Shown here: one piece after another, positions 1-64,000 of the stretch
Position numbering within the stretch: the first letter of the stretch is position 1
How the letters are laid out: every line of letters starts with the position of its first letter
NCBI RefSeq assembly: GCF_000296465.1
Contig: NZ_JH815204.1
Span: 434,001-498,000 of the forward strand
From: Barnesiella intestinihominis YIT 11860
GTDB taxonomy: Bacteria > Bacteroidota > Bacteroidia > Bacteroidales > Barnesiellaceae
Direction of reading: 5' to 3'
DNA length: 64,000 bases
Notes under the pieces: generated by a model
What the model was told of the DNA's origin: nothing
What the model saw: only the letters and a program-made list of their open reading frames with translations
The model's database searches: none
Program-made: the position numbers and the translations under genes

Positions 1-22
1 AACACTAAAAATATAATTCGAT

Positions 23-316
23 ATGAAATCTGTTCTTATCACTTTTGATCAAGCTCACTATGTGCGAATTATCGAACTGTTGGATAAACTCTCTTGTCGG
101 GGGTTCTCTTATTTCGAACAGATGAGAGGACGTGGTTCCAAGACAGGGGAACCCCACTATGGCAGTCATGCATGGCCTTCCATGTGTTCTGCCATTATAA
201 CCGTTGTCGAGGATAGTAAAGTAGAGCCGCTGTTGGAAAAACTGCATCAGATGGACGAGGCTACTCCTCAGCTTGGGCTACGGGCCTTTGTCTGGAATAT
301 AGAGCAAGCAATTTGA
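23..316 (+). CDS. PII-like small regulatory protein
   Basis: A complete 97-residue protein with the look of a PII/DUF3240-type ferredoxin-like fold. It has an N-terminal strand (VLITFD), a helix, a glycine-rich flexible stretch (residues 36-51, GRGSKTGEPHYGSHAW) where PII proteins carry the T-loop, then a strand (SAIITVV) and a helix (KVEPLLEKL). PII-like proteins of this size often sit beside metal or bicarbonate transporters and bind small ligands. In Bacteroidetes, relatives are commonly found after heavy-metal RND pumps, but the upstream neighbour lies outside this window. The assignment rests on overall pattern and length; the ligand and partner are unknown. A strong hairpin follows, so it probably ends its operon. 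Confidence 0.6.
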   Translation: MKSVLITFDQAHYVRIIELLDKLSCRGFSYFEQMRGRGSKTGEPHYGSHAWPSMCSAIITVVEDSKVEPLLEKLHQMDEATPQLGLRAFVWNIEQAI

Positions 317-344
317 CGGGTTTGTGTCCGAACATCACACACCC

Positions 345-385
345 ACCCAGAGGCTGCATCGAATATTTCGGTGCAGCCTCTGGGT
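345..385 (+). terminator. Rho-independent terminator after the PII-like gene
   Basis: A perfect 14-bp stem (345-358 with 372-385) closes a 13-base loop about 30 bases after the stop codon. The T-run after it is poor (GTATT), so termination strength is uncertain. Confidence 0.7.
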
Positions 386-469
386 GTATTAGGCCGTGAG
401 GATATCTCAACGATTTGTCGAAAGGGGATAATTTGTAGTCCGATTGTCTTCATATTTCGGTAAAATCAT

Positions 470-477
470 TATTTTTG
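470..477 (+). promoter_or_regulatory. Putative -7 box for the WG-repeat lipoprotein gene
   Basis: TATTTTTG fits the Bacteroidetes TAnnTTTG -7 consensus and lies 21 bases before the chosen start. The nearest upstream TTG (444-446) is 23 bases away, longer than the usual 19-21, so this is tentative. Confidence 0.35.
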
Positions 478-498
478 TATTGCATAAAATTGTGTACT

Positions 499-1995
499 AT
501 GAAACATTCAAGCATTTGGAGCTGCCTCATGATTTTTTCAGTAGTTGGTATCTCCTTATTGACATCGTGTGGGAGAAGTGGAAAAGTGGAAATCACTCCC
601 TATATTCTCAACTTGCATTTGAAATATACGCACATTGATAATTTCGAGCACGGTATAGCTCGGGTGAGCATGGATACTAAGACTGAGTCGGGTCGCGAGA
701 CAGCTGTCTATGGTTGTATTGACGAGAGGGGCAAGGAGGTGATACCTTGTATTTATGAGCTGGTATTTGTCGAGCCTGGTGGTATCGTGGCTCTTTCGAA
801 AGAGGGGGTGTACAAACTTTTTGTCTATCGCGACGGTGGGGTAGAGGAATTCTCCCTCCCGTCAGGTATTCAGCCGATAAGCGGTTTCTGTTGCGACCGT
901 AGTGCGGTTTGTGACGAGTATTATAACTATGGTTATATCGATTCCGAGGGGAACCTTGTGGTGCCCTGCCGGTATGAACGTGTGAATGATTATAACGAAG
1001 GTTTGGCCGTAGTCGAACAGAATTGGAGAAAAGGATATGTCGATACCGACGGTTACGAGGTGTCTCCTGTCTCTTATCGGGGAGCAGAAATGTTTAGAAA
1101 TGGCCGCGGCTGCGTGCAGAACGAGGCAGGACTCTATGGCTACGTCGACGAGACGGGCCGAGAGGTAATTCCCTGTCGGTTCGAAAAAGCCATCTCCTTT
1201 TATGGCGAGGTGACCCCGGCGTGTCTCAATGGTCTCTATGGTTTGATCGACAAAGACGGCGAGTTTATCTCGACCCCGCGTTATGAGGCGATGGGTATTT
1301 GTGACGTTGATGTGTTTTATTTCTATGAGAACGGTCTCTATGGCTTTGTCGATGCCGAGCAGAAAGAACTGACTTCGGCACGTTACGACCGGATAGGTGA
1401 ATTATTCAGCGAGGGGCTGATTGATGTGGAACAGCAGGGTAAACATGGATTCATAAATAAGCAGGGCGAAGAGGTGATACCCTGCATATACAGTCGGGTG
1501 AGCCGGTTTGAAAATGGCTTTGCCCGGGTGGCTCGCAATGGGAGGGTAGGGTATATCGATACCGCGGGACGCGAAGTCTTTTTGCTCCCCTCTAACAGCT
1601 ATGCGAGCACTTATCGCTCGGGCTACGGTGTGTTCTGTTTTAAAAGCGGTGGTGAGATATTCATCTTTGACGAGGAGGGTAACAGGCTCGACAGTAACGG
1701 TCGGGAGACTCCGGGTACCATCTCTGCTGGTAGTGAGACACCCGCCAGTGGTAACGTGGGTAGTGACGTGGTGTCTATTCCCGCAGTTTCGGCACCCGTT
1801 TCGTCGGGTAGCAACCGGAGCGATCCAGCCCGTCGGGTCGAGTGGGAAATCCGCCGCAGCCGGGCCATTGAAGAGCTGACCCGCTTACAGATGAAATTGA
1901 TCGAGGACCCCAATTCGGCTGCTATCAAGCACAACATACAGTCGCAGCAGAACATCATCAATACTTGTAACGAGATGATCGCTATCTATCAGTAA
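499..1995 (+). CDS. WG-repeat lipoprotein
   Basis: A 498-residue protein starting at ATG 499, which gives a clean lipoprotein signal peptide ending LLTSC; the ATG at 475 would add eight residues before it. The body is about eight WG/KWG-type repeats, each with a core like YGYID..G.EVIPC.Y, which are predicted to form a beta-repeat solenoid or propeller. The C-terminal 120 residues change character: a Ser/Thr/Pro-rich linker (around 390-430) and then a charged helical segment to the end. WG-repeat proteins are usually exported and their roles are mostly unknown. The lipobox implies attachment to the cell envelope. No enzymatic domain is visible. Confidence 0.75.
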   Translation: MKHSSIWSCLMIFSVVGISLLTSCGRSGKVEITPYILNLHLKYTHIDNFEHGIARVSMDTKTESGRETAVYGCIDERGKEVIPCIYELVFVEPGGIVALSKEGVYKLFVYRDGGVEEFSLPSGIQPISGFCCDRSAVCDEYYNYGYIDSEGNLVVPCRYERVNDYNEGLAVVEQNWRKGYVDTDGYEVSPVSYRGAEMFRNGRGCVQNEAGLYGYVDETGREVIPCRFEKAISFYGEVTPACLNGLYGLIDKDGEFISTPRYEAMGICDVDVFYFYENGLYGFVDAEQKELTSARYDRIGELFSEGLIDVEQQGKHGFINKQGEEVIPCIYSRVSRFENGFARVARNGRVGYIDTAGREVFLLPSNSYASTYRSGYGVFCFKSGGEIFIFDEEGNRLDSNGRETPGTISAGSETPASGNVGSDVVSIPAVSAPVSSGSNRSDPARRVEWEIRRSRAIEELTRLQMKLIEDPNSAAIKHNIQSQQNIINTCNEMIAIYQ

Positions 1996-2081
1996 CAGGG
2001 TGGACATTTCCTGTTTCGTGAGGGGCTGTTGTTTCTTCGTGCGAATTGGACTATCTTTACCGAGTCTTAAATAGATCTGTT

Positions 2082-2813
2082 ATGAAAATTCTTCTCGACG
2101 TACATACTCACACGGTTGCTAGCGGACATGCTTTCAGTACTTTACAGGAGATGGTTCGCACGGCAGCCGATAAAGGCCTGCAAATATTGGGTATTACGGA
2201 ACACACGGGTGGCATTCCGGGAACTTGTTCACCCATATATTTTCGGAATTTACCGGTAGTGCCGCGGCTGATGTACGGGGTGGAACTCTTATTAGGCGCC
2301 GAGATAAATATAGTCGATTATGAAGGTTCTCTCGACTTGGAAGAAGAATATTTTAAATTTTTGGATATTCGCATAGCCGGACTTCATTCGCTGTGTTATC
2401 GGCCGGGAACGGTCGAGCAGAATACATTGGCTGTGGAAGGTGCTATACGTAATGGTCATATCGACATTATCAGTCACCCTGGTGACGGTACGGCCGATCT
2501 GTTTTTTGAACCGTTAGTGCTGGCTGCCAAAGAGAACGGGGTGTTGTTGGAAATAAACAACAGTTCTCTCAATCCATATCGCCATAAGGAGAAAGCGAGA
2601 GAAAATAATTTGGAAATCCTGCGTTTGTGCAAACACTATGAGCAACCTGTCATTTTGGGGAGTGATGCCCATATCTCTTTTTCCATCGCCGATTACAGAT
2701 GGCTGTATCCTCTGTTGGTGGAGACTGAGTTTCCCGAAGAGCTTATTCTCAATGATAAGCCCGATGTGTTCAAAGCTCGATTGAGACGCAACCGGGAGGA
2801 AATGGTCGTTTAG
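2082..2813 (+). CDS. PHP-domain phosphatase, YcdX family
   Basis: A 243-residue protein matching the length of the YcdX-type PHP hydrolases. The start at ATG 2082 puts the metal-binding motif DVHTHT at residues 5-10, as expected; the in-frame ATG at 2046 adds 12 unlikely residues. Further metal-ligand signatures are GITEHTG, AGLHS, ISHPGDG and, near the end, GSDAHIS. The family binds three metal ions and hydrolyses phosphoesters; the physiological substrate is not settled. It converges with the permease gene on the other strand, the two stop codons overlapping by a few bases at 2810-2813, and no terminator separates them. Confidence 0.85.
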   Translation: MKILLDVHTHTVASGHAFSTLQEMVRTAADKGLQILGITEHTGGIPGTCSPIYFRNLPVVPRLMYGVELLLGAEINIVDYEGSLDLEEEYFKFLDIRIAGLHSLCYRPGTVEQNTLAVEGAIRNGHIDIISHPGDGTADLFFEPLVLAAKENGVLLEINNSSLNPYRHKEKARENNLEILRLCKHYEQPVILGSDAHISFSIADYRWLYPLLVETEFPEELILNDKPDVFKARLRRNREEMVV

Positions 2814-3583
2814 AATTTCGTCATTCCGTATTTATCGAATGTTTTCTTACGGGAAATCCATAGGGTGAGCAAAACCGATATGAGCGAAGAGGCGAAGATG
2901 GTTATCATTAGCATGATTTGATATTTGATGGCTACGCTTGGGCTGCTGCCTCCTAAAATTTGTCCGGTCATAGTTCCCGGAAGGGCGATAAGTCCCATGA
3001 CTGCCATTGATGCGATCGTGGGGTTGAACGATTTGATGAGGGCTTCACGCATGAAGGGGGTCAGGGCTTCGCTGGGAGATGCGCCGTTCCCCAACAGATA
3101 AAGGTATAATTGTCGTTCTCTGTTTAGAGAGCCGTAAAACGAATTGAGAGCGATAACGTTGGCCGATAGCATATTGCCTAAAATCATACCACTGATGGGA
3201 ATAAAATATCGGGCGGTAAAGATTTTTTCCGGGCGAACGACTAAGCCTAAGAAATAAAAGTCTATGACGAGTAGTGAGACGAGAAATGCAACGGAAACAG
3301 CCATGAATAAAGTTCGTACGGGTAAGTGGGTTCGTTTTAGTGCGGTCGATGAAGCTATGATTATCATGAGCAATATCCATAACAGATTTATCCACAGTTT
3401 ATCCCATAAAAACAGGTATTCGAGATAAAATCCGATGAGGAAGAGTTGTACGGTCATACGTAGCGCGGCGATGAGCGTGTCTTTTACCAAACCGGTACGG
3501 TAACGGTAGAGAAAATAGGTAGGGATTATCAATAACAGAAATCCCAAAGCCATGTGTCCGTATCCGATATTTATTGTTTCCAT
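2810..3583 (-). CDS. fetB: ABC transporter permease, FetB/YbbM (UPF0014) family
   Basis: A 257-residue membrane protein with about seven hydrophobic segments, typical in length for UPF0014/FetB. Characteristic stretches are ARYFIPISGMILGN and NPTIASMAVMGLIALPGTMTGQILGG. In E. coli FetA-FetB exports iron and helps resist oxidative stress. The ATG at 3583 follows the ATPase stop codon by two bases; an overlapping TTG start at 3589 is possible but less likely. Tight coupling with the ATPase gene supports an ABC pair. Iron as substrate is taken from the family, not seen in the sequence. Confidence 0.82.
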   Translation of the reverse strand: METINIGYGHMALGFLLLIIPTYFLYRYRTGLVKDTLIAALRMTVQLFLIGFYLEYLFLWDKLWINLLWILLMIIIASSTALKRTHLPVRTLFMAVSVAFLVSLLVIDFYFLGLVVRPEKIFTARYFIPISGMILGNMLSANVIALNSFYGSLNRERQLYLYLLGNGASPSEALTPFMREALIKSFNPTIASMAVMGLIALPGTMTGQILGGSSPSVAIKYQIMLMITIFASSLISVLLTLWISRKKTFDKYGMTKF

Positions 3584-3585
3584 AA

Positions 3586-4206
3586 TCAATCTCCGATGTA
3601 TATTTTTCGGTCGAACGCCTCTATGAAGCGAGTGTCGTGCGACACCATCACTACGGTTGTTTCCCGCATGGCGTGAATGTAATCGATGATAAGAGAAATA
3701 GAGTCGGGATCGAGAGCCGAGGTAGGTTCGTCCAAGAGAACGATTTTTTTGTTTAACAAAGCCGTTATCATCAGCATAATACGCTGGCGCTGTCCTCCCG
3801 ATATTTCAATAGAGCGTTTTTCATACAGTTCGGGTTCCAGTCCGAGTCTTGCGAAATGATTCAGGATAGTTTCTTTCGTAGGTCTCGACGGTTGGTTTAT
3901 TTTTAGCCTGAAAGGGGCTGCGATCAGTTCTTCGACTGTTTCAAACGGGAGAGTGAACTCTTGGGGCAACCATGCGGTTATCCGTCGTATTTGTTGTATG
4001 GCAACGCTGTCGAGGATTTTACCGTTTATACGGATAGAGCCTTCGTCTGGTAAAACAAAGCCGGCTACCGAAGCAAGAAGGGTGCTTTTACCGTGTCCCG
4101 AAGGTCCGTAAAGCACCACTTTCTCGCCGGAGCTGATGCAACACGAGAAGTGTTGCATCAGAGGCTTGTTGTCATAAATGAAAGTTATGTTGTTGAATTC
4201 GATCAT
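3586..4206 (-). CDS. fetA: ABC transporter ATP-binding protein, FetA/YbbL-like
   Basis: A 206-residue ATPase. It has the Walker A GPSGHGKST, the signature ISGGQRQR, the Walker B IVLLDEPTSALD and the switch histidine in MVSHD. The start chosen is ATG 4206 (MIEFNNITF), which overlaps the peptidase stop codon as ATGA; an upstream frame opening at 4278 would run inside the peptidase gene. It works with the adjacent FetB-type permease. Short single-domain length and the UPF0014 partner point to the FetA group rather than a general amino-acid or lipoprotein ATPase. Confidence 0.82.
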   Translation of the reverse strand: MIEFNNITFIYDNKPLMQHFSCCISSGEKVVLYGPSGHGKSTLLASVAGFVLPDEGSIRINGKILDSVAIQQIRRITAWLPQEFTLPFETVEELIAAPFRLKINQPSRPTKETILNHFARLGLEPELYEKRSIEISGGQRQRIMLMITALLNKKIVLLDEPTSALDPDSISLIIDYIHAMRETTVVMVSHDTRFIEAFDRKIYIGD

Positions 4207-6311
4207 TTTTGTTGGTCGGTAGTTGTAGCTTGCGGCTTCAACCAACGGTCGAGCCAACGGAAGAAAATTCTTTGCCACAGTACACCGTTCTGAGGCTTCA
4301 AAATCCAGTGGTTTTCGTCGGGGAAGATGAGCATTTCTGCCGGAACTCCTCGGAGTTTGGCTGCGTTGAACGCCGACATACCTTGTGAGGCAAGAATGCG
4401 GAAATCATATTCTCCGTGAGTGATAAGTATGGGGGTATCCCATTGGTCTACGAATTTATGCGGCGATGTAGCGAATGTACGTTGTGCCGTAGCATTCTTT
4501 TTATCCCACGGAGCTCCGCCCATATCCCAGTTGGCAAACCACATTTCTTCGGTTTCTACATATTGTTGTTCGAGGTTATAGATACCTGCGTGGGCGATAA
4601 ATGCTTTGAATCGTTTTTGGTGATGTCCGGCCAGCCAATAGACCGAGAATCCTCCGTAGCTGGCGCCAACTGCGCCCATGTGGTCGCCGTCGATGAACGG
4701 TTCTTTTTTCATTTCATCGGTCGCACTGAAATAGTCTTTCATGTTTTGGCCACCGTAATCTCCGCTGATTTGTTCGAGCCATTCTTGACCGAATCCGTAG
4801 AGACCCCGACGGTTGGGTGCGATAACGATGTATCCGTTGGCCGCCATTAATTGCAGATTCCAACGGTAAGACCAGAATTGGCTCACCGGTTGTTGAGGTC
4901 CGCCTTGACAATAGAGGATAGCGGGGTATTTTTTAGAAGGATCGAAATGGGGAGGATAAACGATCCACGTAAGCATCTTTTTGTTATCTGTCGTCTTTAT
5001 CCAGCGTTCTTCGACTTTACCCATAGTGATTTGATCCAGAATATCTTTATTCTCGAAAGAGATTTCCTTTACTTCTTTGCTTTGCGGGTCGATACTATAA
5101 ATTTCATCGGGCTGAGACAAAGAGTGGCGCATGGCGATCAAACAGTTGTCGTTTACGGGAGCCAATGAGGCATAATCGTAATATCCGGTCGTGATTTGTT
5201 CGATTTTTTTATCGAGCCCTACTTTGAAAATGTGTATTTCTCCCTGATAGGCCGAACGGATATATAGAGATTTTCCGTCGGGACTCCAAGCCAATTCATC
5301 GGTGCTGTAATCGAAGTCGGAGGTCAGGTCTTGTTTTTCTCCTGTTTCCATGTTCATGATGAAGAGTCGATTTTTGTCCGATTCGTAACCCTCGCGTTCC
5401 ATGCTGCCCCATGCCAGATATTTCCCGTCGGGCGAGAACGCCGGTGTAGTATCGTATCCCATCATGCCCTCGGTAAGGTTTTTGGTTTCTTGGGTGGAGA
5501 GGTCATACAGATAAATATCTGAATTTGTCGATAAAGAATATTCCATACCGGTTTTCTTTCGGCTGGTATAAGCGACGGCTTTACTGTCGGGAGTCCATGC
5601 GAAAGATTCGATACCACCGAATGGCTTCATGGGAGATTCGTATGGCTCTCCTTCCATAATGTCGGTAATATCGGTTAACTGTTTACCGTCGAATGAAGCG
5701 ATATAAGGGTGGGGTATCTCTTCCACCCACTCGTCCCAATGCTTGTACATTAAATCGTCGATCACACGTCCTGTCGCTTTATCGAGGTCGGGGTAGAGGT
5801 CCGAGGCTTTCTCGCTGTATTTCACGTTGCCGATGAAAAGTATATGTTTCTCGTCGGGCGAGAATAAAAAACCGTGGACACCTTTCTCATGGTGGCTTAT
5901 TTGTCGGGCATTGCTACCGTCGGCATTCATAATCCATAATTGTGAATCTCCGCTCTTTCCCGACAGGTATGCTATTTGTTTGCCTCCGTCGATCCATACG
6001 GCATTGCCTTCCGATTCGGGAGTACAAGTGATTTGCTTTTTGTTTTGTCCGTCGATGTCCATGACGAAGAGCTCACGGTTGCTTTTGTTTTGTTCCAGAT
6101 TTTCGTAAGAGACACCATACAAAATTTTACTCTTGTCGGGAGAAACTACGGGACCGCTTACTCTGCCGAATGCCATGAGCACTTCTGTGGTCATGATTCC
6201 ATTCTCGACTTTTACGGGTTGTTTGCCGATTACGTCTCCGGTTTTTCCGGTCGGCTGACAGGCCGTTACCAATAAAGTTCCTGCCATCATCATACAATTT
6301 AGTTTGTTCAT
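4203..6311 (-). CDS. S9 family prolyl peptidase lipoprotein (DPP5-like)
   Basis: A 702-residue exported peptidase. The N-terminus is a lipoprotein signal with lipobox LVTAC. Residues about 40-420 are WD40/TolB-like propeller blades with recurring SPD(G/K)K segments. The C-terminal alpha/beta-hydrolase domain carries the nucleophile in GASYGG (Ser551), with Asp636 (GEYDFR) and His668 (DENHW) as the likely other triad members. This layout matches dipeptidyl-peptidase 5 and acylaminoacyl-peptidase relatives, which trim short peptides in the periplasm of asaccharolytic Bacteroidales. It lies between ygiQ (17-base gap) and the ABC ATPase gene (4-base overlap). Exact specificity cannot be read from the sequence. 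Confidence 0.88.
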   Translation of the reverse strand: MNKLNCMMMAGTLLVTACQPTGKTGDVIGKQPVKVENGIMTTEVLMAFGRVSGPVVSPDKSKILYGVSYENLEQNKSNRELFVMDIDGQNKKQITCTPESEGNAVWIDGGKQIAYLSGKSGDSQLWIMNADGSNARQISHHEKGVHGFLFSPDEKHILFIGNVKYSEKASDLYPDLDKATGRVIDDLMYKHWDEWVEEIPHPYIASFDGKQLTDITDIMEGEPYESPMKPFGGIESFAWTPDSKAVAYTSRKKTGMEYSLSTNSDIYLYDLSTQETKNLTEGMMGYDTTPAFSPDGKYLAWGSMEREGYESDKNRLFIMNMETGEKQDLTSDFDYSTDELAWSPDGKSLYIRSAYQGEIHIFKVGLDKKIEQITTGYYDYASLAPVNDNCLIAMRHSLSQPDEIYSIDPQSKEVKEISFENKDILDQITMGKVEERWIKTTDNKKMLTWIVYPPHFDPSKKYPAILYCQGGPQQPVSQFWSYRWNLQLMAANGYIVIAPNRRGLYGFGQEWLEQISGDYGGQNMKDYFSATDEMKKEPFIDGDHMGAVGASYGGFSVYWLAGHHQKRFKAFIAHAGIYNLEQQYVETEEMWFANWDMGGAPWDKKNATAQRTFATSPHKFVDQWDTPILITHGEYDFRILASQGMSAFNAAKLRGVPAEMLIFPDENHWILKPQNGVLWQRIFFRWLDRWLKPQATTTDQQK

Positions 6312-6328
6312 AAATAACGGTTTATAGT

Positions 6329-8233
6329 TTATTTATTGTTCGGTTTTTTCTTTTTTTGCCTACTCTTTGTCTCACTTACGATTCTTGCTGGTTTTCTCCA
6401 CGGGGTGTTCCCATATAGTTTTTCCGCCAAATCGTTTCTGTGCATGCGTTTGAGTGAATTTTGTATGTCGTTTCTCTTTTCGGGGAGATACCAGAAGAAA
6501 TATTTGCGTTGGTTTAACTTCTCTTCCGGTTTTCGGGCTGTGAAAACTTTCTCGCCGGTGTAGGGGTGTATTCCTGTATAATAAATTTCGGTGGACAGAG
6601 TCATAGGAGTAGGCGTAAAATCCTGTACTTGTTCCAATTTGAAATTCATTTGTTTTGTCAAAGCCGCCAATTCTGCCATATCTTCCTCTGTACAGCCCGG
6701 GTGGCTCGATATGAAATAAGGGATAATTTGCTGGTTCAGACCTTTTTCCTTGTTTATTCGTTCGAAAATTCGTTTGAATTCTTCGAAGAGAGAGAACGAG
6801 GGTTTGCGCATGATGTTGAGAACTCGGTCCGAAGTGTGCTCCGGGGCTACTTTCAGTCGACCGGAGACGTGACGGGATATGAGTTCCTCTGTATAAAACC
6901 GAGTACAATGGTTTAACTCATTATCTTTGTGGCGGTGGAGCAAAAGGTCGTACCGTACTCCGCTGCTGATAAACGATTTTTTTATGCCGGGTAGGGCATC
7001 GACGGCTTGGTATATATCCAATAAAGACGAATGGTCGGCATTGAGATTCGGGCAGATTTGAGGAGCCAAGCAGGAAGGCCGTTTACACTTTCGGCAAAGT
7101 TCTTCATTCACCCCGTGCATTCGGTACATGTTTGCCGAGGGGCCTCCCAGATCACTCAGATATCCTTTGAAATCGGGCATATTGATGATTTGTTTTACCT
7201 CTTTGAGAATGGACTCTTTGGAACGGGAGGCAATGAATTTGCCCTGATGTGCCGAAATGGTGCAGAATGCACATCCGCCGAAGCACCCTCTATGCAGATT
7301 GACCGAAAACTTTATCATTTCATATGCTGGAATTGTTTTCCCTTTGTATTTGGGGTGGGGCATACGGGTATAAGGAAGGTCGAACGAGGCATCTATTTCC
7401 GTTTCGGTCATGGGCGGGTAAGGAGGATTGACCATGATTGCCCGCTCTCCCACGCTTTGCCAAAGTCGCTTAGCGTGGTATTTATTGGATTCTTCCTCGA
7501 TGTGCTTGAAATTTTCCGATTGCTTCCGTTTGTGGAGTAGGCATTCTTCGTGTGATGCGAGGACGATATTCCCTTCGTCTTCCGTAACGCGAGGCATATT
7601 CGAAAGAGGTTGCATACTTGCTGTTTGAGGAATGTCGTCGAGCTGTTTTATGTTCTCACCTTGTTGTAACCGGCGGGCTATTTCGATAATGGGACGTTCC
7701 CCCATTCCGTAAATTAACAAATCGGCCGGGCAGTCAGCCAGAATGCCGGGCAATAGTTTGTCTTGCCAGTAGTCGTAGTGAGTCAGGCGTCGCATAGAGG
7801 CTTCGATTCCCCCAACGATAATCGGAGTGTCCGGGAATAACCGTTTTAAGATACGGCTATAAACGATTGTAGGATAGTCGGGTCTCATGCCATGCCGGCC
7901 ATTGGGAGTATAAGCATCGTCGCTCCTCAATCTCTTGTTTGCGGTATAATGGTTCACCATCGAGTCCATAGCTCCCGCCGAAATACCGAAGAATAGCCGG
8001 GGGATACCCAATTTTTTGAAGTCCCGCAAATCGTCTTGCCAGTTAGGTTGGGGAACGATAGCCACTCTCAATCCTTCGGCTTCGAGCGTGCGTCCGATCA
8101 CGGCAGCCCCGAAAGAGGGGTGGTCCACATAAGCGTCTCCCGAGAATAGGATTACATCGACGTAATCCCAGCCTCGTAAATCCATCTCCTTACGGGTGGT
8201 CGGTAACCAATCTTGTAATCGGTATTCTTTCAT
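6329..8233 (-). CDS. ygiQ: YgiQ family radical SAM protein
   Basis: A 634-residue protein of the UPF0313/YgiQ family. The radical SAM cluster motif is CFGGCAFC (CxxxCxxC) within the HRGC segment around residue 320, preceded by a B12-binding-like N-terminal region that starts with the family-typical DVILFSGDAYVDHPSFG. A second Cys-rich stretch (CRKCKRPSC..PQIC) follows. The C-terminus is strongly basic. The family is widespread in anaerobes and its reaction is not firmly established. It is packed 7 bases after fhs and 17 bases before the peptidase gene in the leftward operon. Confidence 0.93.
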   Translation of the reverse strand: MKEYRLQDWLPTTRKEMDLRGWDYVDVILFSGDAYVDHPSFGAAVIGRTLEAEGLRVAIVPQPNWQDDLRDFKKLGIPRLFFGISAGAMDSMVNHYTANKRLRSDDAYTPNGRHGMRPDYPTIVYSRILKRLFPDTPIIVGGIEASMRRLTHYDYWQDKLLPGILADCPADLLIYGMGERPIIEIARRLQQGENIKQLDDIPQTASMQPLSNMPRVTEDEGNIVLASHEECLLHKRKQSENFKHIEEESNKYHAKRLWQSVGERAIMVNPPYPPMTETEIDASFDLPYTRMPHPKYKGKTIPAYEMIKFSVNLHRGCFGGCAFCTISAHQGKFIASRSKESILKEVKQIINMPDFKGYLSDLGGPSANMYRMHGVNEELCRKCKRPSCLAPQICPNLNADHSSLLDIYQAVDALPGIKKSFISSGVRYDLLLHRHKDNELNHCTRFYTEELISRHVSGRLKVAPEHTSDRVLNIMRKPSFSLFEEFKRIFERINKEKGLNQQIIPYFISSHPGCTEEDMAELAALTKQMNFKLEQVQDFTPTPMTLSTEIYYTGIHPYTGEKVFTARKPEEKLNQRKYFFWYLPEKRNDIQNSLKRMHRNDLAEKLYGNTPWRKPARIVSETKSRQKKKKPNNK

Positions 8234-8240
8234 ATTCTTG

Positions 8241-9908
8241 TTAATAGAGCCCTTCGATCTTTCCGTTTACTACTTTTATTTGATGTGCTTGCGGGTGCTT
8301 GGGGAGACCCGGCATGCGTAGCATCTCTCCGGCTATGGCTACGATAAAGCCAGCACCTGCATTTAATTCTATGTCATTGATGGTAAATTGAAAATCTTTA
8401 ACCAACCCGTATCGTTTCGGATCGGCTGAAAATGAATATTGGGTTTTGGCGATACAAACCGGTAAATGATTTAGGTTCCAGTTCTTAATTTGTTTCAGCT
8501 TCTTCTCGGCTTTTTGACTGAATACGACCTCTCCCGCACCGTAGATAGTGTGTGCGATCTTTTCTATTTTTGCAGTCGGGGAATCGTTATCGTTATAGGT
8601 GAAACGTAACGGACGAGACGGATTGTTTTCTATCTCTTCGACAACGGCGTGTGCCAAATCGGCGGCCCCGATACCGCCGTCGGTGTAAGCGTTGTTCACA
8701 ACGCATCTTATGCCTTTTTGTTCGCAATGGCGCATGATGAGTTCTATTTCTTCATCAGTATCGCTGGTGAAACGGTTGAGTGCCACCAATACAGTTTGTC
8801 CGAAAGATTGCAGGTTTTCGATGTGTTTGTCGAGGTTGGCGAATCCTTGAACGATACCCTCTCTGTTCGGTTTCGTTATGTCTGCTTCGGGAACGCCTCC
8901 GTGCATTTTCAGCGATAATGTGGTCGCCAAGAGGACTGTCAAATCGGGACGAAGTCCGCTTTGACGGCATTTGATATTGAAGAATTTTTCGGCCCCCAAG
9001 TCAGCTCCGAAGCCAGCTTCGGTTACGACATAGTCGCCGAAAGTGAGAGCCATGCGGGTGGCTATGGCCGAATTGCAGCCGTGAGCAATGTTGGCGAACG
9101 GCCCTCCGTGTACGAGTACAGGATTATATTCGGTCGTTTGCACCAAATTAGGCTCTATCGCATCGCGTAGCAGGGCGAGCACAGGGCCTGTGATACCCAA
9201 ATCGTTTACCGTGAACGGCTCTCCATTATACCGATGTGCAACGACGATACGGCCGATGCGTTGTTCCATGTCCTCCATATCTTTCGAGAGACAAAGAATC
9301 GCCATGATTTCCGATGCAGGAGTAATGTCGAATCCTGCTTCCGTGGGAATCCCGTTGTTGAGTCCCCCCAATCCGGTCACAATCTGCCTTAGTGATCGGT
9401 CGTTCATGTCCATTACCCGCCTCCAAAGTATATTTTTCAGTCCACTGCCCTCGGCTCGGTTCTGGAAAATATAGTTGTCCAACTGTGCGGCGATTAAGTT
9501 GTGAGCCGACGTAATGGCATGGAAATCTCCGGTGAAGTGCAGATTGATTCTTTCGGGAGGTAGTACTTGTGCGTACCCGCCGCCGGTAGCTCCACCCTTA
9601 ATCCCGAAACATGGACCCAGCGAAGGCTCTCGTAAAGCGATGATGGCTTTCTTACCGATATGGTTGAGTCCCATGCCCAATCCTATGCTCACGGTCGTTT
9701 TTCCCACACCGGCTTTGGTTGCGGTAATAGCGGTTACCAATATGAGGTGGCTCTTTTTCGCTTTATGGTCGTCGATAAGTTTGAGCGGTACTTTGGCTAT
9801 ATAAGGACCGTAGTGGAATAAGTTTTCGACAGGAATACCCGCTTTGCGGGCTATGGTATCTATTTCTTCCAAAACTGTGCTGTCGGCTATTTCAGTGTCA
9901 CTTTTCAT
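8241..9908 (-). CDS. fhs: Formate--tetrahydrofolate ligase
   Basis: A 555-residue full-length ligase that joins formate to tetrahydrofolate using ATP, giving 10-formyl-THF for purine and formyl-Met synthesis. The ATP loop TKAGVGKTT lies near residue 65, followed by the family blocks [19 protein letters not shown] and [12 protein letters not shown]. The conserved C-terminal segment ends in [10 protein letters not shown]. It sits 4 bases after uvrB and 7 before ygiQ, so all three are almost certainly cotranscribed. Nothing is missing relative to the family. Confidence 0.97.
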
Positions 9909-9912
9909 AAAT

Positions 9913-11970
9913 TCAGGTAGTCGTGGTTGTTTTTTGATATAAATCTTCTAGTTTTATAAGCTCGTCCCGATATTGTGCCGCTTCGATGAAATCCATTTTT
10001 TTTGCCGCTTCGACCATCTGTTTGCGAGTACGTTCGATGGCCTTTTGCAACTGTTCTTTCGACATATATTTGACGATAGGATCGGCGGCGACATCTACAT
10101 GTTCCCGATATTCGTCGCTGTACGCTTTTGTCGGTTTGGTCGCTTTGGACGGTTGCGCCTGTTGTTTTGTATCTGCATTCGATATGAGCACCGAGCTCTT
10201 CGACTTTTGTATCGCTTGGGGAGTGATATGGTTTTCTTCGTTGTAAGCTAACTGTTTCTCTCTCCTTCTATTGGTCTCGTCTATGGTTTTTTGCATGCTT
10301 TCGGTGATTCGGTCGGCATACATGATTACCCGCCCATTGAGGTTTCTTGCGGCCCGTCCTACGGTTTGTGTCAGCGAACGATGCGAGCGTAGGAAGCCTT
10401 CTTTATCGGCATCGAGTATGGCCACTAACGAGACTTCGGGTAAATCCAATCCTTCGCGTAAGAGGTTAACCCCGATAAGCACGTCGTAAACACCCGCTCG
10501 TAAATCGTCCAAAATTTTAATACGATCGAGAGTGTCGACATCGGAGTGTATATAATTACAGTTGATGTCGAGCTTGGCGAGATAAGCGTTCAGCTCCTCG
10601 GCCATACGTTTGGTTAGGGTCGTTACCAGAACTCGTTCGTCGTGTTCTATCCTTAGTTGTATCTCTTCCAATAAATCGTCGATTTGGTTCAGGCTGGGAC
10701 GTACCTCTATGATAGGGTCGAGCAATCCCGTCGGACGGATAACTTGTTCGACGACGATACCTTCGCTCTTTTCCAGTTCATAATCGGCGGGAGTGGCGCT
10801 TACATAAATGATTTGCCGAGCCAATCCTTCGAATTCGTCGAATTTCAAAGGCCGGTTGTCTACGGCGGCAGGTAGTCGGAATCCGTATTCTACCAAATTC
10901 ATTTTGCGGGATCGGTCGCCTCCGTACATCGCTCGGATTTGCGGTACGGTCACATGGCTCTCGTCGATAATCGTCAGGAAGTCTTTGGGAAAATAATCGA
11001 GCAGGCAGAAAGGTCTGGTTCCCGCTTCTCGGCCGTCGAAATATCGGGAATAGTTTTCTATCCCCGAGCAGTGGCCTATTTCCCGAATCATCTCCACATC
11101 GTAGGTCACCCGTTCGTAAAGCCGTTTGGCTTCTAAGTTTTTTCCGATAGATTTGAAAAATTCTACTTGTTTACCGAGGTCGATTTCTATCTCTCCGATA
11201 GCTTTGTCTATTCGCTCTTTGGTCGTGACGAATAGGTTAGCCGGAAAAATTTTGTAAGCATCGAATGTCCCCGTGCTGTTTCCCGTCGCAGGGTCTATGG
11301 TACGTATCGACTCGATTTCTTCGCCCCAGAACTCGATACGGACAATCACGTCGTCATAGGCGAGATAAATGTCTACCGTGTCGCCCTTCACTCTGAAATT
11401 ACCCCGGCTCAGTTCTATCTCGTTACGGGAGTACAGCGAATCGACGAAGTGTCGCAATAGTCGGTTTCTTCCGATATTGTCGCCAACCTTTATGTCGATG
11501 ACATTGCTGTGAAAGTCCTCGGGATTCCCTATACCGTATAGGCATGAAACCGAAGATACCACGATAACGTCCTTACGACCCGAAAGAAGGGCCGATGTGG
11601 TGGATAGACGCAACCGGTCTATCTCTTCGTTGATGGCCAAGTCCTTTTCGATATAAGTGTCGGTCGAGGGTATATAAGCCTCCGGTTGATAATAGTCGTA
11701 ATATGAAACGAAATATTCTACTGCATTTTCGGGGAAAAAACTTTTGAACTCATTATATAATTGTGCGGCCAGAGTTTTGTTGTGGCTTAAAATGAGAGTC
11801 GGCTTCTGGACCCGCTCGATTACATTTGCCATGGTGAATGTCTTTCCTGACCCGGTTACACCCAATAGAGTCTGATAGGGAGTCCCGTCGAGTATTCCCC
11901 GACTTAACTCGTCGATAGCCTCCGGTTGATCCCCAGTCGGACGATAAGGTGAAATGAGTTTGAAGTCCAT
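9913..11970 (-). CDS. uvrB: Excinuclease ABC subunit B
   Basis: A 685-residue UvrB, the helicase-like damage-verification subunit of nucleotide excision repair. It contains the Walker [11 protein letters not shown] near residue 40 and the beta-hairpin region with [12 protein letters not shown] that clamps DNA. Helicase motifs follow ([23 protein letters not shown]), and the C-terminal UVR coiled-coil motif near residues 640-675 contacts UvrC. It is the first large gene after a small PspC-like gene 13 bases upstream. Complete and ordinary. Confidence 0.98.
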
Positions 11971-11983
11971 TGAAATCGATTCT

Positions 11984-12178
11984 TTAATAAGATTCCGGGA
12001 TTACAAAACAAAGGACTAAATAAACCAGCAGGGCGAGGCCTATTGTCCCGATAGATAACAGTACACAGATGATACGGACCACGGTAGGGTCTATACCTAA
12101 ATATTCCCCTATACCTGCGCATACGCCGCCTAACATGCGGCCGTTGCGGGGACGGGTAAGTTTCTTTATCGTATTCAT
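11984..12178 (-). CDS. PspC-domain small membrane protein
   Basis: A 64-residue protein consisting of a single PspC domain. A basic N-terminus leads to the signature MLGGVCAGIGEYLGIDPTVVR and then one transmembrane helix (about residues 38-60). PspC proteins take part in envelope-stress signalling in enterobacteria; stand-alone short versions in Bacteroidetes have no proven role. It is the promoter-proximal gene of the pspC-uvrB-fhs-ygiQ-S9-ABC operon and lies directly downstream of two tandem promoter-bearing repeats. Confidence 0.85.
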   Translation of the reverse strand: MNTIKKLTRPRNGRMLGGVCAGIGEYLGIDPTVVRIICVLLSIGTIGLALLVYLVLCFVIPESY

Positions 12179-12203
12179 TTTATGTTTGATAATTTTTCAG
12201 ATA

Positions 12204-12234
12204 CAAAGATAGTGAAAGGTGAGAGCAGAGACAA
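12204..12234 (-). promoter_or_regulatory. Promoter of the pspC-uvrB operon
   Basis: TTG at 12234-12232, a 20-base spacer, then TATCTTTG at 12211-12204, all on the minus strand and ending about 25 bases before the pspC start. This is a textbook Bacteroidetes sigma-ABfr promoter, contained in the repeat. Confidence 0.75.
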
Positions 12235-12281
12235 ACGGAAATGAAATTTCCGATTGGGCTATGCCGAACCGCATCCTATTT
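12204..12281 (-). repeat. Dispersed promoter-bearing repeat, copy 1
   Basis: A 76-78-bp unit reading leftwards. Its 3' end is TATCTTTG (complement at 12204-12211), preceded at 20 bases by TTG (complement at 12232-12234), a full Bacteroidetes promoter that points at pspC-uvrB. A near-identical unit in the opposite orientation is at 36517-36592 and a diverged one at 12293-12371. The region between 12179 and 12621 is otherwise non-coding. Confidence 0.8.
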
Positions 12282-12292
12282 TCGCTACTGTG

Positions 12293-12371
12293 CAAAGATA
12301 GTGAAAGGTGAGCGTAGAGGCAAACGGAAATCATATTTTCGACTTGGCTATGCCGAGCCTCCTCCTATTTT
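12293..12371 (-). repeat. Dispersed promoter-bearing repeat, copy 2
   Basis: A tandem, diverged copy of the 12204-12281 unit in the same orientation, again ending in CACTATCTTTG with a TTTG 20 bases before it. It gives the operon a second possible promoter about 90 bases further upstream. The remaining non-coding stretch to 12590 is AT-rich and shows nothing else I can name. Confidence 0.75.
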
Positions 12372-12591
12372 GTATTTCCGAAGATAATAAGACAAAACGA
12401 GAGAACCGGACAAAACGCACCAGTCTGTTTTTCATAAAGGCCAGTGTGAAAATATGAAAGATAATATATTTGCTGATGCTGACAAAAAAAGTTGGTCGAT
12501 ATAAACTTTATTATTACCGATAAATAAGGAGTCTTTATCCCGGTCATCGTTAAATTTCTCTTATTTCCTTTCTATATTCGTGTGAAATCTC

Positions 12592-12599
12592 TAACTTTG
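12592..12599 (+). promoter_or_regulatory. Putative -7 box of bamD-rpoZ
   Basis: TAACTTTG fits TAnnTTTG and lies 23 bases before the bamD start. No good TTG is present at the expected distance upstream. Confidence 0.45.
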
Positions 12600-12621
12600 C
12601 AAACTGATAAATAAATTAATA

Positions 12622-13422
12622 ATGAGAAAAGTAATCTGTTCGATAGTTTGTGCTTTGCTCCTTGTGTCGTGCGGCGAATATAATAAGATACTGAAAAGTA
12701 CTGATTATGAGCTGAAATACGACTATGCTAAGAAGGCGTTTGAACGGAAAAAATATATGCAGGCTGCGACCTTGCTCGAAGAGTTGGTTGCAATCTTCAA
12801 AGGAACGGATAGAGCAGAAGAGTCGTTGTATTTATTGGCTCGGAGCTATTATTTGAATAAGGATTATATTACGTCTGGCGAATATTTTCAGGCGTATTAT
12901 AAAAATTATCCCAAAGGGGAATATACCGAATTGGCCCGTTTTTATTGCGGATATGGTTATTATTTGGACTCTCCCGAGGCTAAATTGGATCAAACAGGCA
13001 CTTATAGAGCAATCGATGAAATGCAGCGTTTCCTCGATTATTTCCCGAATAGCGAACGGGCTAAACAGGCACAGGATATTATTTTTGAGTTACAAGACAA
13101 ACTTGTGTATAAAGAGCTATTGAATGCCCAGTTATATTATAATTTGGGTAATTATATGGGGAATAATTATCAATCGGCTATCATTACGGCGCAAAACGCT
13201 TTGAAAGAATATCCCTATACGCGATATAAGGAAACTTTGTCCATGTTGATTTTGAAGTCGAAATATCAAGAAGCGGTACAGAGTATCGAAGAAAAGAAAC
13301 CTGAGCGTTTTCGCGATGTCATCGACGAATACTATTCGTTTATCAACGATTATCCTTCGGGAGAATATTCGAAAGAAGCCGAGAATATTTTTAAAGTGGC
13401 GAATAAATACGTAAAAGATTAA
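12622..13422 (+). CDS. bamD: Outer membrane assembly lipoprotein BamD
   Basis: A 266-residue lipoprotein with signal peptide and lipobox LLVSC. It is followed by TPR-like helical repeats (for example YMQAATLLEELVAIFKGT and SGEYFQAYYKNYPKGEYTE) characteristic of BamD/YfiO. BamD is the essential accessory lipoprotein of the BAM complex, which inserts beta-barrel proteins into the outer membrane. The gene is followed after 11 bases by the omega-subunit gene, an arrangement usual in Bacteroidales. Length and repeat pattern are typical. Confidence 0.92.
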   Translation: MRKVICSIVCALLLVSCGEYNKILKSTDYELKYDYAKKAFERKKYMQAATLLEELVAIFKGTDRAEESLYLLARSYYLNKDYITSGEYFQAYYKNYPKGEYTELARFYCGYGYYLDSPEAKLDQTGTYRAIDEMQRFLDYFPNSERAKQAQDIIFELQDKLVYKELLNAQLYYNLGNYMGNNYQSAIITAQNALKEYPYTRYKETLSMLILKSKYQEAVQSIEEKKPERFRDVIDEYYSFINDYPSGEYSKEAENIFKVANKYVKD

Positions 13423-13433
13423 TCTTTAAAATA

Positions 13434-13769
13434 ATGGATTACAAGAAAACAAATGCACCGACAAACACCGTAACACGCGATATGGTGGCGTTGTCTTCCG
13501 ACACGGGAAACATTTATGAAACGGTTTGTATTATTGCCAAGAGAGCCAATCAAATTGCAGTTGAGATGAAGACCGATCTTGAAAAGAAACTTCAAGAATT
13601 CGCTTCTTGCAACGACAATTTGGAGGAGGTTTTTGAAAATCGGGAACAAATTGAGATCTCTCGTTATTATGAGAAATTGCCGAAACCGGTTCTCATTGCT
13701 ACGCAAGAATATATAGAGGGTAAAGTATATTATAAAAATCCCGAGAAAGAAAAATCGGCTATTGAATAA
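13434..13769 (+). CDS. rpoZ: RNA polymerase omega subunit, Bacteroidetes type
   Basis: A 111-residue protein of the Bacteroidetes-specific RpoZ group. The N-terminal block TRDMVALSSDTGNIYETVCIIAKRANQ resembles the omega helix that wraps the beta-prime C-terminus, and the C-terminus (KPVLIATQEYIEGKVYY) is the family-typical tail. Omega supports RNA polymerase assembly. Position just after bamD agrees with other Bacteroidales. The call depends on recognising the family and gene order, since similarity to proteobacterial omega is weak. Confidence 0.75.
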   Translation: MDYKKTNAPTNTVTRDMVALSSDTGNIYETVCIIAKRANQIAVEMKTDLEKKLQEFASCNDNLEEVFENREQIEISRYYEKLPKPVLIATQEYIEGKVYYKNPEKEKSAIE

Positions 13770-13786
13770 TAGTCTGTAAAGTATAC

Positions 13787-13829
13787 CTGCAAGCCGCACT
13801 ATTCTGTATGATGATGGTGCGGCTTGCAG
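13787..13829 (+). terminator. Hairpin after bamD-rpoZ
   Basis: A perfect 13-bp GC-rich stem (13787-13799 with 13817-13829), 17-base loop, followed by a weak T-rich stretch. It lies 18 bases after the rpoZ stop codon. Confidence 0.7.
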
Positions 13830-13908
13830 ATTTCTTTGTCTGTCGGTAAAATCGTTTTATTAGTTTGTTACCGAGAAAAGTAAAAAGCTCAATTAGTTCA
13901 TTAAAACT

Positions 13909-14835
13909 ATGATTAATAGAATATTAATCCGTTCCAAAGTCGTTCAAATAGCCTATTCGTATTTCCTGACGAAAGACAAGACTGTTATGGAAGCTGAGAA
14001 AGAATTGTTTTTCAGTTTCGAAAAATCTTACGAGTTATATCATTTATTATTGACTTTGATGGTCGAATTGACCGATACGCAAGCTGCAAGGGTGGAAGCT
14101 GCTCGTATGAAATTCTTGGCGACTCCCGAGGAGAAGAATCCCAATATGCGCTTCGTTAATAACCGGTTTATCGAGCAGTTGAGGAATTGCGACGATTATA
14201 AAGATTACCACGAGAAGAAACCTGTGACTTGGACCAATGAACCGAAGTTCCTGAGAGACTTTTCGGAGCGTATCGTAAAGAGTGAATTGTATAAAGAGTA
14301 TATGGATTCTTCGGACGATTCTTATGAAAACGATTGTGAGTTCTGGAAAAAAGCCCTTAGGGCTTTGATCTGTACCGACGAGGAGTTGACGGAATTGTTA
14401 GAGCAAAAGTCTTTATATTGGAATGACGATTTGGAGATTATAACGACATTCGTTTTAAAAACGATCAAACAATTTAGTGAAGAAAACGGAGGCCCGCAAT
14501 CGTTATTACCGATGTTTAAAGATGACGACGATGCTGAATTTGCCAAAGAGTTGTTCAGGAATACATTGATTCATGGGGGAGAATATCGCAATTATATAGA
14601 AAATTTCATCAAAAATTGGGAGATCGAGCGTGTCGCTTTCATGGATATTGTGATTATGATGGTGGCTTTGAGCGAGTTTCATAGATTCCCTTCGATACCG
14701 ACAAGAGTGACTTTGAACGAATATATCGAGTTGGCAAAGGCTTATAGTACATCGAAGAGCGGGCAGTTCGTAAACGGAGTATTGAATGCGATAGCCGATA
14801 ACCTTAAAAAAGAAGGTGTTCTAACAAAAGAATAA
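13909..14835 (+). CDS. nusB: Transcription antitermination factor NusB (long Bacteroidetes form)
   Basis: A 308-residue protein, about twice the length of E. coli NusB. The C-terminal half (about residues 165-305) holds the NusB fold, ending in the conserved RVTLNEYIELAKAYSTSKSGQFVNGVLNAI. The N-terminal half is the extra helical domain usual in Bacteroidetes. NusB binds boxA RNA with NusE in rRNA antitermination. It is followed by yajC 69 bases later. Confidence 0.92.
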   Translation: MINRILIRSKVVQIAYSYFLTKDKTVMEAEKELFFSFEKSYELYHLLLTLMVELTDTQAARVEAARMKFLATPEEKNPNMRFVNNRFIEQLRNCDDYKDYHEKKPVTWTNEPKFLRDFSERIVKSELYKEYMDSSDDSYENDCEFWKKALRALICTDEELTELLEQKSLYWNDDLEIITTFVLKTIKQFSEENGGPQSLLPMFKDDDDAEFAKELFRNTLIHGGEYRNYIENFIKNWEIERVAFMDIVIMMVALSEFHRFPSIPTRVTLNEYIELAKAYSTSKSGQFVNGVLNAIADNLKKEGVLTKE

Positions 14836-14847
14836 TGAAATTTGTTA

Positions 14848-14855
14848 TATATTTG
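14848..14855 (+). promoter_or_regulatory. Putative -7 box of yajC
   Basis: TATATTTG fits TAnnTTTG and lies 50 bases before the yajC start, between nusB and yajC. A matching -33 TTG at the right distance is not evident, so yajC may also be read from nusB. Confidence 0.35.
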
Positions 14856-14904
14856 TGCACGGGTTTTAGGATCCAAGTATAAATTTTTTATTAAAAGCTA
14901 AATT

Positions 14905-15231
14905 ATGACAGTGTTATCAATTTTTTTACAAGCTGCAACGGGGAGTGGAATGTCGAGCATTCTGATGATGGTTGCATTGATCGCTATTTTTTATTTTTTC
15001 ATGATTCGTCCTCAGACGAAGCGTCAGAAAGAAATTCGCAAGTTCCGTGAGTCTCTCACCACTGGTGACAAAATTGTTACGGCAGGAGGTCTATTCGGAA
15101 AAATAAAAGAGGTTAAATCCGATTCTTTTATTATCGAAATAGCCGAGAATACTCGTGTTCGTATTGCCAAAGATTCTGTTTATCCTTCTGTTGCCGAAGC
15201 TAAGGATAGCGGAGCCGATCAAGCTAAGTAA
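14905..15231 (+). CDS. yajC: Preprotein translocase subunit YajC
   Basis: A 108-residue protein with one N-terminal transmembrane helix (about residues 16-36, ending FYFFMIRPQTKRQKE) followed by the YajC cytosolic domain (LTTGDKIVTAGGLFGKI...). YajC associates with SecDF at the Sec translocon. The MIRPQ.KRQKE junction is diagnostic. Typical length and complete. Confidence 0.95.
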   Translation: MTVLSIFLQAATGSGMSSILMMVALIAIFYFFMIRPQTKRQKEIRKFRESLTTGDKIVTAGGLFGKIKEVKSDSFIIEIAENTRVRIAKDSVYPSVAEAKDSGADQAK

Positions 15232-15268
15232 TCTATTTTTTCAAAGGACCCCTTTGCAGGAGAATAAG

Positions 15269-15324
15269 AAGATAAGGTTTTTATCAAGGAACATCGGTTC
15301 TGTCGATAAAAAACCTTATCTTTG
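15269..15324 (+). promoter_or_regulatory. Inverted repeat overlapping the ybbR-like gene promoter
   Basis: A perfect 14-bp inverted repeat (15269-15282 with 15309-15322, 26-base loop) whose right arm runs into TATCTTTG at 15317-15324, a good -7 box for the gene at 15349. It may be a terminator for yajC, an operator over the promoter, or both. Confidence 0.5.
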
Positions 15325-15348
15325 TTGTATGTAGTCGTTGCATGATAT

Positions 15349-16413
15349 ATGGAAGAGAATATTTCAGACCGCATAGTAGCAAAGTTTAAGTCGATTATCC
15401 AGAGGATTGGTACTGCATTCCGTCAGGAACGCACGCGGGAATTGTTTACATTTTTGGGGTTTGTTCTCCTTTCGTTGATATTCTGGTTTATGCAAGGGCT
15501 GAATGAGGAGGTTGAAAATTCTTTCAAAATACCGATAGAACTACAAAACCTTCCCGAGAAAACGACTCTTATTAATGATCTCCCATCTCATATCGAGGTG
15601 AGAGTACGAGATAAAGGTCCTGTTATGTTGGGGTATGCGATAGAAGGATTGTCCTCGTTACGGATTAATTTTCAGGAGTATGATAAGGGGAGAAATTCTT
15701 TTTTGTTGCTGTCGTCTCAGCTTGAAACTATATTGCGAAAGTCCCTCCGTTCGTCAACGAGTATTGTTTCGATTATTCCCGATACGTTGAAAGTGATGTA
15801 CACACACAATGCCGGTAAACGGGTGAAGCTGGTTGTGAAAGGTGTCGCATCGACTACACCTCAGTGTGTACTGAGTGGTGATATGACCGCCGATGTCGAT
15901 TCGGTGATGGTTTATGGAGAGTCTTCCTTATTAAAACGAGTTAAAGAGGTTTATACGACCGATTTTGAAGCAAAAAAGTTGAACGATACCCTTCGCACGG
16001 TTGTCAAGATAGCGAAGATTCCGAATCTTCGAATTGTTCCTGAACAGGTAACCGTCACCATACCTGTGGAAGAAATGACCTCTAAAATTCTCGATATCCC
16101 TGTAATCCCGCAAAATGTACCTTCGAATTGGTCTCTTATCACATTTCCTTCGTCGGTGCAACTTTCTTGCATGATGCCGTTTAGTAAGTTTGCGGCGGTC
16201 GATGAAGATAGTTTTTTATTGGGAGTCGATTTTCTGGATTTGTCGCGGCGGCGTCTCTCTGATAAATTAGGGGTGAAGATATTGAATGCACCGGAATATG
16301 TCCGAAATATAGTGTTGTCGCAAGACAGTGTCGATTATATTTTGGAGCAGAAAAGACCTGCATTTGTAGTTCCTGTCGATTCTGCCAATCGAGTAACACC
16401 CGATTCGATATGA
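15349..16413 (+). CDS. YbbR-domain membrane-anchored protein
   Basis: A 354-residue protein with one transmembrane helix near residues 29-47 (FLGFVLLSLIFWFMQG) followed by an extracytoplasmic region with YbbR-type beta repeats (for example IPIELQNLPEKTTLINDLPSHIEVRVRDKG). In Firmicutes the YbbR protein CdaR regulates the diadenylate cyclase; whether this one does so is unknown, and no cyclase gene is adjacent. The stop codon overlaps the coaE start (ATGA), a pairing also common in Bacteroides. Confidence 0.8.
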   Translation: MEENISDRIVAKFKSIIQRIGTAFRQERTRELFTFLGFVLLSLIFWFMQGLNEEVENSFKIPIELQNLPEKTTLINDLPSHIEVRVRDKGPVMLGYAIEGLSSLRINFQEYDKGRNSFLLLSSQLETILRKSLRSSTSIVSIIPDTLKVMYTHNAGKRVKLVVKGVASTTPQCVLSGDMTADVDSVMVYGESSLLKRVKEVYTTDFEAKKLNDTLRTVVKIAKIPNLRIVPEQVTVTIPVEEMTSKILDIPVIPQNVPSNWSLITFPSSVQLSCMMPFSKFAAVDEDSFLLGVDFLDLSRRRLSDKLGVKILNAPEYVRNIVLSQDSVDYILEQKRPAFVVPVDSANRVTPDSI

Positions 16414-16985
16414 GACGTATAGGTATTACCGGTGGCATAGGTAGTGGCAAGTCGGTTGTCTCTCGGTTGCTGCGTATAATGGGATATTCTGTATATGATA
16501 CAGACTCGGAAGCGAAGAGGCTGATGGAATCTTCGTTGGAAGTCGTGCAGAAACTATCGGAGTGCTTTGGGAGAGATATATATCATAACGGTCGATTGAA
16601 CCGGGGTTTGTTGTCCTCTCGGGTATTTGGAAAGTCGGATAAGATAGTATTGCTTAATTCCATAGTACATCCGGTGGTACGCTTCGATTTCTATCGATGG
16701 TCCGAATCTCTAAACGAGGAGATATGCTTTGTGGAATCGGCTATTTTGTATGAATCCCGGTTTGACGAACTGGTAGATGAAGTCTGGACGGTGACAGCAC
16801 CGGAAGAGTTAAGAATAAGTCGGGTTCGCCAGCGTAGCGGTTTGACCGAGGAAGAGATAAAAAAGCGTATGGCTGCTCAATTGTCCGAGGAAGAAAAACA
16901 GAGAAGAGCTGCTCATATTATTTGGAATGACGGTAATGTATCTGTTATCCATAGGGTTTTATCTTTATTGAAGTCATTGGAATGA
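16410..16985 (+). CDS. coaE: Dephospho-CoA kinase
   Basis: A 191-residue kinase for the last step of coenzyme A synthesis, phosphorylating the 3'-hydroxyl of dephospho-CoA. The P-loop is GGIGSGKS at residues 8-15, with the family motifs YDTDSEAKRL and the lid region RVRQRSGLTEEEIKKR. It overlaps the YbbR-domain gene by four bases, indicating translational coupling. Confidence 0.96.
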   Translation: MRRIGITGGIGSGKSVVSRLLRIMGYSVYDTDSEAKRLMESSLEVVQKLSECFGRDIYHNGRLNRGLLSSRVFGKSDKIVLLNSIVHPVVRFDFYRWSESLNEEICFVESAILYESRFDELVDEVWTVTAPEELRISRVRQRSGLTEEEIKKRMAAQLSEEEKQRRAAHIIWNDGNVSVIHRVLSLLKSLE

Positions 16986-17026
16986 GAATTTTTCGTTTTG
17001 AAGACGGTTAAACCGGACAAGAATAT

Positions 17027-17034
17027 TATTTTTG
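17027..17034 (+). promoter_or_regulatory. Putative -7 box of the DUF5606 gene
   Basis: TATTTTTG fits TAnnTTTG, 43 bases before the start codon. The -33 element is unclear. Confidence 0.35.
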
Positions 17035-17077
17035 TGGTTCGAATGATTTAAGTAATTAAATATAAAACGAAAATTTT

Positions 17078-17584
17078 ATGTTAAAAACGATTTTATCTAT
17101 TTCCGGTAAACCCGGTTTGTTCAAATTGATATCTCAGGCAAAAAATATGCTGATCGTGGAATCTCTGCAAACGGGGAAACGGCAACCTGCTTATGCCCAT
17201 GAAAAAATCATATCGTTAGGAGATATCGCTATTTTCACCGATGAAGAAGACGTTCCTTTGAGTGAAGTATTGAATGCGATAAAAGAAAAAGAAAATGGAG
17301 CGAAAGTAACATTGGATATCAAGAAAGCCGATAATGAAACATTGCGTGCATATTTGGCGGAAGTGCTGCCTAATTTCGACCGTGAACGTGTCTATCCGAC
17401 CGATATAAAAAAATTGATAAGTTGGTATAACTTGTTGGTCGAAACCGGTAACACCGATTTTGTGGAAGAAGAAAAACCTCAAAAAGATGCCGATGTCGAG
17501 AACACGGCAGCAACGGACGATTCTGTAAATGAGAAAGAGGAAAAGTCCAAGACCAAAAAGGCAACAAAGAAAAAAGCAGAATAA
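17078..17584 (+). CDS. DUF5606 domain protein
   Basis: A 168-residue cytosolic protein whose first ~135 residues match the Bacteroidetes DUF5606 pattern: an opening LKTILSISGKPGLFKLISQAKN, then VESL.TGKR.PAYAHEKIISLGDIAIFT. The last 35 residues are a low-complexity tail rich in Glu, Asp and Lys. Function is unknown; the family is highly conserved across the phylum. It stands alone between coaE and a strong terminator. Confidence 0.85.
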   Translation: MLKTILSISGKPGLFKLISQAKNMLIVESLQTGKRQPAYAHEKIISLGDIAIFTDEEDVPLSEVLNAIKEKENGAKVTLDIKKADNETLRAYLAEVLPNFDRERVYPTDIKKLISWYNLLVETGNTDFVEEEKPQKDADVENTAATDDSVNEKEEKSKTKKATKKKAE

Positions 17585-17611
17585 GAAGCCATTCTAATGA
17601 ACGGTAAATAT

Positions 17612-17639
17612 AAGCCTGTGCGGTTTCCCGTACAGGCTT
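17612..17639 (+). terminator. Terminator after the DUF5606 gene
   Basis: A 12-bp stem with one mismatch (17612-17623 with 17628-17639), tetraloop TTTC, followed by a T-run at 17638-17643. It ends two bases before the convergent comEC stop codon. Confidence 0.9.
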
Positions 17640-17641
17640 TT

Positions 17642-19741
17642 TTATGGATCGAGGGTGTGTATCCAAGCTCCTTGTGTGCGAATATCGTGGCAGGGAATAC
17701 TATTTTCGAAACAATCGTTTTGTAATTTAGTGGCTCGTCTGGGGTGAACATCGGGACCGATGATAAATTGCCGAACGGAAAATAGTTTGAGTATGTCTTC
17801 TATTCTGCCGTTGAACATCTTGCCGATAATAACATAGTCTATCGTTAGTTTTTTCCCTATTGATAGTTTATCCCATTCTTGTTTACCGAGGAGGACGAGC
17901 CGTTTCCCATAAAATTGGGCGAAGGGATAGTCTATAAAGCCGGTGTTGTCTTTGGTTCCGGTGGAGCCGTGTTGGAATATTTCGTATTGTGTCTTTCCGT
18001 TTTTCATACGGTATTCTTCACCCACTACCCTTTGACCGGAGGTGAGGGTGTCGGATAAGAGAATATAACAACGATCCTTGTCGCTGAGTTGAACGACTGT
18101 TGATTTTTTACTGTCATATACGATAATTTCTGGCTGGGGCGATTTATAAGTGCACAAGTCAAAAATGAGAAAACCGATACAAAAGCCCAGAGTCAGCCAA
18201 AGAGTTTTTTTCGAACGATTCTTGACGGTTATATAAGATAATATGCCACAAATGAAATAAAGCCATAGATAGCGAGTTTCCAACCATACGCTTTCGATGT
18301 GGCTCCACGGTAGTTTGTATATATGCAGGCTTATCTGTTGTATATATTGCAGTAAAAAATCGACGGTATTTCCTAACCAATCATAGGGAATATGTAGGGC
18401 CGAGAATAACAATAGTAAAAAAGAGAGTCCGAAAACAACGGGTAAAAGAGGTAGTACGAAAATATTACCGATTAGAAATAATAGAGGAATAGTGTGAAAA
18501 TAATAGACGGCAATGGGTAGGGCTCCGATTTGGGCGGCGATGGATACTGCGACGCAAGAACTAAGCCAACGAACGATAAAGTAGGGTGAATTACCTCCGA
18601 TATTTAGTTTGGTGTAGAATAGCAAGATAGCGGTTACTGCCGAGAAACTCATTTGAAATCCCACATCGAAAATGAGGTTCGTATCGTACGATAGCATAAA
18701 AAATGCTGCGGCGAAAAGTGCATTGAGAGAACTGTTGCGTCGGTCGAGAAATTCGGCTGTTAAAAGAAAGGATGCCATGATACAAGCTCGTACGGCCGAT
18801 GGTGACAAGCCTGTTATATAAGCATAAATCCATAAAACGAATAAAGTGAATAGAGGCCTTAGTTTTCTGCAAGATTTGAAAAGAGAGAGGAGAAAGAACA
18901 AAAAGTAAATCAAAGATGCTACGACTCCCATGTGAAGTCCGCTTACGGCTAACACATGTGAAAGTCCGGCTGCTGAAAAGTACGATCTTAGGTCTTGTGG
19001 AAATTCCTGTCGTTCGCCTAACAACAAAGCCCTCAATAAAAGAGTACTGTTTTTAGACAAATTACAGGATTGAAGTTGGTCGGAAAGATGTTTTTGTAGA
19101 TCCGAAGTAGCCTTTCGAAGATTCGATTTTGGTTTTTCTCCGATATATTTCCATTGTTTCCCGGTCAAATATTGACTTCTCGATATACCTTTGTGCTTCA
19201 TGAACGAGGCGAAATCGAAAGCATAAGGATTGGTGTTGGGCGGTATTGCTTTCGGTCGAAATTCAAACCCGATGATGTCACCGTATTCGAGTCGTCGGGC
19301 TTGAATACCTTTTTCAAAATAGAGTGCTATTTTTTCTTTATATTTCACGATCGACCCGTTTGTATCCGATAGGGCTGTTATCGTAACGGGACAGTAGTAA
19401 GAGTTCGTTTTTTCTACGGCTTTGTCGTTTACGTGAGCTATCGCGATAGGATAAAAACCGGAAGGCTGTTGGGATATACGGTTTTGAGTGCCATGTAGTA
19501 TCGCTCCGATAGAAAAGACAATCAGGAATAATCCGACTCCGAAAATACTTCGTTTGTGGTATTGTTCTTCAATACTGTCTCGTTTTATGAATGAACTCCA
19601 TAAAACTAAGCCGCATAAAGCGGGAATGAGGTTTCCCCATATCGGTAGACATAGGAACTCTTGGTACAGGATACCTGCCAATAGAGGTACTAACAACCGT
19701 ATGAATGGAGTGCGGGCTGCCGATAGGGAGGAGCTATTCAT
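17642..19741 (-). CDS. comEC: ComEC/Rec2 competence channel
   Basis: A 699-residue polytopic membrane protein. An N-terminal OB-fold region (DUF4131, about 30-200) is followed by the competence domain with the signature AAGLSHVLAVSGLHMG near residue 265 and many transmembrane helices up to about residue 505. ComEC is the inner-membrane channel for single-stranded DNA during transformation. The C-terminal soluble part (about 520-699) lacks a canonical metallo-beta-lactamase HxHxDH motif, so the nuclease-like domain present in many ComEC proteins is degenerate or absent here. The gene is followed at its own upstream side by a LysR regulator 28 bases away. Confidence 0.9.
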   Translation of the reverse strand: MNSSSLSAARTPFIRLLVPLLAGILYQEFLCLPIWGNLIPALCGLVLWSSFIKRDSIEEQYHKRSIFGVGLFLIVFSIGAILHGTQNRISQQPSGFYPIAIAHVNDKAVEKTNSYYCPVTITALSDTNGSIVKYKEKIALYFEKGIQARRLEYGDIIGFEFRPKAIPPNTNPYAFDFASFMKHKGISRSQYLTGKQWKYIGEKPKSNLRKATSDLQKHLSDQLQSCNLSKNSTLLLRALLLGERQEFPQDLRSYFSAAGLSHVLAVSGLHMGVVASLIYFLFFLLSLFKSCRKLRPLFTLFVLWIYAYITGLSPSAVRACIMASFLLTAEFLDRRNSSLNALFAAAFFMLSYDTNLIFDVGFQMSFSAVTAILLFYTKLNIGGNSPYFIVRWLSSCVAVSIAAQIGALPIAVYYFHTIPLLFLIGNIFVLPLLPVVFGLSFLLLLFSALHIPYDWLGNTVDFLLQYIQQISLHIYKLPWSHIESVWLETRYLWLYFICGILSYITVKNRSKKTLWLTLGFCIGFLIFDLCTYKSPQPEIIVYDSKKSTVVQLSDKDRCYILLSDTLTSGQRVVGEEYRMKNGKTQYEIFQHGSTGTKDNTGFIDYPFAQFYGKRLVLLGKQEWDKLSIGKKLTIDYVIIGKMFNGRIEDILKLFSVRQFIIGPDVHPRRATKLQNDCFENSIPCHDIRTQGAWIHTLDP

Positions 19742-19769
19742 AAGTCGATTGTTTGAATGGGGCTTATGT

Positions 19770-20657
19770 TCAAAATTTTCGGGTCATATAGCGCATGAAA
19801 TCCGATTCGACACCACCGGTTTGACCGGTATTTTGAACGAAGCAGAATTCCCGCTCGCAATCGAAGTCGCTGATTTCGATAACTTTCAATTTTCCGTCAG
19901 CTATTTCCGATGATACGGCTTGTATGGAAACAATCCCCACGCTGTCGGTATTGTATAAAAACCGTTTGATACCTTCGGTGGTTCCCAATTGCATGATAAT
20001 ATTGAGTTGGGATAATTTCAACTGGCGTGTACCCAATGCTTTTTCAAAGACCTCTAAACTGCCCGACCCCTGTTCTCGAATAACCAACGGAATTCTTTTC
20101 AGTTCCTCTATCGTTATTTCTTCAAGTTTGGCCAATCGGCTGCGCGTACTGGTTATACAAACCAGTTCGTCTCGCATAAAAGGGGTGTAATGTAGATGTA
20201 TTTGTCGGCTGCAACCCTCGATGAGTCCCAAGTCGATACGATGTTCTTCGACTGCTTTTTCTATATCGCTGGAATTACCATTGATTAACGAGAGTTTTAT
20301 TTGTTTGAATTTCTGTTGAAATGTAGCCAGATAGGGCGGAAGCACATACTGAGCGATCGTTGTGCTTGCTCCCAAACGGAGCTCTCCGATGTGACGCTGG
20401 GTCAATAAGTTCATCTCGAAATCGAGCTGTTTGTATTGTTTGAGAATTTTTTCGGCGTGGCTTAACAGCAGTTCTCCGTCGGGGGTCAGCGTTATGTGAG
20501 TACCCATTCTCTCGAACAGTCGGGTGCTGTATTCTGTTTCAAGTTCTTGTATGTGCTTGCTGATTGCCGGTTGACTTACATATAGCTCTTTCGAGGCTTT
20601 GGTGAAGCTGAGGTTGTGAGCCACACTGCAAAAAACTTTTAATCTGAAATCTATCAT
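19770..20657 (-). CDS. LysR family regulator, CysL-like
   Basis: A 295-residue LysR protein beginning at ATG 20657 (MIDFRLKVF); an in-frame TTG four codons upstream is less likely. Residues 1-60 form the winged helix-turn-helix (FTKASKELYVSQPAISKHIQELE). The rest is the periplasmic-binding-protein-like effector domain with the LGASTTIAQYVLPPYL opening seen in CysL/CbbR-type regulators. Such proteins often control sulfur or nitrogen assimilation. The gene lies in the same direction as aroE (13-base gap) and comEC, so the target is not obvious from its neighbours. Confidence 0.88.
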   Translation of the reverse strand: MIDFRLKVFCSVAHNLSFTKASKELYVSQPAISKHIQELETEYSTRLFERMGTHITLTPDGELLLSHAEKILKQYKQLDFEMNLLTQRHIGELRLGASTTIAQYVLPPYLATFQQKFKQIKLSLINGNSSDIEKAVEEHRIDLGLIEGCSRQIHLHYTPFMRDELVCITSTRSRLAKLEEITIEELKRIPLVIREQGSGSLEVFEKALGTRQLKLSQLNIIMQLGTTEGIKRFLYNTDSVGIVSIQAVSSEIADGKLKVIEISDFDCEREFCFVQNTGQTGGVESDFMRYMTRKF

Positions 20658-20670
20658 GATAAGAGTCAAT

Positions 20671-21414
20671 TTATTCGTTCCAAATCTTCCATGCCGCCAG
20701 TGCTTGCAAATGAAGCATTTCTATTCCGTTTTTTATTTTGCAACCCAGTCGGGCTGCTTTTTGGAGAAATAAAGTCGTTTCGGGATTGTAAATAACGTCG
20801 TAACAAAGATGTTCGGGGCTTAGTGCCGTGTAGGGTATGTTCGGAGATTGGTCTATGTGAGGAAACATGCCTAACGGAGTGGTATTGACAATGATTTTGT
20901 GATTATCGATTAGGTCGGGAGATAAGTCTTCGTAACTGAGTATATCTCCTCTTTTTTGTCGGGAAACGAATGTCGGTGTGATATGCAAGGCTTTTAGCCC
21001 GGCATGAATAGCTTTTGATGCACCACCGGTTCCGAGAATAAGCGCTTTTGTCATGTGGTCGTCCAATAACGGAGCGATAGAATTGGTGAACCCTATGATA
21101 TCGCTATTGAATCCTTTGAGAAATATCTTGTCTCCTTGCCTCGTAATTTTGATGACATTGACCGCTCCGATTTCGCGAGCCAAAGGGTGCAATTCGTCGA
21201 GTAGGGGGATAACTGTGGTTTTATGAGGAATCGTCACATTCAATCCGCACAATTCATGGTTGTCCGAGATAAGCTGTCTCAAACAGGAAATATCCTGTAT
21301 CTCAAAGTTTTCATAGGTGGCGTTTATATGCTCGTCTTCAAATTTTTGTTGGAAAAAAGAGCGGGAAAACGAGTGCCCCAAAGGATAGCCCACTAATCCG
21401 TATTTTCTTTTCAT
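20671..21414 (-). CDS. aroE: Shikimate dehydrogenase
   Basis: A 247-residue enzyme that reduces 3-dehydroshikimate with NADPH in aromatic amino-acid synthesis. The N-terminal substrate site shows GYPLGHSFS and, with the catalytic lysine, LNVTIPHKT. The nucleotide-binding glycine loop is LGTGGASKA near residue 127, and NTTPLGM follows. Slightly short, as in other Bacteroidetes. It is 12 bases after gldB and 13 before the LysR gene. Confidence 0.96.
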   Translation of the reverse strand: MKRKYGLVGYPLGHSFSRSFFQQKFEDEHINATYENFEIQDISCLRQLISDNHELCGLNVTIPHKTTVIPLLDELHPLAREIGAVNVIKITRQGDKIFLKGFNSDIIGFTNSIAPLLDDHMTKALILGTGGASKAIHAGLKALHITPTFVSRQKRGDILSYEDLSPDLIDNHKIIVNTTPLGMFPHIDQSPNIPYTALSPEHLCYDVIYNPETTLFLQKAARLGCKIKNGIEMLHLQALAAWKIWNE

Positions 21415-21426
21415 AAAGCCGATAAA

Positions 21427-22443
21427 TTAACCGTTATATTTAGATGCCGATAATATTTCCCCTCCATTGTCGGTCGTCTCGATAATTTCGATCGCTTCTT
21501 TTTTCTTTTCGTTAGCATAAGCCTTGATGATTTGAAGTCCTATCCAGCGGCCCAATCGTCCCGGTGCATCTTGATGAAGTACCGATACGAAAGGGGCCGG
21601 CTCGATATACTTGTTGATAAGCATCGATTCGGTATTGAACAAGTGCTTTTTACCGATAAGTTGTTTCCATATTTCAGCTTCGTTCTCTTTGCACCATTGA
21701 GCTTGTTTGTCGGAATATCCCAATAGGACATATTCGTTTGTTCGAGGAAATATCTGAGACAAGCAATAAAGAATTTTCCCTTCGTATATCATTCGGTCTA
21801 ATAGTGCGTTTCGCTGTGATTGGTAGGGATATAAAGTGCGTAGCCAAACTTCGACGACATCGATGGGAATGCGGTTGCTTTCATGTAAATTCCGTTCGTA
21901 ATTATAATAGCGTTGTTCATAAAGGGGATAGTTTTCTCCCAAATAACAGTCTAAGGAAACCGATAGCAAAGTGGTATCGATTGTGACGATCGATTGGTTC
22001 AGTCCCGAAATGTGGGTAAGAATGCGGGGACGTTTCTGAGGAGCGAACAACTCGTTGTATCTTAGGAATGCGTTCTGTAATTCGGTAATCCATACGGTAT
22101 CGTTGGAAAATTTTGTTTCTGTATCCGCATACAACTGGGATATAGCCTCGTTGGATAAAAACATTTTTAATCCTTTTTGGAACGATGGAGCATCTCCCAA
22201 ACCGAGTATGTGTCGACAATAAACCGGAAAAAATGGTGTGTATTTATCTATAAAAAGAAATATTTGGGCCGAGTCTGTTTCTTGGACGTAAGAAGGTAGT
22301 CCTTTATCGAATCGTTCTATGGTTACGATCGGATTACTTGAATGGTTCGATATCTCCGATGCTTTTCCGTTGCAAGCGATAAAACAAAGGGTAAGTAAAC
22401 TTACGACGACGGCATATTTGCTTGTTTTCTCGGGTTGTATCAT
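21427..22443 (-). CDS. gldB: GldB-like gliding-motility lipoprotein
   Basis: A 338-residue lipoprotein with signal peptide and lipobox CFIAC, followed by the GldB pattern IERFDKGLPSYVQE and a helical body ending in LGRWIGLQIIKAYA. GldB was found through gliding motility in Flavobacterium and is linked there to type IX secretion, but GldB homologues are also universal in non-gliding Bacteroidales, where the role is unknown. A -7-like CAAATTTA (complement) lies at 22470-22477. It heads the gldB-aroE-lysR-comEC strand block. Confidence 0.85.
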   Translation of the reverse strand: MIQPEKTSKYAVVVSLLTLCFIACNGKASEISNHSSNPIVTIERFDKGLPSYVQETDSAQIFLFIDKYTPFFPVYCRHILGLGDAPSFQKGLKMFLSNEAISQLYADTETKFSNDTVWITELQNAFLRYNELFAPQKRPRILTHISGLNQSIVTIDTTLLSVSLDCYLGENYPLYEQRYYNYERNLHESNRIPIDVVEVWLRTLYPYQSQRNALLDRMIYEGKILYCLSQIFPRTNEYVLLGYSDKQAQWCKENEAEIWKQLIGKKHLFNTESMLINKYIEPAPFVSVLHQDAPGRLGRWIGLQIIKAYANEKKKEAIEIIETTDNGGEILSASKYNG

Positions 22444-22633
22444 AATACTCTCTTTTTATGTCTCTTCTGCAAATTTACTTTTTTCTTTTGAGAAACCCAT
22501 AAAGAACATTTTTGTTTTGTTATACGGTGTATAGGACAATAAATATCTATTAATTCGAGGCTTTTTCGGTCTTTATTCGTACCTTTGCGATATATGTGAG
22601 GAACAGGACGTGCTTGGGCATAAGCGATAAAGC

Positions 22634-22664
22634 TTGTTTCTGTTCTTGGTTTACACTATCTTTG
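22634..22664 (+). promoter_or_regulatory. Promoter of the amidase-MCE genes
   Basis: TTG (22634-22636), a 20-base spacer and TATCTTTG (22657-22664), 56 bases before the start codon: a full Bacteroidetes promoter. A TACCTTTG about 80 bases upstream is another, weaker candidate. Confidence 0.7.
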
Positions 22665-22720
22665 CATATAATGAGTAATAGTTTTTTTACTTATCGGGAT
22701 TAAATGACGGATTATAATTT

Positions 22721-23860
22721 ATGAAGCATTCATATTTCAGCCGGAGGTTATTGTCGGTTTTTATGGCTTTCGCTTTGGGACTTTCCGTCTTGCTGGCCAA
22801 AGATTTTGTCGTGGTGATCGATGCCGGTCATGGCGGGCACGATCCCGGCTCTCTCGGCAGCAAGGCGAAAGAGAAAAACATCAATTTGGGAGTTGCCTTG
22901 AAATTGGGACGTCTGATTGAAAATAATATGCAAGGTGTGAAGGTGGTCTATACCCGTAAAAAAGATGTTTATTTGACCTTGCAAGAGCGAGCTAATATAG
23001 CTAATAAGGTTCAAGGCGATTTGTTTATTTCTATTCATACCAATTCTTTGGATAAAAAGTCCCCTAATCGTAGGAAAGTCGCCGGTGCTTCTACTTGGAC
23101 ATTGGGGTTACACAGAAGCAAGGAGAATTTGGAAGTCGCAAAACGGGAAAATTCCGTTATATATTTGGAGAATGACTTTTCGACTCGTTATGAAGGATTC
23201 GATCCGAATTCGACCGAGTCGTATATTATTTTTGAATTCATGCAGTATAAACACATGGAGCAGAGTATAAACTTTGCTTCGGATATACAACGTGAATTTG
23301 TTTCGACTGCCGGCCGAGTGGATAGAGGTGTAAGACAGGCTGGATTTTGGGTACTCGCTAAAACGAGTATGCCTGCGGTTTTAGTGGAGCTCGATTTTAT
23401 TTGCAATCCGACGCAGGAGAGATTTTTGAATTCCGAATCCGGTCAGGAGAAAATGGCAAAGTCTATATACAATGCTTTTGTCAAATATAAATCAGACTAT
23501 GACCGCAAGCAAAATGCCGGCAAAAGGGTAGAGGAGTCACCGTCTTCTTCCGCCGTTGTATCGCCTGATAAAAAGACTCAAACGGGTGATTCGAATGTGG
23601 AAGTCTCTGAACAAGCCGAGAAATCCGGGGTTACTTATTATAAAGTACAGTTCATGGCTTTGCCTCGGAAATTGCCGGCTAATTCCAAAGAATTTAAAGG
23701 GCTTTCTCCTGTCGAATATTATAAAGACGGAGGAATGTATAAATACACCTATGGAAAATCTACCGACCGAGACGAAATACAGAAACAATATAAAAAAGTA
23801 AAATCTTTGTTTCGCGATGCCTTTATCATAAAGTTCCGTGATGGAAAACGGGTCTATTGA
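22721..23860 (+). CDS. N-acetylmuramoyl-L-alanine amidase with C-terminal SPOR-like region
   Basis: A 379-residue exported amidase. After a signal peptide (about 1-25) comes the Amidase_3 catalytic domain (28-250): VIDAGHGGHDPG with the first zinc histidine, SIHTNS with the second, and PAVLVELDF with the catalytic glutamate. A Ser/Lys-rich linker leads to a C-terminal SPOR-like domain (about 305-379, YYKVQFMA...) that probably binds denuded septal glycan. It cleaves peptide stems from peptidoglycan during division. The MCE gene follows 32 bases later. Confidence 0.92.
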   Translation: MKHSYFSRRLLSVFMAFALGLSVLLAKDFVVVIDAGHGGHDPGSLGSKAKEKNINLGVALKLGRLIENNMQGVKVVYTRKKDVYLTLQERANIANKVQGDLFISIHTNSLDKKSPNRRKVAGASTWTLGLHRSKENLEVAKRENSVIYLENDFSTRYEGFDPNSTESYIIFEFMQYKHMEQSINFASDIQREFVSTAGRVDRGVRQAGFWVLAKTSMPAVLVELDFICNPTQERFLNSESGQEKMAKSIYNAFVKYKSDYDRKQNAGKRVEESPSSSAVVSPDKKTQTGDSNVEVSEQAEKSGVTYYKVQFMALPRKLPANSKEFKGLSPVEYYKDGGMYKYTYGKSTDRDEIQKQYKKVKSLFRDAFIIKFRDGKRVY

Positions 23861-23892
23861 AAGGTATTGTGATGCTGAATAAAAAATAGAAT

Positions 23893-24777
23893 ATGAAAAA
23901 GTGGTTTGGAAAAGAAGTTAAGATAGCACTATCGGTTCTTGCGAGTATTTTGATTTTGTATGTGGGAATTAACTATTTGAAGGGAATCAACGTAATGAAA
24001 CCTTCTAATTATTATTATGTACAATTCCCGAATGTTGCAGGTTTGGCCCAGTCTGCACCGGTATTTATCGATGGATACAAAGTGGGACTCGTGCAGGAAA
24101 TCGTTTATGATTATGATGCGAATGGCGCGATTAAGGTGCTGTTGAATCTCGATAAAAAATTAAAAATCCCGGTCGATAGTAAAGTCTATCTCGAAACCGA
24201 TATGCTTGGAACGGCATCGATTGTTATCGATCTGAACCCTCATGTGAGCGAATACTATGATCATGGAGCCGTTATTGAAGGGGAAGTGAAGTCTGGACTA
24301 ATGCAAAACATACAAGGAGAGTTGTTACCCCAGTTTGCTTTGCTGTTACCGAAACTCGACAGTATTCTTTCGGGATTGCAGACGCTAGTCAATGATCCTG
24401 CTTTATCTGCTTCGGTAAAACGTATCGATCATATTACCGCTAATTTGGAGCGTTCGTCCGTGCAACTATCACAGATGATGAAAGACGATGTGCCGGCTAT
24501 TCTCGACAATGTACAAGGAATAACGGCGCAGGTAAATCAGTTCTCGGGAACTTTGAATTCGTTACCTCTCCAATCTACTATGATTTCGGTTCAGAAAACT
24601 TCCGATAATTTGCAGCAAATAACCAATCGTTTGACTTCTCCCGACAATAGTCTGGGACTATTGTTGAACGACCGGCTGCTGTACGATAAAGCGAATGGCG
24701 TTTTGGGGAGCGTAGATTCTTTGATGATTGATTTAAGACTCAATCCGAAACGTTATGTTCATTTTTCTCTATTTTGA
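23893..24777 (+). CDS. MlaD/MCE family lipid-transport protein
   Basis: A 294-residue protein with one N-terminal transmembrane helix (about 10-28) and an MCE domain (about 37-115, VQFPNVAGLAQSAPVFIDGYKVG). A long helical region follows (about 150-275). MlaD-type proteins form hexameric rings in ABC-driven phospholipid transport between membranes. No MlaE or MlaF gene is in this window, so its partners must lie elsewhere. It is cotranscribed with the amidase gene. Confidence 0.9.
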   Translation: MKKWFGKEVKIALSVLASILILYVGINYLKGINVMKPSNYYYVQFPNVAGLAQSAPVFIDGYKVGLVQEIVYDYDANGAIKVLLNLDKKLKIPVDSKVYLETDMLGTASIVIDLNPHVSEYYDHGAVIEGEVKSGLMQNIQGELLPQFALLLPKLDSILSGLQTLVNDPALSASVKRIDHITANLERSSVQLSQMMKDDVPAILDNVQGITAQVNQFSGTLNSLPLQSTMISVQKTSDNLQQITNRLTSPDNSLGLLLNDRLLYDKANGVLGSVDSLMIDLRLNPKRYVHFSLF

Positions 24778-25124
24778 TTTCGTGAATATTTTTATTATTT
24801 AGAATCATTATAAATAAAAAGAACTGTGTAATTTTTTTGTAATCTTCCCAGAGCTACGCTTATATGTGTTTATTTCCAAATTTCGTATAAAGGGAACGAT
24901 TTTTGTCGTAGAACATGTGGAAGATTGTAAGATATTGTAAATAAGTGTGATAATAATTTTCTATGTCAGATAATTTGCTTTGTAGGGTCGGTGCTTATAA
25001 ACGCCTTGTAATCAATTGTTTGTGCTAGAACTGTAAAAAGCAAATATTTTTGAATTTGTTTTTGATGAAAAATAATTTGAATTTTGTACTCACAAAAGTT
25101 TTTTGATAGAAGATTTACATAAAA
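24778..25124 (+). other. AT-rich non-coding region upstream of dnaA
   Basis: A 347-base very AT-rich gap. It contains an 8-bp inverted repeat (AATCTTCC at 24841-24848 and GGAAGATT at 24919-24926) and repeated TTGTAA motifs, but no exact TTATCCACA DnaA boxes. It could hold the dnaA promoter; evidence for an origin here is weak. Confidence 0.4.
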
Positions 25125-26522
25125 ATGGGTTCAGAACAGCATGTTCAGTTGTGGGACCGATGTTTAACAATTATCAAAGACAATATAAACGAAGAGGCTT
25201 TCGATAGTTTATTCAAGCCGATAGTCTCTTTGGGGTTTGATGATAATGTGTTGACTTTGCTTGTCCCTTCACATTTCGTTATTGAGCAGATTGAGGAGCA
25301 TTATCTCAATTTGCTGAAAAAGGTTCTGCCTCGCATATACGGGGCAAGCGTAAAATTGTTGTATCGTGTACAAATCGTTCGTCAGCCGGAAGCTACCGTC
25401 GATTTGACCGCTACTACTAAATCGACTGCCGTAAAGAAGATGCAGCAGTCGATGCCCAATCTTTTAGACCCTTTCAAACAACGCGTTTACGATGAGCTCG
25501 ATCCCCGCCTGAACCCTATCTATACTTTTGAAAGCTATTATCAAGGGGCGAGTAACATGCTGGCACGTACGGCAGCAGAATCTATTGCTGCAAACCCGGG
25601 GAGAAACACCTTTAATCCGTTGTTTTTATTCGGTGAGTCGGGGGTTGGAAAAACCCACCTGATTCAAGCGATAGGATTGCGTATTAAAGAGAATAATCCG
25701 GCTTCTCGTGTGTTATATTTATCGGCTCATGATTTTTTAGTGCAATATACCGATGCTGTTCGTAATAATCGGGTGAACGATTTTATCAGCTTTTACCAGA
25801 GTATAGATGTTCTGTTGATGGACGATATTCAGGAATTTGCCGGGAAGACCCAGACGCAGAATACATTCTTCCATATATTCAATCATTTGCATCAGAGCAA
25901 TAAGCAATTAGTGCTCACTTGCGACAGACCTCCGGTTGAGTTGGTGGGTATGGTATCGCGCCTGCTGACTCGTTTCAAATGGGGGTTGACGGCCGAGGTC
26001 GAACGCCCTGACTATGAATTACGATACGATATCTTGATGAGTAAGGTTCGTCGTGATGGATTGTCTATTTCCGAAGAGGTTATTGACTATATAGCTCGTA
26101 ATGTCACCGATAATGTGAGAGATTTGGAAGGAGTCATTGTATCGCTTATGGTACGTTCGAGTGTCTTGAAGAAAGAGATTTCGATAGACATGGCCGATCA
26201 AGTGTTGGCTGCCAGTGTAAAGATGACTCAAAAACAGATCACCATAGATTCGATAAAAGAGGCTGTTTGCGGATATTATGGACTGGAAACGTCGAGATTG
26301 TTGGAGCGTACTCGCAAGAGAGAAGTGGTCGTTGCTCGCCAAATGTCGATGTATTTGGCAAAGAAATATACTGCTCTTTCGTTGGCGGGAATCGGTGATG
26401 TGTTAGGGAAAAAAGACCATGCTACGGTTTTGCATGCTTGCAAGACTATATCGGAGCAGGTAGGTGTCGATAAAAAATTGCGCAGCGATTTGGAAGAGAT
26501 AGAGCAGCGTATTCAAGGATAG
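25125..26522 (+). CDS. dnaA: Chromosomal replication initiator DnaA
   Basis: A 465-residue DnaA. Domain I is at residues 1-85, followed by a linker. The AAA+ domain has Walker A GESGVGKTHL and Walker B VLLMDDIQEF, with arginine-finger region RLLTRFKWG. Domain IV (about 370-465) ends with the DNA-box-binding motif GKKDHATVLHACKTI. DnaA melts the origin and loads the replicative helicase. The neighbours (MCE gene upstream, nitroreductase downstream) are not the classic dnaA-dnaN pair, which is normal for Bacteroidales. Confidence 0.98.
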   Translation: MGSEQHVQLWDRCLTIIKDNINEEAFDSLFKPIVSLGFDDNVLTLLVPSHFVIEQIEEHYLNLLKKVLPRIYGASVKLLYRVQIVRQPEATVDLTATTKSTAVKKMQQSMPNLLDPFKQRVYDELDPRLNPIYTFESYYQGASNMLARTAAESIAANPGRNTFNPLFLFGESGVGKTHLIQAIGLRIKENNPASRVLYLSAHDFLVQYTDAVRNNRVNDFISFYQSIDVLLMDDIQEFAGKTQTQNTFFHIFNHLHQSNKQLVLTCDRPPVELVGMVSRLLTRFKWGLTAEVERPDYELRYDILMSKVRRDGLSISEEVIDYIARNVTDNVRDLEGVIVSLMVRSSVLKKEISIDMADQVLAASVKMTQKQITIDSIKEAVCGYYGLETSRLLERTRKREVVVARQMSMYLAKKYTALSLAGIGDVLGKKDHATVLHACKTISEQVGVDKKLRSDLEEIEQRIQG

Positions 26523-26548
26523 TAATATAAATTACTCGAAGAAAAATA

Positions 26549-26576
26549 AAAGAGCTCCTTACTCAGGAGCTCTTTT
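26549..26576 (+). terminator. Bidirectional terminator between dnaA and nitroreductase
   Basis: A perfect 11-bp stem (26549-26559 with 26565-26575), 5-base loop, A-rich on the left and T-rich on the right, so it can stop transcription arriving from either side. Confidence 0.9.
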
Positions 26577-26587
26577 ATTTTTCTTCT

Positions 26588-27337
26588 TCAATCAGGTAAA
26601 CGGAATCCCTGCTTGACGATGAAGTCAAGGAATGTTTTTGAAAATAGTTCATTGTCTTTTCGGGGAGAACGTACGTCTGTGAAGACTTGGGCTAAATTCT
26701 CTTTATGATTCTCTTCGATATATTTCTTGTTTTCTGCCAAATTCTCTTTTTCGAAGTAGAGCCGATGTATTGCTTCGGGGGTATAGTCTTGATATGCTTC
26801 GTGGTGAAGAATCGCTCCGATGGGAAGTCGTTCTATTTGCGCAGGTATATCTGCGGGATAACCTACCGTAAGAGTGGTAATAGGAATGACAAACTTGGGC
26901 AGATGCAATATTTCCGCTATCTGAGGAGCGTTATATGTGGTAGTTCCCAGATAACAGCAACCCAATCCTGAAATTTCGGCTACTGTACAAAACTGTTGAG
27001 CTACAAGCAATGCGTCGATAGCTGCCGTGACGAAGGATTGGAAATTGTCATATCCCGGTTCTGCATGGTTTTGCTCGCACCATTTAATAAATCGGTTGAA
27101 ATCGGCACAAAAAGTTAATACGACAGGGGCGCTGGTTACAGTGGGTTGATTGAAATGAGCCGGAGCTAACTTTTCTTTGTTCTCCTGTTCTCGGGTTATG
27201 ACGACACTGTAAACTTGCATATTTTGCGTCGTGGGGGCTCGAAATGCTGTTTCGAGTAACTCATTGAGTAATTGCTCGTCGATATCCTTATTGAGATATT
27301 TCCGTATGGTTCTTCTTTCTTTTAAAGACGATATCAT
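26588..27337 (-). CDS. NfsA-like nitroreductase
   Basis: A 249-residue flavin oxidoreductase. The N-terminal FMN-binding signature is ERRTIRKYLNKDID, with AFRAPTTQNMQ following, and the central block ISGLGCCYLGTT and VGYPAD are typical of the NfsA/FRase group. These enzymes use NAD(P)H to reduce nitro compounds or flavins. It is a single-gene unit, sharing a terminator with dnaA and facing away from nrdJ. Confidence 0.88.
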   Translation of the reverse strand: MISSLKERRTIRKYLNKDIDEQLLNELLETAFRAPTTQNMQVYSVVITREQENKEKLAPAHFNQPTVTSAPVVLTFCADFNRFIKWCEQNHAEPGYDNFQSFVTAAIDALLVAQQFCTVAEISGLGCCYLGTTTYNAPQIAEILHLPKFVIPITTLTVGYPADIPAQIERLPIGAILHHEAYQDYTPEAIHRLYFEKENLAENKKYIEENHKENLAQVFTDVRSPRKDNELFSKTFLDFIVKQGFRLPD

Positions 27338-27741
27338 ATAAAGGTAGTTAAAGGTTAGATGTTCGATTGCAAAATTAAAAATTTATTTGATAAGTTATTT
27401 ATTTCGGTTACTAATTATTAGTAACTCTTTTTATTTCTTCTCATTGTAAAAAAAGAAAATTTATAAACTGTTTTTATCGAGGTGTTTCTTTTTATATTAC
27501 TCTCGTTTTTACAGTTGATTTTTAAAGTTGGAAACTTTTTAAGCTTCTTGAAAATATAATGTTTTGATAACTAGAATATTATTTGTTTGATTTGGGAAAC
27601 TTTTTGAAAATTGAAAATTTAAAAATGATATTGTTTGCGTATGTAGAATGTTTTTTATAAACTTGCACCGTAAATCTTTTTCATCAAGAAACCTTTGTCT
27701 AAATTAAGTAAATTAACGAAAACTGAAAAACATTTTATCTC
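27338..27741. other. AT-rich intergenic region before nrdJ
   Basis: A 404-base, strongly AT-rich gap between divergent genes, so it must contain both promoters. I see a perfect 9-bp palindrome around 27407-27425 followed by T-rich sequence, and an AAACCTTTG near 27693 that resembles a -7 box. I see no cobalamin riboswitch and no convincing NrdR boxes. Confidence 0.4.
27407..27425. repeat. Palindrome upstream of nitroreductase/nrdJ
   Basis: GTTACTAAT-T-ATTAGTAAC: two perfect 9-base arms around one base. It may be an operator; T-rich sequence follows on the plus strand, but no gene upstream needs a terminator there. Confidence 0.45.
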
Positions 27742-30279
27742 GTGGAACCAATTGTTTATACTTACGACGAAGCATATCAGGCCTCGTTGGAGTATTTTAA
27801 AGGTGATGAGCTGGCGGCCCGTGTGTGGGTTAACAAGTATGCTCTAAAAGATTCGTATGGGAATATTTATGAAAAGACTCCCGACGATATGCATTGGCGT
27901 ATCGCTAATGAAATTGCTCGTATAGAGCAAAAATATCCTAATCCTCTTTCGGCACAGGAACTGTTCGATTTAATGAAAGGTTTCCGTTATATCGTACCGC
28001 AGGGAAGTCCTATGAGCGGTATTGGAAACAATTATCAGGTAGGGTCGTTGTCCAACTGTTTTGTAATCGGTCTCGACGGAGCACCGGATTCCTATGGAGG
28101 GATTATAAAAATCGACGAAGAGCAAGTTCAATTAATGAAACGTCGGGGAGGAGTCGGTCACGATTTGTCTCATATTCGGCCCAAAGGGTCTCCGGTAAAA
28201 AACTCGGCTTTGACTTCTACGGGTTTGGTTCCGTTTATGGAACGCTATTCCAATTCCACGCGTGAAGTTGCTCAGGACGGTCGTAGAGGAGCTTTAATGT
28301 TATCGGTTTCTATTAAGCATCCCGATTCGGAATCGTTTATTGATGCCAAAATGGTCGAAGGACGGGTGACAGGAGCTAATGTGTCGGTGAAAATTCACGA
28401 TGATTTTATGGAGGCTGCCATTGCCGGAAAAGCTTATCGGCAACAATATCCCATCGATTCCGACGATCCGAAAGTAACGAAAGAGGTCGATGCGCAGGCT
28501 ATTTGGAAAAAGATAGTACATAATGCTTGGAAGTCGGCCGAACCCGGAGTTCTATTTTGGGATACCATTATCAGAGAGTCTGTTCCCGACTGTTATGCCG
28601 ACTTAGGTTTCAAAACAGTGTCGACCAATCCTTGTGGAGAAATACCCTTGTGTCCTTATGATAGTTGCCGTCTGTTAGCGATAAACTTGTACTCCTATGT
28701 GGTCAATCCTTTTACGAAAGAAGCTTATTTCGATTTCGATTTGTTCCGTAAACACGTAGGATTGGCTCAGCGAATGATGGACGATATCATCGATCTCGAA
28801 ATGGAGAAAATCGATAAGATCATAGAGAAAATCAAATCCGATCCCGAGACCGACGAGGTAAAATGTACAGAGCTTAACTTGTGGTACAAGATTCAAAAAC
28901 GCACTTTGCAAGGGCGTCGTACCGGCGTGGGCACAACTGCCGAGGGCGATATGATTGCCGCGTTAGGACTTCGTTATGGAACCGAAGAGGCTACCGATTT
29001 TTCTGAGAAAGTACATCGTTCGTTGGCACTTGCGGCTTATCGTTCGTCGGTTTCGATGGCAAAAGAGCGTGGGGCTTTCTCGATTTTCGATGCCGGTAGG
29101 GAAGTCGATAACCCGTTTATCAATCGGTTGAAAAAGGAAGACGAGGAACTATATCGGGATATGTGCAAGTACGGGCGTCGGAATATTGCCTGTCTGACTA
29201 TCGCACCCACGGGAACAACGAGCTTGATGACACAAACTACATCGGGAATCGAACCGGTATTTATGCCTGTTTATCGCCGTCGCCGTAAAGTGAACCCCAA
29301 TGATCCTGAGGTTCGTATCGACTATGTCGATGAGACGGGAGATGCTTTTGAAGAGTACGTGGTTTATCATCACAAATTCATCACTTGGATGCAGGTGAAT
29401 GGTATCGAAGTGAAAGAGAACTATACACAGGAAGAAGTCGATGCGTTGGTGGCTCGTTCGCCTTATTATAAAGCTACGGCTAACGATATCGACTGGTTGC
29501 AGAAAGTTCGTATGCAAGGCCGCATTCAAAGGTGGGTGGACCACTCGATTAGCGTGACGATCAATTTACCTTCCGATGTCAGTGAAGAGATGGTGGGTCA
29601 GCTATATGTAGAGGCATGGCGTTCTGGCTGTAAGGGGTGTACCGTTTATCGCGATGGTTCCCGGTCGGGAGTTCTCATCTCTGCCAAGAAGGAGGAGAAG
29701 AAACCCGTTGCGGCTATCAATGAACCGGCCGAGACATTGGTCCGTCCTATCGAGTTGGAGGCAGACGTGGTTCGTTTCCAGAATAATAAAGAAAAATGGA
29801 TTGCCTTTGTCGGTTTGAAAGACGGAAAACCGTACGAGATCTTTACCGGTTTGGCCGATGACGATGACGGTATTTTTTGTCCGAAGAATGTGGTCAAGGG
29901 AAAAATTGTGAAAGCTGTGAATGAAGATGGTACGAAGCGGTACGACTTCCAGTTCTCCAATAAGCGTGGTTACAAGACTACTATCGAGGGGTTGTCCGAT
30001 AAATTCAATCCGGAATATTGGAATTATGCCAAGCTGATATCGGGGGTTCTCCGGTACGGAATGCCTATTCCGCAGGTATTGAAATTGGTTTCGAGCCTTG
30101 AATTGGATAGTCAGTCTATCAACAGTTGGAAAAACGGGGTCGAGCGAGCTTTGAAGAAATATCTGCCCAATGGGACTAAGGCTAACGGGCAGACTTGTCC
30201 TCATTGCGGAAATGAGACGCTCATTTATCAAGAAGGCTGTCTCATTTGTACGTCGTGCGGAACTTCCAAATGTGGATAA
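27742..30279 (+). CDS. nrdJ: Adenosylcobalamin-dependent ribonucleotide reductase
   Basis: An 845-residue class II reductase that makes deoxyribonucleotides with coenzyme B12. The start is GTG at 27742; no in-frame ATG lies nearby. Recognisable parts are SMSGIGNNYQVGSLSNCFV near residue 95, RRGGVGHDLSHIRPKGS, STNPCGEIPLCPYDSCRL with the active-site cysteine region, and IAPTGTTSLM. The C-terminus has a zinc-ribbon-like CPHCG...CTSCG, common in this subgroup. It does not need oxygen, which suits an anaerobe. A terminator follows directly. Confidence 0.95.
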   Translation: MEPIVYTYDEAYQASLEYFKGDELAARVWVNKYALKDSYGNIYEKTPDDMHWRIANEIARIEQKYPNPLSAQELFDLMKGFRYIVPQGSPMSGIGNNYQVGSLSNCFVIGLDGAPDSYGGIIKIDEEQVQLMKRRGGVGHDLSHIRPKGSPVKNSALTSTGLVPFMERYSNSTREVAQDGRRGALMLSVSIKHPDSESFIDAKMVEGRVTGANVSVKIHDDFMEAAIAGKAYRQQYPIDSDDPKVTKEVDAQAIWKKIVHNAWKSAEPGVLFWDTIIRESVPDCYADLGFKTVSTNPCGEIPLCPYDSCRLLAINLYSYVVNPFTKEAYFDFDLFRKHVGLAQRMMDDIIDLEMEKIDKIIEKIKSDPETDEVKCTELNLWYKIQKRTLQGRRTGVGTTAEGDMIAALGLRYGTEEATDFSEKVHRSLALAAYRSSVSMAKERGAFSIFDAGREVDNPFINRLKKEDEELYRDMCKYGRRNIACLTIAPTGTTSLMTQTTSGIEPVFMPVYRRRRKVNPNDPEVRIDYVDETGDAFEEYVVYHHKFITWMQVNGIEVKENYTQEEVDALVARSPYYKATANDIDWLQKVRMQGRIQRWVDHSISVTINLPSDVSEEMVGQLYVEAWRSGCKGCTVYRDGSRSGVLISAKKEEKKPVAAINEPAETLVRPIELEADVVRFQNNKEKWIAFVGLKDGKPYEIFTGLADDDDGIFCPKNVVKGKIVKAVNEDGTKRYDFQFSNKRGYKTTIEGLSDKFNPEYWNYAKLISGVLRYGMPIPQVLKLVSSLELDSQSINSWKNGVERALKKYLPNGTKANGQTCPHCGNETLIYQEGCLICTSCGTSKCG

Positions 30280-30308
30280 TATTCGAGCGACAAATATAGA
30301 CCAAAAGG

Positions 30309-30338
30309 CAAAAGCGAACTATCATAGGTTCGCTTTTG
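30309..30338 (+). terminator. Terminator after nrdJ
   Basis: A perfect 11-bp stem (30309-30319 with 30328-30338), 8-base loop, then a run of six T's. Confidence 0.9.
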
Positions 30339-30420
30339 TTTTTTAGAAAAAAGGTATGAAGAAGAGCATTTGTTTTGTCGGAAAGTTCTTACCTTTATGA
30401 TTAAAATATAGGATATAGCG

Positions 30421-33102
30421 ATGAAAATAACATTCGAGATATATTATCATACTCGATGGGGCGAAAGTTTATTTCTCTCCGGGGACATAGATGAGCTTGG
30501 TGCAAATGAAGATAATCGGGCTGTTATGATGGATTATCAAGGTGATGGGCTATGGAAATATACAATGGAACTTCCGGCCTCTGCAAAGAAATTCCATTAT
30601 GAATATCTGGTAAAGTCCGGGGAGGGAATCCGTCGGGAGTGGGGGAGTCCTCATAGTTTCTCTCCGGGGAAGAATGCCGCGGAATATCGTTTGGTCGATC
30701 GATGGCGCGATGTCCCTGCCGATTTGCCTTTTTATTCATCGGCATTCATTCAAGGTATATTCTTTCGACAACACGCCGATTCTGTCGTAGAAACGATAGA
30801 ACCGGGGACGCTCACCGTTAAGGTTGACGCGTCGCAACTAAGGCCCGATGAGAGGCTCGTTATGGTCGGCGACTGTCCAGAATTGGGCGATTGGGACGTT
30901 TTAAAAGCCCCGTTATTGAATGATTCTGCTTTTCCGGAGTGGCAGATAACCCTCGATGGGAAACAACTGAAATTCCCGTTTGAGTATAAGTTCGTTATCG
31001 TGCGTACCCATCAACGGGAAGTTGTTGCTTGGGAGACGGGAGAGAACCGTATTTGCCGGGAGAAACCGCAAAATCCTTCTGAGGCCGTGGTGGTTTCGGG
31101 ACTTCGCTTCAACGGTTCCGAATCGCAGTGGAGGGGAGCCGGGACGGCGATTCCGGTATTTTCTCTCCGTACGGATTATGGGTTCGGCATAGGGGAGTTT
31201 ATCGATTTGAAATATTTGGTAGATTGGGCGTTAAGAACAGGACAGTCGTTTATACAGCTACTCCCGGTGAATGATACGACGATGTCGGGTACATGGCAAG
31301 ACTCCTATCCCTATAATGCCAACTCTACTTTTGCTTTGCATCCGCAGTACCTTCGGTTATCCGAAGTCGGGTATTTGAACGACGAGGTGGAGCAAGTCCG
31401 CTTCGATGCGTTGCGAGAAGAATTGAACCGGTTGCCCGATGTCGATTACGAGCGGGTGAACCGTGCGAAGATGGAATATTTGAGACTTTTGTTCGAGGAG
31501 CAGGGCGAGGCTACGCTATCGAGCGACGGATTCAAAGCCTTTTTTCGGGATAATAGCTTTTGGTTACGTCCTTACGCAGCATTTTGCAGTTTGAGAGACC
31601 GATTTGGAACTGCCAATTTTAGCTGTTGGGAAGAACATTCGTTTTACGATGAATCGGCCATTGCCGACTATTGTGCCGTGTGGAGTCCGTGGTATAAATC
31701 GGTCGCATTGTATTATTATATTCAGTATCATTTGCATGTTCAATTATCCGAAGTCAAGGAGTATGCCCATCGGGCAGGAGTGGTTTTGAAAGGCGATATT
31801 CCCATAGGAATCAGTCGTACCAGTGTCGATGCGTGGGTCAATCCGCAACTCTTTCACATGGATAGTCAGGCAGGGGCGCCACCCGACGATTTCTCGATAG
31901 AAGGCCAGAACTGGGGATTTCCCACGTATAATTGGGAGGTCATGGCTCGTGATGGATATGCGTGGTGGAAAGCCCGGTTGCGCAAGATGTCGGAGTATTT
32001 CGATGCTTACCGGATTGATCATATTTTGGGCTTTTTCAGAATTTGGGAAATTCCGTTCAATGCCGTTCATGGTCTGCTGGGACACTTTAATCCGGCGTTA
32101 CCGTTCTCTCCAGAAGAGTTGCAGGGATACGGATTCCGTTTTGATGCTTCGTGGCAAACGGTTCCTTATATTCGGGAAGATTTTTTGGACGAGATTTTCG
32201 GTGCATATACCGGAGAAGTGAAAGAGCGGTTCTTGGTACATAAGGGAGATGGACGATGGGATTTGAATGTCTTGGTTGATACTCAGCGTAAGATAGTCGG
32301 ATATTTCTCCGGGGCGAGTGACGATATGAGTATTTTGATAAGAGACGGGTTGATGCGGCTTATCGACGATGTCCTTTTCCTCGAAGATCCCGATCGTCCG
32401 GGGTATTATCACCCACGTATCTCGGCTCAGCATACACATGTTTATCATAGCCTCGATGAAGATCAGAAGTCTTGTTTCAATCGTTTGTATGACGATTTTT
32501 ATTACCATCGTCACGATGTTTTTTGGAAAGACGAGGCGTTGCGGAAGTTACCTGCTCTCATCTCGTCGACCGACATGCTGGTCTGTGGCGAAGATTTGGG
32601 AATGATCCCGCACTGCGTTCCCGAAGTGATGGAGCGTTTACAGATACTCTCGTTGGAAATCCAACGAATGCCTAAGGAGTCTTGGCGTGAATTTGGGGAT
32701 ACATGGGCTTATCCCTATCGATCGGTATGTACGACCTCGACTCACGATATGTCGGGAATAAGGGCATGGTGGGAAGAGGATAGAGCTCGAACACAACGAT
32801 TTTTCAATGAAATTCTCGGCGAACAGGGCGAGGCTCCTTATTTCTGTGAACCGTGGATTTGCGAGAGGATAGTCGAGTTGAATCTCTTTTCTCCTTCGAT
32901 GCTTGCTATTTTACCGTTACAGGATTGGCTGTCGATAGACGGGCGGTTACGTCGGGAAAATCCGCAGGAGGAGCGGATAAATATACCGGCTCATTCCCGT
33001 CACTATTGGCGATACCGCATGCACTTGTCGATAGAACAGCTTTTGGAAGAAGGGGTATTTAATACCCGCCTTCGGGAATTGATTGAACGTAGCGGGAGAT
33101 AG
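30421..33102 (+). CDS. malQ: 4-alpha-glucanotransferase with two CBM20 domains
   Basis: An 893-residue GH77 disproportionating enzyme. Residues about 1-100 and 127-220 are two CBM20 starch-binding modules, each with the pattern VxVxGxxxELGxW. The catalytic domain (about 235-890) shows YPYNANSTFALHPQYL, then DAYRIDHILGFFRIWEIP around the nucleophile, CGEDLGMIP with the acid/base, and STHDMSGIRAWW. The tandem-CBM20 layout is that of plant DPE2 and Bacteroidetes MalQ, which act on maltose and glycogen-like glucans. A TACCTTTA 30 bases upstream is a weak -7 box. Confidence 0.94.
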   Translation: MKITFEIYYHTRWGESLFLSGDIDELGANEDNRAVMMDYQGDGLWKYTMELPASAKKFHYEYLVKSGEGIRREWGSPHSFSPGKNAAEYRLVDRWRDVPADLPFYSSAFIQGIFFRQHADSVVETIEPGTLTVKVDASQLRPDERLVMVGDCPELGDWDVLKAPLLNDSAFPEWQITLDGKQLKFPFEYKFVIVRTHQREVVAWETGENRICREKPQNPSEAVVVSGLRFNGSESQWRGAGTAIPVFSLRTDYGFGIGEFIDLKYLVDWALRTGQSFIQLLPVNDTTMSGTWQDSYPYNANSTFALHPQYLRLSEVGYLNDEVEQVRFDALREELNRLPDVDYERVNRAKMEYLRLLFEEQGEATLSSDGFKAFFRDNSFWLRPYAAFCSLRDRFGTANFSCWEEHSFYDESAIADYCAVWSPWYKSVALYYYIQYHLHVQLSEVKEYAHRAGVVLKGDIPIGISRTSVDAWVNPQLFHMDSQAGAPPDDFSIEGQNWGFPTYNWEVMARDGYAWWKARLRKMSEYFDAYRIDHILGFFRIWEIPFNAVHGLLGHFNPALPFSPEELQGYGFRFDASWQTVPYIREDFLDEIFGAYTGEVKERFLVHKGDGRWDLNVLVDTQRKIVGYFSGASDDMSILIRDGLMRLIDDVLFLEDPDRPGYYHPRISAQHTHVYHSLDEDQKSCFNRLYDDFYYHRHDVFWKDEALRKLPALISSTDMLVCGEDLGMIPHCVPEVMERLQILSLEIQRMPKESWREFGDTWAYPYRSVCTTSTHDMSGIRAWWEEDRARTQRFFNEILGEQGEAPYFCEPWICERIVELNLFSPSMLAILPLQDWLSIDGRLRRENPQEERINIPAHSRHYWRYRMHLSIEQLLEEGVFNTRLRELIERSGR

Positions 33103-33108
33103 GGGCTT

Positions 33109-34056
33109 TTACAAGGCATATCCCTCGAAATCGTATAGCACTGTCGACAGATAACGTTCTCCCGTATCGGGTAAAAGTACGACGATTGTTTTGCCTTTGT
33201 TTTCGGGTAATTGAGCCAATCGGGTAGCTGCGAAAACAGCTGCTCCGGAGGAGATACCTACTAATAGACCCTCTGCCGCTGTCAGTTCTCTACTGGTGCG
33301 AATGGCATCGTCGTTGCTTACGGGGATTATTTGATCGACTACGGAAGCATCGAATGTCTTGGGAACGAACCCGGCGCCGATGCCCTGTATTTTATGGGAT
33401 CCGGCTTTACCTCCCGATAGAACCGGCGAGTCTTTCGGTTCTACGGCTACGATTTTTATAGCAGGGTTGTGTTTTTTTAGTCCGGTTCCTACGCCGCTGA
33501 TGGTTCCTCCTGTACCTACTCCGGCGACGAATATATCGATTTTGCCTTCGGTGTCTCTCCATATTTCTTCGGACGTTGTTTTCGCATGAATGGCGGGATT
33601 GGCAGGGTTTTCGAATTGTTGCAGAATGATGCTTCCCTCTATCTCTTCATTCAGTTCTTTCGCCTTTTGAATGGCTCCTGCCATACCTTCACTACCGGGA
33701 GTAAGGATTAACTGTGCTCCCAATGCTTTGAGCAGATTGCGCCTTTCCATGCTCATCGTATCGGGCATGGTCAGTATGAGCCGATAGCCTCTTGCTGCCG
33801 AAACGAATGCGAGACCTACACCTGTATTTCCGCTTGTGGGTTCTATAATTGTGGCATGAGATTTCAACAGCCCTTTTTGTTCGGCCTCTTCTATCATAGA
33901 TAAAGCGATACGGTCTTTTACACTCCCGGCCGGATTGAAGTATTCCAGTTTAGCGACCAGTATTCCGTTCAACTCGTGTTTTTTATTGTAATTCGAGAGT
34001 TCCAATAGAGGGGTATTCCCTATCAAGTCGGTTAGACTTTTGGCTATTTTCTTCAT
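33109..34056 (-). CDS. cysK: Cysteine synthase A
   Basis: A 315-residue O-acetylserine sulfhydrylase that makes cysteine from O-acetylserine and sulfide with PLP. The Schiff-base lysine is in [11 protein letters not shown], the phosphate-binding loops are [11 protein letters not shown] and [10 protein letters not shown], and the C-terminus has GISSGAA and [12 protein letters not shown]. The start is ATG 34056; upstream in-frame sequence is not credible. It converges with malQ with only six bases between stop codons. Confidence 0.96.
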
Positions 34057-34077
34057 GTTTATATATTTATGGTGATA

Positions 34078-34107
34078 CAAAGATAGTGCAAACGAGGGCA
34101 GGAGCAA
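34078..34107 (-). promoter_or_regulatory. Promoter of cysK in a repeat-like segment
   Basis: On the minus strand TTG (34107-34105), a 19-base spacer and TATCTTTG (34085-34078), 22 bases before the start codon. The segment GCAAACGAGGGCA between them matches the tail of the dispersed repeat seen before sdaA. Confidence 0.75.
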
Positions 34108-34161
34108 ATTAATTTGATGATATCAAGTGGAGCTTATATTTGTTTTAGTATTGAAAGTCTG

Positions 34162-35499
34162 TTAATCTCCCTTTTCGATACGTTCTGTCTCACTTTCATG
34201 TACGAATGTTTCTTTGATTGCAAATACGCACAAAGCTCCCGCGAATAACAGAATACCCGAAATCCCCAACATGACGGGCTGGCTACCGCCTAACCATCGT
34301 AGCAGAGAACCACCTACTAAGGCCGCGAGAATTTGGGGAACACAGATCGTGCCGTTGAACAGTCCTAAATAGGCTCCCATGTTTTTCCCCGAGATGGAAT
34401 TGGTGAGGATCGTGAAGGGTAGAGCCAATATGGCTGCCCAAGCACAACCAATGAGGAAGAAAGGCAGGAACATCAGATAGGCATTGTGAATGAAAGGAAC
34501 CAGTGTGAAACCGGCTCCGCCGATAAGTAGGCTGAGGCTATATGCCGCTTTTCTGTTTTTTATCAAGGGGAGAAGCGGGGCCCAACATACCGAGCCTATG
34601 GCTTGTATGGCGAATAATACGCCCGTCCAGTTCCCGGCTGATTGGTAGCCGGGAGAAGCCGGATCGGTCGAGTGCCAGACGTTGTCGGCGATGGCTCCTG
34701 TGGAATAGGTCCACATATACATGAAAGCCGACCAACAGAAAAACTGAACGAGACCGACCGTCCAGAAAACTTTCGGAGCGTGGCGCAGTAGGGATATGAA
34801 ATTATTCTTCTCTGTCAGTTCTTTGTCCGAAATTTGGTGAAATTTTTGGAATTCCGCAGGTGGCATTTCTTTCACCCGTATCGAAGAATAGAGGGTACAC
34901 AGTATCAATATGGCTGCCCCTCCGTAGAAAGAGAAAATTACCGAATCGGGGATAACTCCGGGGGCTGCGATATTGCTGATACCGATATAGGTGAACAGGA
35001 TAGGGAACAAGTAGCCGACTAAACTTCCGGCATTGGAAAGGAAACTTTGTATGGAGTAAGCGAGTCCTTTTTGCCGTTCGTTGACCATATCGCCTACCAA
35101 CATTTTGAAAGGTTGCATGGCCATATTGATAGATGTGTCCAACATCATGAGGGCTATTAACCCGAACCACATTGCATGGATATATCCCTTGAATGAAGCG
35201 GCATTAGGCAATAGGCACATGACTGCTACGGCAATGGCCGAGCCGGCGATAAGGTATGGAATACGTCGTCCGAAACGATTCCAAGTGCGGTCGCTCAATG
35301 CGCCTACGATAGGTTGTACGATAATTCCCGCTAACGGAGGAAGTATCCAGAAATAACTTAAATTATGCGGATCGGCCCCTAAGGTGGCGAATATCCGGCT
35401 AATGTTGGCGCTTTGAAGAGCATAGGCTATCTGAACGCCGAAGAATCCGAAACTAATATCCCATAGCCTTCGGAAACTTAAATCGGGTTTTACTCTCAT
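34162..35499 (-). CDS. MFS sugar transporter, SLC45-like
   Basis: A 445-residue transporter with about 12 hydrophobic segments. The opening [22 protein letters not shown] and the loop [18 protein letters not shown] (MFS motif A) are typical of the SLC45/sucrose-proton symporter group of Bacteroidetes. It likely imports a disaccharide or oligosaccharide with protons. Nearness to malQ (one gene away, other strand) hints at alpha-glucans, but they are not cotranscribed. Confidence 0.85.
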
Positions 35500-35549
35500 T
35501 CCATCGAAAAGAGAGGAGCATTGGGTTTATTGTAAATCCGTTGTTCTGT

Positions 35550-36398
35550 TTATTCCGGGAAGGTCATGCCATACAGTTTCTCTATTTCCTGAGGCCAAAG
35601 GTTCTCATTCGGAGTTTCGAGAATCAACGGTATGTTATCAAAACGCTTATCTTGCATTAATCGTTCAAAGAACCCCATACCCAATACGCCTGCGCCTAAA
35701 CTGTCGTGACGGTCTACACGGGAGTCGAGTCCTTTTTTAGCATCGTTCAGGTGCATTCCTCGCAAGTATTCGAATCCGATAATCCGGTCGAATTCCCGCC
35801 AAGTCGCATCATATCCTTCGGCTGTCGCCAAATCGTAACCTCCGGCAAAAGCATGGCAGGAATCTATGCAGACTCCTACACGACTTTTGTCCTCTATCCA
35901 GTCGATGATAACCGCTAAATGCTCGAACTTGAATCCTACGTTACTGCCTTGCCCGGCCGTGTTTTCTATAACGGCGGTAACCCCATCGGTCTTTTCGAGA
36001 GCCAAATTGATCGATTGGGCGATACGGGCTAGACACTCGTCGGTCGAAATCTCTTTCAAGTGACTGCCGGGGTGGAAATTCAATAGTTTCAATCCCAGCT
36101 GTTCGCAACGTCGCATTTCGTCCAGAAAAGCCACCCGAGATTTGGTCAGCCCTTCTTCCTGAGGATGTCCGAGGTTGATTAGGTAGCTGTCATGCGGTAG
36201 TATATATTGGGGTGAGAATCCGTATTTTTCGCAATTCTCCTTGAACAGTTCTATGCTTTTGTCCGATAACGGAGGCGATTGCCATTGCCTTTGATTTTTT
36301 GTGAACAAGGCGAAGGCTTTGGCCCCTATGGCATGTGCGTTTACCGGAGCGTTTTCTACACCGCCCGCAGCACTTACGTGGGCTCCTATAAATTTCAT
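35550..36398 (-). CDS. nfo: Endonuclease IV
   Basis: A 282-residue AP endonuclease that cleaves DNA at abasic sites. It shows the TIM-barrel zinc-ligand motifs of the family: GAHVSAAGG at the start, [56 protein letters not shown] and LETPNE near the end. All expected metal ligands appear present. A TAGTTTTG on the minus strand (complement at 36425-36432) may be its -7 box. Confidence 0.96.
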
Positions 36399-36516
36399 GA
36401 TTCCGGTCGTTTTTGTTCTTTAAGCAAAACTACAAAAAAAGCCGATTGCTGCCGAGATGAATGAGTTAAGATTTGAGATGGTTCCTGAAAACTTCTTTAT
36501 CTTTGTGAGTACGAAG

Positions 36517-36592
36517 ATAGGATGCGGTTCGGTATAGCCAAATCGGAAATGGGGTTTCCGTTTGTCTCTGCTCTCACCTTTCGCTATCTTTG
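36517..36592 (+). repeat. Dispersed promoter-bearing repeat, copy 3
   Basis: A 76-bp unit almost identical to the reverse complement of 12204-12279. It ends TATCTTTG 20 bases before the next gene, and another TATCTTTG (36498-36505) sits just before it. Confidence 0.8.
36562..36592 (+). promoter_or_regulatory. Promoter of the thioredoxin-fold lipoprotein gene
   Basis: TTG (36562-36564), a 20-base spacer and TATCTTTG (36585-36592), all inside the repeat copy and 20 bases before the ATG. Confidence 0.75.
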
Positions 36593-36611
36593 TAGTTACA
36601 AAGTATAGAGT

Positions 36612-37796
36612 ATGAATAAGGTATATCATTGGATATTTTTTCTGCTATTGCTCGCCGGTTGTCAGGATAGAACGGATTCGTCATACGTGATTACAGGAAA
36701 AGTGGTTAACTCGCTGACTGACGGGAATGTCGTTTATTTGTCTCATAGTAACGGAGATGAATTGGTGAATTTGGACAGTGCGATAGTCGATGGCGGAGTT
36801 TTTTCTTTTCACGGAGTACAGGAGGAACCGATTATGGCTTATCTGCGGTTTAACCGTTATCTCGATTCTTTGGCTGTGCCCGTGTTATTTGTGTTGGAAA
36901 ATGGAGCGATGGAGGCGGTGATGGATACTTCGTATTCGAGTGTCGCAGGGACGGAGCAGAATAACATATTCGAGGAATATAAACGGGAGGCGTATCGCCT
37001 CGATTCTTTACGCCGTTGTTTGCATAGCCATTACGTCGAACAGGTGGAGAAGCGTATGATGGATGCCGGTTTGGAACAATCGATGTGCGATGAGGATTTT
37101 CGTTTGAGCAGCCAAGAGGAGAAGCTGGCCTACCGGTTTATTCGACGGAATCATTATTCACCGGCTGCGATATGGGTGCTGGAACAGATGCAAAGCCGTT
37201 TCGATGAAGATGAGTTGCGAAGCCTTTTGTCGGGATTCGGTGGGCGAAGCAAGAATGCGCAGATATTGTCCGATATTTCTTTGCGCTTGCGTAATGCCGA
37301 TAAAGTCGAGCCGGGAAATCCGTATGTAGATGTTCCATTGATAGAGTATTCGGGACGGAAAGAGAATCTGTCGGGATATATAGGATATGCGAGATATACG
37401 GCTATTGGCTTTTGGCGTTCGGATAGCGAGCCTTCTTGCCGGGATATGACGAAATTCGGAGAACTGTATCGGGCGTATGGTTATCGGGGCGCGACCTTTT
37501 TGTCTGTTTCGTTGGATAAAAAACGGGATATATGGCGGGAAAAAGTGAGAACTTTGGGACTGCCTTCACATCACTGTGCGGCTGCGGAACCCGATGTAAT
37601 CGAAACCCGATATGCTCTGGTGTCGGTTCCCAATTTTATGCTTATCGCCCCCGATGGGTCCATCGATTCCCGCAACCTGACGGTGACACAGTTGGAACAG
37701 AGGCTGCAAGAACTGTTACCCTATCGGGCGAGAAGAGATACTGCTGTGTCGTCTGTGCCGGATACCACTGGATTTGTGAAACGATCGTCAATATAG
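36612..37796 (+). CDS. DUF4369/TlpA-like lipoprotein with degenerate redox site
   Basis: A 394-residue lipoprotein: signal peptide with lipobox LLAGC, a DUF4369 N-terminal domain (ITGKVVNSLTDGNVVYLSH), a helical middle, and a thioredoxin/AhpC-TSA-like C-terminal domain (about 240-370) with the cis-proline-type segment VSVPNFMLIAPDG. Relatives carry a WCGPC site after the first strand. Here that place reads FWRSDSEPSCRDM, so the first cysteine is lost and only one remains. It is therefore unlikely to be a normal disulfide reductase. Such proteins sit in the periplasm and are numerous in Bacteroidales. Confidence 0.8.
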   Translation: MNKVYHWIFFLLLLAGCQDRTDSSYVITGKVVNSLTDGNVVYLSHSNGDELVNLDSAIVDGGVFSFHGVQEEPIMAYLRFNRYLDSLAVPVLFVLENGAMEAVMDTSYSSVAGTEQNNIFEEYKREAYRLDSLRRCLHSHYVEQVEKRMMDAGLEQSMCDEDFRLSSQEEKLAYRFIRRNHYSPAAIWVLEQMQSRFDEDELRSLLSGFGGRSKNAQILSDISLRLRNADKVEPGNPYVDVPLIEYSGRKENLSGYIGYARYTAIGFWRSDSEPSCRDMTKFGELYRAYGYRGATFLSVSLDKKRDIWREKVRTLGLPSHHCAAAEPDVIETRYALVSVPNFMLIAPDGSIDSRNLTVTQLEQRLQELLPYRARRDTAVSSVPDTTGFVKRSSI

Positions 37797-37930
37797 TTCG
37801 TCTCCACAATACTCGGCAATGTCGTAGTAATGAGATTTTTTCATATTGCAAGTATGTAATTTGTCTAAAAATGGGAATCAAGGCAAAATAGAACTTCTGC
37901 CTTGACTCTACATAGAGATCCCCTCTGCCT

Positions 37931-38416
37931 TTAATCTTTGAGATTGGCGAATGGTCTGTGTCCCCCGCGCTGTTCTTTGAATCGGGCGATGAGTGCGGTT
38001 TCGACCGTTTCGGGATCTTCGTCGGGAGTAGGTTTCCAGCACAACAGCAAATTGCCGGAATTTTTTATTTGCCAAATGTATCGGCCGCCCCAGTGCCCTA
38101 TATTTTGTCTATTCCCGAATTTCAGATATTGATTTAATCGTTTTCGGAGGGTTGTTCCGGCTTTTCCGATGTAGACCACACAAGTATTTTTTACCCAGTT
38201 GGTTTCCAACTCGGTTATCGACACATTGGGGTCTTTCCCTTTAAAGAATCCTCCTGTACCGCAGGGGAGAAACTCGGGTATATTTTCCCCTGTATAGACA
38301 ACCATATACACTCCTGCTGTTCGGGGTATTGCCGTACTGTCGGTTTGCAGTTGAGCCACTGGAATGAATCCCTCGAAACCGGAGGCTTTCAAATCATCGA
38401 TAGTGTTGAATTTCAT
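37931..38416 (-). CDS. GIY-YIG-like nuclease-domain protein
   Basis: A 161-residue protein with the two strands of a GIY-YIG fold: AGVYMVVYTG near residue 34 and NTCVVYIGKAG near residue 78, followed by TLRKRLNQYLKFG, with the arginine expected in the first helix. A glutamate in ETALIARFKE near residue 139 could be the metal ligand. Family members range from UvrC-like and homing nucleases to small proteins of unknown role. Nothing nearby identifies a substrate. It stands alone, 47 bases after the zinc-ribbon gene. Confidence 0.65.
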   Translation of the reverse strand: MKFNTIDDLKASGFEGFIPVAQLQTDSTAIPRTAGVYMVVYTGENIPEFLPCGTGGFFKGKDPNVSITELETNWVKNTCVVYIGKAGTTLRKRLNQYLKFGNRQNIGHWGGRYIWQIKNSGNLLLCWKPTPDEDPETVETALIARFKEQRGGHRPFANLKD

Positions 38417-38463
38417 AGATATATCATTTAATTTGTTTCATGATATTTGTAGTTAAGTTTGTT

Positions 38464-38952
38464 TTAATAATTCATATATCCTATTAGATTCTCGTTTTCA
38501 TCGAGATAAAATATTTGATTTTCGTTGTTCATTCCTCCAAATCCATTTCTTGCTTGGTATTTTGGACATATTAAGCATGGCTCCGAACGAAACTGTTCCG
38601 GAATTATACCAGTATATCCACAAAACGGGCAACAAAGAGTTGGTTGGTCTGAGATTTGTGTTTGGATTGTATGTTGGTTTTCCTTCGCTCTTTGTTTATT
38701 CTGTCTATCCAATTTTTCTTTTTCCGCCTTCCCTTTTTCTGATAAAGGGATTTTCCATTGTTTTGGAGATTTTTGCGTTTGATAGGCGTGAGGAATCAGT
38801 CCTGATTCTACTATTTTTTTCAAGGCTTTGTTATCAGCGATTAAACGGGTAAAGGTAAGTAAACGATTAGCTTCCGCTAAAAGCATATAAGGCTTGTTTT
38901 TTTGTATAAGCTGAATATCTATTGCCTGTATGATTTTTTCGATATTTCCCAT
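38464..38952 (-). CDS. Hypothetical protein with zinc-ribbon-like motif
   Basis: A 162-residue protein that I do not recognise. The start at ATG 38952 (MGNIEKIIQ) is preferred over an upstream in-frame ATG at 38997. The N-terminal half is helical and charged. The C-terminal half has CCPFCGYTG...CLICP, a likely four-cysteine zinc ribbon (about residues 110-135), and ends with a short acidic segment. It reads in the same direction as the GIY-YIG gene and may be cotranscribed with it. The base composition is more AT-rich than in the flanking genes. Confidence 0.6.
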   Translation of the reverse strand: MGNIEKIIQAIDIQLIQKNKPYMLLAEANRLLTFTRLIADNKALKKIVESGLIPHAYQTQKSPKQWKIPLSEKGKAEKEKLDRQNKQRAKENQHTIQTQISDQPTLCCPFCGYTGIIPEQFRSEPCLICPKYQARNGFGGMNNENQIFYLDENENLIGYMNY

Positions 38953-39056
38953 AACGATAATTTTAGTGTAGAATGTCTGGGTGATTTGTAATAACAAGTC
39001 TTGGGGTATTGTATTTTATTCGGTATTTTATTCGTATCGTTAATGATTTTCAGTAC

Positions 39057-39989
39057 TTAGTTGCACTCTGTTTCAATAGGTTTGTTTCGTTCGGCGGCTT
39101 GTCGCAGCGTATCGTATAGGCGAGTGCGCAAGGTGTGTGGCGCGATTACCTCGACCGATCGGCTGCGGGAAAGCAGTTCCATGACGAAGTCGTTGGTAAT
39201 GCGCAATCGCAGTTTGACGGTGATACCTGTTTCGTCTTCGGAGAGTAGTTGTTGCGAGTGATGCAGGGGTAGTGTTTTCACGAAAGCTCCATCGACCGAG
39301 TCGTATTTGAGTATGATATCCTCGACCGGGTCTTCGGGATTGTTCCATATCCCGTAACTTTCCCGAAAGAGGGAGGGGATATCTATGTGTTCGTCACGGA
39401 GAAATTGTGTATCTTCGAGAATATTTATCGCCGAGATACGGTCCACTCCGAACGATTTCAGTTTGCTGTCGGTGTCGTAGCCGATGAGATACCATCGGTA
39501 TTGCGATTCTTTCAAGAAATGGGGCATGAGCCGTTTGTGAACGATTTTTCCGTTATGGCGTACTAAGGTGTAGTCAAATTCAATGGGATTCCTTTTTCGT
39601 ATCGCTTTTAGGAGGGGAGCGATGAGTTCGTGCCGTATGGCGTTCTGGCGATGCTCGGCGAGGACGTATTTTTGCAAAACACTGTCGGTATTGATAGAAC
39701 TGAGCAGTTCGAAGTTGAGCAGTAGTTCTTTGTAGTTGTCGGTCATCTTGTCGAGTTCGGCAATGTAGTATCCTCGTGATTTGTCGTTACGAATGACTAT
39801 GCCGAACATTTCGTCGATAAGTCCGAAATCGCGCTGCATGGTTCGTTGCGAATAGTTCGAATCTTTGTTGTCGTATAGGGCGAGGGTATTCTCTACGTGT
39901 GCGACGAGTGCGTCTGTCGGGACGTATCGAACTGCCGATAGTTTGTTGATGAGTATCGCCAAGCGTCGTATTTGACTGAGTTTTGCCAT
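39057..39989 (-). CDS. WYL-domain transcriptional regulator
   Basis: A 310-residue regulator starting at ATG 39989 (MAKLSQIRRL); an upstream ATG adds 34 unlikely residues. The first 75 residues form a helix-turn-helix (SQRTMQRDFGLIDEMFG). The WYL domain (about 135-210) carries YRWYLIGYD, and a C-terminal WCX-like extension follows. WYL domains sense nucleic acids or nucleotides and often regulate DNA-damage or defence genes. No target is evident next to it; rplI lies upstream in the same direction with a terminator between. Confidence 0.88.
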   Translation of the reverse strand: MAKLSQIRRLAILINKLSAVRYVPTDALVAHVENTLALYDNKDSNYSQRTMQRDFGLIDEMFGIVIRNDKSRGYYIAELDKMTDNYKELLLNFELLSSINTDSVLQKYVLAEHRQNAIRHELIAPLLKAIRKRNPIEFDYTLVRHNGKIVHKRLMPHFLKESQYRWYLIGYDTDSKLKSFGVDRISAINILEDTQFLRDEHIDIPSLFRESYGIWNNPEDPVEDIILKYDSVDGAFVKTLPLHHSQQLLSEDETGITVKLRLRITNDFVMELLSRSRSVEVIAPHTLRTRLYDTLRQAAERNKPIETECN

Positions 39990-40076
39990 ATCTGTTTGTT
40001 TTTGCTTCTTGTGCAAATATAATGATGCAGAACGACAAAACGTGTCGTGTTGATAAATAAGTGGGAATTTAAAAAG

Positions 40077-40105
40077 AAGAACGCCCGACAAAATCGGGCG
40101 TTCTT
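40077..40105 (-). terminator. Terminator of the rpsF-rpsR-rplI operon
   Basis: A perfect 12-bp stem (40077-40088 with 40094-40105), 5-base loop, followed on the minus strand by CTTTTTAAA. It lies just after the rplI stop codon. Confidence 0.9.
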
Positions 40106-40125
40106 ACTATAAGAAGTTTCGATGA

Positions 40126-40569
40126 TTATTCGGCAACGACTTCGAAGGGGATTTCTACGCTGACTTCTTTGTGAAGTTTCACGATAGCTTTGTAGTTACC
40201 CACTTCTTTAACCGTATCTTTAATAACGATTTGTTTGCGGTCTACGATATGTCCCAATTTTTCGAGTGCTTCGGCAATCTGAATGTTGTTTACAGAACCG
40301 AAGATCGTACCGGTCGAGCTAGTTTTAGCACCGATGGTAAGAGACACGCCTTCGAGAGCGGCAGCCAAAGCCAAAGCATCGGCTTTGATCTTTTCGAGCT
40401 TGTGAGCGCGTTGTTTCAAATCTTCTTCGCGAACTTTCAATGCAGAAGGAGAAGCGATCACTGCTTTTCCTTGCGGGATAAGGTAGTTGCGACCATATCC
40501 GCTTTTCACTGTAACGACATCGTCTTTGTAACCGAGGTTAGCGACATCTTCTTTCAATATTACTTGCAT
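40126..40569 (-). CDS. rplI: 50S ribosomal protein L9
   Basis: A 147-residue L9 with the N-terminal rRNA-binding domain ([34 protein letters not shown]), a long central helix and the C-terminal domain. The start is preceded by an unusually strong Shine-Dalgarno, AAGGAGGAA, uncommon in this phylum. It is the last gene of the rpsF-rpsR-rplI operon. Complete. Confidence 0.98.
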
Positions 40570-40591
40570 GCTAAATTCCTCCTTCGTTTAA

Positions 40592-40861
40592 TTATTTCAT
40601 CATATCAGTTACATAAGGGAGCAGCGCCAAGTGACGGGCTCTTTTCACAGCTTGTGCAATACGACGTTGAAATTTCAACGAAGTTCCTGTGATACGACGG
40701 GGCAGGATCTTACCTTGTTCGTTCAAGAATTTTTTTAGGAATTCGGGATCTTTGTAATCGATATATTTGATACCGTTTTTCTTGAAACGGCAGTATTTTT
40801 TCTTTTTGATGTCGACCGAGGGAGGGGTCAAATATCTGATTTCAGATTGTGCTTGTGCCAT
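40592..40861 (-). CDS. rpsR: 30S ribosomal protein S18
   Basis: An 89-residue S18 with the conserved core [51 protein letters not shown] represented in full. It binds the 30S platform together with S6. The gene lies 3 bases after rpsF and 22 before rplI, with no ssb or priB gene between, the usual Bacteroidales order. Confidence 0.98.
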
Positions 40862-40864
40862 TTT

Positions 40865-41218
40865 TTAGTTCTCCTTTACTTCTTTGTTAGACGATTTAAC
40901 ACTTCTTCTCTTTGCTGCGTATTCGGCTGCAAATTTATCCATTCTGAATGTCAAGAAACGGATTACACGTTCGTCACGACGGAATTGGATTTCCAATTTA
41001 GCGATGACAGAAGGTTCGGCGTCGAATTCCAACAGGGTGTAGAACCCGGTGGTCTTTTTTTGGATAGGATAGGCGAGTTTGCGCAATCCCCAGTTTTCTT
41101 CATTCACGATTACTGCGCCTTGTTCGGTGAGAATCGTTTTGAATTTTTCTACCGCTTCCTTCATCTGTACATCAGACAAAACGGGAGTTAAGATGAAAAC
41201 GGTTTCGTAATGATTCAT
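40865..41218 (-). CDS. rpsF: 30S ribosomal protein S6
   Basis: A 117-residue S6 opening with [13 protein letters not shown] and containing the conserved [18 protein letters not shown] and [12 protein letters not shown] segments. It forms a heterodimer with S18. The C-terminal 20 residues are a basic, Ser-rich tail. It is the first gene of the operon; its upstream 100 bases abut MITE-like copy 1. Confidence 0.98.
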
Positions 41219-41335
41219 ACTCGTTTAGTTTAACGTAATTAGTATAATGTTTTTTATTTGCGGGGGCAAAGGTAGGTATTATTTTGTAATTATGCAATGA
41301 TTTATACTCGTTTTTTGAGGGAACATTCACTCTTA

Positions 41336-41527
41336 GAAGCTGTTTTAAATTTATTGAGAAATAATATTATCATTGCAGGCAGGTATGTTCCGGCCATATT
41401 GCGCCCCTGTCTCGCATCTTGAATTCCTTGATTTTTGTCAATAGCCCGCTATTGACTGCCTATCTCGGACTCCGATCTGCTTCAACATAGGTCTCAATCT
41501 GTCTCGGAATAAATTTAAAACAGCTTC
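41336..41527. mobile_element. MITE-like element, copy 1 (192 bp)
   Basis: A 192-bp non-coding element with perfect 19-bp terminal inverted repeats (GAAGCTGTTTTAAATTTAT and its complement), flanked by TA on both sides. It contains an inner 8-bp hairpin (GTCAATAG/CTATTGAC). A second copy of exactly the same length and about 96% identity (8 differences by eye) is at 42900-43091, same orientation. It lies 32 bases after the stop codon of the MFS gene and about 120 bases upstream of rpsF. No transposase is encoded. Confidence 0.8.
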
Positions 41528-41559
41528 TACTGTATTTTGCATATTCTGTGGTTTTAGTA

Positions 41560-42711
41560 TCACATCTTCTTCGGCTCGTATTTTTTGTAAAACAGCGTGA
41601 GGAGGATAAACCCGACGAAGGCGAGGGGCGCTCCTATCAGGGCGGGATATTGATATCCCAGTCCGGCTTGCAGGGGTAGACCTCCGATATATGCGCCGAT
41701 GGCATTGCCGAGATTGAAAGCCACTTGTATACAGGCTGCTCCCAGTAACTCGCCTCCTTTGGCAAAGTGAATGATAGAGATTTGTTGAGGACTCGACACA
41801 GCGAATAGCCCGGCTGTACAAAGGCACATGAGCAGGGCTGTGAGCCAGTTGATATGGGCTACGAAGAAAATGCCTAATAATGCCATAAAGAGTATGAATT
41901 GGGTAGAGGCGGCTACACGTCCGGGAGTATATTTGTCGGACAACTTCCCGCCCAAGAGATTCCCGACTACCATACCGAATCCGGCCAATACCATCAATAG
42001 GGTAATGCTTTCTGTGGAAAATCCGGAAACTTTCGTAAGGAGGGGATTTATGTAGCTATACCAACAAAATACGCCTCCGTTTCCCAACATGGTAGCTCCC
42101 AAAATAAGCCACGGGGCTCCGGTTTTCAAGAAACGGAATTGCCCTTTGAACCCTGTATCGGGTAGTCCTTCGACTTGGGGAACCCATTTCCAGATGTAAT
42201 AAAGTATGATGATACCCCATACTCCTACCAGCATGAATGTGAGTCTCCACGATAATAACGTGCTGAGCGATGTTCCTAACGGGACTCCGAACAGGTTGGC
42301 GATGGTCATGCCGGCAATCATGATAGAGACTGCCTCGGAGCCTTTTCCCTTGTCGGCAAGTTTCTCCGCGACAACCGATGCAACGCCGAAATAGGCTCCA
42401 TGTGGTAACCCCGATATGAATCGGGCGACAAGCATAGTCCAGTAGTTGGGCGACAGTGAGGCGAAGATGTTTCCTACCATCATGATCGCCACCAATCCTA
42501 ACAAAATATTTTTTAACGGGAGTTTACGGGCGAGGGTAAGCATGGGCGCTCCTGCGCAAACACCGAGAGCATAGGCCGAAATCAAGTGTCCGGCGGTCGG
42601 GATACTGATGTGCAGATCGGCTGCTACATAAGGCAGTATAGCCATCATGACAAATTCGGCTATACCTAATCCTAATGTGCCGAATGCCAGTGCGATAAGA
42701 CTCTTTTTCAT
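41560..42711 (-). CDS. MFS efflux transporter, AraJ-like
   Basis: A 383-residue transporter with 12 hydrophobic segments. The start resembles the AraJ/NepI arabinose- and purine-efflux group: GTLGLGIAEFVMMAILPYVAADLHISIPTAGHLISAYALG. Motif A is GGKLSDKYTPGR. These proteins export sugars, purines or drugs by proton antiport. The gene is bracketed by two directly repeated MITE-like copies, 32 bases downstream and about 190 bases upstream. A GTCCTTTG upstream on the minus strand, with TTTG 21 bases before it, may serve as a promoter. Confidence 0.88.
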   Translation of the reverse strand: MKKSLIALAFGTLGLGIAEFVMMAILPYVAADLHISIPTAGHLISAYALGVCAGAPMLTLARKLPLKNILLGLVAIMMVGNIFASLSPNYWTMLVARFISGLPHGAYFGVASVVAEKLADKGKGSEAVSIMIAGMTIANLFGVPLGTSLSTLLSWRLTFMLVGVWGIIILYYIWKWVPQVEGLPDTGFKGQFRFLKTGAPWLILGATMLGNGGVFCWYSYINPLLTKVSGFSTESITLLMVLAGFGMVVGNLLGGKLSDKYTPGRVAASTQFILFMALLGIFFVAHINWLTALLMCLCTAGLFAVSSPQQISIIHFAKGGELLGAACIQVAFNLGNAIGAYIGGLPLQAGLGYQYPALIGAPLAFVGFILLTLFYKKYEPKKM

Positions 42712-42899
42712 TTCTATTTAATTACCTATTGAGCAGTGAGGCCGCGTGATTTTCGCGGACCTTCTGAAAAAATCGGGTGCAAAGGACGTGAATAAGACTG
42801 TTTTGTCCAAAATAATCGACTTATTTTTTTCGTGAGAGACTAAATTTTTTGGCATCTTTTTTTAAATGCGAACAGATAGTATCTGTCGTGTAGTATTTA

Positions 42900-43091
42900 G
42901 AAGCTGTTTTAAATTTATAGAGAAATAATATTATCATTGCAAGTAGGTATGTTCCGGCCATATTGAGCCCCTATCTGGCATCTTGAATCCCTTGATTTTT
43001 GTCAATAGCCCGCTATTGACTGCCTATCTCGAACTCCGATCTGCTTCAACATAGGTCTCAATCTGTCTCGGAATAAATTTAAAACAGCTTC
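42900..43091. mobile_element. MITE-like element, copy 2 (192 bp)
   Basis: The second copy, same orientation and length as 41336-41527, with intact 19-bp terminal inverted repeats. The left flank is TA; the right flank is TT rather than TA, so the duplicated target would have one change. It occupies most of the non-coding gap between the MFS gene and hsp20; the rest of the gap (42712-42899) shows only the MFS promoter region. Confidence 0.8.
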
Positions 43092-43117
43092 TTATTGAAA
43101 TGAAGATATTGCAAAAA

Positions 43118-43154
43118 AAACTGCAAATCCTTCTTCAACAAGGATTTGCAGTTT
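43118..43154 (-). terminator. Terminator after hsp20
   Basis: A perfect 15-bp stem (43118-43132 with 43140-43154), 7-base loop, followed on the minus strand by a run of eight T's. Confidence 0.92.
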
Positions 43155-43172
43155 CAATGAGCCAGATTTACA

Positions 43173-43601
43173 TTATTTGACCTCGATTGTTTTTACGACT
43201 CCGTCATTACTTTGAACGGGTAATTTAGGAAGTTCGACAGACAGAACACCGTGTTCGACGTGAGCCGCTATCTTGTTTTTGTCTACGTTATCGGGCAATA
43301 TCATTGTCTGTTGGAATTTGGAATAAGAAAATTCACGACGCAGATAGTGCTCTTTTTTTCTTTCTTCCTTATTTTCGCTTTTCTTTTCCATCGTGATAAC
43401 GAGATTGTCATTGTCATCGATGTGGATTTGAAAATCGTCTTTTGTCATACCCGGAGCCGCCACTTCAATGCAGTAGTCGTTTTCATGCTCTACCACATTG
43501 ATTGCCGGAGCCGTTGCATTAGCTTTTTCCATCCAATCGTTATCGAAAAAATCATTGAAGATACTCGGTAACCAACCTTGATTTTTTCTTGTGGGTAACA
43601 T
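43173..43601 (-). CDS. Small heat shock protein, Hsp20 family
   Basis: A 142-residue alpha-crystallin-type chaperone that holds unfolding proteins without ATP. The alpha-crystallin domain (about 30-130) shows INVVEHENDYCIEVAAPGMTKDDFQIHID and the closing AHVEHGVLSVELPK. The C-terminal tail ends IEVK. It is a single-gene unit with its own terminator. The non-coding region upstream (43602-43897) must contain its promoter, but I cannot point to a clear one. Confidence 0.95.
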   Translation of the reverse strand: MLPTRKNQGWLPSIFNDFFDNDWMEKANATAPAINVVEHENDYCIEVAAPGMTKDDFQIHIDDNDNLVITMEKKSENKEERKKEHYLRREFSYSKFQQTMILPDNVDKNKIAAHVEHGVLSVELPKLPVQSNDGVVKTIEVK

Positions 43602-43897
43602 AGTTTTAATCTCCTATTTTTAAGTTGTTTAATCTTTTCTTTGACTTCGGCTCTTTCGATAACCGACGTCATTCGGATATTTGCAAACGACGTGCCAATA
43701 TATTTTTCGAGGTTTATTGTTCGGGTATGTATGACAGTAGTTATCCAAAGTGGACAAAATTATTCCATAGAGTAATTATTGTCACTTTTTTCGGGCAGGG
43801 GAAGACGCCGGGAATCGATAGGTAAGTCATAGTTTTTTCGATTATGCCATAAATCGGTTATGGTGTGATTATACTTTTGCTCAAAAAAGAGAAGAAT

Positions 43898-44335
43898 ATG
43901 GAAATACAAGAACAACAATTTGTCCGGGAACTGGCGGAGAGCCGTATGCAAATAGAATTATTGAGAAATCGAGTGTTGTTGCGTTATTACGCCCAATTGC
44001 TCGAACTCGATATCATAGAGCAAACCCAAGAAGTGAAAGCTCTCATGAGCAGTATCAACACGCTCGAACGCTATGCCCGTAAATATGAACCGAAAGAACC
44101 GGCCGTAGAGTCTGCTCCCGTAGAAAACGGGGGATCAGGAGAAGTTTTCCGGAACAAAGAGGGAGAGTCGGAGTGTGTCAATGTACTGTCGGGGAAAACT
44201 ATGCCTTGTGTTTCTGCTCGTTCGGGGGCAGAGAATATGATGGCTGTACCTTCCCGGTCGGCGGTAGTGCGAAATCTACCTAACGGATTGAAAATAAAAT
44301 CGGTTACGACTCGTGGAAAATCGCATCGAAAATAG
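43898..44335 (+). CDS. Hypothetical coiled-coil protein
   Basis: A 145-residue protein of unrecognised family. ATG 43898 is preferred over the ATG at 43865. Residues 1-65 are strongly helical and probably coiled (QFVRELAESRMQIELLRNRV, then LLELDIIEQTQEVKALMSSI). The rest is a disordered-looking Pro/Glu/Ser/Gly region with two cysteines, ending in a basic tail (LKIKSVTTRGKSHRK). TACTTTTG at about 43872-43879 is a -7-like box, next to a CCATAA/TTATGG inverted repeat. No signal peptide or membrane segment is visible. Confidence 0.6.
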   Translation: MEIQEQQFVRELAESRMQIELLRNRVLLRYYAQLLELDIIEQTQEVKALMSSINTLERYARKYEPKEPAVESAPVENGGSGEVFRNKEGESECVNVLSGKTMPCVSARSGAENMMAVPSRSAVVRNLPNGLKIKSVTTRGKSHRK

Positions 44336-44395
44336 ATTGCAGATGAAAAGGCGCAAATTTCTATTCGGTAAGGTTGTTTTGAAAATTGTTTGAGC

Positions 44396-44478
44396 TATCT
44401 TTGCGCAGGATGCGAAAATAGGCTGCATTCGGCAAAGTCAAGCGAGCTTGCTTTTGCCCTCATTTGCACTATCTTTGC
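44396..44478 (+). repeat. Dispersed promoter-bearing repeat, copy 4
   Basis: Starts and ends with TATCTTTG (44396-44403 and 44470-44477). The middle (AATAGGCTGCATTCGGCAAAG) is a diverged version of the segment in copies 1-3, and the end shares GCCCTCATTTGCACTATCTTTG with the cysK upstream region. Confidence 0.7.
44448..44477 (+). promoter_or_regulatory. Promoter of sdaA
   Basis: TTG (44448-44450), 19-base spacer, TATCTTTG (44470-44477), about 90 bases before the sdaA start. A second -7 box lies at 44396-44403. Confidence 0.65.
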
Positions 44479-44568
44479 GTATATTGTGAAAGCAGGCCGG
44501 GCTCGGCGGGAAAATGGAATTCGGTTCTGTTCCCTTTGCTTGCATGGACTCTACAATTTTACGGAACG

Positions 44569-45774
44569 ATGAAAACGATACGAGAGATATATCGCATAGG
44601 GTATGGCCCTTCGAGTAGTCATACAATGGGGCCGAGAAAGGCTTCCGAAATATTTTTGAACCGCCACCCTGAGGCTGTGGCGTTCGAGGTCATTCTGTAC
44701 GGTAGTCTTGCCGCTACGGGAAAAGGGCACTTGACCGATGTAGCGATTCTCGATACCCTTCAACCTCATGCCACGGTCGAAATTGTGTGGAAACCGTCGG
44801 TATTTCTGCCGTTTCACCCGAACGGCATGACTTTTCGCTCGAAAAATAGTTCGGGTGAAGTGACCGACGAATGGACCGTGTTCAGCGTGGGAGGAGGGGC
44901 TTTGGCCGAAGAAGGGAAGCCTTTCGACGAGACACCGGAATTGTACGAAATGAATAGTATGACTCAGATTCTCTCTTGGTGTGAACGGACGGGGCGCAGT
45001 TATTGGGAATATGTGCAGGAATGCGAAGACCACGATATTTGGGACTATTTGGCCGAGGTGTGGTCGACTATGCGCGAGGCTATCGAACGAGGGCTCGACC
45101 AGGAGGGTGTATTGCCCGGTCCGTTGAATTTACGGCGGAAAGCCTCTTCTTATTATATAAAGGCGAAGGGTTATAAAGACAGTTTGAAAAGTCGGGGATT
45201 GGTATTTGCCTATGCGTTGGCCGTGAGTGAAGAGAATGCATCGGGCGGGCGTATTGTAACCGCACCCACTTGCGGATCCTGTGGAGTCGTGCCGGCGGTA
45301 TTGTACCATTTGCAAAAGAGTAGGGAATTCAGCGATACCCGCATTTTAAGAGCGTTGGCGACCGCCGGTTTGGTGGGGAATATCGTGAAGCAAAATGCTT
45401 CTATATCGGGAGCCGAAGTGGGGTGTCAAGGCGAAGTGGGAGTGGCATGTGCTATGGCTTCGGCGGCAGCCAGCCAGTTATTTGGCGGTAGTCCCGCACA
45501 AATCGAGTATGCCGCCGAAATGGGGCTGGAACATCATTTGGGTATGACTTGCGATCCGGTGTGCGGATTGGTACAGATACCTTGTATCGAACGGAATGCC
45601 TATGCTGCGGCGAGGGCTTTGGATGCTAATATCTATTCGGCTTTTACCGATGGGAATCATCGTGTATCGTTCGACAAGGTGGTGGCTGTAATGAAACAAA
45701 CTGGGCACGATTTGCCATCTTTGTACAAGGAGACCGGGGAGGGTGGCCTTGCCAAAGATTACGAACAGATGTAA
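44569..45774 (+). CDS. sdaA: L-serine ammonia-lyase, iron-sulfur type
   Basis: A 401-residue single-chain L-serine dehydratase converting serine to pyruvate and ammonia. The start is ATG 44569 (MKTIREIYRIGYGPSSSHTMG); the frame extends upstream but not credibly. The beta-type domain is at 1-145 and the catalytic alpha-type domain at 150-401 with TAPTCGSCG. Cys286, Cys328 and Cys339 have the same 42- and 11-residue spacing as the [4Fe-4S] ligands in the Legionella enzyme. Complete; oxygen-sensitive by family. Confidence 0.95.
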   Translation: MKTIREIYRIGYGPSSSHTMGPRKASEIFLNRHPEAVAFEVILYGSLAATGKGHLTDVAILDTLQPHATVEIVWKPSVFLPFHPNGMTFRSKNSSGEVTDEWTVFSVGGGALAEEGKPFDETPELYEMNSMTQILSWCERTGRSYWEYVQECEDHDIWDYLAEVWSTMREAIERGLDQEGVLPGPLNLRRKASSYYIKAKGYKDSLKSRGLVFAYALAVSEENASGGRIVTAPTCGSCGVVPAVLYHLQKSREFSDTRILRALATAGLVGNIVKQNASISGAEVGCQGEVGVACAMASAAASQLFGGSPAQIEYAAEMGLEHHLGMTCDPVCGLVQIPCIERNAYAAARALDANIYSAFTDGNHRVSFDKVVAVMKQTGHDLPSLYKETGEGGLAKDYEQM

Positions 45775-45950
45775 AAAACAGATTTGTAAATCACTCTGGA
45801 AATTTCGATCGGGACAAGCCTCGATCAGTCGATTCCCGGTCGCCTGCTTGTGCCTATGTTCTTGTCTCCCCCTTAGCTGTTTTTGGCTCAGTAGGAAATC
45901 AGTAGGGATTGCCCTTTTATATTTCCAACCCCTCTCCTTAGAAATTACCA

Positions 45951-46029
45951 TTTCTTCGGTTTCACTACTATATTGCTATGCAACACAAGAGAGAAGGGGT
46001 AAGGTACACTAAGAGACAGATGGGTTAAA
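45951..46029 (+). repeat. Diverged 79-bp direct repeat, unit A
   Basis: Shares the order TTTCTT.GGTTT..C.ACTATATTGCT, then GGGGT and GGTTA-like blocks with unit B at 46135-46213, about 70% alike by eye. Confidence 0.55.
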
Positions 46030-46134
46030 ACAACAAAAGAGCGATGTTGCTGGAAAATTTTTACACTCCTCCCCTGTGTTTTGCAACGTAAAATATAGGG
46101 GAAGTGGCCGCAGGCCGGAGGGGTTAAAGAAATG

Positions 46135-46213
46135 TTTCTTTGGTTTTACCACTATATTGCTCTACAATAAAGGGGTGAAAGGGTTACACACACACCAAGT
46201 GACGGAAGGATTA
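46135..46213 (+). repeat. Diverged 79-bp direct repeat, unit B
   Basis: Partner of unit A at 45951-46029, same orientation, 105 bases further on. The hairpin at 46071-46101 lies between the units. Confidence 0.55.
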
Positions 46214-46277
46214 ATAGATATGTCAGGAGGTTAAATACATTCCCTTTTCTCGGAGAGTGAGCAAAAAGGGAGGTGAA

Positions 46278-46309
46278 TTTGTTTTTATGGTGAAGTTACT
46301 TTATATTTG
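46278..46309 (+). promoter_or_regulatory. Promoter of marR and the hydrolase gene
   Basis: TTTG (46278-46281), a 20-base spacer and TATATTTG (46302-46309), 25 bases before the start codon: a near-perfect Bacteroidetes promoter. Confidence 0.75.
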
Positions 46310-46334
46310 TAGTTGTTTAAGCAATGATTAATAT

Positions 46335-46790
46335 ATGAACTTTTCTGAACTGAATATAGAAATGGTGTTCGCTTTGATGAGCGGTAAATTGTCAGCTGCG
46401 ATTAATCGGAAATTATATCGTAGTTTTCGAAAATTGTCTATCGATATAACTCCCGAACAATGGACTGTATTGTATTATTTATGGTCGCGGGACGGAGTGA
46501 CTCAGCAGGAATTGTGTAATGTTACATTTAAAGACAAACCGAGCATGACCCGGCTAATAGATAATTTGGAAAAGCAACAGCTTGTCGTCCGTTCTCCGGG
46601 CGTGAAAGACCGGCGTATCAATTTGATTCATCTTACAGATAAAGGTCGGGAGTTGGAGGTGGCTACGAAGCCTTTGGTGACGGCTATTATGAGAACGGCG
46701 TTGGACGGCTTTTCGGATAGAGAAGTCGAGATGGCCGGGAGAATGTTGACCAAAGTTTTCGGTAATTTGAAAAATTCGTTGGAGGATTAA
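46335..46790 (+). CDS. MarR family transcriptional regulator
   Basis: A 151-residue winged-helix regulator. The DNA-binding part is at about 50-95 (TQQELCNVTFKDKPSMTRLIDNLEKQQLVVR), with the wing containing KDRRINLIHLTDKG. MarR proteins usually repress nearby efflux or hydrolase genes and are released by small aromatic ligands. The hydrolase gene follows after 11 bases, so the pair is probably an autoregulated unit. Confidence 0.92.
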   Translation: MNFSELNIEMVFALMSGKLSAAINRKLYRSFRKLSIDITPEQWTVLYYLWSRDGVTQQELCNVTFKDKPSMTRLIDNLEKQQLVVRSPGVKDRRINLIHLTDKGRELEVATKPLVTAIMRTALDGFSDREVEMAGRMLTKVFGNLKNSLED

Positions 46791-46801
46791 GAAAATCTGT
46801 C

Positions 46802-47827
46802 ATGATTAAATATATGAGGCATATATTCATTTTTATAGTTGTATGGCTTTCGGCAGGGACGATTTGTTCTTTCGCGCAATACAAGCCCGATCGTTTGGGA
46901 GAAGGTTTCGAAGCGAAAACTATTGCCATGCCGGACGATTACAGCGGAAAGGTAGTGACAACTCTTGTTCGGAGTTTGTCGTCGTGCGACACGCATAAAG
47001 CGGTGCTTTACGTGCACGGATATAACGATTATTTCTTTCAGGAAACGCTGGCTCGGACGTTTAACGATTCCTGCTTTAATTTCTATGCAGTAGATTTGAG
47101 AAAATACGGACGCTCGTTATTGCCGGAACAAACGCCGTTCGAGGTTCGAGATTTACAAGAATATTTTGCCGATATAGATACGGCTCTGACTCTTATTCGA
47201 GAGGAGGGAAATACCGACATTGTGTTGATGGCTCATTCGACGGGAGGATTGATAACATCGCTTTATTGTGAGGCTCATCGTAACGACTTGCCGGTACAGG
47301 GACTCATTTTGAACAGTCCGTTTCTCGACATGAATATGAATTGGTTCTATGAGAAGATTCTGGTTCCTATCGTGTCGGCTTGGGGGCGTTGGTTTAAAGG
47401 AACAAAGATAAGTCAGGGAAACTCTACCGCTTATGCCGAGAGTTTACTAAAAGATCATCATGGGGAATGGAATTATGATACCGACTTGAAATTTAAGGTA
47501 TCTCCGCCTGTTTCTTCGGCATGGATACGGGCGATACATCGCGGTCACAATCAAATTCATAAAGGGTTGCATATTCCCTGTCCCGTTTTGTTGATGTATT
47601 CGAGTCAATCGGTGGACGGAAATAAATGGACGCCTCAACATCAATCGGGAGATGCCGTACTCGATGTAAAGGATATTGCCCGCTATGGTCGCATGTTGGG
47701 ACCAAAAGTCACAGAGTTTGAGGTTCAGGAAGGAATGCACGATCTCGTACTTTCGAAACCTTCGGCTCGTCAAGCTGCTTATTCCGAGATGTTTCGTTGG
47801 CTTCGGAGCAATGGATTGAACGAATGA
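46802..47827 (+). CDS. Secreted alpha/beta hydrolase (S33/lysophospholipase-like)
   Basis: A 341-residue exported hydrolase. A signal peptide (about 1-26, cleaved near CSFAQ) is followed by an alpha/beta-hydrolase fold: oxyanion region VLYVHGYNDYF, nucleophile in AHSTGG (Ser146), and a terminal histidine in GMHDLVLS (His313); Asp272 is a candidate third member. The pattern resembles monoacylglycerol lipases and lysophospholipases. Substrate is not predictable. Start could also be ATG 46814, leaving a similar signal peptide. It is likely cotranscribed with the MarR gene. Confidence 0.85.
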   Translation: MIKYMRHIFIFIVVWLSAGTICSFAQYKPDRLGEGFEAKTIAMPDDYSGKVVTTLVRSLSSCDTHKAVLYVHGYNDYFFQETLARTFNDSCFNFYAVDLRKYGRSLLPEQTPFEVRDLQEYFADIDTALTLIREEGNTDIVLMAHSTGGLITSLYCEAHRNDLPVQGLILNSPFLDMNMNWFYEKILVPIVSAWGRWFKGTKISQGNSTAYAESLLKDHHGEWNYDTDLKFKVSPPVSSAWIRAIHRGHNQIHKGLHIPCPVLLMYSSQSVDGNKWTPQHQSGDAVLDVKDIARYGRMLGPKVTEFEVQEGMHDLVLSKPSARQAAYSEMFRWLRSNGLNE

Positions 47828-47842
47828 TCCCCCAAAGTTCGT

Positions 47843-48364
47843 TTATTCTCCGAGAGTCATCGAAAATACGATGTGGGGCATATCGATGCCTCGGTAGTGT
47901 TTTACGATGGTATCGCCGGGCGTCATACCGATTCGTTTTGCGACTCCTTGCGAAGGAAGGTTATTGTCGCGGATAATGGAGTAAATGCGTTTTATACCCA
48001 AAATGTGGGAGGCATAGTCGGCACATGATCGTGCGGCTTCGGTAGCATACCCTTTGTGCCAGAAATTTTTGCGAAGGAGATAGCCTATTTCGGGAACGGT
48101 TTGTTCTCTGTATGATTGCATAGTGATGCCACATTGTCCGATGAGTTCTCCGTTTTCTTTAAGAACGGCCCCCCATAAACCGACTTTGTCTTCGGCATAT
48201 CTCTTTATTTGTCGGTCTAACCATTCCCGGACTTCTGTGTCGTTGAATGCGCCTTCGTAGGCGTACATCACCTCGTTGTCTTGTAAGAGTTTACAAACTT
48301 CATGAAAGTCGTTCGGGCATAACTCTCTAAGAATTAATCTCCGGGTTTCTAATATCATTCTCAT
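47843..48364 (-). CDS. GNAT acetyltransferase, RimJ/RimL-like
   Basis: A 173-residue acetyltransferase opening with the RimJ-type LETRRLILREL and with the acetyl-CoA loop region NFWHKGYATEAARSCADYA. These enzymes acetylate N-termini or small molecules. The substrate is unknown. It is the downstream member of a leftward set with a lipoprotein gene 27 bases upstream. Confidence 0.88.
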   Translation of the reverse strand: MRMILETRRLILRELCPNDFHEVCKLLQDNEVMYAYEGAFNDTEVREWLDRQIKRYAEDKVGLWGAVLKENGELIGQCGITMQSYREQTVPEIGYLLRKNFWHKGYATEAARSCADYASHILGIKRIYSIIRDNNLPSQGVAKRIGMTPGDTIVKHYRGIDMPHIVFSMTLGE

Positions 48365-48391
48365 TTCACCGGTCTCCGGTTAAAGACGTTG

Positions 48392-49252
48392 TTATTCGGC
48401 ATTCTGTTCGGATTGCTGTTTTTCCAACTGTAAGACTTGTTTGTCTGCGAGTTCGAGTGTGCGTACGTTCAGTTGATATTCTCGTTTGAGGTCATCGACA
48501 TTTTTCATGAGGTTGGCGAGCTCACGGGTCGCTTTAACGGCTTCGCGAGTGACGGGGTCGAGCGATAGAGTATATCGGTTTCCACCCAAGTAAGTGAGGG
48601 TTATTTTTTTACTCGTATTATTCGCTATGAGTGCTGCGACGGCAGAACATTGACCGTCTTTGTATGTCACGATTTCGGTATATTTGTCGTCGTTGGTGAA
48701 CCGGTAATTATTGGCTCCGTCGTACCCGATAACGAGAGTTTCGGCTTTACTTTTGTCCGGGAGCGTCGCCCGTATGGAACTGTGTTTTATCGGTGTGCTT
48801 CCGTAATATACGCTTGCCAACTGCATTTGTCCGTTTTCTGTGACCAAAACTTTCAATTGGCTACGATTTATCGCGGCTTGTTTGGGAAGTTTCTTATATA
48901 TATAATTCCCTTCCGTTTGGTATTTGGCGTCTTTTTCGAACCGGAAGTTTTTCTTGGCTACTTCGAGTTCGGTTTGTCTCACTTTGAGTACACTGTCTAT
49001 ATAAAGCAGGTTTTGCTCGCTTTCTTTTTGTTTTACGCGGCACATGAGCAACATACCCGCTTTTATCTGTTTGAAGGCTTTGGGGTATAATAATTCGATA
49101 CTGTCGATAGCATTTTTAGCATTGGCGTATTGACCGTTTTCGAATAACTTCCGAGCTTTTTCATATTGAGCGTTAGCTTCATTACTATTATCTCCGCAGG
49201 AGAATAATACTATCGCACAGGAGCATATCCAAAAGTAAAGATATTTAGCCAT
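48392..49252 (-). CDS. Helical lipoprotein of unknown function
   Basis: A 286-residue lipoprotein (lipobox VLFSC). The region after the signal has one TPR-like unit (QYEKARKLFENGQYANAKNAIDSI), then a long charged helix, a beta-rich middle, and a C-terminal coiled-coil segment (about 235-285, ending LQLEKQQSEQ). I do not recognise a named family; similar proteins are common in Bacteroidales. It lies 33 bases after the Rel gene on the same strand. Confidence 0.65.
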   Translation of the reverse strand: MAKYLYFWICSCAIVLFSCGDNSNEANAQYEKARKLFENGQYANAKNAIDSIELLYPKAFKQIKAGMLLMCRVKQKESEQNLLYIDSVLKVRQTELEVAKKNFRFEKDAKYQTEGNYIYKKLPKQAAINRSQLKVLVTENGQMQLASVYYGSTPIKHSSIRATLPDKSKAETLVIGYDGANNYRFTNDDKYTEIVTYKDGQCSAVAALIANNTSKKITLTYLGGNRYTLSLDPVTREAVKATRELANLMKNVDDLKREYQLNVRTLELADKQVLQLEKQQSEQNAE

Positions 49253-49285
49253 AATTGATCGGTGTATTGTATTTGATGTTTAATT

Positions 49286-51499
49286 CTATCTAATAGACCC
49301 TCTCTGTACATCTTTGACCCCCTTAACGGTTTTGAGCTTTTTCATCAGACTGTTGAGGGAGGAGATGTCATCGACCGTGACGGTGATATGCCCTTGAAAA
49401 AGGCCGTCGTTCGAGTCGATCGAGATGCCTCTCATATATATGTTTTTCTCTTTTGAAATAATCGATGTAATGTTCGTTACGATACCGATATCGTCGTTTC
49501 CGATAACTCGCAGGACGGTGACGTATTTGGACCCCATTTTGCCCGACCAGCGGGCATTGACTACTCTGTAACGGTAACGACTGTATATGTGCCGTGCGTT
49601 CGGACAATCTTTACGGTGTATCTTGATAGTTCCTTCCGTGGAGACAAATCCAAAGATTTCGTCGCCGTAAATGGGGTTGCAGCATTTGGCCAATTTATAG
49701 TCGATACCTTTGACATCGCCGCCTATGACGAGCTCGTCTTCTTTCGATTCGTCGGGTTCTTTTTGTAAAGTAAATTCTTCTGCCGTACGAGTTTCGTATT
49801 GCTCTTCGTTTTCTTTTTTATCGATTTCGAGATAAAGGTCGATTACGCGATTGACGTCGATATGTTCATCGGCCAATTCGTTGTAAAAATCGGTGACGGT
49901 CTTATAGCCCATTTTTTTTATAAGGCGCATCATTACACCGTCTTCCATCTCTATTTTGCGGTTTTTGAATCGTCTTTGCAAAAGCTCTTTCCCATATTCC
50001 GCCGCTTTATTCTGCTGTTCGTTCAGGGCTTGCTTTATCTTTACCCGCCCTTTCGATGTTGCGGCTATGTTGAGCCAGTCTTGTTTCGGGGTCTGGTTGG
50101 GAGAGGTAAGTACTTCGATCGTATCGCCGCTTTTCAGTTTATATTTTATGGTTTCGATCTTTCCGTTTACCTTGCCGCCGACACATTTGCAGCCTAACCC
50201 GGTGTGAATGAGGAATGCGAAGTCCAGTAACGTGGCTCCCAAAGGCAATTTGTATAGGTCTCCTTTCGGAGTGAATACGAATACCTCTTTGTCGTAGAGA
50301 TCCATTTTGAAATCGCGCATGAGTTCCAAAGCTCCACCGTTTCCGGCCGCTTCGAGTACTTCGCGCACATTGTTCATCCAATCGTCCAGCCCGTTCTCGC
50401 TTTTAATTCCTTTGTATTTCCAGTGGGCGGCAAGTCCTCGTTCGGCTATTTCGTCCATTCGCCGGGTACGTATTTGTACCTCTACCCAGCGTTGTTTCGG
50501 TCCCAGCACAGTGATGTGTAACGATTCGTATCCGTTCGATTTGGGAATGGAAAGCCAGTCCTTCATTCGCTTGGGGTTGGGCTGGTACATATCGGTAACG
50601 ATCGAATATACCTTCCAACAGTCTGCCTTTTCCTGTTCGAGGGGAGTTTCCAGTATGACACGAATGGCAAACAGGTCGTAAATGTCTTCCAAATCGGCTT
50701 TTTGTTTCTTCATCTTATTCCAGATGGAAAAGATGGATTTCGTGCGGCCCTTGATTTCGAAATGTAGACCTTCGGCTTCGAGTTTTTGTTTTACCGGTTG
50801 GATAAATTCCATGATGTATTTATCCCTGTTCCTCTTGGTTTCGTTGAGCTTGTGGGCTATCTGGTCGTAGATTTCCCGATTGGTGTATTTCAGGGAGAGG
50901 TCTTCCAGTTCCGATTTTATGGAGTATAGTCCCAATCGGTGCGCCAGTGGAGCATAAAGATAGGAGGCTTCACAGGCGATGTCATAACGGTATTTTTCGT
51001 TGGGGTGGTGGTTTATCATTTTCATGACGCAAAGCCGGTCGGCGATCATGATGATGATAACTCGTATATCTTCGGCGAACGATAGTAACAGTTTGCGGAA
51101 ATTCTCGCTTTCGACGGCAGCCTGTTTGGCATACAAGCTGTTCGATTTAATGAGACCCCGAATGAGCTGGGCTATGTCGTCCCCGAATTCTTTTTTTACG
51201 GTTTCGATAGTGAGGAATTCGCTGACGACCAAGTTGAAAAGTAGAACCGAAATAAGCATACTGCGTTCTAATCCTACCCTGTCGCATAAGATGAGCGCAG
51301 TATTCAGATTACGGACAACCGGATTTATTCCTTGTTTGTTTCGCTGATAGTGCCCTGTTTCGACGGCTTCGGAAATGAGGCGACGCATGCGGTTGAAGTC
51401 TTCGACTCTTAGAACCGGGCGACTATTGCGTAACAGTTGCCGATAGACCGATAGGACATTTTCTTTTTCGTCGAGTGTAAAATAGCTTTTTTCGGGCAT
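49286..51499 (-). CDS. rel: Long RelA/SpoT homologue with degenerate hydrolase site
   Basis: A 737-residue long RSH protein. The HD hydrolase region (about 40-200) keeps His50 and Asp154, but the expected HDxxED motif reads FNLVVS at 88-93, so metal binding is lost. The synthetase domain (about 245-360) looks intact: GRTKSIFSIWNKM, YDLFAIRV, SNGYESLH, EVQIRT. Its RXKD site reads RMKD (311-314), the form found in bifunctional Rel/SpoT rather than the EXDD of RelA. TGS (about 405-465), a Cys-rich region (KCCNPIYGDEI) and a C-terminal ACT domain follow. It should make but not degrade (p)ppGpp. Confidence 0.92.
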   Translation of the reverse strand: MPEKSYFTLDEKENVLSVYRQLLRNSRPVLRVEDFNRMRRLISEAVETGHYQRNKQGINPVVRNLNTALILCDRVGLERSMLISVLLFNLVVSEFLTIETVKKEFGDDIAQLIRGLIKSNSLYAKQAAVESENFRKLLLSFAEDIRVIIIMIADRLCVMKMINHHPNEKYRYDIACEASYLYAPLAHRLGLYSIKSELEDLSLKYTNREIYDQIAHKLNETKRNRDKYIMEFIQPVKQKLEAEGLHFEIKGRTKSIFSIWNKMKKQKADLEDIYDLFAIRVILETPLEQEKADCWKVYSIVTDMYQPNPKRMKDWLSIPKSNGYESLHITVLGPKQRWVEVQIRTRRMDEIAERGLAAHWKYKGIKSENGLDDWMNNVREVLEAAGNGGALELMRDFKMDLYDKEVFVFTPKGDLYKLPLGATLLDFAFLIHTGLGCKCVGGKVNGKIETIKYKLKSGDTIEVLTSPNQTPKQDWLNIAATSKGRVKIKQALNEQQNKAAEYGKELLQRRFKNRKIEMEDGVMMRLIKKMGYKTVTDFYNELADEHIDVNRVIDLYLEIDKKENEEQYETRTAEEFTLQKEPDESKEDELVIGGDVKGIDYKLAKCCNPIYGDEIFGFVSTEGTIKIHRKDCPNARHIYSRYRYRVVNARWSGKMGSKYVTVLRVIGNDDIGIVTNITSIISKEKNIYMRGISIDSNDGLFQGHITVTVDDISSLNSLMKKLKTVKGVKDVQRGSIR

Positions 51500-51529
51500 A
51501 AGGTGCGACTGTTTTCAAAAATTCTGTCT

Positions 51530-51545
51530 CAAATATATATTTTTG
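51530..51545. promoter_or_regulatory. Divergent -7 boxes between rel and the DUF4301 gene
   Basis: Adjacent back-to-back TAnnTTTG matches: TATATTTG on the minus strand (51537-51530) for rel and TATTTTTG on the plus strand (51538-51545). A further TAGTTTTG at 51580-51587 is closer to the DUF4301 gene. No clear -33 elements. Confidence 0.35.
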
Positions 51546-51622
51546 TGGGTAAAAATGCGCTTTTTTTTAGAGCTTTTTGTAGTTTTGGGAACGGAATTAA
51601 AATTCATTATTCATTACAAGCT

Positions 51623-53140
51623 ATGTTTACACCGGAAGATTTAGATTTGTTTGCCGAAAAAGGTATTGACGTACATACGGTTGAGGAGCAGTTGGTCTCG
51701 TTTAAAAGCGGATTTCCTTTTTTAAGGATATTATCTTCTGCTTCTGTCGGGAACGGTATCTTATCGCTTGACGAACAGCAAACGCAATATTATCTCGATT
51801 TGTGGGAAGGTTACTTGAAAGATAATCATAAGGTCGTGAAGTTTGTTCCGGCATCGGGTGCTGCGAGTCGTATGTTCAAAGATTTGTTCGCATTCCTTTC
51901 TGCCGATTACAGTGAACCACAAACTGATTTCGAAAAGAAATTTTTCAATTCGATCGAACATTTTGCTTTTTACTCCGATCTTGACGAAGCCTGTTTGAAG
52001 AATGAAGGAAGGAGCATAACCGATTTGATAGAATCGGGCAATTACAAAGCGGTGGTGTCCAATCTGCTCGAAGCGAAGGGCTTGAATTATGGTTCTTTGC
52101 CGAAAGGGTTATTGAAATTCCATCGTTATGCGACGAATAACCGTACGGCTATGGAGGAACATTTGACGGAGGGAGCTCTTTATGCCGCCAGTTCCGACGG
52201 GGAGGTCAATATTCATTTTACGGTATCTCATGAGCACCTTGCCGATTTTAAAGCATTAGTAGCCAAGAAGAAAGTGGATTATGAGCGACGTTATGGTGTA
52301 CGTTATCATATTAGTTTTTCCGAGCAAAAGCCTTCTACCGATACTATTGCGGTCGATGCGAATAACGAGCCGTTCCGAGAGAATGGTAGGCCGTTGTTCC
52401 GTCCGGGGGGACATGGGGCTTTAATCGAGAATCTGAACGACATAGATGCCGAAATCATATTCGTAAAAAATATAGATAATGTAGTGCCCGACAGACTGAA
52501 AGAGCCGACCGTGCGGTTTAAGAAAATCATCGGAGGGGTGCTGGTATCGTTACAAACGGAGATAAACCGTTATATTACCATGTTGAAAAGCGGGAAATAC
52601 ACGATCGACGATTTACGGGAAATGATACAGTTTTTGCATAAAAAGCTTTTCGTCAGAAATGAGGAAACCAAACATTTGGAGGATGCGGAGCTAGCTTTGT
52701 ATTTGTTGCGGAAGTTGAATCGTCCGATTCGTGTATGCGGAATGGTTCGCAATTCCGGAGAACCCGGCGGGGGGCCCTTTATTGCTTATAATCAGGACGG
52801 AACCACATCTTTGCAGATTTTGGAGAGTTCCCAAATAGATATGTCGAATCCAGATGCTAAGGAACAGTTCGAGTCGGGTACTCATTTTAATCCGGTAGAT
52901 TTGGTTTGTGCCGTGAGGGATAATAAGGGAGAGAAATATGATTTGCCGAAATACGTAGATAAAAATACCGGTTTTATTTCGCTTAAATCGAAGAATGGCA
53001 GAGAGCTGAAAGCTCTTGAATTACCGGGACTTTGGAACGGGGCCATGAGCGATTGGAGTACTGTTTTTGTGGAGGTTCCCGCAGAGACGTTCAATCCGGT
53101 CAAGACCGTTAACGATTTACTCCGTCCGCAGCATCAGTAG
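51623..53140 (+). CDS. DUF4301 family protein
   Basis: A 505-residue cytosolic protein of the Bacteroidetes DUF4301 family, starting at ATG 51623 (MFTPEDLDLFAEKGI); the frame is open further upstream but there without plausible protein sequence. Distinct blocks include VKFVPASGAASRMFKDL, which has a nucleotidyltransferase-like look, PKGLLKFHRY, RPGGHGALIENLNDI and CGMVRNSGEPGGGPF. The sugar-nucleotidyltransferase-like features (GAASRMFK, PKGLLKFH) suggest action on a nucleotide or sugar phosphate, but no activity is established. Confidence 0.85.
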   Translation: MFTPEDLDLFAEKGIDVHTVEEQLVSFKSGFPFLRILSSASVGNGILSLDEQQTQYYLDLWEGYLKDNHKVVKFVPASGAASRMFKDLFAFLSADYSEPQTDFEKKFFNSIEHFAFYSDLDEACLKNEGRSITDLIESGNYKAVVSNLLEAKGLNYGSLPKGLLKFHRYATNNRTAMEEHLTEGALYAASSDGEVNIHFTVSHEHLADFKALVAKKKVDYERRYGVRYHISFSEQKPSTDTIAVDANNEPFRENGRPLFRPGGHGALIENLNDIDAEIIFVKNIDNVVPDRLKEPTVRFKKIIGGVLVSLQTEINRYITMLKSGKYTIDDLREMIQFLHKKLFVRNEETKHLEDAELALYLLRKLNRPIRVCGMVRNSGEPGGGPFIAYNQDGTTSLQILESSQIDMSNPDAKEQFESGTHFNPVDLVCAVRDNKGEKYDLPKYVDKNTGFISLKSKNGRELKALELPGLWNGAMSDWSTVFVEVPAETFNPVKTVNDLLRPQHQ

Positions 53141-53166
53141 GGTGTGGGATTCGGCATGGAATAGAG

Positions 53167-53197
53167 GGCGATATGCAGTGGTATATCGCCTTTTTTT
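53167..53197 (+). terminator. Terminator after the DUF4301 gene
   Basis: A perfect 8-bp stem (53167-53174 with 53183-53190), 8-base loop, then seven T's. A TAACTTTG (-7-like) follows at once at 53199-53206 and may start the helicase transcript with a leader of about 165 bases. Confidence 0.88.
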
Positions 53198-53376
53198 GTA
53201 ACTTTGCACTTGCGAGGATAAGCATCGCCGTGGTATGGACCCAATAGAATTTTGTTTATACCTCTGGCCTGTATTGCCATTGCATATGATTGATGAGAAT
53301 AGTGGGGTATGAAATCTAACCGATTTTTATTCTTCGGCTATTCGTTAAGTAAAAAAGAAAAACAAGAATAGAAAAT

Positions 53377-54726
53377 ATGACGTTTGAAGAGTTCGGATTG
53401 TCCGAAGATGTTATGCGAGGGCTGGATGCCATGAATTTTAAGGAGGCGACTCCTGTTCAGGAACAAACCATTCCTGTGATATTGCAAAAAAGAGATTTAA
53501 TAGCTTGTGCTCAAACCGGTACGGGAAAGACGGCCGCCTATATACTGCCATTACTGAATCTGCTTACAGAAAAGCAGGGCGACGGAGATAGAGTGCGTGC
53601 TGTGATTGTCGCTCCTACGAGGGAGTTGGCGCAACAGATCGACATGCAGTTCGAGGGATTTTCCTATTTTCTTCCTATTTCTACTGTTGTGGTTTCGGGT
53701 GGGGGAGACGGCGCTTCATGGGACCAGCAAAAGCGGGGGTTAACGATGGGTGCGGACATTATTATCGCCACACCGGGACGACTTATCTCTCATTTGAATA
53801 TCTCGAATATCGATTTTTCGGGAGTGGAGTGTTTTATTCTCGATGAGGCCGACCGGATGCTCGACATGGGTTTTTATGACGATATTATGAAAATAGGTAA
53901 AAAATTGCCCGAGAATCGTCAAACGGTCATGTTTTCGGCGACTATGCCTCCCAAGATTAGGCAGTTAGCCAAGAATATCATGAACGAACCGGTAGAGGTC
54001 AATGTGGCTATCTCGAAACCGAACGAGGCCATAGACCAGTCGGCTTATGTCTGTTATGAGAGTCAGAAGATGGGAATCGTCGATTGGCTTTTCAAGGAAC
54101 CGACCGGAACGAAAACGATCGTTTTCTCTTCTTCGAAACAGAAAGTAAAAGAGTTGGCATTTTCCTTGAAACGAAAAAAATATAAGGTAGAGGCGATGCA
54201 CTCAGACTTGGAGCAATCGGAGCGCGAATCGGTCATGCTTGATTTTAAAAATAATAAAATCGATATTTTGGTGGCAACCGATGTTATTTCCAGAGGTATC
54301 GATATCGATCAAATAGGATTGGTCATTAATTATGACGTACCGCATGACCCGGAGGATTACATTCATCGTATCGGTCGCACGGCCCGAGCCAATGCCGACG
54401 GTACAGCCATTACGTTCGTGTCGGAAAAAGAACAAGGCAAATTCCATCGAATCGAATTGTTTTTGGGGTATGATATTCCTAAACGGGAATTGCCCGAAGG
54501 GTTGGGCGATGCTCCGATTTATTCTCCCAAACAAGGTCGGGGAGGTCAACGAAATCGAGGCGGTAAGAGAGGCGGAACCGGTGCTAAAAATTACGGAAAG
54601 GGCGGTAAGAGGAAGCCTAAAAAGAACAATCGAGGTTCACAGAGTACCGAAATTTCAAGAAAACCCGAAAGGCATCATGGTCGTTCCAAGTCGTCTGGGA
54701 AACAATCGGGTGGTGTGGAACAATAG
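53377..54726 (+). CDS. DEAD-box RNA helicase
   Basis: A 449-residue helicase with all core motifs: Q motif ATPVQEQTIPVIL, Walker A AQTGTGKTAA, PTRELA, the DEAD box LDEADRMLDMG, SAT, then domain-2 motifs VATDVISRGIDI and HRIGRTAR. The last 75 residues are a basic Gly/Arg/Lys-rich tail that likely binds RNA. It remodels structured RNA in ribosome assembly or mRNA decay, often with cold induction. A long leader upstream is usual for such genes. Confidence 0.94.
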   Translation: MTFEEFGLSEDVMRGLDAMNFKEATPVQEQTIPVILQKRDLIACAQTGTGKTAAYILPLLNLLTEKQGDGDRVRAVIVAPTRELAQQIDMQFEGFSYFLPISTVVVSGGGDGASWDQQKRGLTMGADIIIATPGRLISHLNISNIDFSGVECFILDEADRMLDMGFYDDIMKIGKKLPENRQTVMFSATMPPKIRQLAKNIMNEPVEVNVAISKPNEAIDQSAYVCYESQKMGIVDWLFKEPTGTKTIVFSSSKQKVKELAFSLKRKKYKVEAMHSDLEQSERESVMLDFKNNKIDILVATDVISRGIDIDQIGLVINYDVPHDPEDYIHRIGRTARANADGTAITFVSEKEQGKFHRIELFLGYDIPKRELPEGLGDAPIYSPKQGRGGQRNRGGKRGGTGAKNYGKGGKRKPKKNNRGSQSTEISRKPERHHGRSKSSGKQSGGVEQ

Positions 54727-54840
54727 TTGTAAGGGGTTAATTATAAGTTTTTGACTATTATTAGAACGAGTGAGGTTCTTTTGTAGTATTTGACTTTTTC
54801 TTGTGGAAATATTGAATAACTAACTTCTAAATTCATATTT

Positions 54841-55401
54841 ATGGAATGTAGTAAGGCTCAAAGTATAGATGAACAGAGCTTGCAAAAAGCGCAATTTCTA
54901 TTTGAATCCGGAGATATCGACAAAATAGAGGTGGGAACAATAAAAGGTCTGTGTCAAATCCATAGGTCTCTTTTTGAAGGATTGTACGATTTTGCTGGTA
55001 AGATACGGAATTTGAATATTGCAAAAGGTGGGTTTCGTTTTGCGAATAGTCTGTACTTAGAAGTTATTCTCCCTGTAATAGAAAAGATGCCAGAAAGTAC
55101 TTTTGAGGAAATTATAGCTAAATATGTAGAAATGAATATTGCCCATCCGTTCATGGAAGGTAACGGGCGTGCTACTCGCATCTGGCTGGATTTGATTCTA
55201 AAAAAGAATCTTGGTAAAGTCGTTGATTGGCAAACGATAGATAAAGACCTTTATCTCCAAGCTATGGAACGCAGCCCTATTAACGATTTAGAATTACGAG
55301 TATTGTTACAACCTGCTTTGACTGATAAGGTAGATGATCGAACCGTTATCTTCAAAGGAATTGAACAGTCTTATTATTATGAGGGATATAGCAGAAAATA
55401 A
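54841..55401 (+). CDS. Class III Fic protein (AMP transferase)
   Basis: A 186-residue Fic domain protein. The catalytic motif [12 protein letters not shown] (residues 102-113) matches HPFx(D/E)GNGRxxR completely, with His102 as catalytic base. A C-terminal helix carries SYYYEG (177-182), fitting the inhibitory motif SxxxE(G/N) of class III Fic proteins such as Neisseria meningitidis NmFic, whose Glu blocks productive ATP binding until the helix is released. NmFic-type proteins AMPylate GyrB and themselves. There is no separate antitoxin gene nearby, as expected for this class. Confidence 0.9.
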
Positions 55402-55555
55402 TATTCAAATTTATCTACAAAGATGGAAACATTTTGACTTCTTCTGTTATAGTGACAATGATAATTTAAAATAGTAAATACGTTGTTGTTTGCTCCTTTC
55501 AATTCGGAAACTGTATGTCATATTTGATTGTTTCCTATTATTAAGATAGATTGGA

Positions 55556-56608
55556 ATGGATACTTTGGAGAAAAAAACGAAAGTAAAAGAGTTGTGGCAA
55601 CTTTGTTTCCATGATGACGAACGATTTGTGAATCTCCTGTTCGACAATTTATACCGGGACGAGAATACCATCTGTTTTGAAAAGGGGGGAAAGGTGACTA
55701 CTGCGTTACAGATGTTACCTTATTGCATAAGTTTCGGCGAGACTTCACTCGATGTAAGTTATATTTCAGGAGCTGCCACGAGACCGGAGTATCGCAATAG
55801 GGGATTGATGGGACGTTTATTGAAAGAGTCGTTCGAGATTATGAGGTCTCGTAATATCCCGCTTTCGGCATTAATTCCGGCTGAATCGTGGCTTTATGAT
55901 TATTATGCTTCGAAGGGTTATGCTTCTGTATTTTTCCGTCAGGAACTCAATTTTTCATCGGCGCATCGATTTTATGGAGACGGATATCATCGGGTAGCTA
56001 TGTCGATGGACGAGCTTTATCGGTTTTTCGATGAGCAAATGAGGCGACGTTCGTGTTGCATACAACATGGACGGGAGGATTTCAATGTGATTTGCGACAA
56101 TATTTATTTGGACGGCGGAGATGTGGTCGCATTAGCCGATTCGCAGAATCGGCTTTCGGCATTGGCATTTGTCGTTCCCGGAGATGATGCGGTTTTTGTG
56201 AAGGAGTTGTTGGCGATAAATACCGAGGCAAAAGAGGCTATGCTGCATGAGGTTCAGTCGGCGTTTCCCGGATATTCTCTTCGAGTCTTTACGGAGCCGA
56301 CGTCGGAGAATGGGTCGGCGGTTCTTATGGGAATGATTCGCATTGTGGACGTTCGGAGGGTACTCGAAGCGGTCGCAAAGAATAATCGTTCATTGAGACG
56401 AGTATTTAGAGTGCACGATTCTTTATTGCCGGTTAATAACGGTGTTTTTCTTGTGGAGGAAGGTGAGTGTTACGAGGGCGTGACAAATCCGTGTGATTTT
56501 GATATCGATATAATGGAGTTGGCAGAAATTGTATTCGGCGGTTCGAAACTATCGTCATTGTTGGATTTTCCTTCGGTACGTCCATATATGAGTTTGATGC
56601 TCGATTGA
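55556..56608 (+). CDS. GNAT acetyltransferase, Eis-like two-domain type
   Basis: A 350-residue protein whose N-terminal half (about 20-150) is a GNAT fold with the acetyl-CoA loop YRNRGLMGRLL preceded by SYISGAATRPEYR. The C-terminal half resembles the second domain and SCP2-like tail of Eis-type acetyltransferases. Substrates in this group include amines and aminoglycosides, but none is predictable here. Single gene between the Fic gene and the metal operon. Confidence 0.82.
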   Translation: MDTLEKKTKVKELWQLCFHDDERFVNLLFDNLYRDENTICFEKGGKVTTALQMLPYCISFGETSLDVSYISGAATRPEYRNRGLMGRLLKESFEIMRSRNIPLSALIPAESWLYDYYASKGYASVFFRQELNFSSAHRFYGDGYHRVAMSMDELYRFFDEQMRRRSCCIQHGREDFNVICDNIYLDGGDVVALADSQNRLSALAFVVPGDDAVFVKELLAINTEAKEAMLHEVQSAFPGYSLRVFTEPTSENGSAVLMGMIRIVDVRRVLEAVAKNNRSLRRVFRVHDSLLPVNNGVFLVEEGECYEGVTNPCDFDIDIMELAEIVFGGSKLSSLLDFPSVRPYMSLMLD

Positions 56609-56648
56609 TAAAAAGAGTTATTTTTTTCTTCTCTTGATTTTTTGTGCT

Positions 56649-56656
56649 TATTTTTG
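56649..56656 (+). promoter_or_regulatory. Putative -7 box of the metal-handling operon
   Basis: TATTTTTG fits TAnnTTTG and lies 16 bases before the chosen start of the first gene. The -33 part is unclear. Confidence 0.4.
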
Positions 56657-56671
56657 CTTGTTGAAAAAGGT

Positions 56672-57115
56672 ATGAAAAGTTTCGGTTATGCAATAGTATC
56701 GATATTTCTTGCAGTGGTGGTTCTCCTCACCAGTGGAGGAATTTCTATTGTCCGCTGTTGCCAGACACATTGTTTTTGTTTGCAAAATTCCGGTACGCAA
56801 GAAGTAAATCTCCTTTCCGATCGTTATTCTTCGGAGAGTCGTAATGATTGTTGTAAAACCGGCGGTATAGCAGACAAGCACGCTACGAAAGGACATTCTC
56901 CTTTTTGTAAACATGTGAAAGTAGAAAAACTGAATTTACCGATCGTAGACATTCCTACCGGGACAGATTGGGGGATACAGGGGACAATCGATTTGACCTA
57001 TTCGTTTTGGTCGGTCATATTCGCTCCTGTCACTTCTGTTGTAAAGTATATAACTACTTCCTATATGCCGCCACCGCGGGATTATCTAAAACAAATCGCT
57101 ATACTTTTGATTTAA
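56672..57115 (+). CDS. HYC_CC_PP-type Cys/His-rich membrane protein
   Basis: A 147-residue protein starting at ATG 56672, which gives an N-terminal signal or membrane segment (about 5-26). The mature part has clustered potential metal ligands (CCQTHCFC, DCCK, HSPFCKH) and ends with a second hydrophobic stretch and MPPPRDYLKQ. This arrangement matches the Bacteroidetes HYC_CC_PP family, small proteins found beside TonB-dependent metal receptors. Role in metal sensing or capture is inferred from residues and neighbours only. The TonB receptor gene follows 100 bases later. Confidence 0.7.
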   Translation: MKSFGYAIVSIFLAVVVLLTSGGISIVRCCQTHCFCLQNSGTQEVNLLSDRYSSESRNDCCKTGGIADKHATKGHSPFCKHVKVEKLNLPIVDIPTGTDWGIQGTIDLTYSFWSVIFAPVTSVVKYITTSYMPPPRDYLKQIAILLI

Positions 57116-57215
57116 AATCCGATATATGTAATTGGAGGGAAGGGAATGTGCCCTTTCGTGAAATTTTTGTCTTATGTGATATAGGACTGTTTTATTATAT
57201 AATCGGATTAAAAAG

Positions 57216-59429
57216 ATGATAAGATATTTAATATTTCCACTTTTTTTATTAGGTAGTTTGTCTTCGGCTTTTTCCCAAGTACGAGGGATTGTAAAAGATA
57301 TAGCCGGAGAACCGATTATCGGGGCGAATGTCTTCTGGTTGGGAACTACGACAGGAACTACGACAGGGGAGTCGGGTAAATTCAGCTTACCTGAAACGGG
57401 GACGAGCGATAAGCTGGTTGTCCGTTTTGTAGGATATCGCAGTGATACGATACATATCGACAGGGTCGATACCGTTTGGGAGATTGTTTTACAGGACGGT
57501 GCGGTGATGGACGAGGTTCAAGTTTCGGCTCGACGTATGGGCACTATGAAGATACGAGCTGGGATATTGAATCAGGACATGATTTCCACGGCCGAGCTTT
57601 CTCGGGCTGCTTGTTGTAATCTGGGAGAGAGTTTTACAACGAATCCTTCGGTCGATGTCAGTTATTCTGATGCGGCGACCGGTGCTAAGCAGATTAAGTT
57701 GTTGGGGCTTTCGGGGACTTATGTACAAATGCTTGCAGAGAATATTCCTAATTATAGGGGTGTTGCTTCTCCTTATGCATTGGGCTACATTCCCGGTCCG
57801 TGGATGCAGAGTATTCAAGTCTCGAAGGGTGCTTCGTCGGTTAAAAACGGCTATGAATCGATTACCGGACAAATCAATGTGGAATTTAAAAAGCCACAGA
57901 CAACCGAGTCGGTTTCGGCCAATTTGTTTGCCAATTCGTTAGCTAAGATAGAGGCTAATTTCGATGGCAATATTCATTTGAATCAGAGGGTGAGCACGGC
58001 GTTATTGGCTCATTATGAAAACAATCTCATGGCGCACGATTCCAACGACGACGGTTTTATGGATTTCCCCCGGGTAGAACAATATAATTTTCAAAACAGA
58101 TGGGCTTATATGGGAGACCGTTATGTGTTTCAAGCCGGGATAAAGGCTCTCATGGAAGATCGTACGGGAGGACAAATGCGTTCTTATCGAGCGACGGACG
58201 GAATGCCTCGGTACGATATAGATATTCGAACGGAACGATATGAGGCTTTTACCAAAAATGCCTATATTTTCGATAAGGAGAAAAATACCAATGTCGCTTT
58301 GATTTTATCGGGTTCTTTACATCGTCAAGATGCCGGTTACGGGTATAAATTATATGATGTGGACCAATGGAACGGGTATGCGTCGCTGATGTTCGAAACA
58401 GAGTTCGATAAACGGAATAGTCTTTCAACCGGTTTAAGTCTTAATTATGACGATTATGACCAGAGTTATAAATTGTCACATACGTTTGATACTTTGGGTG
58501 CAAGGGATAAAGAGATCGTACCGGGGGCGTATGTGCAATATACATATAACTGGAATGACAAACTCATGATTATGGCCGGATTACGTGCAGATTACAGCAG
58601 TGTATACGGAACTTTCGTAACACCACGTGCTCATGTCAAATGGGCTCCTAACGAGATTTTCAATCTTAGGGCTTCTGCCGGGAAAGGATACCGGGCCACT
58701 CATGCCTTAGCCGAGAATAATTATTTGCTGGCCAGTAGCAGACGAGTCGTGATAGATCCCGATTTGGATATGGAAGAGGCTTGGAATTATGGTGTCAGCG
58801 CGGCTCTTTACATTCCGCTGTTCCATAAGACTCTAAACTTGAATTTGGAATATTATTATACCGATTTCCTTCGTCAAATGGTCGTGGATATGGATAGTAA
58901 CCCTCATGAGGTACATTTTACCCAATTAAAGGGGAAGTCTTATTCACATACGTTTCAGGCGGAAGCGAGTTATCCGTTTTTCAAAGGTTTTACTTTGACG
59001 GCTGCTTATCGTTTGACCGATGTCAAGACTACTTATGGAGGTGTGTTGAGGGAACGTCCGTTCGTCGGTCGATATAAAGGACTACTGACAGCTTCGTATC
59101 AAACTCCTTTGGGTATTTGGCAATTCGATGTAACTTTGCAGTTGAACGGGGGAGGCAGACTACCGCAATCCTACATGTTGGAACAGGGGATTCCTGCGTG
59201 GAATAGCCGGTATAAGGCGTATGAACAGTTGAATGTTCAAGTGACTCGTTATTTCAGGCATTGGTCGATATATGTCGGCGGTGAAAATCTTACCGGGTTC
59301 AAACAAAAAAATCCGATTATAGATGCTTCTAATCCGTGGGGAAGTAATTTTGATTCCACACTTACTTGGGGACCTATGCATGGGGCTGTTTATTATGTAG
59401 GGGTTCGGTTTAACTGGGAGAGATTATAG
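57216..59429 (+). CDS. TonB-dependent receptor, probably for metal
   Basis: A 737-residue outer-membrane receptor. A signal peptide (about 1-20) is followed by a carboxypeptidase-regulatory-like beta domain (22-95, RGIVKDIAGEPIIGANVFW), a plug domain (about 105-235, with SRAACCNLGESFTTNPSVDV) and a 22-strand-type barrel to the aromatic C-terminus (VGVRFNWERL). It uses TonB energy to bring a ligand across the outer membrane. The CC in the plug is conserved in a subgroup linked to metal uptake. Flanking Cys/His-rich and HMA genes make copper or another soft metal the likeliest ligand, by inference. Confidence 0.88.
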   Translation: MIRYLIFPLFLLGSLSSAFSQVRGIVKDIAGEPIIGANVFWLGTTTGTTTGESGKFSLPETGTSDKLVVRFVGYRSDTIHIDRVDTVWEIVLQDGAVMDEVQVSARRMGTMKIRAGILNQDMISTAELSRAACCNLGESFTTNPSVDVSYSDAATGAKQIKLLGLSGTYVQMLAENIPNYRGVASPYALGYIPGPWMQSIQVSKGASSVKNGYESITGQINVEFKKPQTTESVSANLFANSLAKIEANFDGNIHLNQRVSTALLAHYENNLMAHDSNDDGFMDFPRVEQYNFQNRWAYMGDRYVFQAGIKALMEDRTGGQMRSYRATDGMPRYDIDIRTERYEAFTKNAYIFDKEKNTNVALILSGSLHRQDAGYGYKLYDVDQWNGYASLMFETEFDKRNSLSTGLSLNYDDYDQSYKLSHTFDTLGARDKEIVPGAYVQYTYNWNDKLMIMAGLRADYSSVYGTFVTPRAHVKWAPNEIFNLRASAGKGYRATHALAENNYLLASSRRVVIDPDLDMEEAWNYGVSAALYIPLFHKTLNLNLEYYYTDFLRQMVVDMDSNPHEVHFTQLKGKSYSHTFQAEASYPFFKGFTLTAAYRLTDVKTTYGGVLRERPFVGRYKGLLTASYQTPLGIWQFDVTLQLNGGGRLPQSYMLEQGIPAWNSRYKAYEQLNVQVTRYFRHWSIYVGGENLTGFKQKNPIIDASNPWGSNFDSTLTWGPMHGAVYYVGVRFNWERL

Positions 59430-59465
59430 ATTTAAGTATATGAATTATAAAAATGTATGTGAAAA

Positions 59466-59837
59466 ATGAAACAGGTAAAAATTTTATGGTTAGTAGCCGC
59501 GTTGTTTTGTGCGACGACGGCTTTCGGGAAAGATATTAAAACAGTAGTTTTCAAGACAACTCCCGAAATGCATTGCAATAATTGCGAGACGAAGATCAAG
59601 AACAATCTCCGCTTTGAGAAAGGGGTGAAGGAGATTGTGACCGACCTCGGCGATAAAACGGTTACCGTGAAATACGATGCCGATAAGACGACTGTCGAAG
59701 CTCTTATTAAAGGGTTTGCCAAAATCAAGTATTCGGCAGTCCTTGTGACAGAGAAAAAAGAGGGCGGAAAAAGTACTTGTCCAGAAAAGACTACTTGCCC
59801 AGAGGAAACGGAAGAGTGCTGTACTCCTTCCAAGTAA
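59466..59837 (+). CDS. Periplasmic HMA-domain metal-binding protein
   Basis: A 123-residue exported protein: signal peptide (about 1-21), then a heavy-metal-associated domain (25-95) with the metal site MHCNNC (Cys37, Cys40). The tail is Cys-rich (CPEKTTCPEETEECC, last 20 residues), giving six or so extra thiols. HMA domains bind Cu(I) and similar ions; an exported version may pass metal from the receptor to an inner-membrane pump. It is 36 bases after the receptor gene and is followed by a terminator. Confidence 0.85.
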   Translation: MKQVKILWLVAALFCATTAFGKDIKTVVFKTTPEMHCNNCETKIKNNLRFEKGVKEIVTDLGDKTVTVKYDADKTTVEALIKGFAKIKYSAVLVTEKKEGGKSTCPEKTTCPEETEECCTPSK

Positions 59838-59867
59838 GGTTCCGGAAATTATTCGATCGATGATAAG

Positions 59868-59893
59868 GGTGTTTGTCCTGTGTGGCGAACACC
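59868..59893 (+). terminator. Terminator of the metal-handling operon
   Basis: A 10-pair stem with one G-U pair and one bulge (59868-59878 with 59884-59893), followed by TTTTGT. Confidence 0.7.
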
Positions 59894-59903
59894 TTTTGTC
59901 TAC

Positions 59904-60518
59904 TTAAAGGTAGACGCGATAACCGACAGCGAGGCTTATATTACGCCCTTGAAAACCTTTAACGACTTCTCTGATGGTTTTGGTAAGACCCAGTGTATAA
60001 CGGGCGTCTACGAATACTCCGAAGTTAAATTCGTAACCTAATCCGAAAGCAAGGCTGAAATCGACAGCCGAATCCCGGTATATGGAGTAGTCGTCGTTAT
60101 TTATTCCTTTCCATTTGTCCGAGAGGGAAAGTCCTATACCTAATTGAGGGCCGAATTGCACGTTTAGTCCGTTACAGGGAAAGAACTTTACCAATACGGG
60201 AATATCTAGATAGTGGGTTCTGCATGTGTAGGTATTGCTGATGACAGCTCCGCTTTCATCGGTAAGGTAAAATTCATCGTCCGTATATCCTCTGGCAGAG
60301 TAGAATAGTTCGGCTTGCATATCGAAGTAGTTGTTGAATTGGTAAGTTGCGATAATTCCACCTTGAAAACCGGATAAATAGTCTGCGTGGTCTCCCAATT
60401 TACTCCATGGATAATTGATTGTCGACCAGTTGATTCCGGCTTTTCCACCCAAACTCCATTGGGCTTGAATAGAAACGGGTATGAATGCAATACATATTAT
60501 CAGGAAATATTTTTTCAT
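59904..60518 (-). CDS. Outer-membrane beta-barrel protein, PorT-like
   Basis: A 204-residue exported protein: signal peptide (1-19), then alternating strands typical of small Bacteroidetes barrels (GGKAGINWSTI, YFDMQAELFYSARGY, DIPVLVKFFPCNGLNVQFGPQLGIGLSL, FGLGYEFNFGVFVDARYTLGLT) and a final strand ending in an aromatic and leucine. No enzymatic motif. Family members are structural or unknown. The short gap upstream (60519-60827) holds only promoter-like AT-rich sequence, including TATATTTG at 60703-60710 pointing at the next rightward gene. Confidence 0.82.
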   Translation of the reverse strand: MKKYFLIICIAFIPVSIQAQWSLGGKAGINWSTINYPWSKLGDHADYLSGFQGGIIATYQFNNYFDMQAELFYSARGYTDDEFYLTDESGAVISNTYTCRTHYLDIPVLVKFFPCNGLNVQFGPQLGIGLSLSDKWKGINNDDYSIYRDSAVDFSLAFGLGYEFNFGVFVDARYTLGLTKTIREVVKGFQGRNISLAVGYRVYL

Positions 60519-60827
60519 AGTTTTTCCTTATTTATATTGTTCGATACGGGAATCGTCGATAGCTGTTTCTTTTCTTCCCATTTTTGAGAGTTGCAAGATA
60601 CTAGAAAAAGTAATGAGATACAGACAATAAAATATATGAGTTTCATGTTTACATGTTTAGATATCTACAAATATACATGATATATTTTATATTCGCTTTT
60701 GTTATATTTGCATAAATGTAAAAAGATGTATTTGATTGAACGGCGGGTATGTCTGTTTTATCTCTTGCTCATGGCTGTATAAAGTTATAACAGGCGGAAG
60801 TCTTTTGTGTGTTTTAGATAATTGAGT

Positions 60828-62228
60828 ATGGAAGGGAATGAGGTGGAAGAAAAGATTGTTGGAGATTTGGACTGGGACGGTTTGCATCGTCCTCGTATTT
60901 ATTATGCCGTAGCCACTACTTTTTGTGGATTGTTTCTTTCGGTACTCGACGGTTCGATATGTAATGTGGCGTTGCCTAGTATTGCCCGGGAGCTTGGTGT
61001 TTCATCGTCGGATTCTATTTGGATAGTCAATGCGTTCCAGTTGGTTATTATGATGACTATTCTTCCTTTTGCGTCGATGGGTGAGCGCTGGGGGTATAAG
61101 CAAGTTTATCTGAGGGGTGTTATCGTGTTTACAATCGGTTCGTTGTTTTGTGCGCTATCCCATAATTTGTCATTGCTCGTGATTTCTCGTGTATTTCAAG
61201 GCTTTGGAGCGGCTATGATTATGAGTGTGAACACTTCATTAATTAAGCTGATCTATCCCAAGCGGAGGTTGGGTGAAGGGGTTGGGCTCAATGCGACCGT
61301 AGTGGCCATAGCATCGGTAGCGGGACCTACTTTGGCCGCCGGTATATTGTCTGTCGCTTCTTGGCCCTGGTTGTTCGCCATCAATGTCCCTGTTGGTGTA
61401 GTTACCTTTTTTATGGGGCGTAGATATTTGCCCGATAATGCAGTTAGAGTTTTGGGGCATCGGTTTAATTGGAAGGAGGCTTTGTTGAATGCTGCGACGT
61501 TCGGGTTGTTCATCGGGTGTGTAGAGGCCTATTCCCATGATGTTCCTGTTACTTGGGTTTTGGGAGGTATTGTTTCGTTTGTCATTATAGGTACATTTTA
61601 TGTGCGTATGCAACTTAGGGAGAGGTATCCAATGTTACCGTTCGATTTGCTTAAAATTCCTATTTTTTCGATGTCGGTTGTGACGAGTATTCTTTCATTT
61701 ACGGCTCAAATGTTGAGTCTGGTAGCCATGCCTTTTTTATTGGCAACCACTTTCCATTATGATGCTGTTGGCACGGGGTTGTTAATGACCTCGTGGCCGT
61801 TGGTAATTGTGTTTGTCGCACCGCTTGCGGGATTGATGATCGGGAAGGTTCACCCCGGTATTTTGGGTGGGGTTGGGTTAACTATTATGAGTGTCGGTTG
61901 TTTTTGTCTTTCATTTATTCCTACCGAAACAGGGCACTTCGGGCTTGTGTGGCGGTTGATGTTGTGTGGAATGGGTTTCGGATTGTTCCAGTCTCCGAAC
62001 AATCATATGTTGCTTAGTTCTGCTCCACCTCAACGTACAGGTAGTGCTAGCGGAATGTTGGCGACAGCTCGGTTGATAGGTCAAACCGTAGGAGCAGCTT
62101 TGGTTGCGTTGCTATTTCATTTGTATGGTGATTCCGCTCCTCATGATGCCATGTTGTTGGCCGGAATCTTGACTTTGTGCGGTGCGTTTTCTTCTTGTTG
62201 TCGATTGAAGGTGAGTATGCCGAAGTAA
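60828..62228 (+). CDS. MFS drug exporter, DHA2 (EmrB/QacA) family
   Basis: A 466-residue transporter with about 14 hydrophobic segments. The start is ATG 60828; an in-frame TTG two codons upstream is less likely. The DHA2 signature is LDGSICNVALPSIARELGVS near residue 43, with motif A ERWGYKQVYLRG and motif C-like segment GVGLNATVVAIASVAGPTLAAG. It probably expels lipophilic drugs or metabolites by proton antiport. No regulator or EmrA-like partner is adjacent. Confidence 0.9.
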   Translation: MEGNEVEEKIVGDLDWDGLHRPRIYYAVATTFCGLFLSVLDGSICNVALPSIARELGVSSSDSIWIVNAFQLVIMMTILPFASMGERWGYKQVYLRGVIVFTIGSLFCALSHNLSLLVISRVFQGFGAAMIMSVNTSLIKLIYPKRRLGEGVGLNATVVAIASVAGPTLAAGILSVASWPWLFAINVPVGVVTFFMGRRYLPDNAVRVLGHRFNWKEALLNAATFGLFIGCVEAYSHDVPVTWVLGGIVSFVIIGTFYVRMQLRERYPMLPFDLLKIPIFSMSVVTSILSFTAQMLSLVAMPFLLATTFHYDAVGTGLLMTSWPLVIVFVAPLAGLMIGKVHPGILGGVGLTIMSVGCFCLSFIPTETGHFGLVWRLMLCGMGFGLFQSPNNHMLLSSAPPQRTGSASGMLATARLIGQTVGAALVALLFHLYGDSAPHDAMLLAGILTLCGAFSSCCRLKVSMPK

Positions 62229-62584
62229 TAAAAATAGAATCTAAATGTATCGAGTTTGTGATCGGTTTGAAAAGCCGGTGTATTATTGTATCGTTTAAAG
62301 GCTCTGTCATTGTGGAAGACTTTGTCCTATCTTTGTTTTCTACTTGATAAAAGAGGGTAATTTTTAATCTTTTTGTGAGGACGATAGTGTAATCGGGAAA
62401 TGTGCCAGTTTCATCAGATAATGATTATAGACATTATCTCACAAAGAAACCGGATATGAAAGCCTCACAAGAACTACTTGCAATCTCCAAAATGATTACA
62501 CATTGGGTTATGGCAATAAAAAAAACGATAGTTGACTATCGTTTTTTTTATTGAGTGTGACATTATGAGCTTATTGTGAGCGTA
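62229..62584. other. Intergenic region with possible tiny ORF
   Basis: A 356-base gap. It has a TATCTTTG near 62330, an inverted repeat at 62416-62439 (AGATAATG/CATTATCT), and directly after it a 32-codon frame (62456-62554) that starts MKASQELLAI and runs into the terminator hairpin. Codon evidence is too thin to call it a gene. Confidence 0.35.
62519..62548. terminator. Bidirectional terminator before the EEP gene end
   Basis: A stem ACGATAG/CTATCGT extended by A/T pairs, 4-base loop TTGA, with an A-run on the left and a T-run on the right, so it can work on both strands (MFS gene rightwards, EEP gene leftwards). Confidence 0.85.
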
Positions 62585-63676
62585 TTATCGTTTTAGTATC
62601 TTTTTGGTGACCGTGTATCCTTCTTCTGATTTTACTTTTACCAAGTAGATACCGGCGGGTAATTGCGGTATGTTTGTCGTTTGTAGGTTCTCGCCTTGAT
62701 TTCTTTGAATGAGGCAACCATTGGACGAGAAGATTTCTATTTCGTTGATAGGTTCGGCTGAGAATACAGATAGTTCGCAGTCGCTTAGTTGGAGTCTTAT
62801 TTCCAAGTTATTTTTTGTTGTTTGCTGTATCGCACTCATGCCGGGAATTTTGATGTCGACATATACGGGGTAGTGGTCCGAGATATCTTTAAGGTCTACT
62901 GTTTGCCCATCGATGGTGATTGTTCTGACAATGTGTGATTCTATATTTTGAATGCCCGAATTTTTGTAATCGTGGAAAAGAATGTAATCTATGCAAGCTG
63001 TATTTTCTTCCCGTCCCGGTATCGTGTTGCCTTCGGTGTCGCTGAAAATCTGGAAGTCTTCCAAGAAAACGCTGAATGCTAGGTTTTTCCATCTGTGGGA
63101 ATCGTTCATGTCTCCGGCCAAGAATACCGGTTTGCGTATGTAGTCCAATTCGGTGCAGATGGCTGCTGCTTCGTTCATGCGATGTTTGTCGTCTAAGTCC
63201 AAATGGGTGCTCATGAACGAGAAATCCTCGAAGTCGGTTCTTATCAATATACGTCCTACATCGCTACTCAATTTCATCTTTTTTATTTTTTTGATAGGCA
63301 ACCAGCGTTTCACCAGTGTTCCGTTGCCCACACTGCCTCCATCGTAATCGGCAGCTATGCCGTATACTTGTACATAGTCGAGCTCGCTCCATTTGGCGAT
63401 GTCGTCTAAGAGCACCCTTTTCCAACGACCGTTGGCTGCGCTGTCCAATTCTTGCAGGGCGACGACATCGGCATCGAGCGCTTTAAGTATGTTTGCGAAC
63501 CGTTTGGTATTCAAATTATTGAGGCTTCCCGGATCTGTGCCGCCTTTGCAGTAGTGGGTGTTGTAGGTGAGTAATCGGATTACTCCGTCTTGCTTGGGAT
63601 AGGTTTGAGAGAAAGAGTTTGACGCACAAAGTAATCCGGCTAATAATAATGTGATGCTTTTCTTTGTAATTTTCAT
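62585..63676 (-). CDS. Secreted endonuclease/exonuclease/phosphatase with T9SS sorting tail
   Basis: A 363-residue exported protein. After a signal peptide (1-23) comes an EEP domain (about 30-285): RLLTYNTHYCKG, the metal-binding glutamate in ALQELD, LAGDMNDSHRW and the final SDHYPVYVDI. The last ~70 residues are a beta-rich type A C-terminal sorting domain (PAGIYLVKVKSEEGYTVTKKILKR), the signal for type IX secretion. The EEP fold hydrolyses phosphodiesters or phosphates in DNA, inositides or sphingomyelin; the substrate is open. A SusD gene lies just upstream on the same strand, so it may belong to a glycan or nutrient locus. Confidence 0.88.
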   Translation of the reverse strand: MKITKKSITLLLAGLLCASNSFSQTYPKQDGVIRLLTYNTHYCKGGTDPGSLNNLNTKRFANILKALDADVVALQELDSAANGRWKRVLLDDIAKWSELDYVQVYGIAADYDGGSVGNGTLVKRWLPIKKIKKMKLSSDVGRILIRTDFEDFSFMSTHLDLDDKHRMNEAAAICTELDYIRKPVFLAGDMNDSHRWKNLAFSVFLEDFQIFSDTEGNTIPGREENTACIDYILFHDYKNSGIQNIESHIVRTITIDGQTVDLKDISDHYPVYVDIKIPGMSAIQQTTKNNLEIRLQLSDCELSVFSAEPINEIEIFSSNGCLIQRNQGENLQTTNIPQLPAGIYLVKVKSEEGYTVTKKILKR

Positions 63677-63738
63677 AATTTATAAATAAAAAGTAATTAT
63701 ATAAAGATGTTATTTACTTGTGGGATTTAAGAATCTAG

Positions 63739-63798
63739 ATAACGATAATTGGACGTATTTATGGAAATGTAACATAAATGTTGTCCAACTATCGTTAT
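63739..63798 (-). repeat. Long imperfect hairpin between susD and the EEP gene
   Basis: Two 16-base arms (63739-63754 and 63783-63798) that differ at one position, with a 28-base loop. No T-run follows on the minus strand, so it may act as an mRNA 3'-end stabiliser or attenuator rather than a terminator. Confidence 0.6.
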
Positions 63799-63853
63799 TG
63801 CCTGTCATTGGTCTTTTTTCCTACTAAGGGTCGGAAATGTCATTGCCGGTTTG

Positions 63854-64000
63854 TTAGAAATCGAGGCCATCGTCCCAGTTTGGATTTTGAGAGAGCGTCC
63901 CGTTGCTAAGTAGCCGTTCTTGGGTGGGGATAGGATATAGATAGTCCCTATCTTCTCTCCATTGGCGGGGTTCTTTCTCGATGTCGTGGCAGATGATGTT
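63854..64000 (-). CDS. SusD/RagB family lipoprotein, C-terminal fragment
   Basis: The last 48 codons of a gene that continues beyond the window edge. The frame reads REDRDYLYPIPTQERLLS...LSQNPNW and then a stop at 63854-63856. The YLYPIP and NPxW motifs at the very C-terminus are hallmarks of SusD-type surface glycan-binding proteins, which pair with SusC TonB receptors. The cut is due to the window, not a truncation. A susC gene is expected further upstream on this strand. Confidence 0.85.
   Translation of the reverse strand, partial: NIICHDIEKEPRQWREDRDYLYPIPTQERLLSNGTLSQNPNWDDGLDF

Follow-up and report, generated by a model that had tools for sequence, protein, structure and literature searches.

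What are the short, similar sequences that stand directly upstream of unrelated genes in Barnesiella intestinihominis, and how did they come to carry what reads as a promoter? A tandem pair of them precedes pspC-uvrB in the stretch of DNA that was analysed here as a whole, 64,000 nucleotides of contig NZ_JH815204.1 (the window), and a reading of the letters alone (the sequence-only reading) had proposed a mobile or amplified promoter family rather than independent promoters. The answer that we favour, with a probability of about two in three, is that these are MITE-like, non-coding and quasi-palindromic repeats of ~81 bp that insert at -7 boxes, where the new promoter would replace the native one; copying by homology between boxes is the least certain part of this reading.

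Copies in the window and the family to which they belong

The gene-proximal half of the tandem pair is a repeat unit at 12203-12283 on the minus strand, which scores 88.5 bits against R1, an 81-position profile of the repeat; the upstream half (12293-12371, minus strand) scores 79.5 bits, and the two are 86% identical over 79 nt. In the proximal unit, a TTTG (12232-12235) is followed after 20 nt by the right box TATCTTTG (12204-12211, minus strand), and from this box to the ATG of pspC there are 25 nt. The first gene downstream is pspC (12013-12178, minus strand; Pfam PspC, 7e-20), followed by uvrB with its UvrB domains. Just upstream of the pair, TATCTTCG (12379-12386, minus strand) is a possible decayed native -7 box. 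Another unit, at 36513-36593 on the plus strand (90.1 bits), has its TTTG at 36561-36564 and its right box at 36585-36592, 19 nt before the ATG of a gene with a DUF4369 domain (36612-37796, plus strand). The TATCTTTG at 36498-36505 (plus strand), which now lies upstream of this unit, is the native -7 box of that gene as judged from empty congener sites, for example in G003, where the identical box follows a similar left flank.

With these scores, the units at 12204, 12293 and 36517 do belong to one family, as the sequence-only reading had it. Its further unit at 44396 is better described as a distant relative: position 44396-44403 (plus strand) holds a TATCTTTG box that immediately precedes the sdaA unit, and the unit itself, of a second type (44414-44477, plus strand; 19.1 bits, E 0.0028), has a right box of its own at 44470-44477 and a right arm that matches the second type with one mismatch. 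From this right box to the ATG of sdaA (44569; SDH domains) there are 91 nt, out of register with the congeners. The shorter relative that had been seen before cysK (34078-34116, minus strand; PALP domain in the gene) does have a right arm of the second type (34078-34101) with a box at 34078-34085, and the 3' arm of its palindrome CAAATTAATTTG (34105-34116) is the -33 TTTG, but it is absent among the R1 matches listed. The right arm shared by cysK and sdaA (CTGCCCTCRTTTGCAYTATCTTTG) has 12 matches in the genome at up to three mismatches, five of them exact, and its reversed control has none. A third right-arm type, TTGTTTCTGTTCTTGGTTTACACTATCTTTG, lies at 22634-22664 (within the stretch 22600-22664, plus strand) upstream of an N-acetylmuramoyl-L-alanine amidase gene at 22721, with five matches genome-wide and none for the control.

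The spacing that had been claimed, an end box with TTG 19-20 bases before it, holds as TTTG-N20-TATCTTTG in the three main units, TTTG-N19 before cysK and CTTG-N19 at 44470. The adjoining genes are, by domain annotation, unrelated to one another. Each unit had also been said to point at its nearest gene; the unit at 12293, being the upstream tandem member, points at the next unit instead.

A separate repeat of 196 bp is present in the window as two direct copies (41333-41528 and 42897-43092) flanking an MFS transporter gene (41560-42711). It has perfect terminal inverted repeats of 20-22 nt (AGAAGCTGTTTTAAATTTATT) and at least 30 further similar stretches in the genome, none among the congener matches listed, and it looks like an ordinary MITE.

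The alignment behind R1 comprises 36 genome copies over 81 columns, with a mean column identity of 89% and one single-base gap in one row. Scoring the best 150 of 2912 candidates in the window genome gave at least 140 matches at E<=0.1 and at least 106 at E<=0.001, both lower bounds; the 79 copies of 40 bits or more group into 60 arrays, so that an element of 81 positions is short, non-coding and of high copy number, as a MITE is. The repeat is carried by all nine Barnesiella genomes searched, with at least 41 to at least 132 matches (E<=0.001) in each of the eight congeners. In the wider order, under stricter filters and with the best 15 candidates scored per genome, a match at 1e-5 was found in at least 18 of 295 genomes (four of them Barnesiella) and in 10 of 183 genera. 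The box TATCTTTG itself occurs 500 times in the genome, compared with 195 times for its reversed control. With the 60 arrays, this excess puts the repeats beyond chance.

Within the window, Rfam returned no match at the gathering threshold, and a known RNA family was rejected on that count. The open-licence literature searched, as represented by the beginnings of its abstracts, yielded no description of the repeat family and none of an insertion aimed at a -7 box. A single copy with 80.5% identity lies on the record of a 46-kb Phocaeicola massiliensis plasmid (L347; OY726013.1 16434-16515), a possible route between hosts. A phage element was rejected, two exact patterns each giving no match in viral contigs. 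Nine records of a 'phages' collection did match, and the seven examined are UNVERIFIED faecal contigs labelled Bacteriophage sp., from human faecal samples from Mexico (MT836672, MT835643, MT839645, MT837279, MT836520, MT836408 and MT839026; L340-L346). They match chromosomal loci of the window genome at 97.4-99.2% over 1.4-4.2 kb and are therefore taken as bacterial DNA of another strain; these 'phage' records are probably mislabelled bacterial contigs.

The consensus unit consists, in order, of GAAGATAG, GATGCGGTTCGGCATAGC, a palindrome whose 3' arm enters the -33 TTTG, 20 nt, and CTATCTTTG. Taken whole, the unit forms an imperfect palindrome, agreeing with its own reverse complement in 58 of 87 columns; the consensus scores 67 against its own reverse complement, compared with 24.5 (sd 9.3) for shuffles, and this self-comparison reveals terminal inverted repeats of the kind expected of a MITE. 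TTG-N18-22-TAnnTTTG is present in 34 of the 36 aligned units in the forward direction and in none of the 36 in reverse. It agrees with the sigma-A promoter of Bacteroidetes, for which the available part of PMC7366714 gives TAnnTTTG at -7 and TTTG near -33, and that of PMC9723704 likewise the -7 consensus TAnnTTTG. The mirror half reads as a promoter in none of the 36 units by the strict pattern and in 22 of the 36 with a relaxed box. By consensus, the forward half of the unit is a complete promoter, and presumably an active one.

Congeners have other central palindromes in an unchanged layout (CGGAAAT/ATTTCCG versus TGAAAAC/GTTTTCA), and types within one genome differ too. A form of ~66 bp in a genome of another family (L140 and L154, G036) has a minimal palindrome, CAAATAAATTTG, around the -33 box. 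A central hairpin scoring at least 7 occurs in 48 of 70 units of the window genome, 11 of 34 in the congeners and 6 of 24 in the wider order, compared with 3.7% of shuffles (19 of the 147 units had no score). Folded as single-stranded DNA, seven of eight stretches have z values of -1.8 to -3.6, and the unit at 44394 has +0.10. Across the whole predicted RNA fold covariation is nil (+0.02); its base pair 4:76 is G-C in 17 units, U-A in 10 and something else in 9.

Position and direction relative to promoters

The box TAnnTT[TC][GA] lies just upstream of the first unit in 55 of the 60 arrays, compared with 2.8 on average and 9 at most for random positions in the same loci (2000 draws). A box on either side, as a target site duplication would leave, is seen in 55 of the 60 arrays, yet the right one belongs to the repeat itself, and at three loci read by eye the left one has the letter of the element; equal short loops on both sides, looked for by eye as a sign of target duplication, are not general.

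Orthologous sites in the congeners allow the state without a unit to be read directly. For 13 loci, picked by hand rather than at random (most are single units with a gene start nearby), 98 of 104 congener orthologues were located (the six not found are all at L183), of which 29 are filled and 69 empty by scan; the 69 gave no weaker match either with three query types. TAnnTTTG occurs within 130 nt of the start in 68 of the 69 empty orthologues, compared with 11% of random 130-nt stretches of the window. At the gene at 36612, six congeners have the ordinary box only (in G003, CTTCTTTATCTTTG and then the leader) and G007 is filled, the site in G002 not being resolved; in the window, a similar flank and box are followed by one unit and then by a leader nearly as long as in the empty congeners. 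The congener loci of pspC-uvrB (L084-L087 and L109) have TATCTTTG before pspC and no unit by scan, L109 giving only a 10.4-bit partial match. The sdaA site is filled in G003, G005 and G007 and empty in G002, G006 and G008, with weak partial matches in G001 (10.1 bits) and G004 (10.7 bits). The left box at L178 has been lost in G005 and G006. Such presence or absence of copies at orthologous sites bears out the earlier proposal of a mobile or amplified family.

Neighbouring units within arrays are head to tail in 19 of 19 cases in the window genome, and in 29 of 29 in two further sets combined. No array lies inside a called gene (0 of 60; calls from our own codon-usage caller, its threshold lowered so that pspC was included), and the next called gene is co-directional in 55 of the 60 arrays, the exceptions being three with an opposite gene and two without a called downstream gene. 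By context, 28 arrays lie between divergent genes, 27 are in tandem contexts and point with the genes, two point against them, one is convergent and two are uncalled downstream; where the genes run in the same direction, the count is thus 27:2 toward transcription (p=1.6e-6). The two further sets were picked by score, L079 and L153 being dropped as overlapping duplicates. The congener set has 25 arrays (and one more at a contig edge): 16 divergent, eight tandem with the genes, none against, and one without an upstream call; all 25 point at a called gene. The other-family set has 17 (and three more at contig edges): six divergent, 7:1 in tandem contexts, one convergent and two partly called, with 14 of the 17 pointing at a gene. 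The sequence-only reading had named random orientation as the objection to be met; with the genomic matches collected and aligned, orientation is non-random, and the objection fails because the tandem contexts are 27:2 here and 8:0 and 7:1 in the further sets.

The distance between the last box and the start codon was compared gene by gene. In the congeners alone, it differs between filled and empty sites by at most 6 nt in 10 of 12 genes (the exceptions being L182 and L183), with a median shift of 2 nt compared with 25 by permutation (p=4.5e-4). In the window genome alone, the register is kept within 6 nt at 7 of 14 loci (median 6.5 vs 14, p=0.014); out of register are L182, L183, L189, L193, L195, L209 and sdaA, the last by 71 nt. 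For all filled sites pooled, 11 of 14 are within 6 nt (median 1.25 vs 19.75). The test does not include pspC-uvrB, L206 in the window genome, which lacks a strict box, or lip in G002, whose start was not located. By eye, the window genome still shows its native left flank and box at L189 and L193, where only the leader is shorter. As a rule the congeners keep the register, and in the window genome half of the tested loci do so.

The upstream box, the boxes at empty sites and the register comparison together place the units at promoters. On the sequences compared, units sit directly 3' of a pre-existing -7 box and end in a -7 box of their own, and the repeats are insertions aimed at promoters. 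The earlier wording, that they deliver complete promoters to unrelated genes, is not supported as it stands: the genes did not lack promoters, and each unit goes in at a -7 box that is already there and brings another as its end.

Partial copies may reflect use of the new box. Among the R1 matches listed, by our count, 32 partial ones keep the right end and one the left end only, although most of the 32 score below 25 bits, a range that may include ordinary promoters or other types; of those reaching 25 bits, nine keep the right end and none the left end only. At L229, the congeners G003, G004 and G007 retain the promoter half only, truncated and ending in TATCTTTA, not in TTTG. Retention of the right end would fit a new promoter in use.

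How a unit may be copied and what else could explain the pattern

Under the preferred reading, a unit would insert 3' of a -7 box TAnnTTTG, nearly always along transcription, and its own 3' end would form a new TAnnTTTG. The new box would usually assume the register of the native one, as in filled congeners and at 7 of the 14 tested loci in the window genome, and head-to-tail arrays would arise when a unit enters the box of a previous copy. Transcription of the gene would then rely on the TTG-N19/20-TAnnTTTG carried by the last unit, and the upstream native promoter, now redundant, may decay. Copying, the least certain step, would proceed through short homology between donor box and target box and need no dedicated transposase; template switching or single-strand annealing could serve as routes, and the hairpins, perhaps together with a box melted in open promoters, would assist.

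The letters of the boxes bear on this step. Left and right boxes share their fourth letter in 38 of 45 first units (C/C 20 and A/A 18; the remaining pairs number 7), an association with a Fisher p of 1.3e-7 on the 42 C/A cases. At L178, L189 and L193, three loci where the congener letter differs from the element's (left flank aligned by eye), the empty congener boxes are mostly TATC, TATT and TATT, and the window genome has TATA on both sides of the unit. Since the left box has the element's letter at all three, it appears to have come with the unit. At L206 the left box differs from those of the congeners and also lacks the letter that the internal arm would predict. A single 69-bp unit, bounded precisely by the boxes, distinguishes two strains, through either gain or loss. 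Taken together, the letter matches, the strain difference and the presence of a Y1 transposase in one of nine genomes, with no unit near it, favour homology copying between boxes.

A MITE- or REP-like element could instead be mobilised in trans by a dedicated transposase, for example by an IS200/IS605-like single-strand enzyme, which would be guided by the internal GAAGATAG arm and cut 3' of TAnnTTTG. This alternative is possible, though on balance we doubt it. It would explain insertion 3' of a fixed short target, a box-like right end, the hairpins and the head-to-tail arrays and, as its main point, an internal arm that is complementary to the box and covaries with it (3.9e-5), which pure homology copying does not require. 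Against it, Y1_Tnp (PF01797), the transposase class searched, was found in one of the nine genomes although all nine carry the repeat (of the eight genomes without Y1, seven are drafts in 30-70 contigs and G008 is a single contig), the sole Y1 locus (L177, IS200-like) has no unit in its 3.3 kb, and the left-box letters follow the element at the three loci read by eye. RAYT as a general mobiliser was rejected on the same count of Y1. Among the R1 matches listed, no outward pair of right ends flanking an ORF, as in a parent transposon, was seen by eye. Of the two, we incline to short-homology copying from one -7 box to another rather than to a dedicated transposase.

The repeat might also be a co-regulatory cassette, its palindrome at the -33 box serving as the operator of a dimeric regulator and wiring genes into a regulon. 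The 3' arm of the central palindrome does enter the -33 TTG in the units examined, yet the palindrome varies between congeners and between types within one genome, so a fold suits it better than one operator, and the copies in the window adjoin unrelated genes; we regard this explanation as improbable. Less probable still is a MITE that inserts anywhere and either way, with selection retaining the promoter-giving copies only: selection could yield both the intergenic location and the orientation, and half of the tested loci of the window genome are out of register, but such a MITE would leave unexplained why 55 of 60 arrays directly follow a -7 box and why 10 of 12 congener genes keep the register. 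Independent ordinary promoters that merely look alike can practically be dismissed, because, for all that box and spacing are those of a normal Bacteroidetes promoter, the 89% mean identity over 81 columns reaches far past the boxes and orthologous sites are empty.

The usual effect of a mobile element on promoters is to damage or rewire them. One that targets the -7 box and supplies a new box in its stead could spread through promoters at little cost, and such spread would fit the load of at least 41-132 matches per genome in the nine Barnesiella genomes. A bolder version of homology copying, which we offer tentatively and think rather less likely to be true than false, is that of a promoter that spreads by itself, its own end doubling as the target: the quasi-palindromic unit would copy itself from box to box by box homology, needing no transposase of its own. 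In several Bacteroidales families it would overwrite the promoters of genes unrelated to one another, and host transcription would come to depend on a selfish repeat as the native promoter decays. Promoter turnover in gut Bacteroidales becomes traceable site by site, and the question that is raised is what copies an 81-bp unit between 8-bp boxes.

Comparison with known systems

The Correia repeat enclosed elements of Neisseria (CREE, nemis) are, in the available part of PMC2649163, likewise short non-coding inverted repeats, often upstream of genes, that have no known mobiliser and can create sigma70 promoters at their ends. As points of difference, the same source gives a length of 69-157 bp with 26-bp Correia repeats, and reports target duplication and the disruption of some coding sequences. 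A minority of CREE sites have a promoter completed by the flanks, with 18 Black and 15 Snyder candidates counted in strain FA1090 (PMC2649163), whereas nearly every aligned Barnesiella unit has a whole promoter and most arrays stand at an existing -7 box. The ends of the Barnesiella unit are GAAGATAG and CTATCTTTG.

Porphyromonas gingivalis belongs to the same phylum as Barnesiella. Its BrickBuilt MITE is likewise always intergenic and has promoter activity by reporters in E. coli, and it differs in its 23-nt tandem repeats between leader and tail and in its bidirectional transcription (PMC4596501); targeting of -7 boxes does not figure in the available part of that paper. REP elements with RAYT transposases are likewise high-copy, small hairpin palindromes, marked by GTAG or CGTC tags of which the GTAG kind is tied to Y1 transposases (available part of PMC3733652), whereas the consensus ends of the Barnesiella repeat have neither GTAG nor CGTC and Y1 occurs in one of nine genomes, so that both marks are missing. 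The end of each unit matches the Bacteroidetes sigma-A promoter, which in the accessible text of PMC7366714 and PMC9723704 is a consensus and not a repeat. Judged by its sequence, the Barnesiella repeat works like a promoter-bearing MITE.
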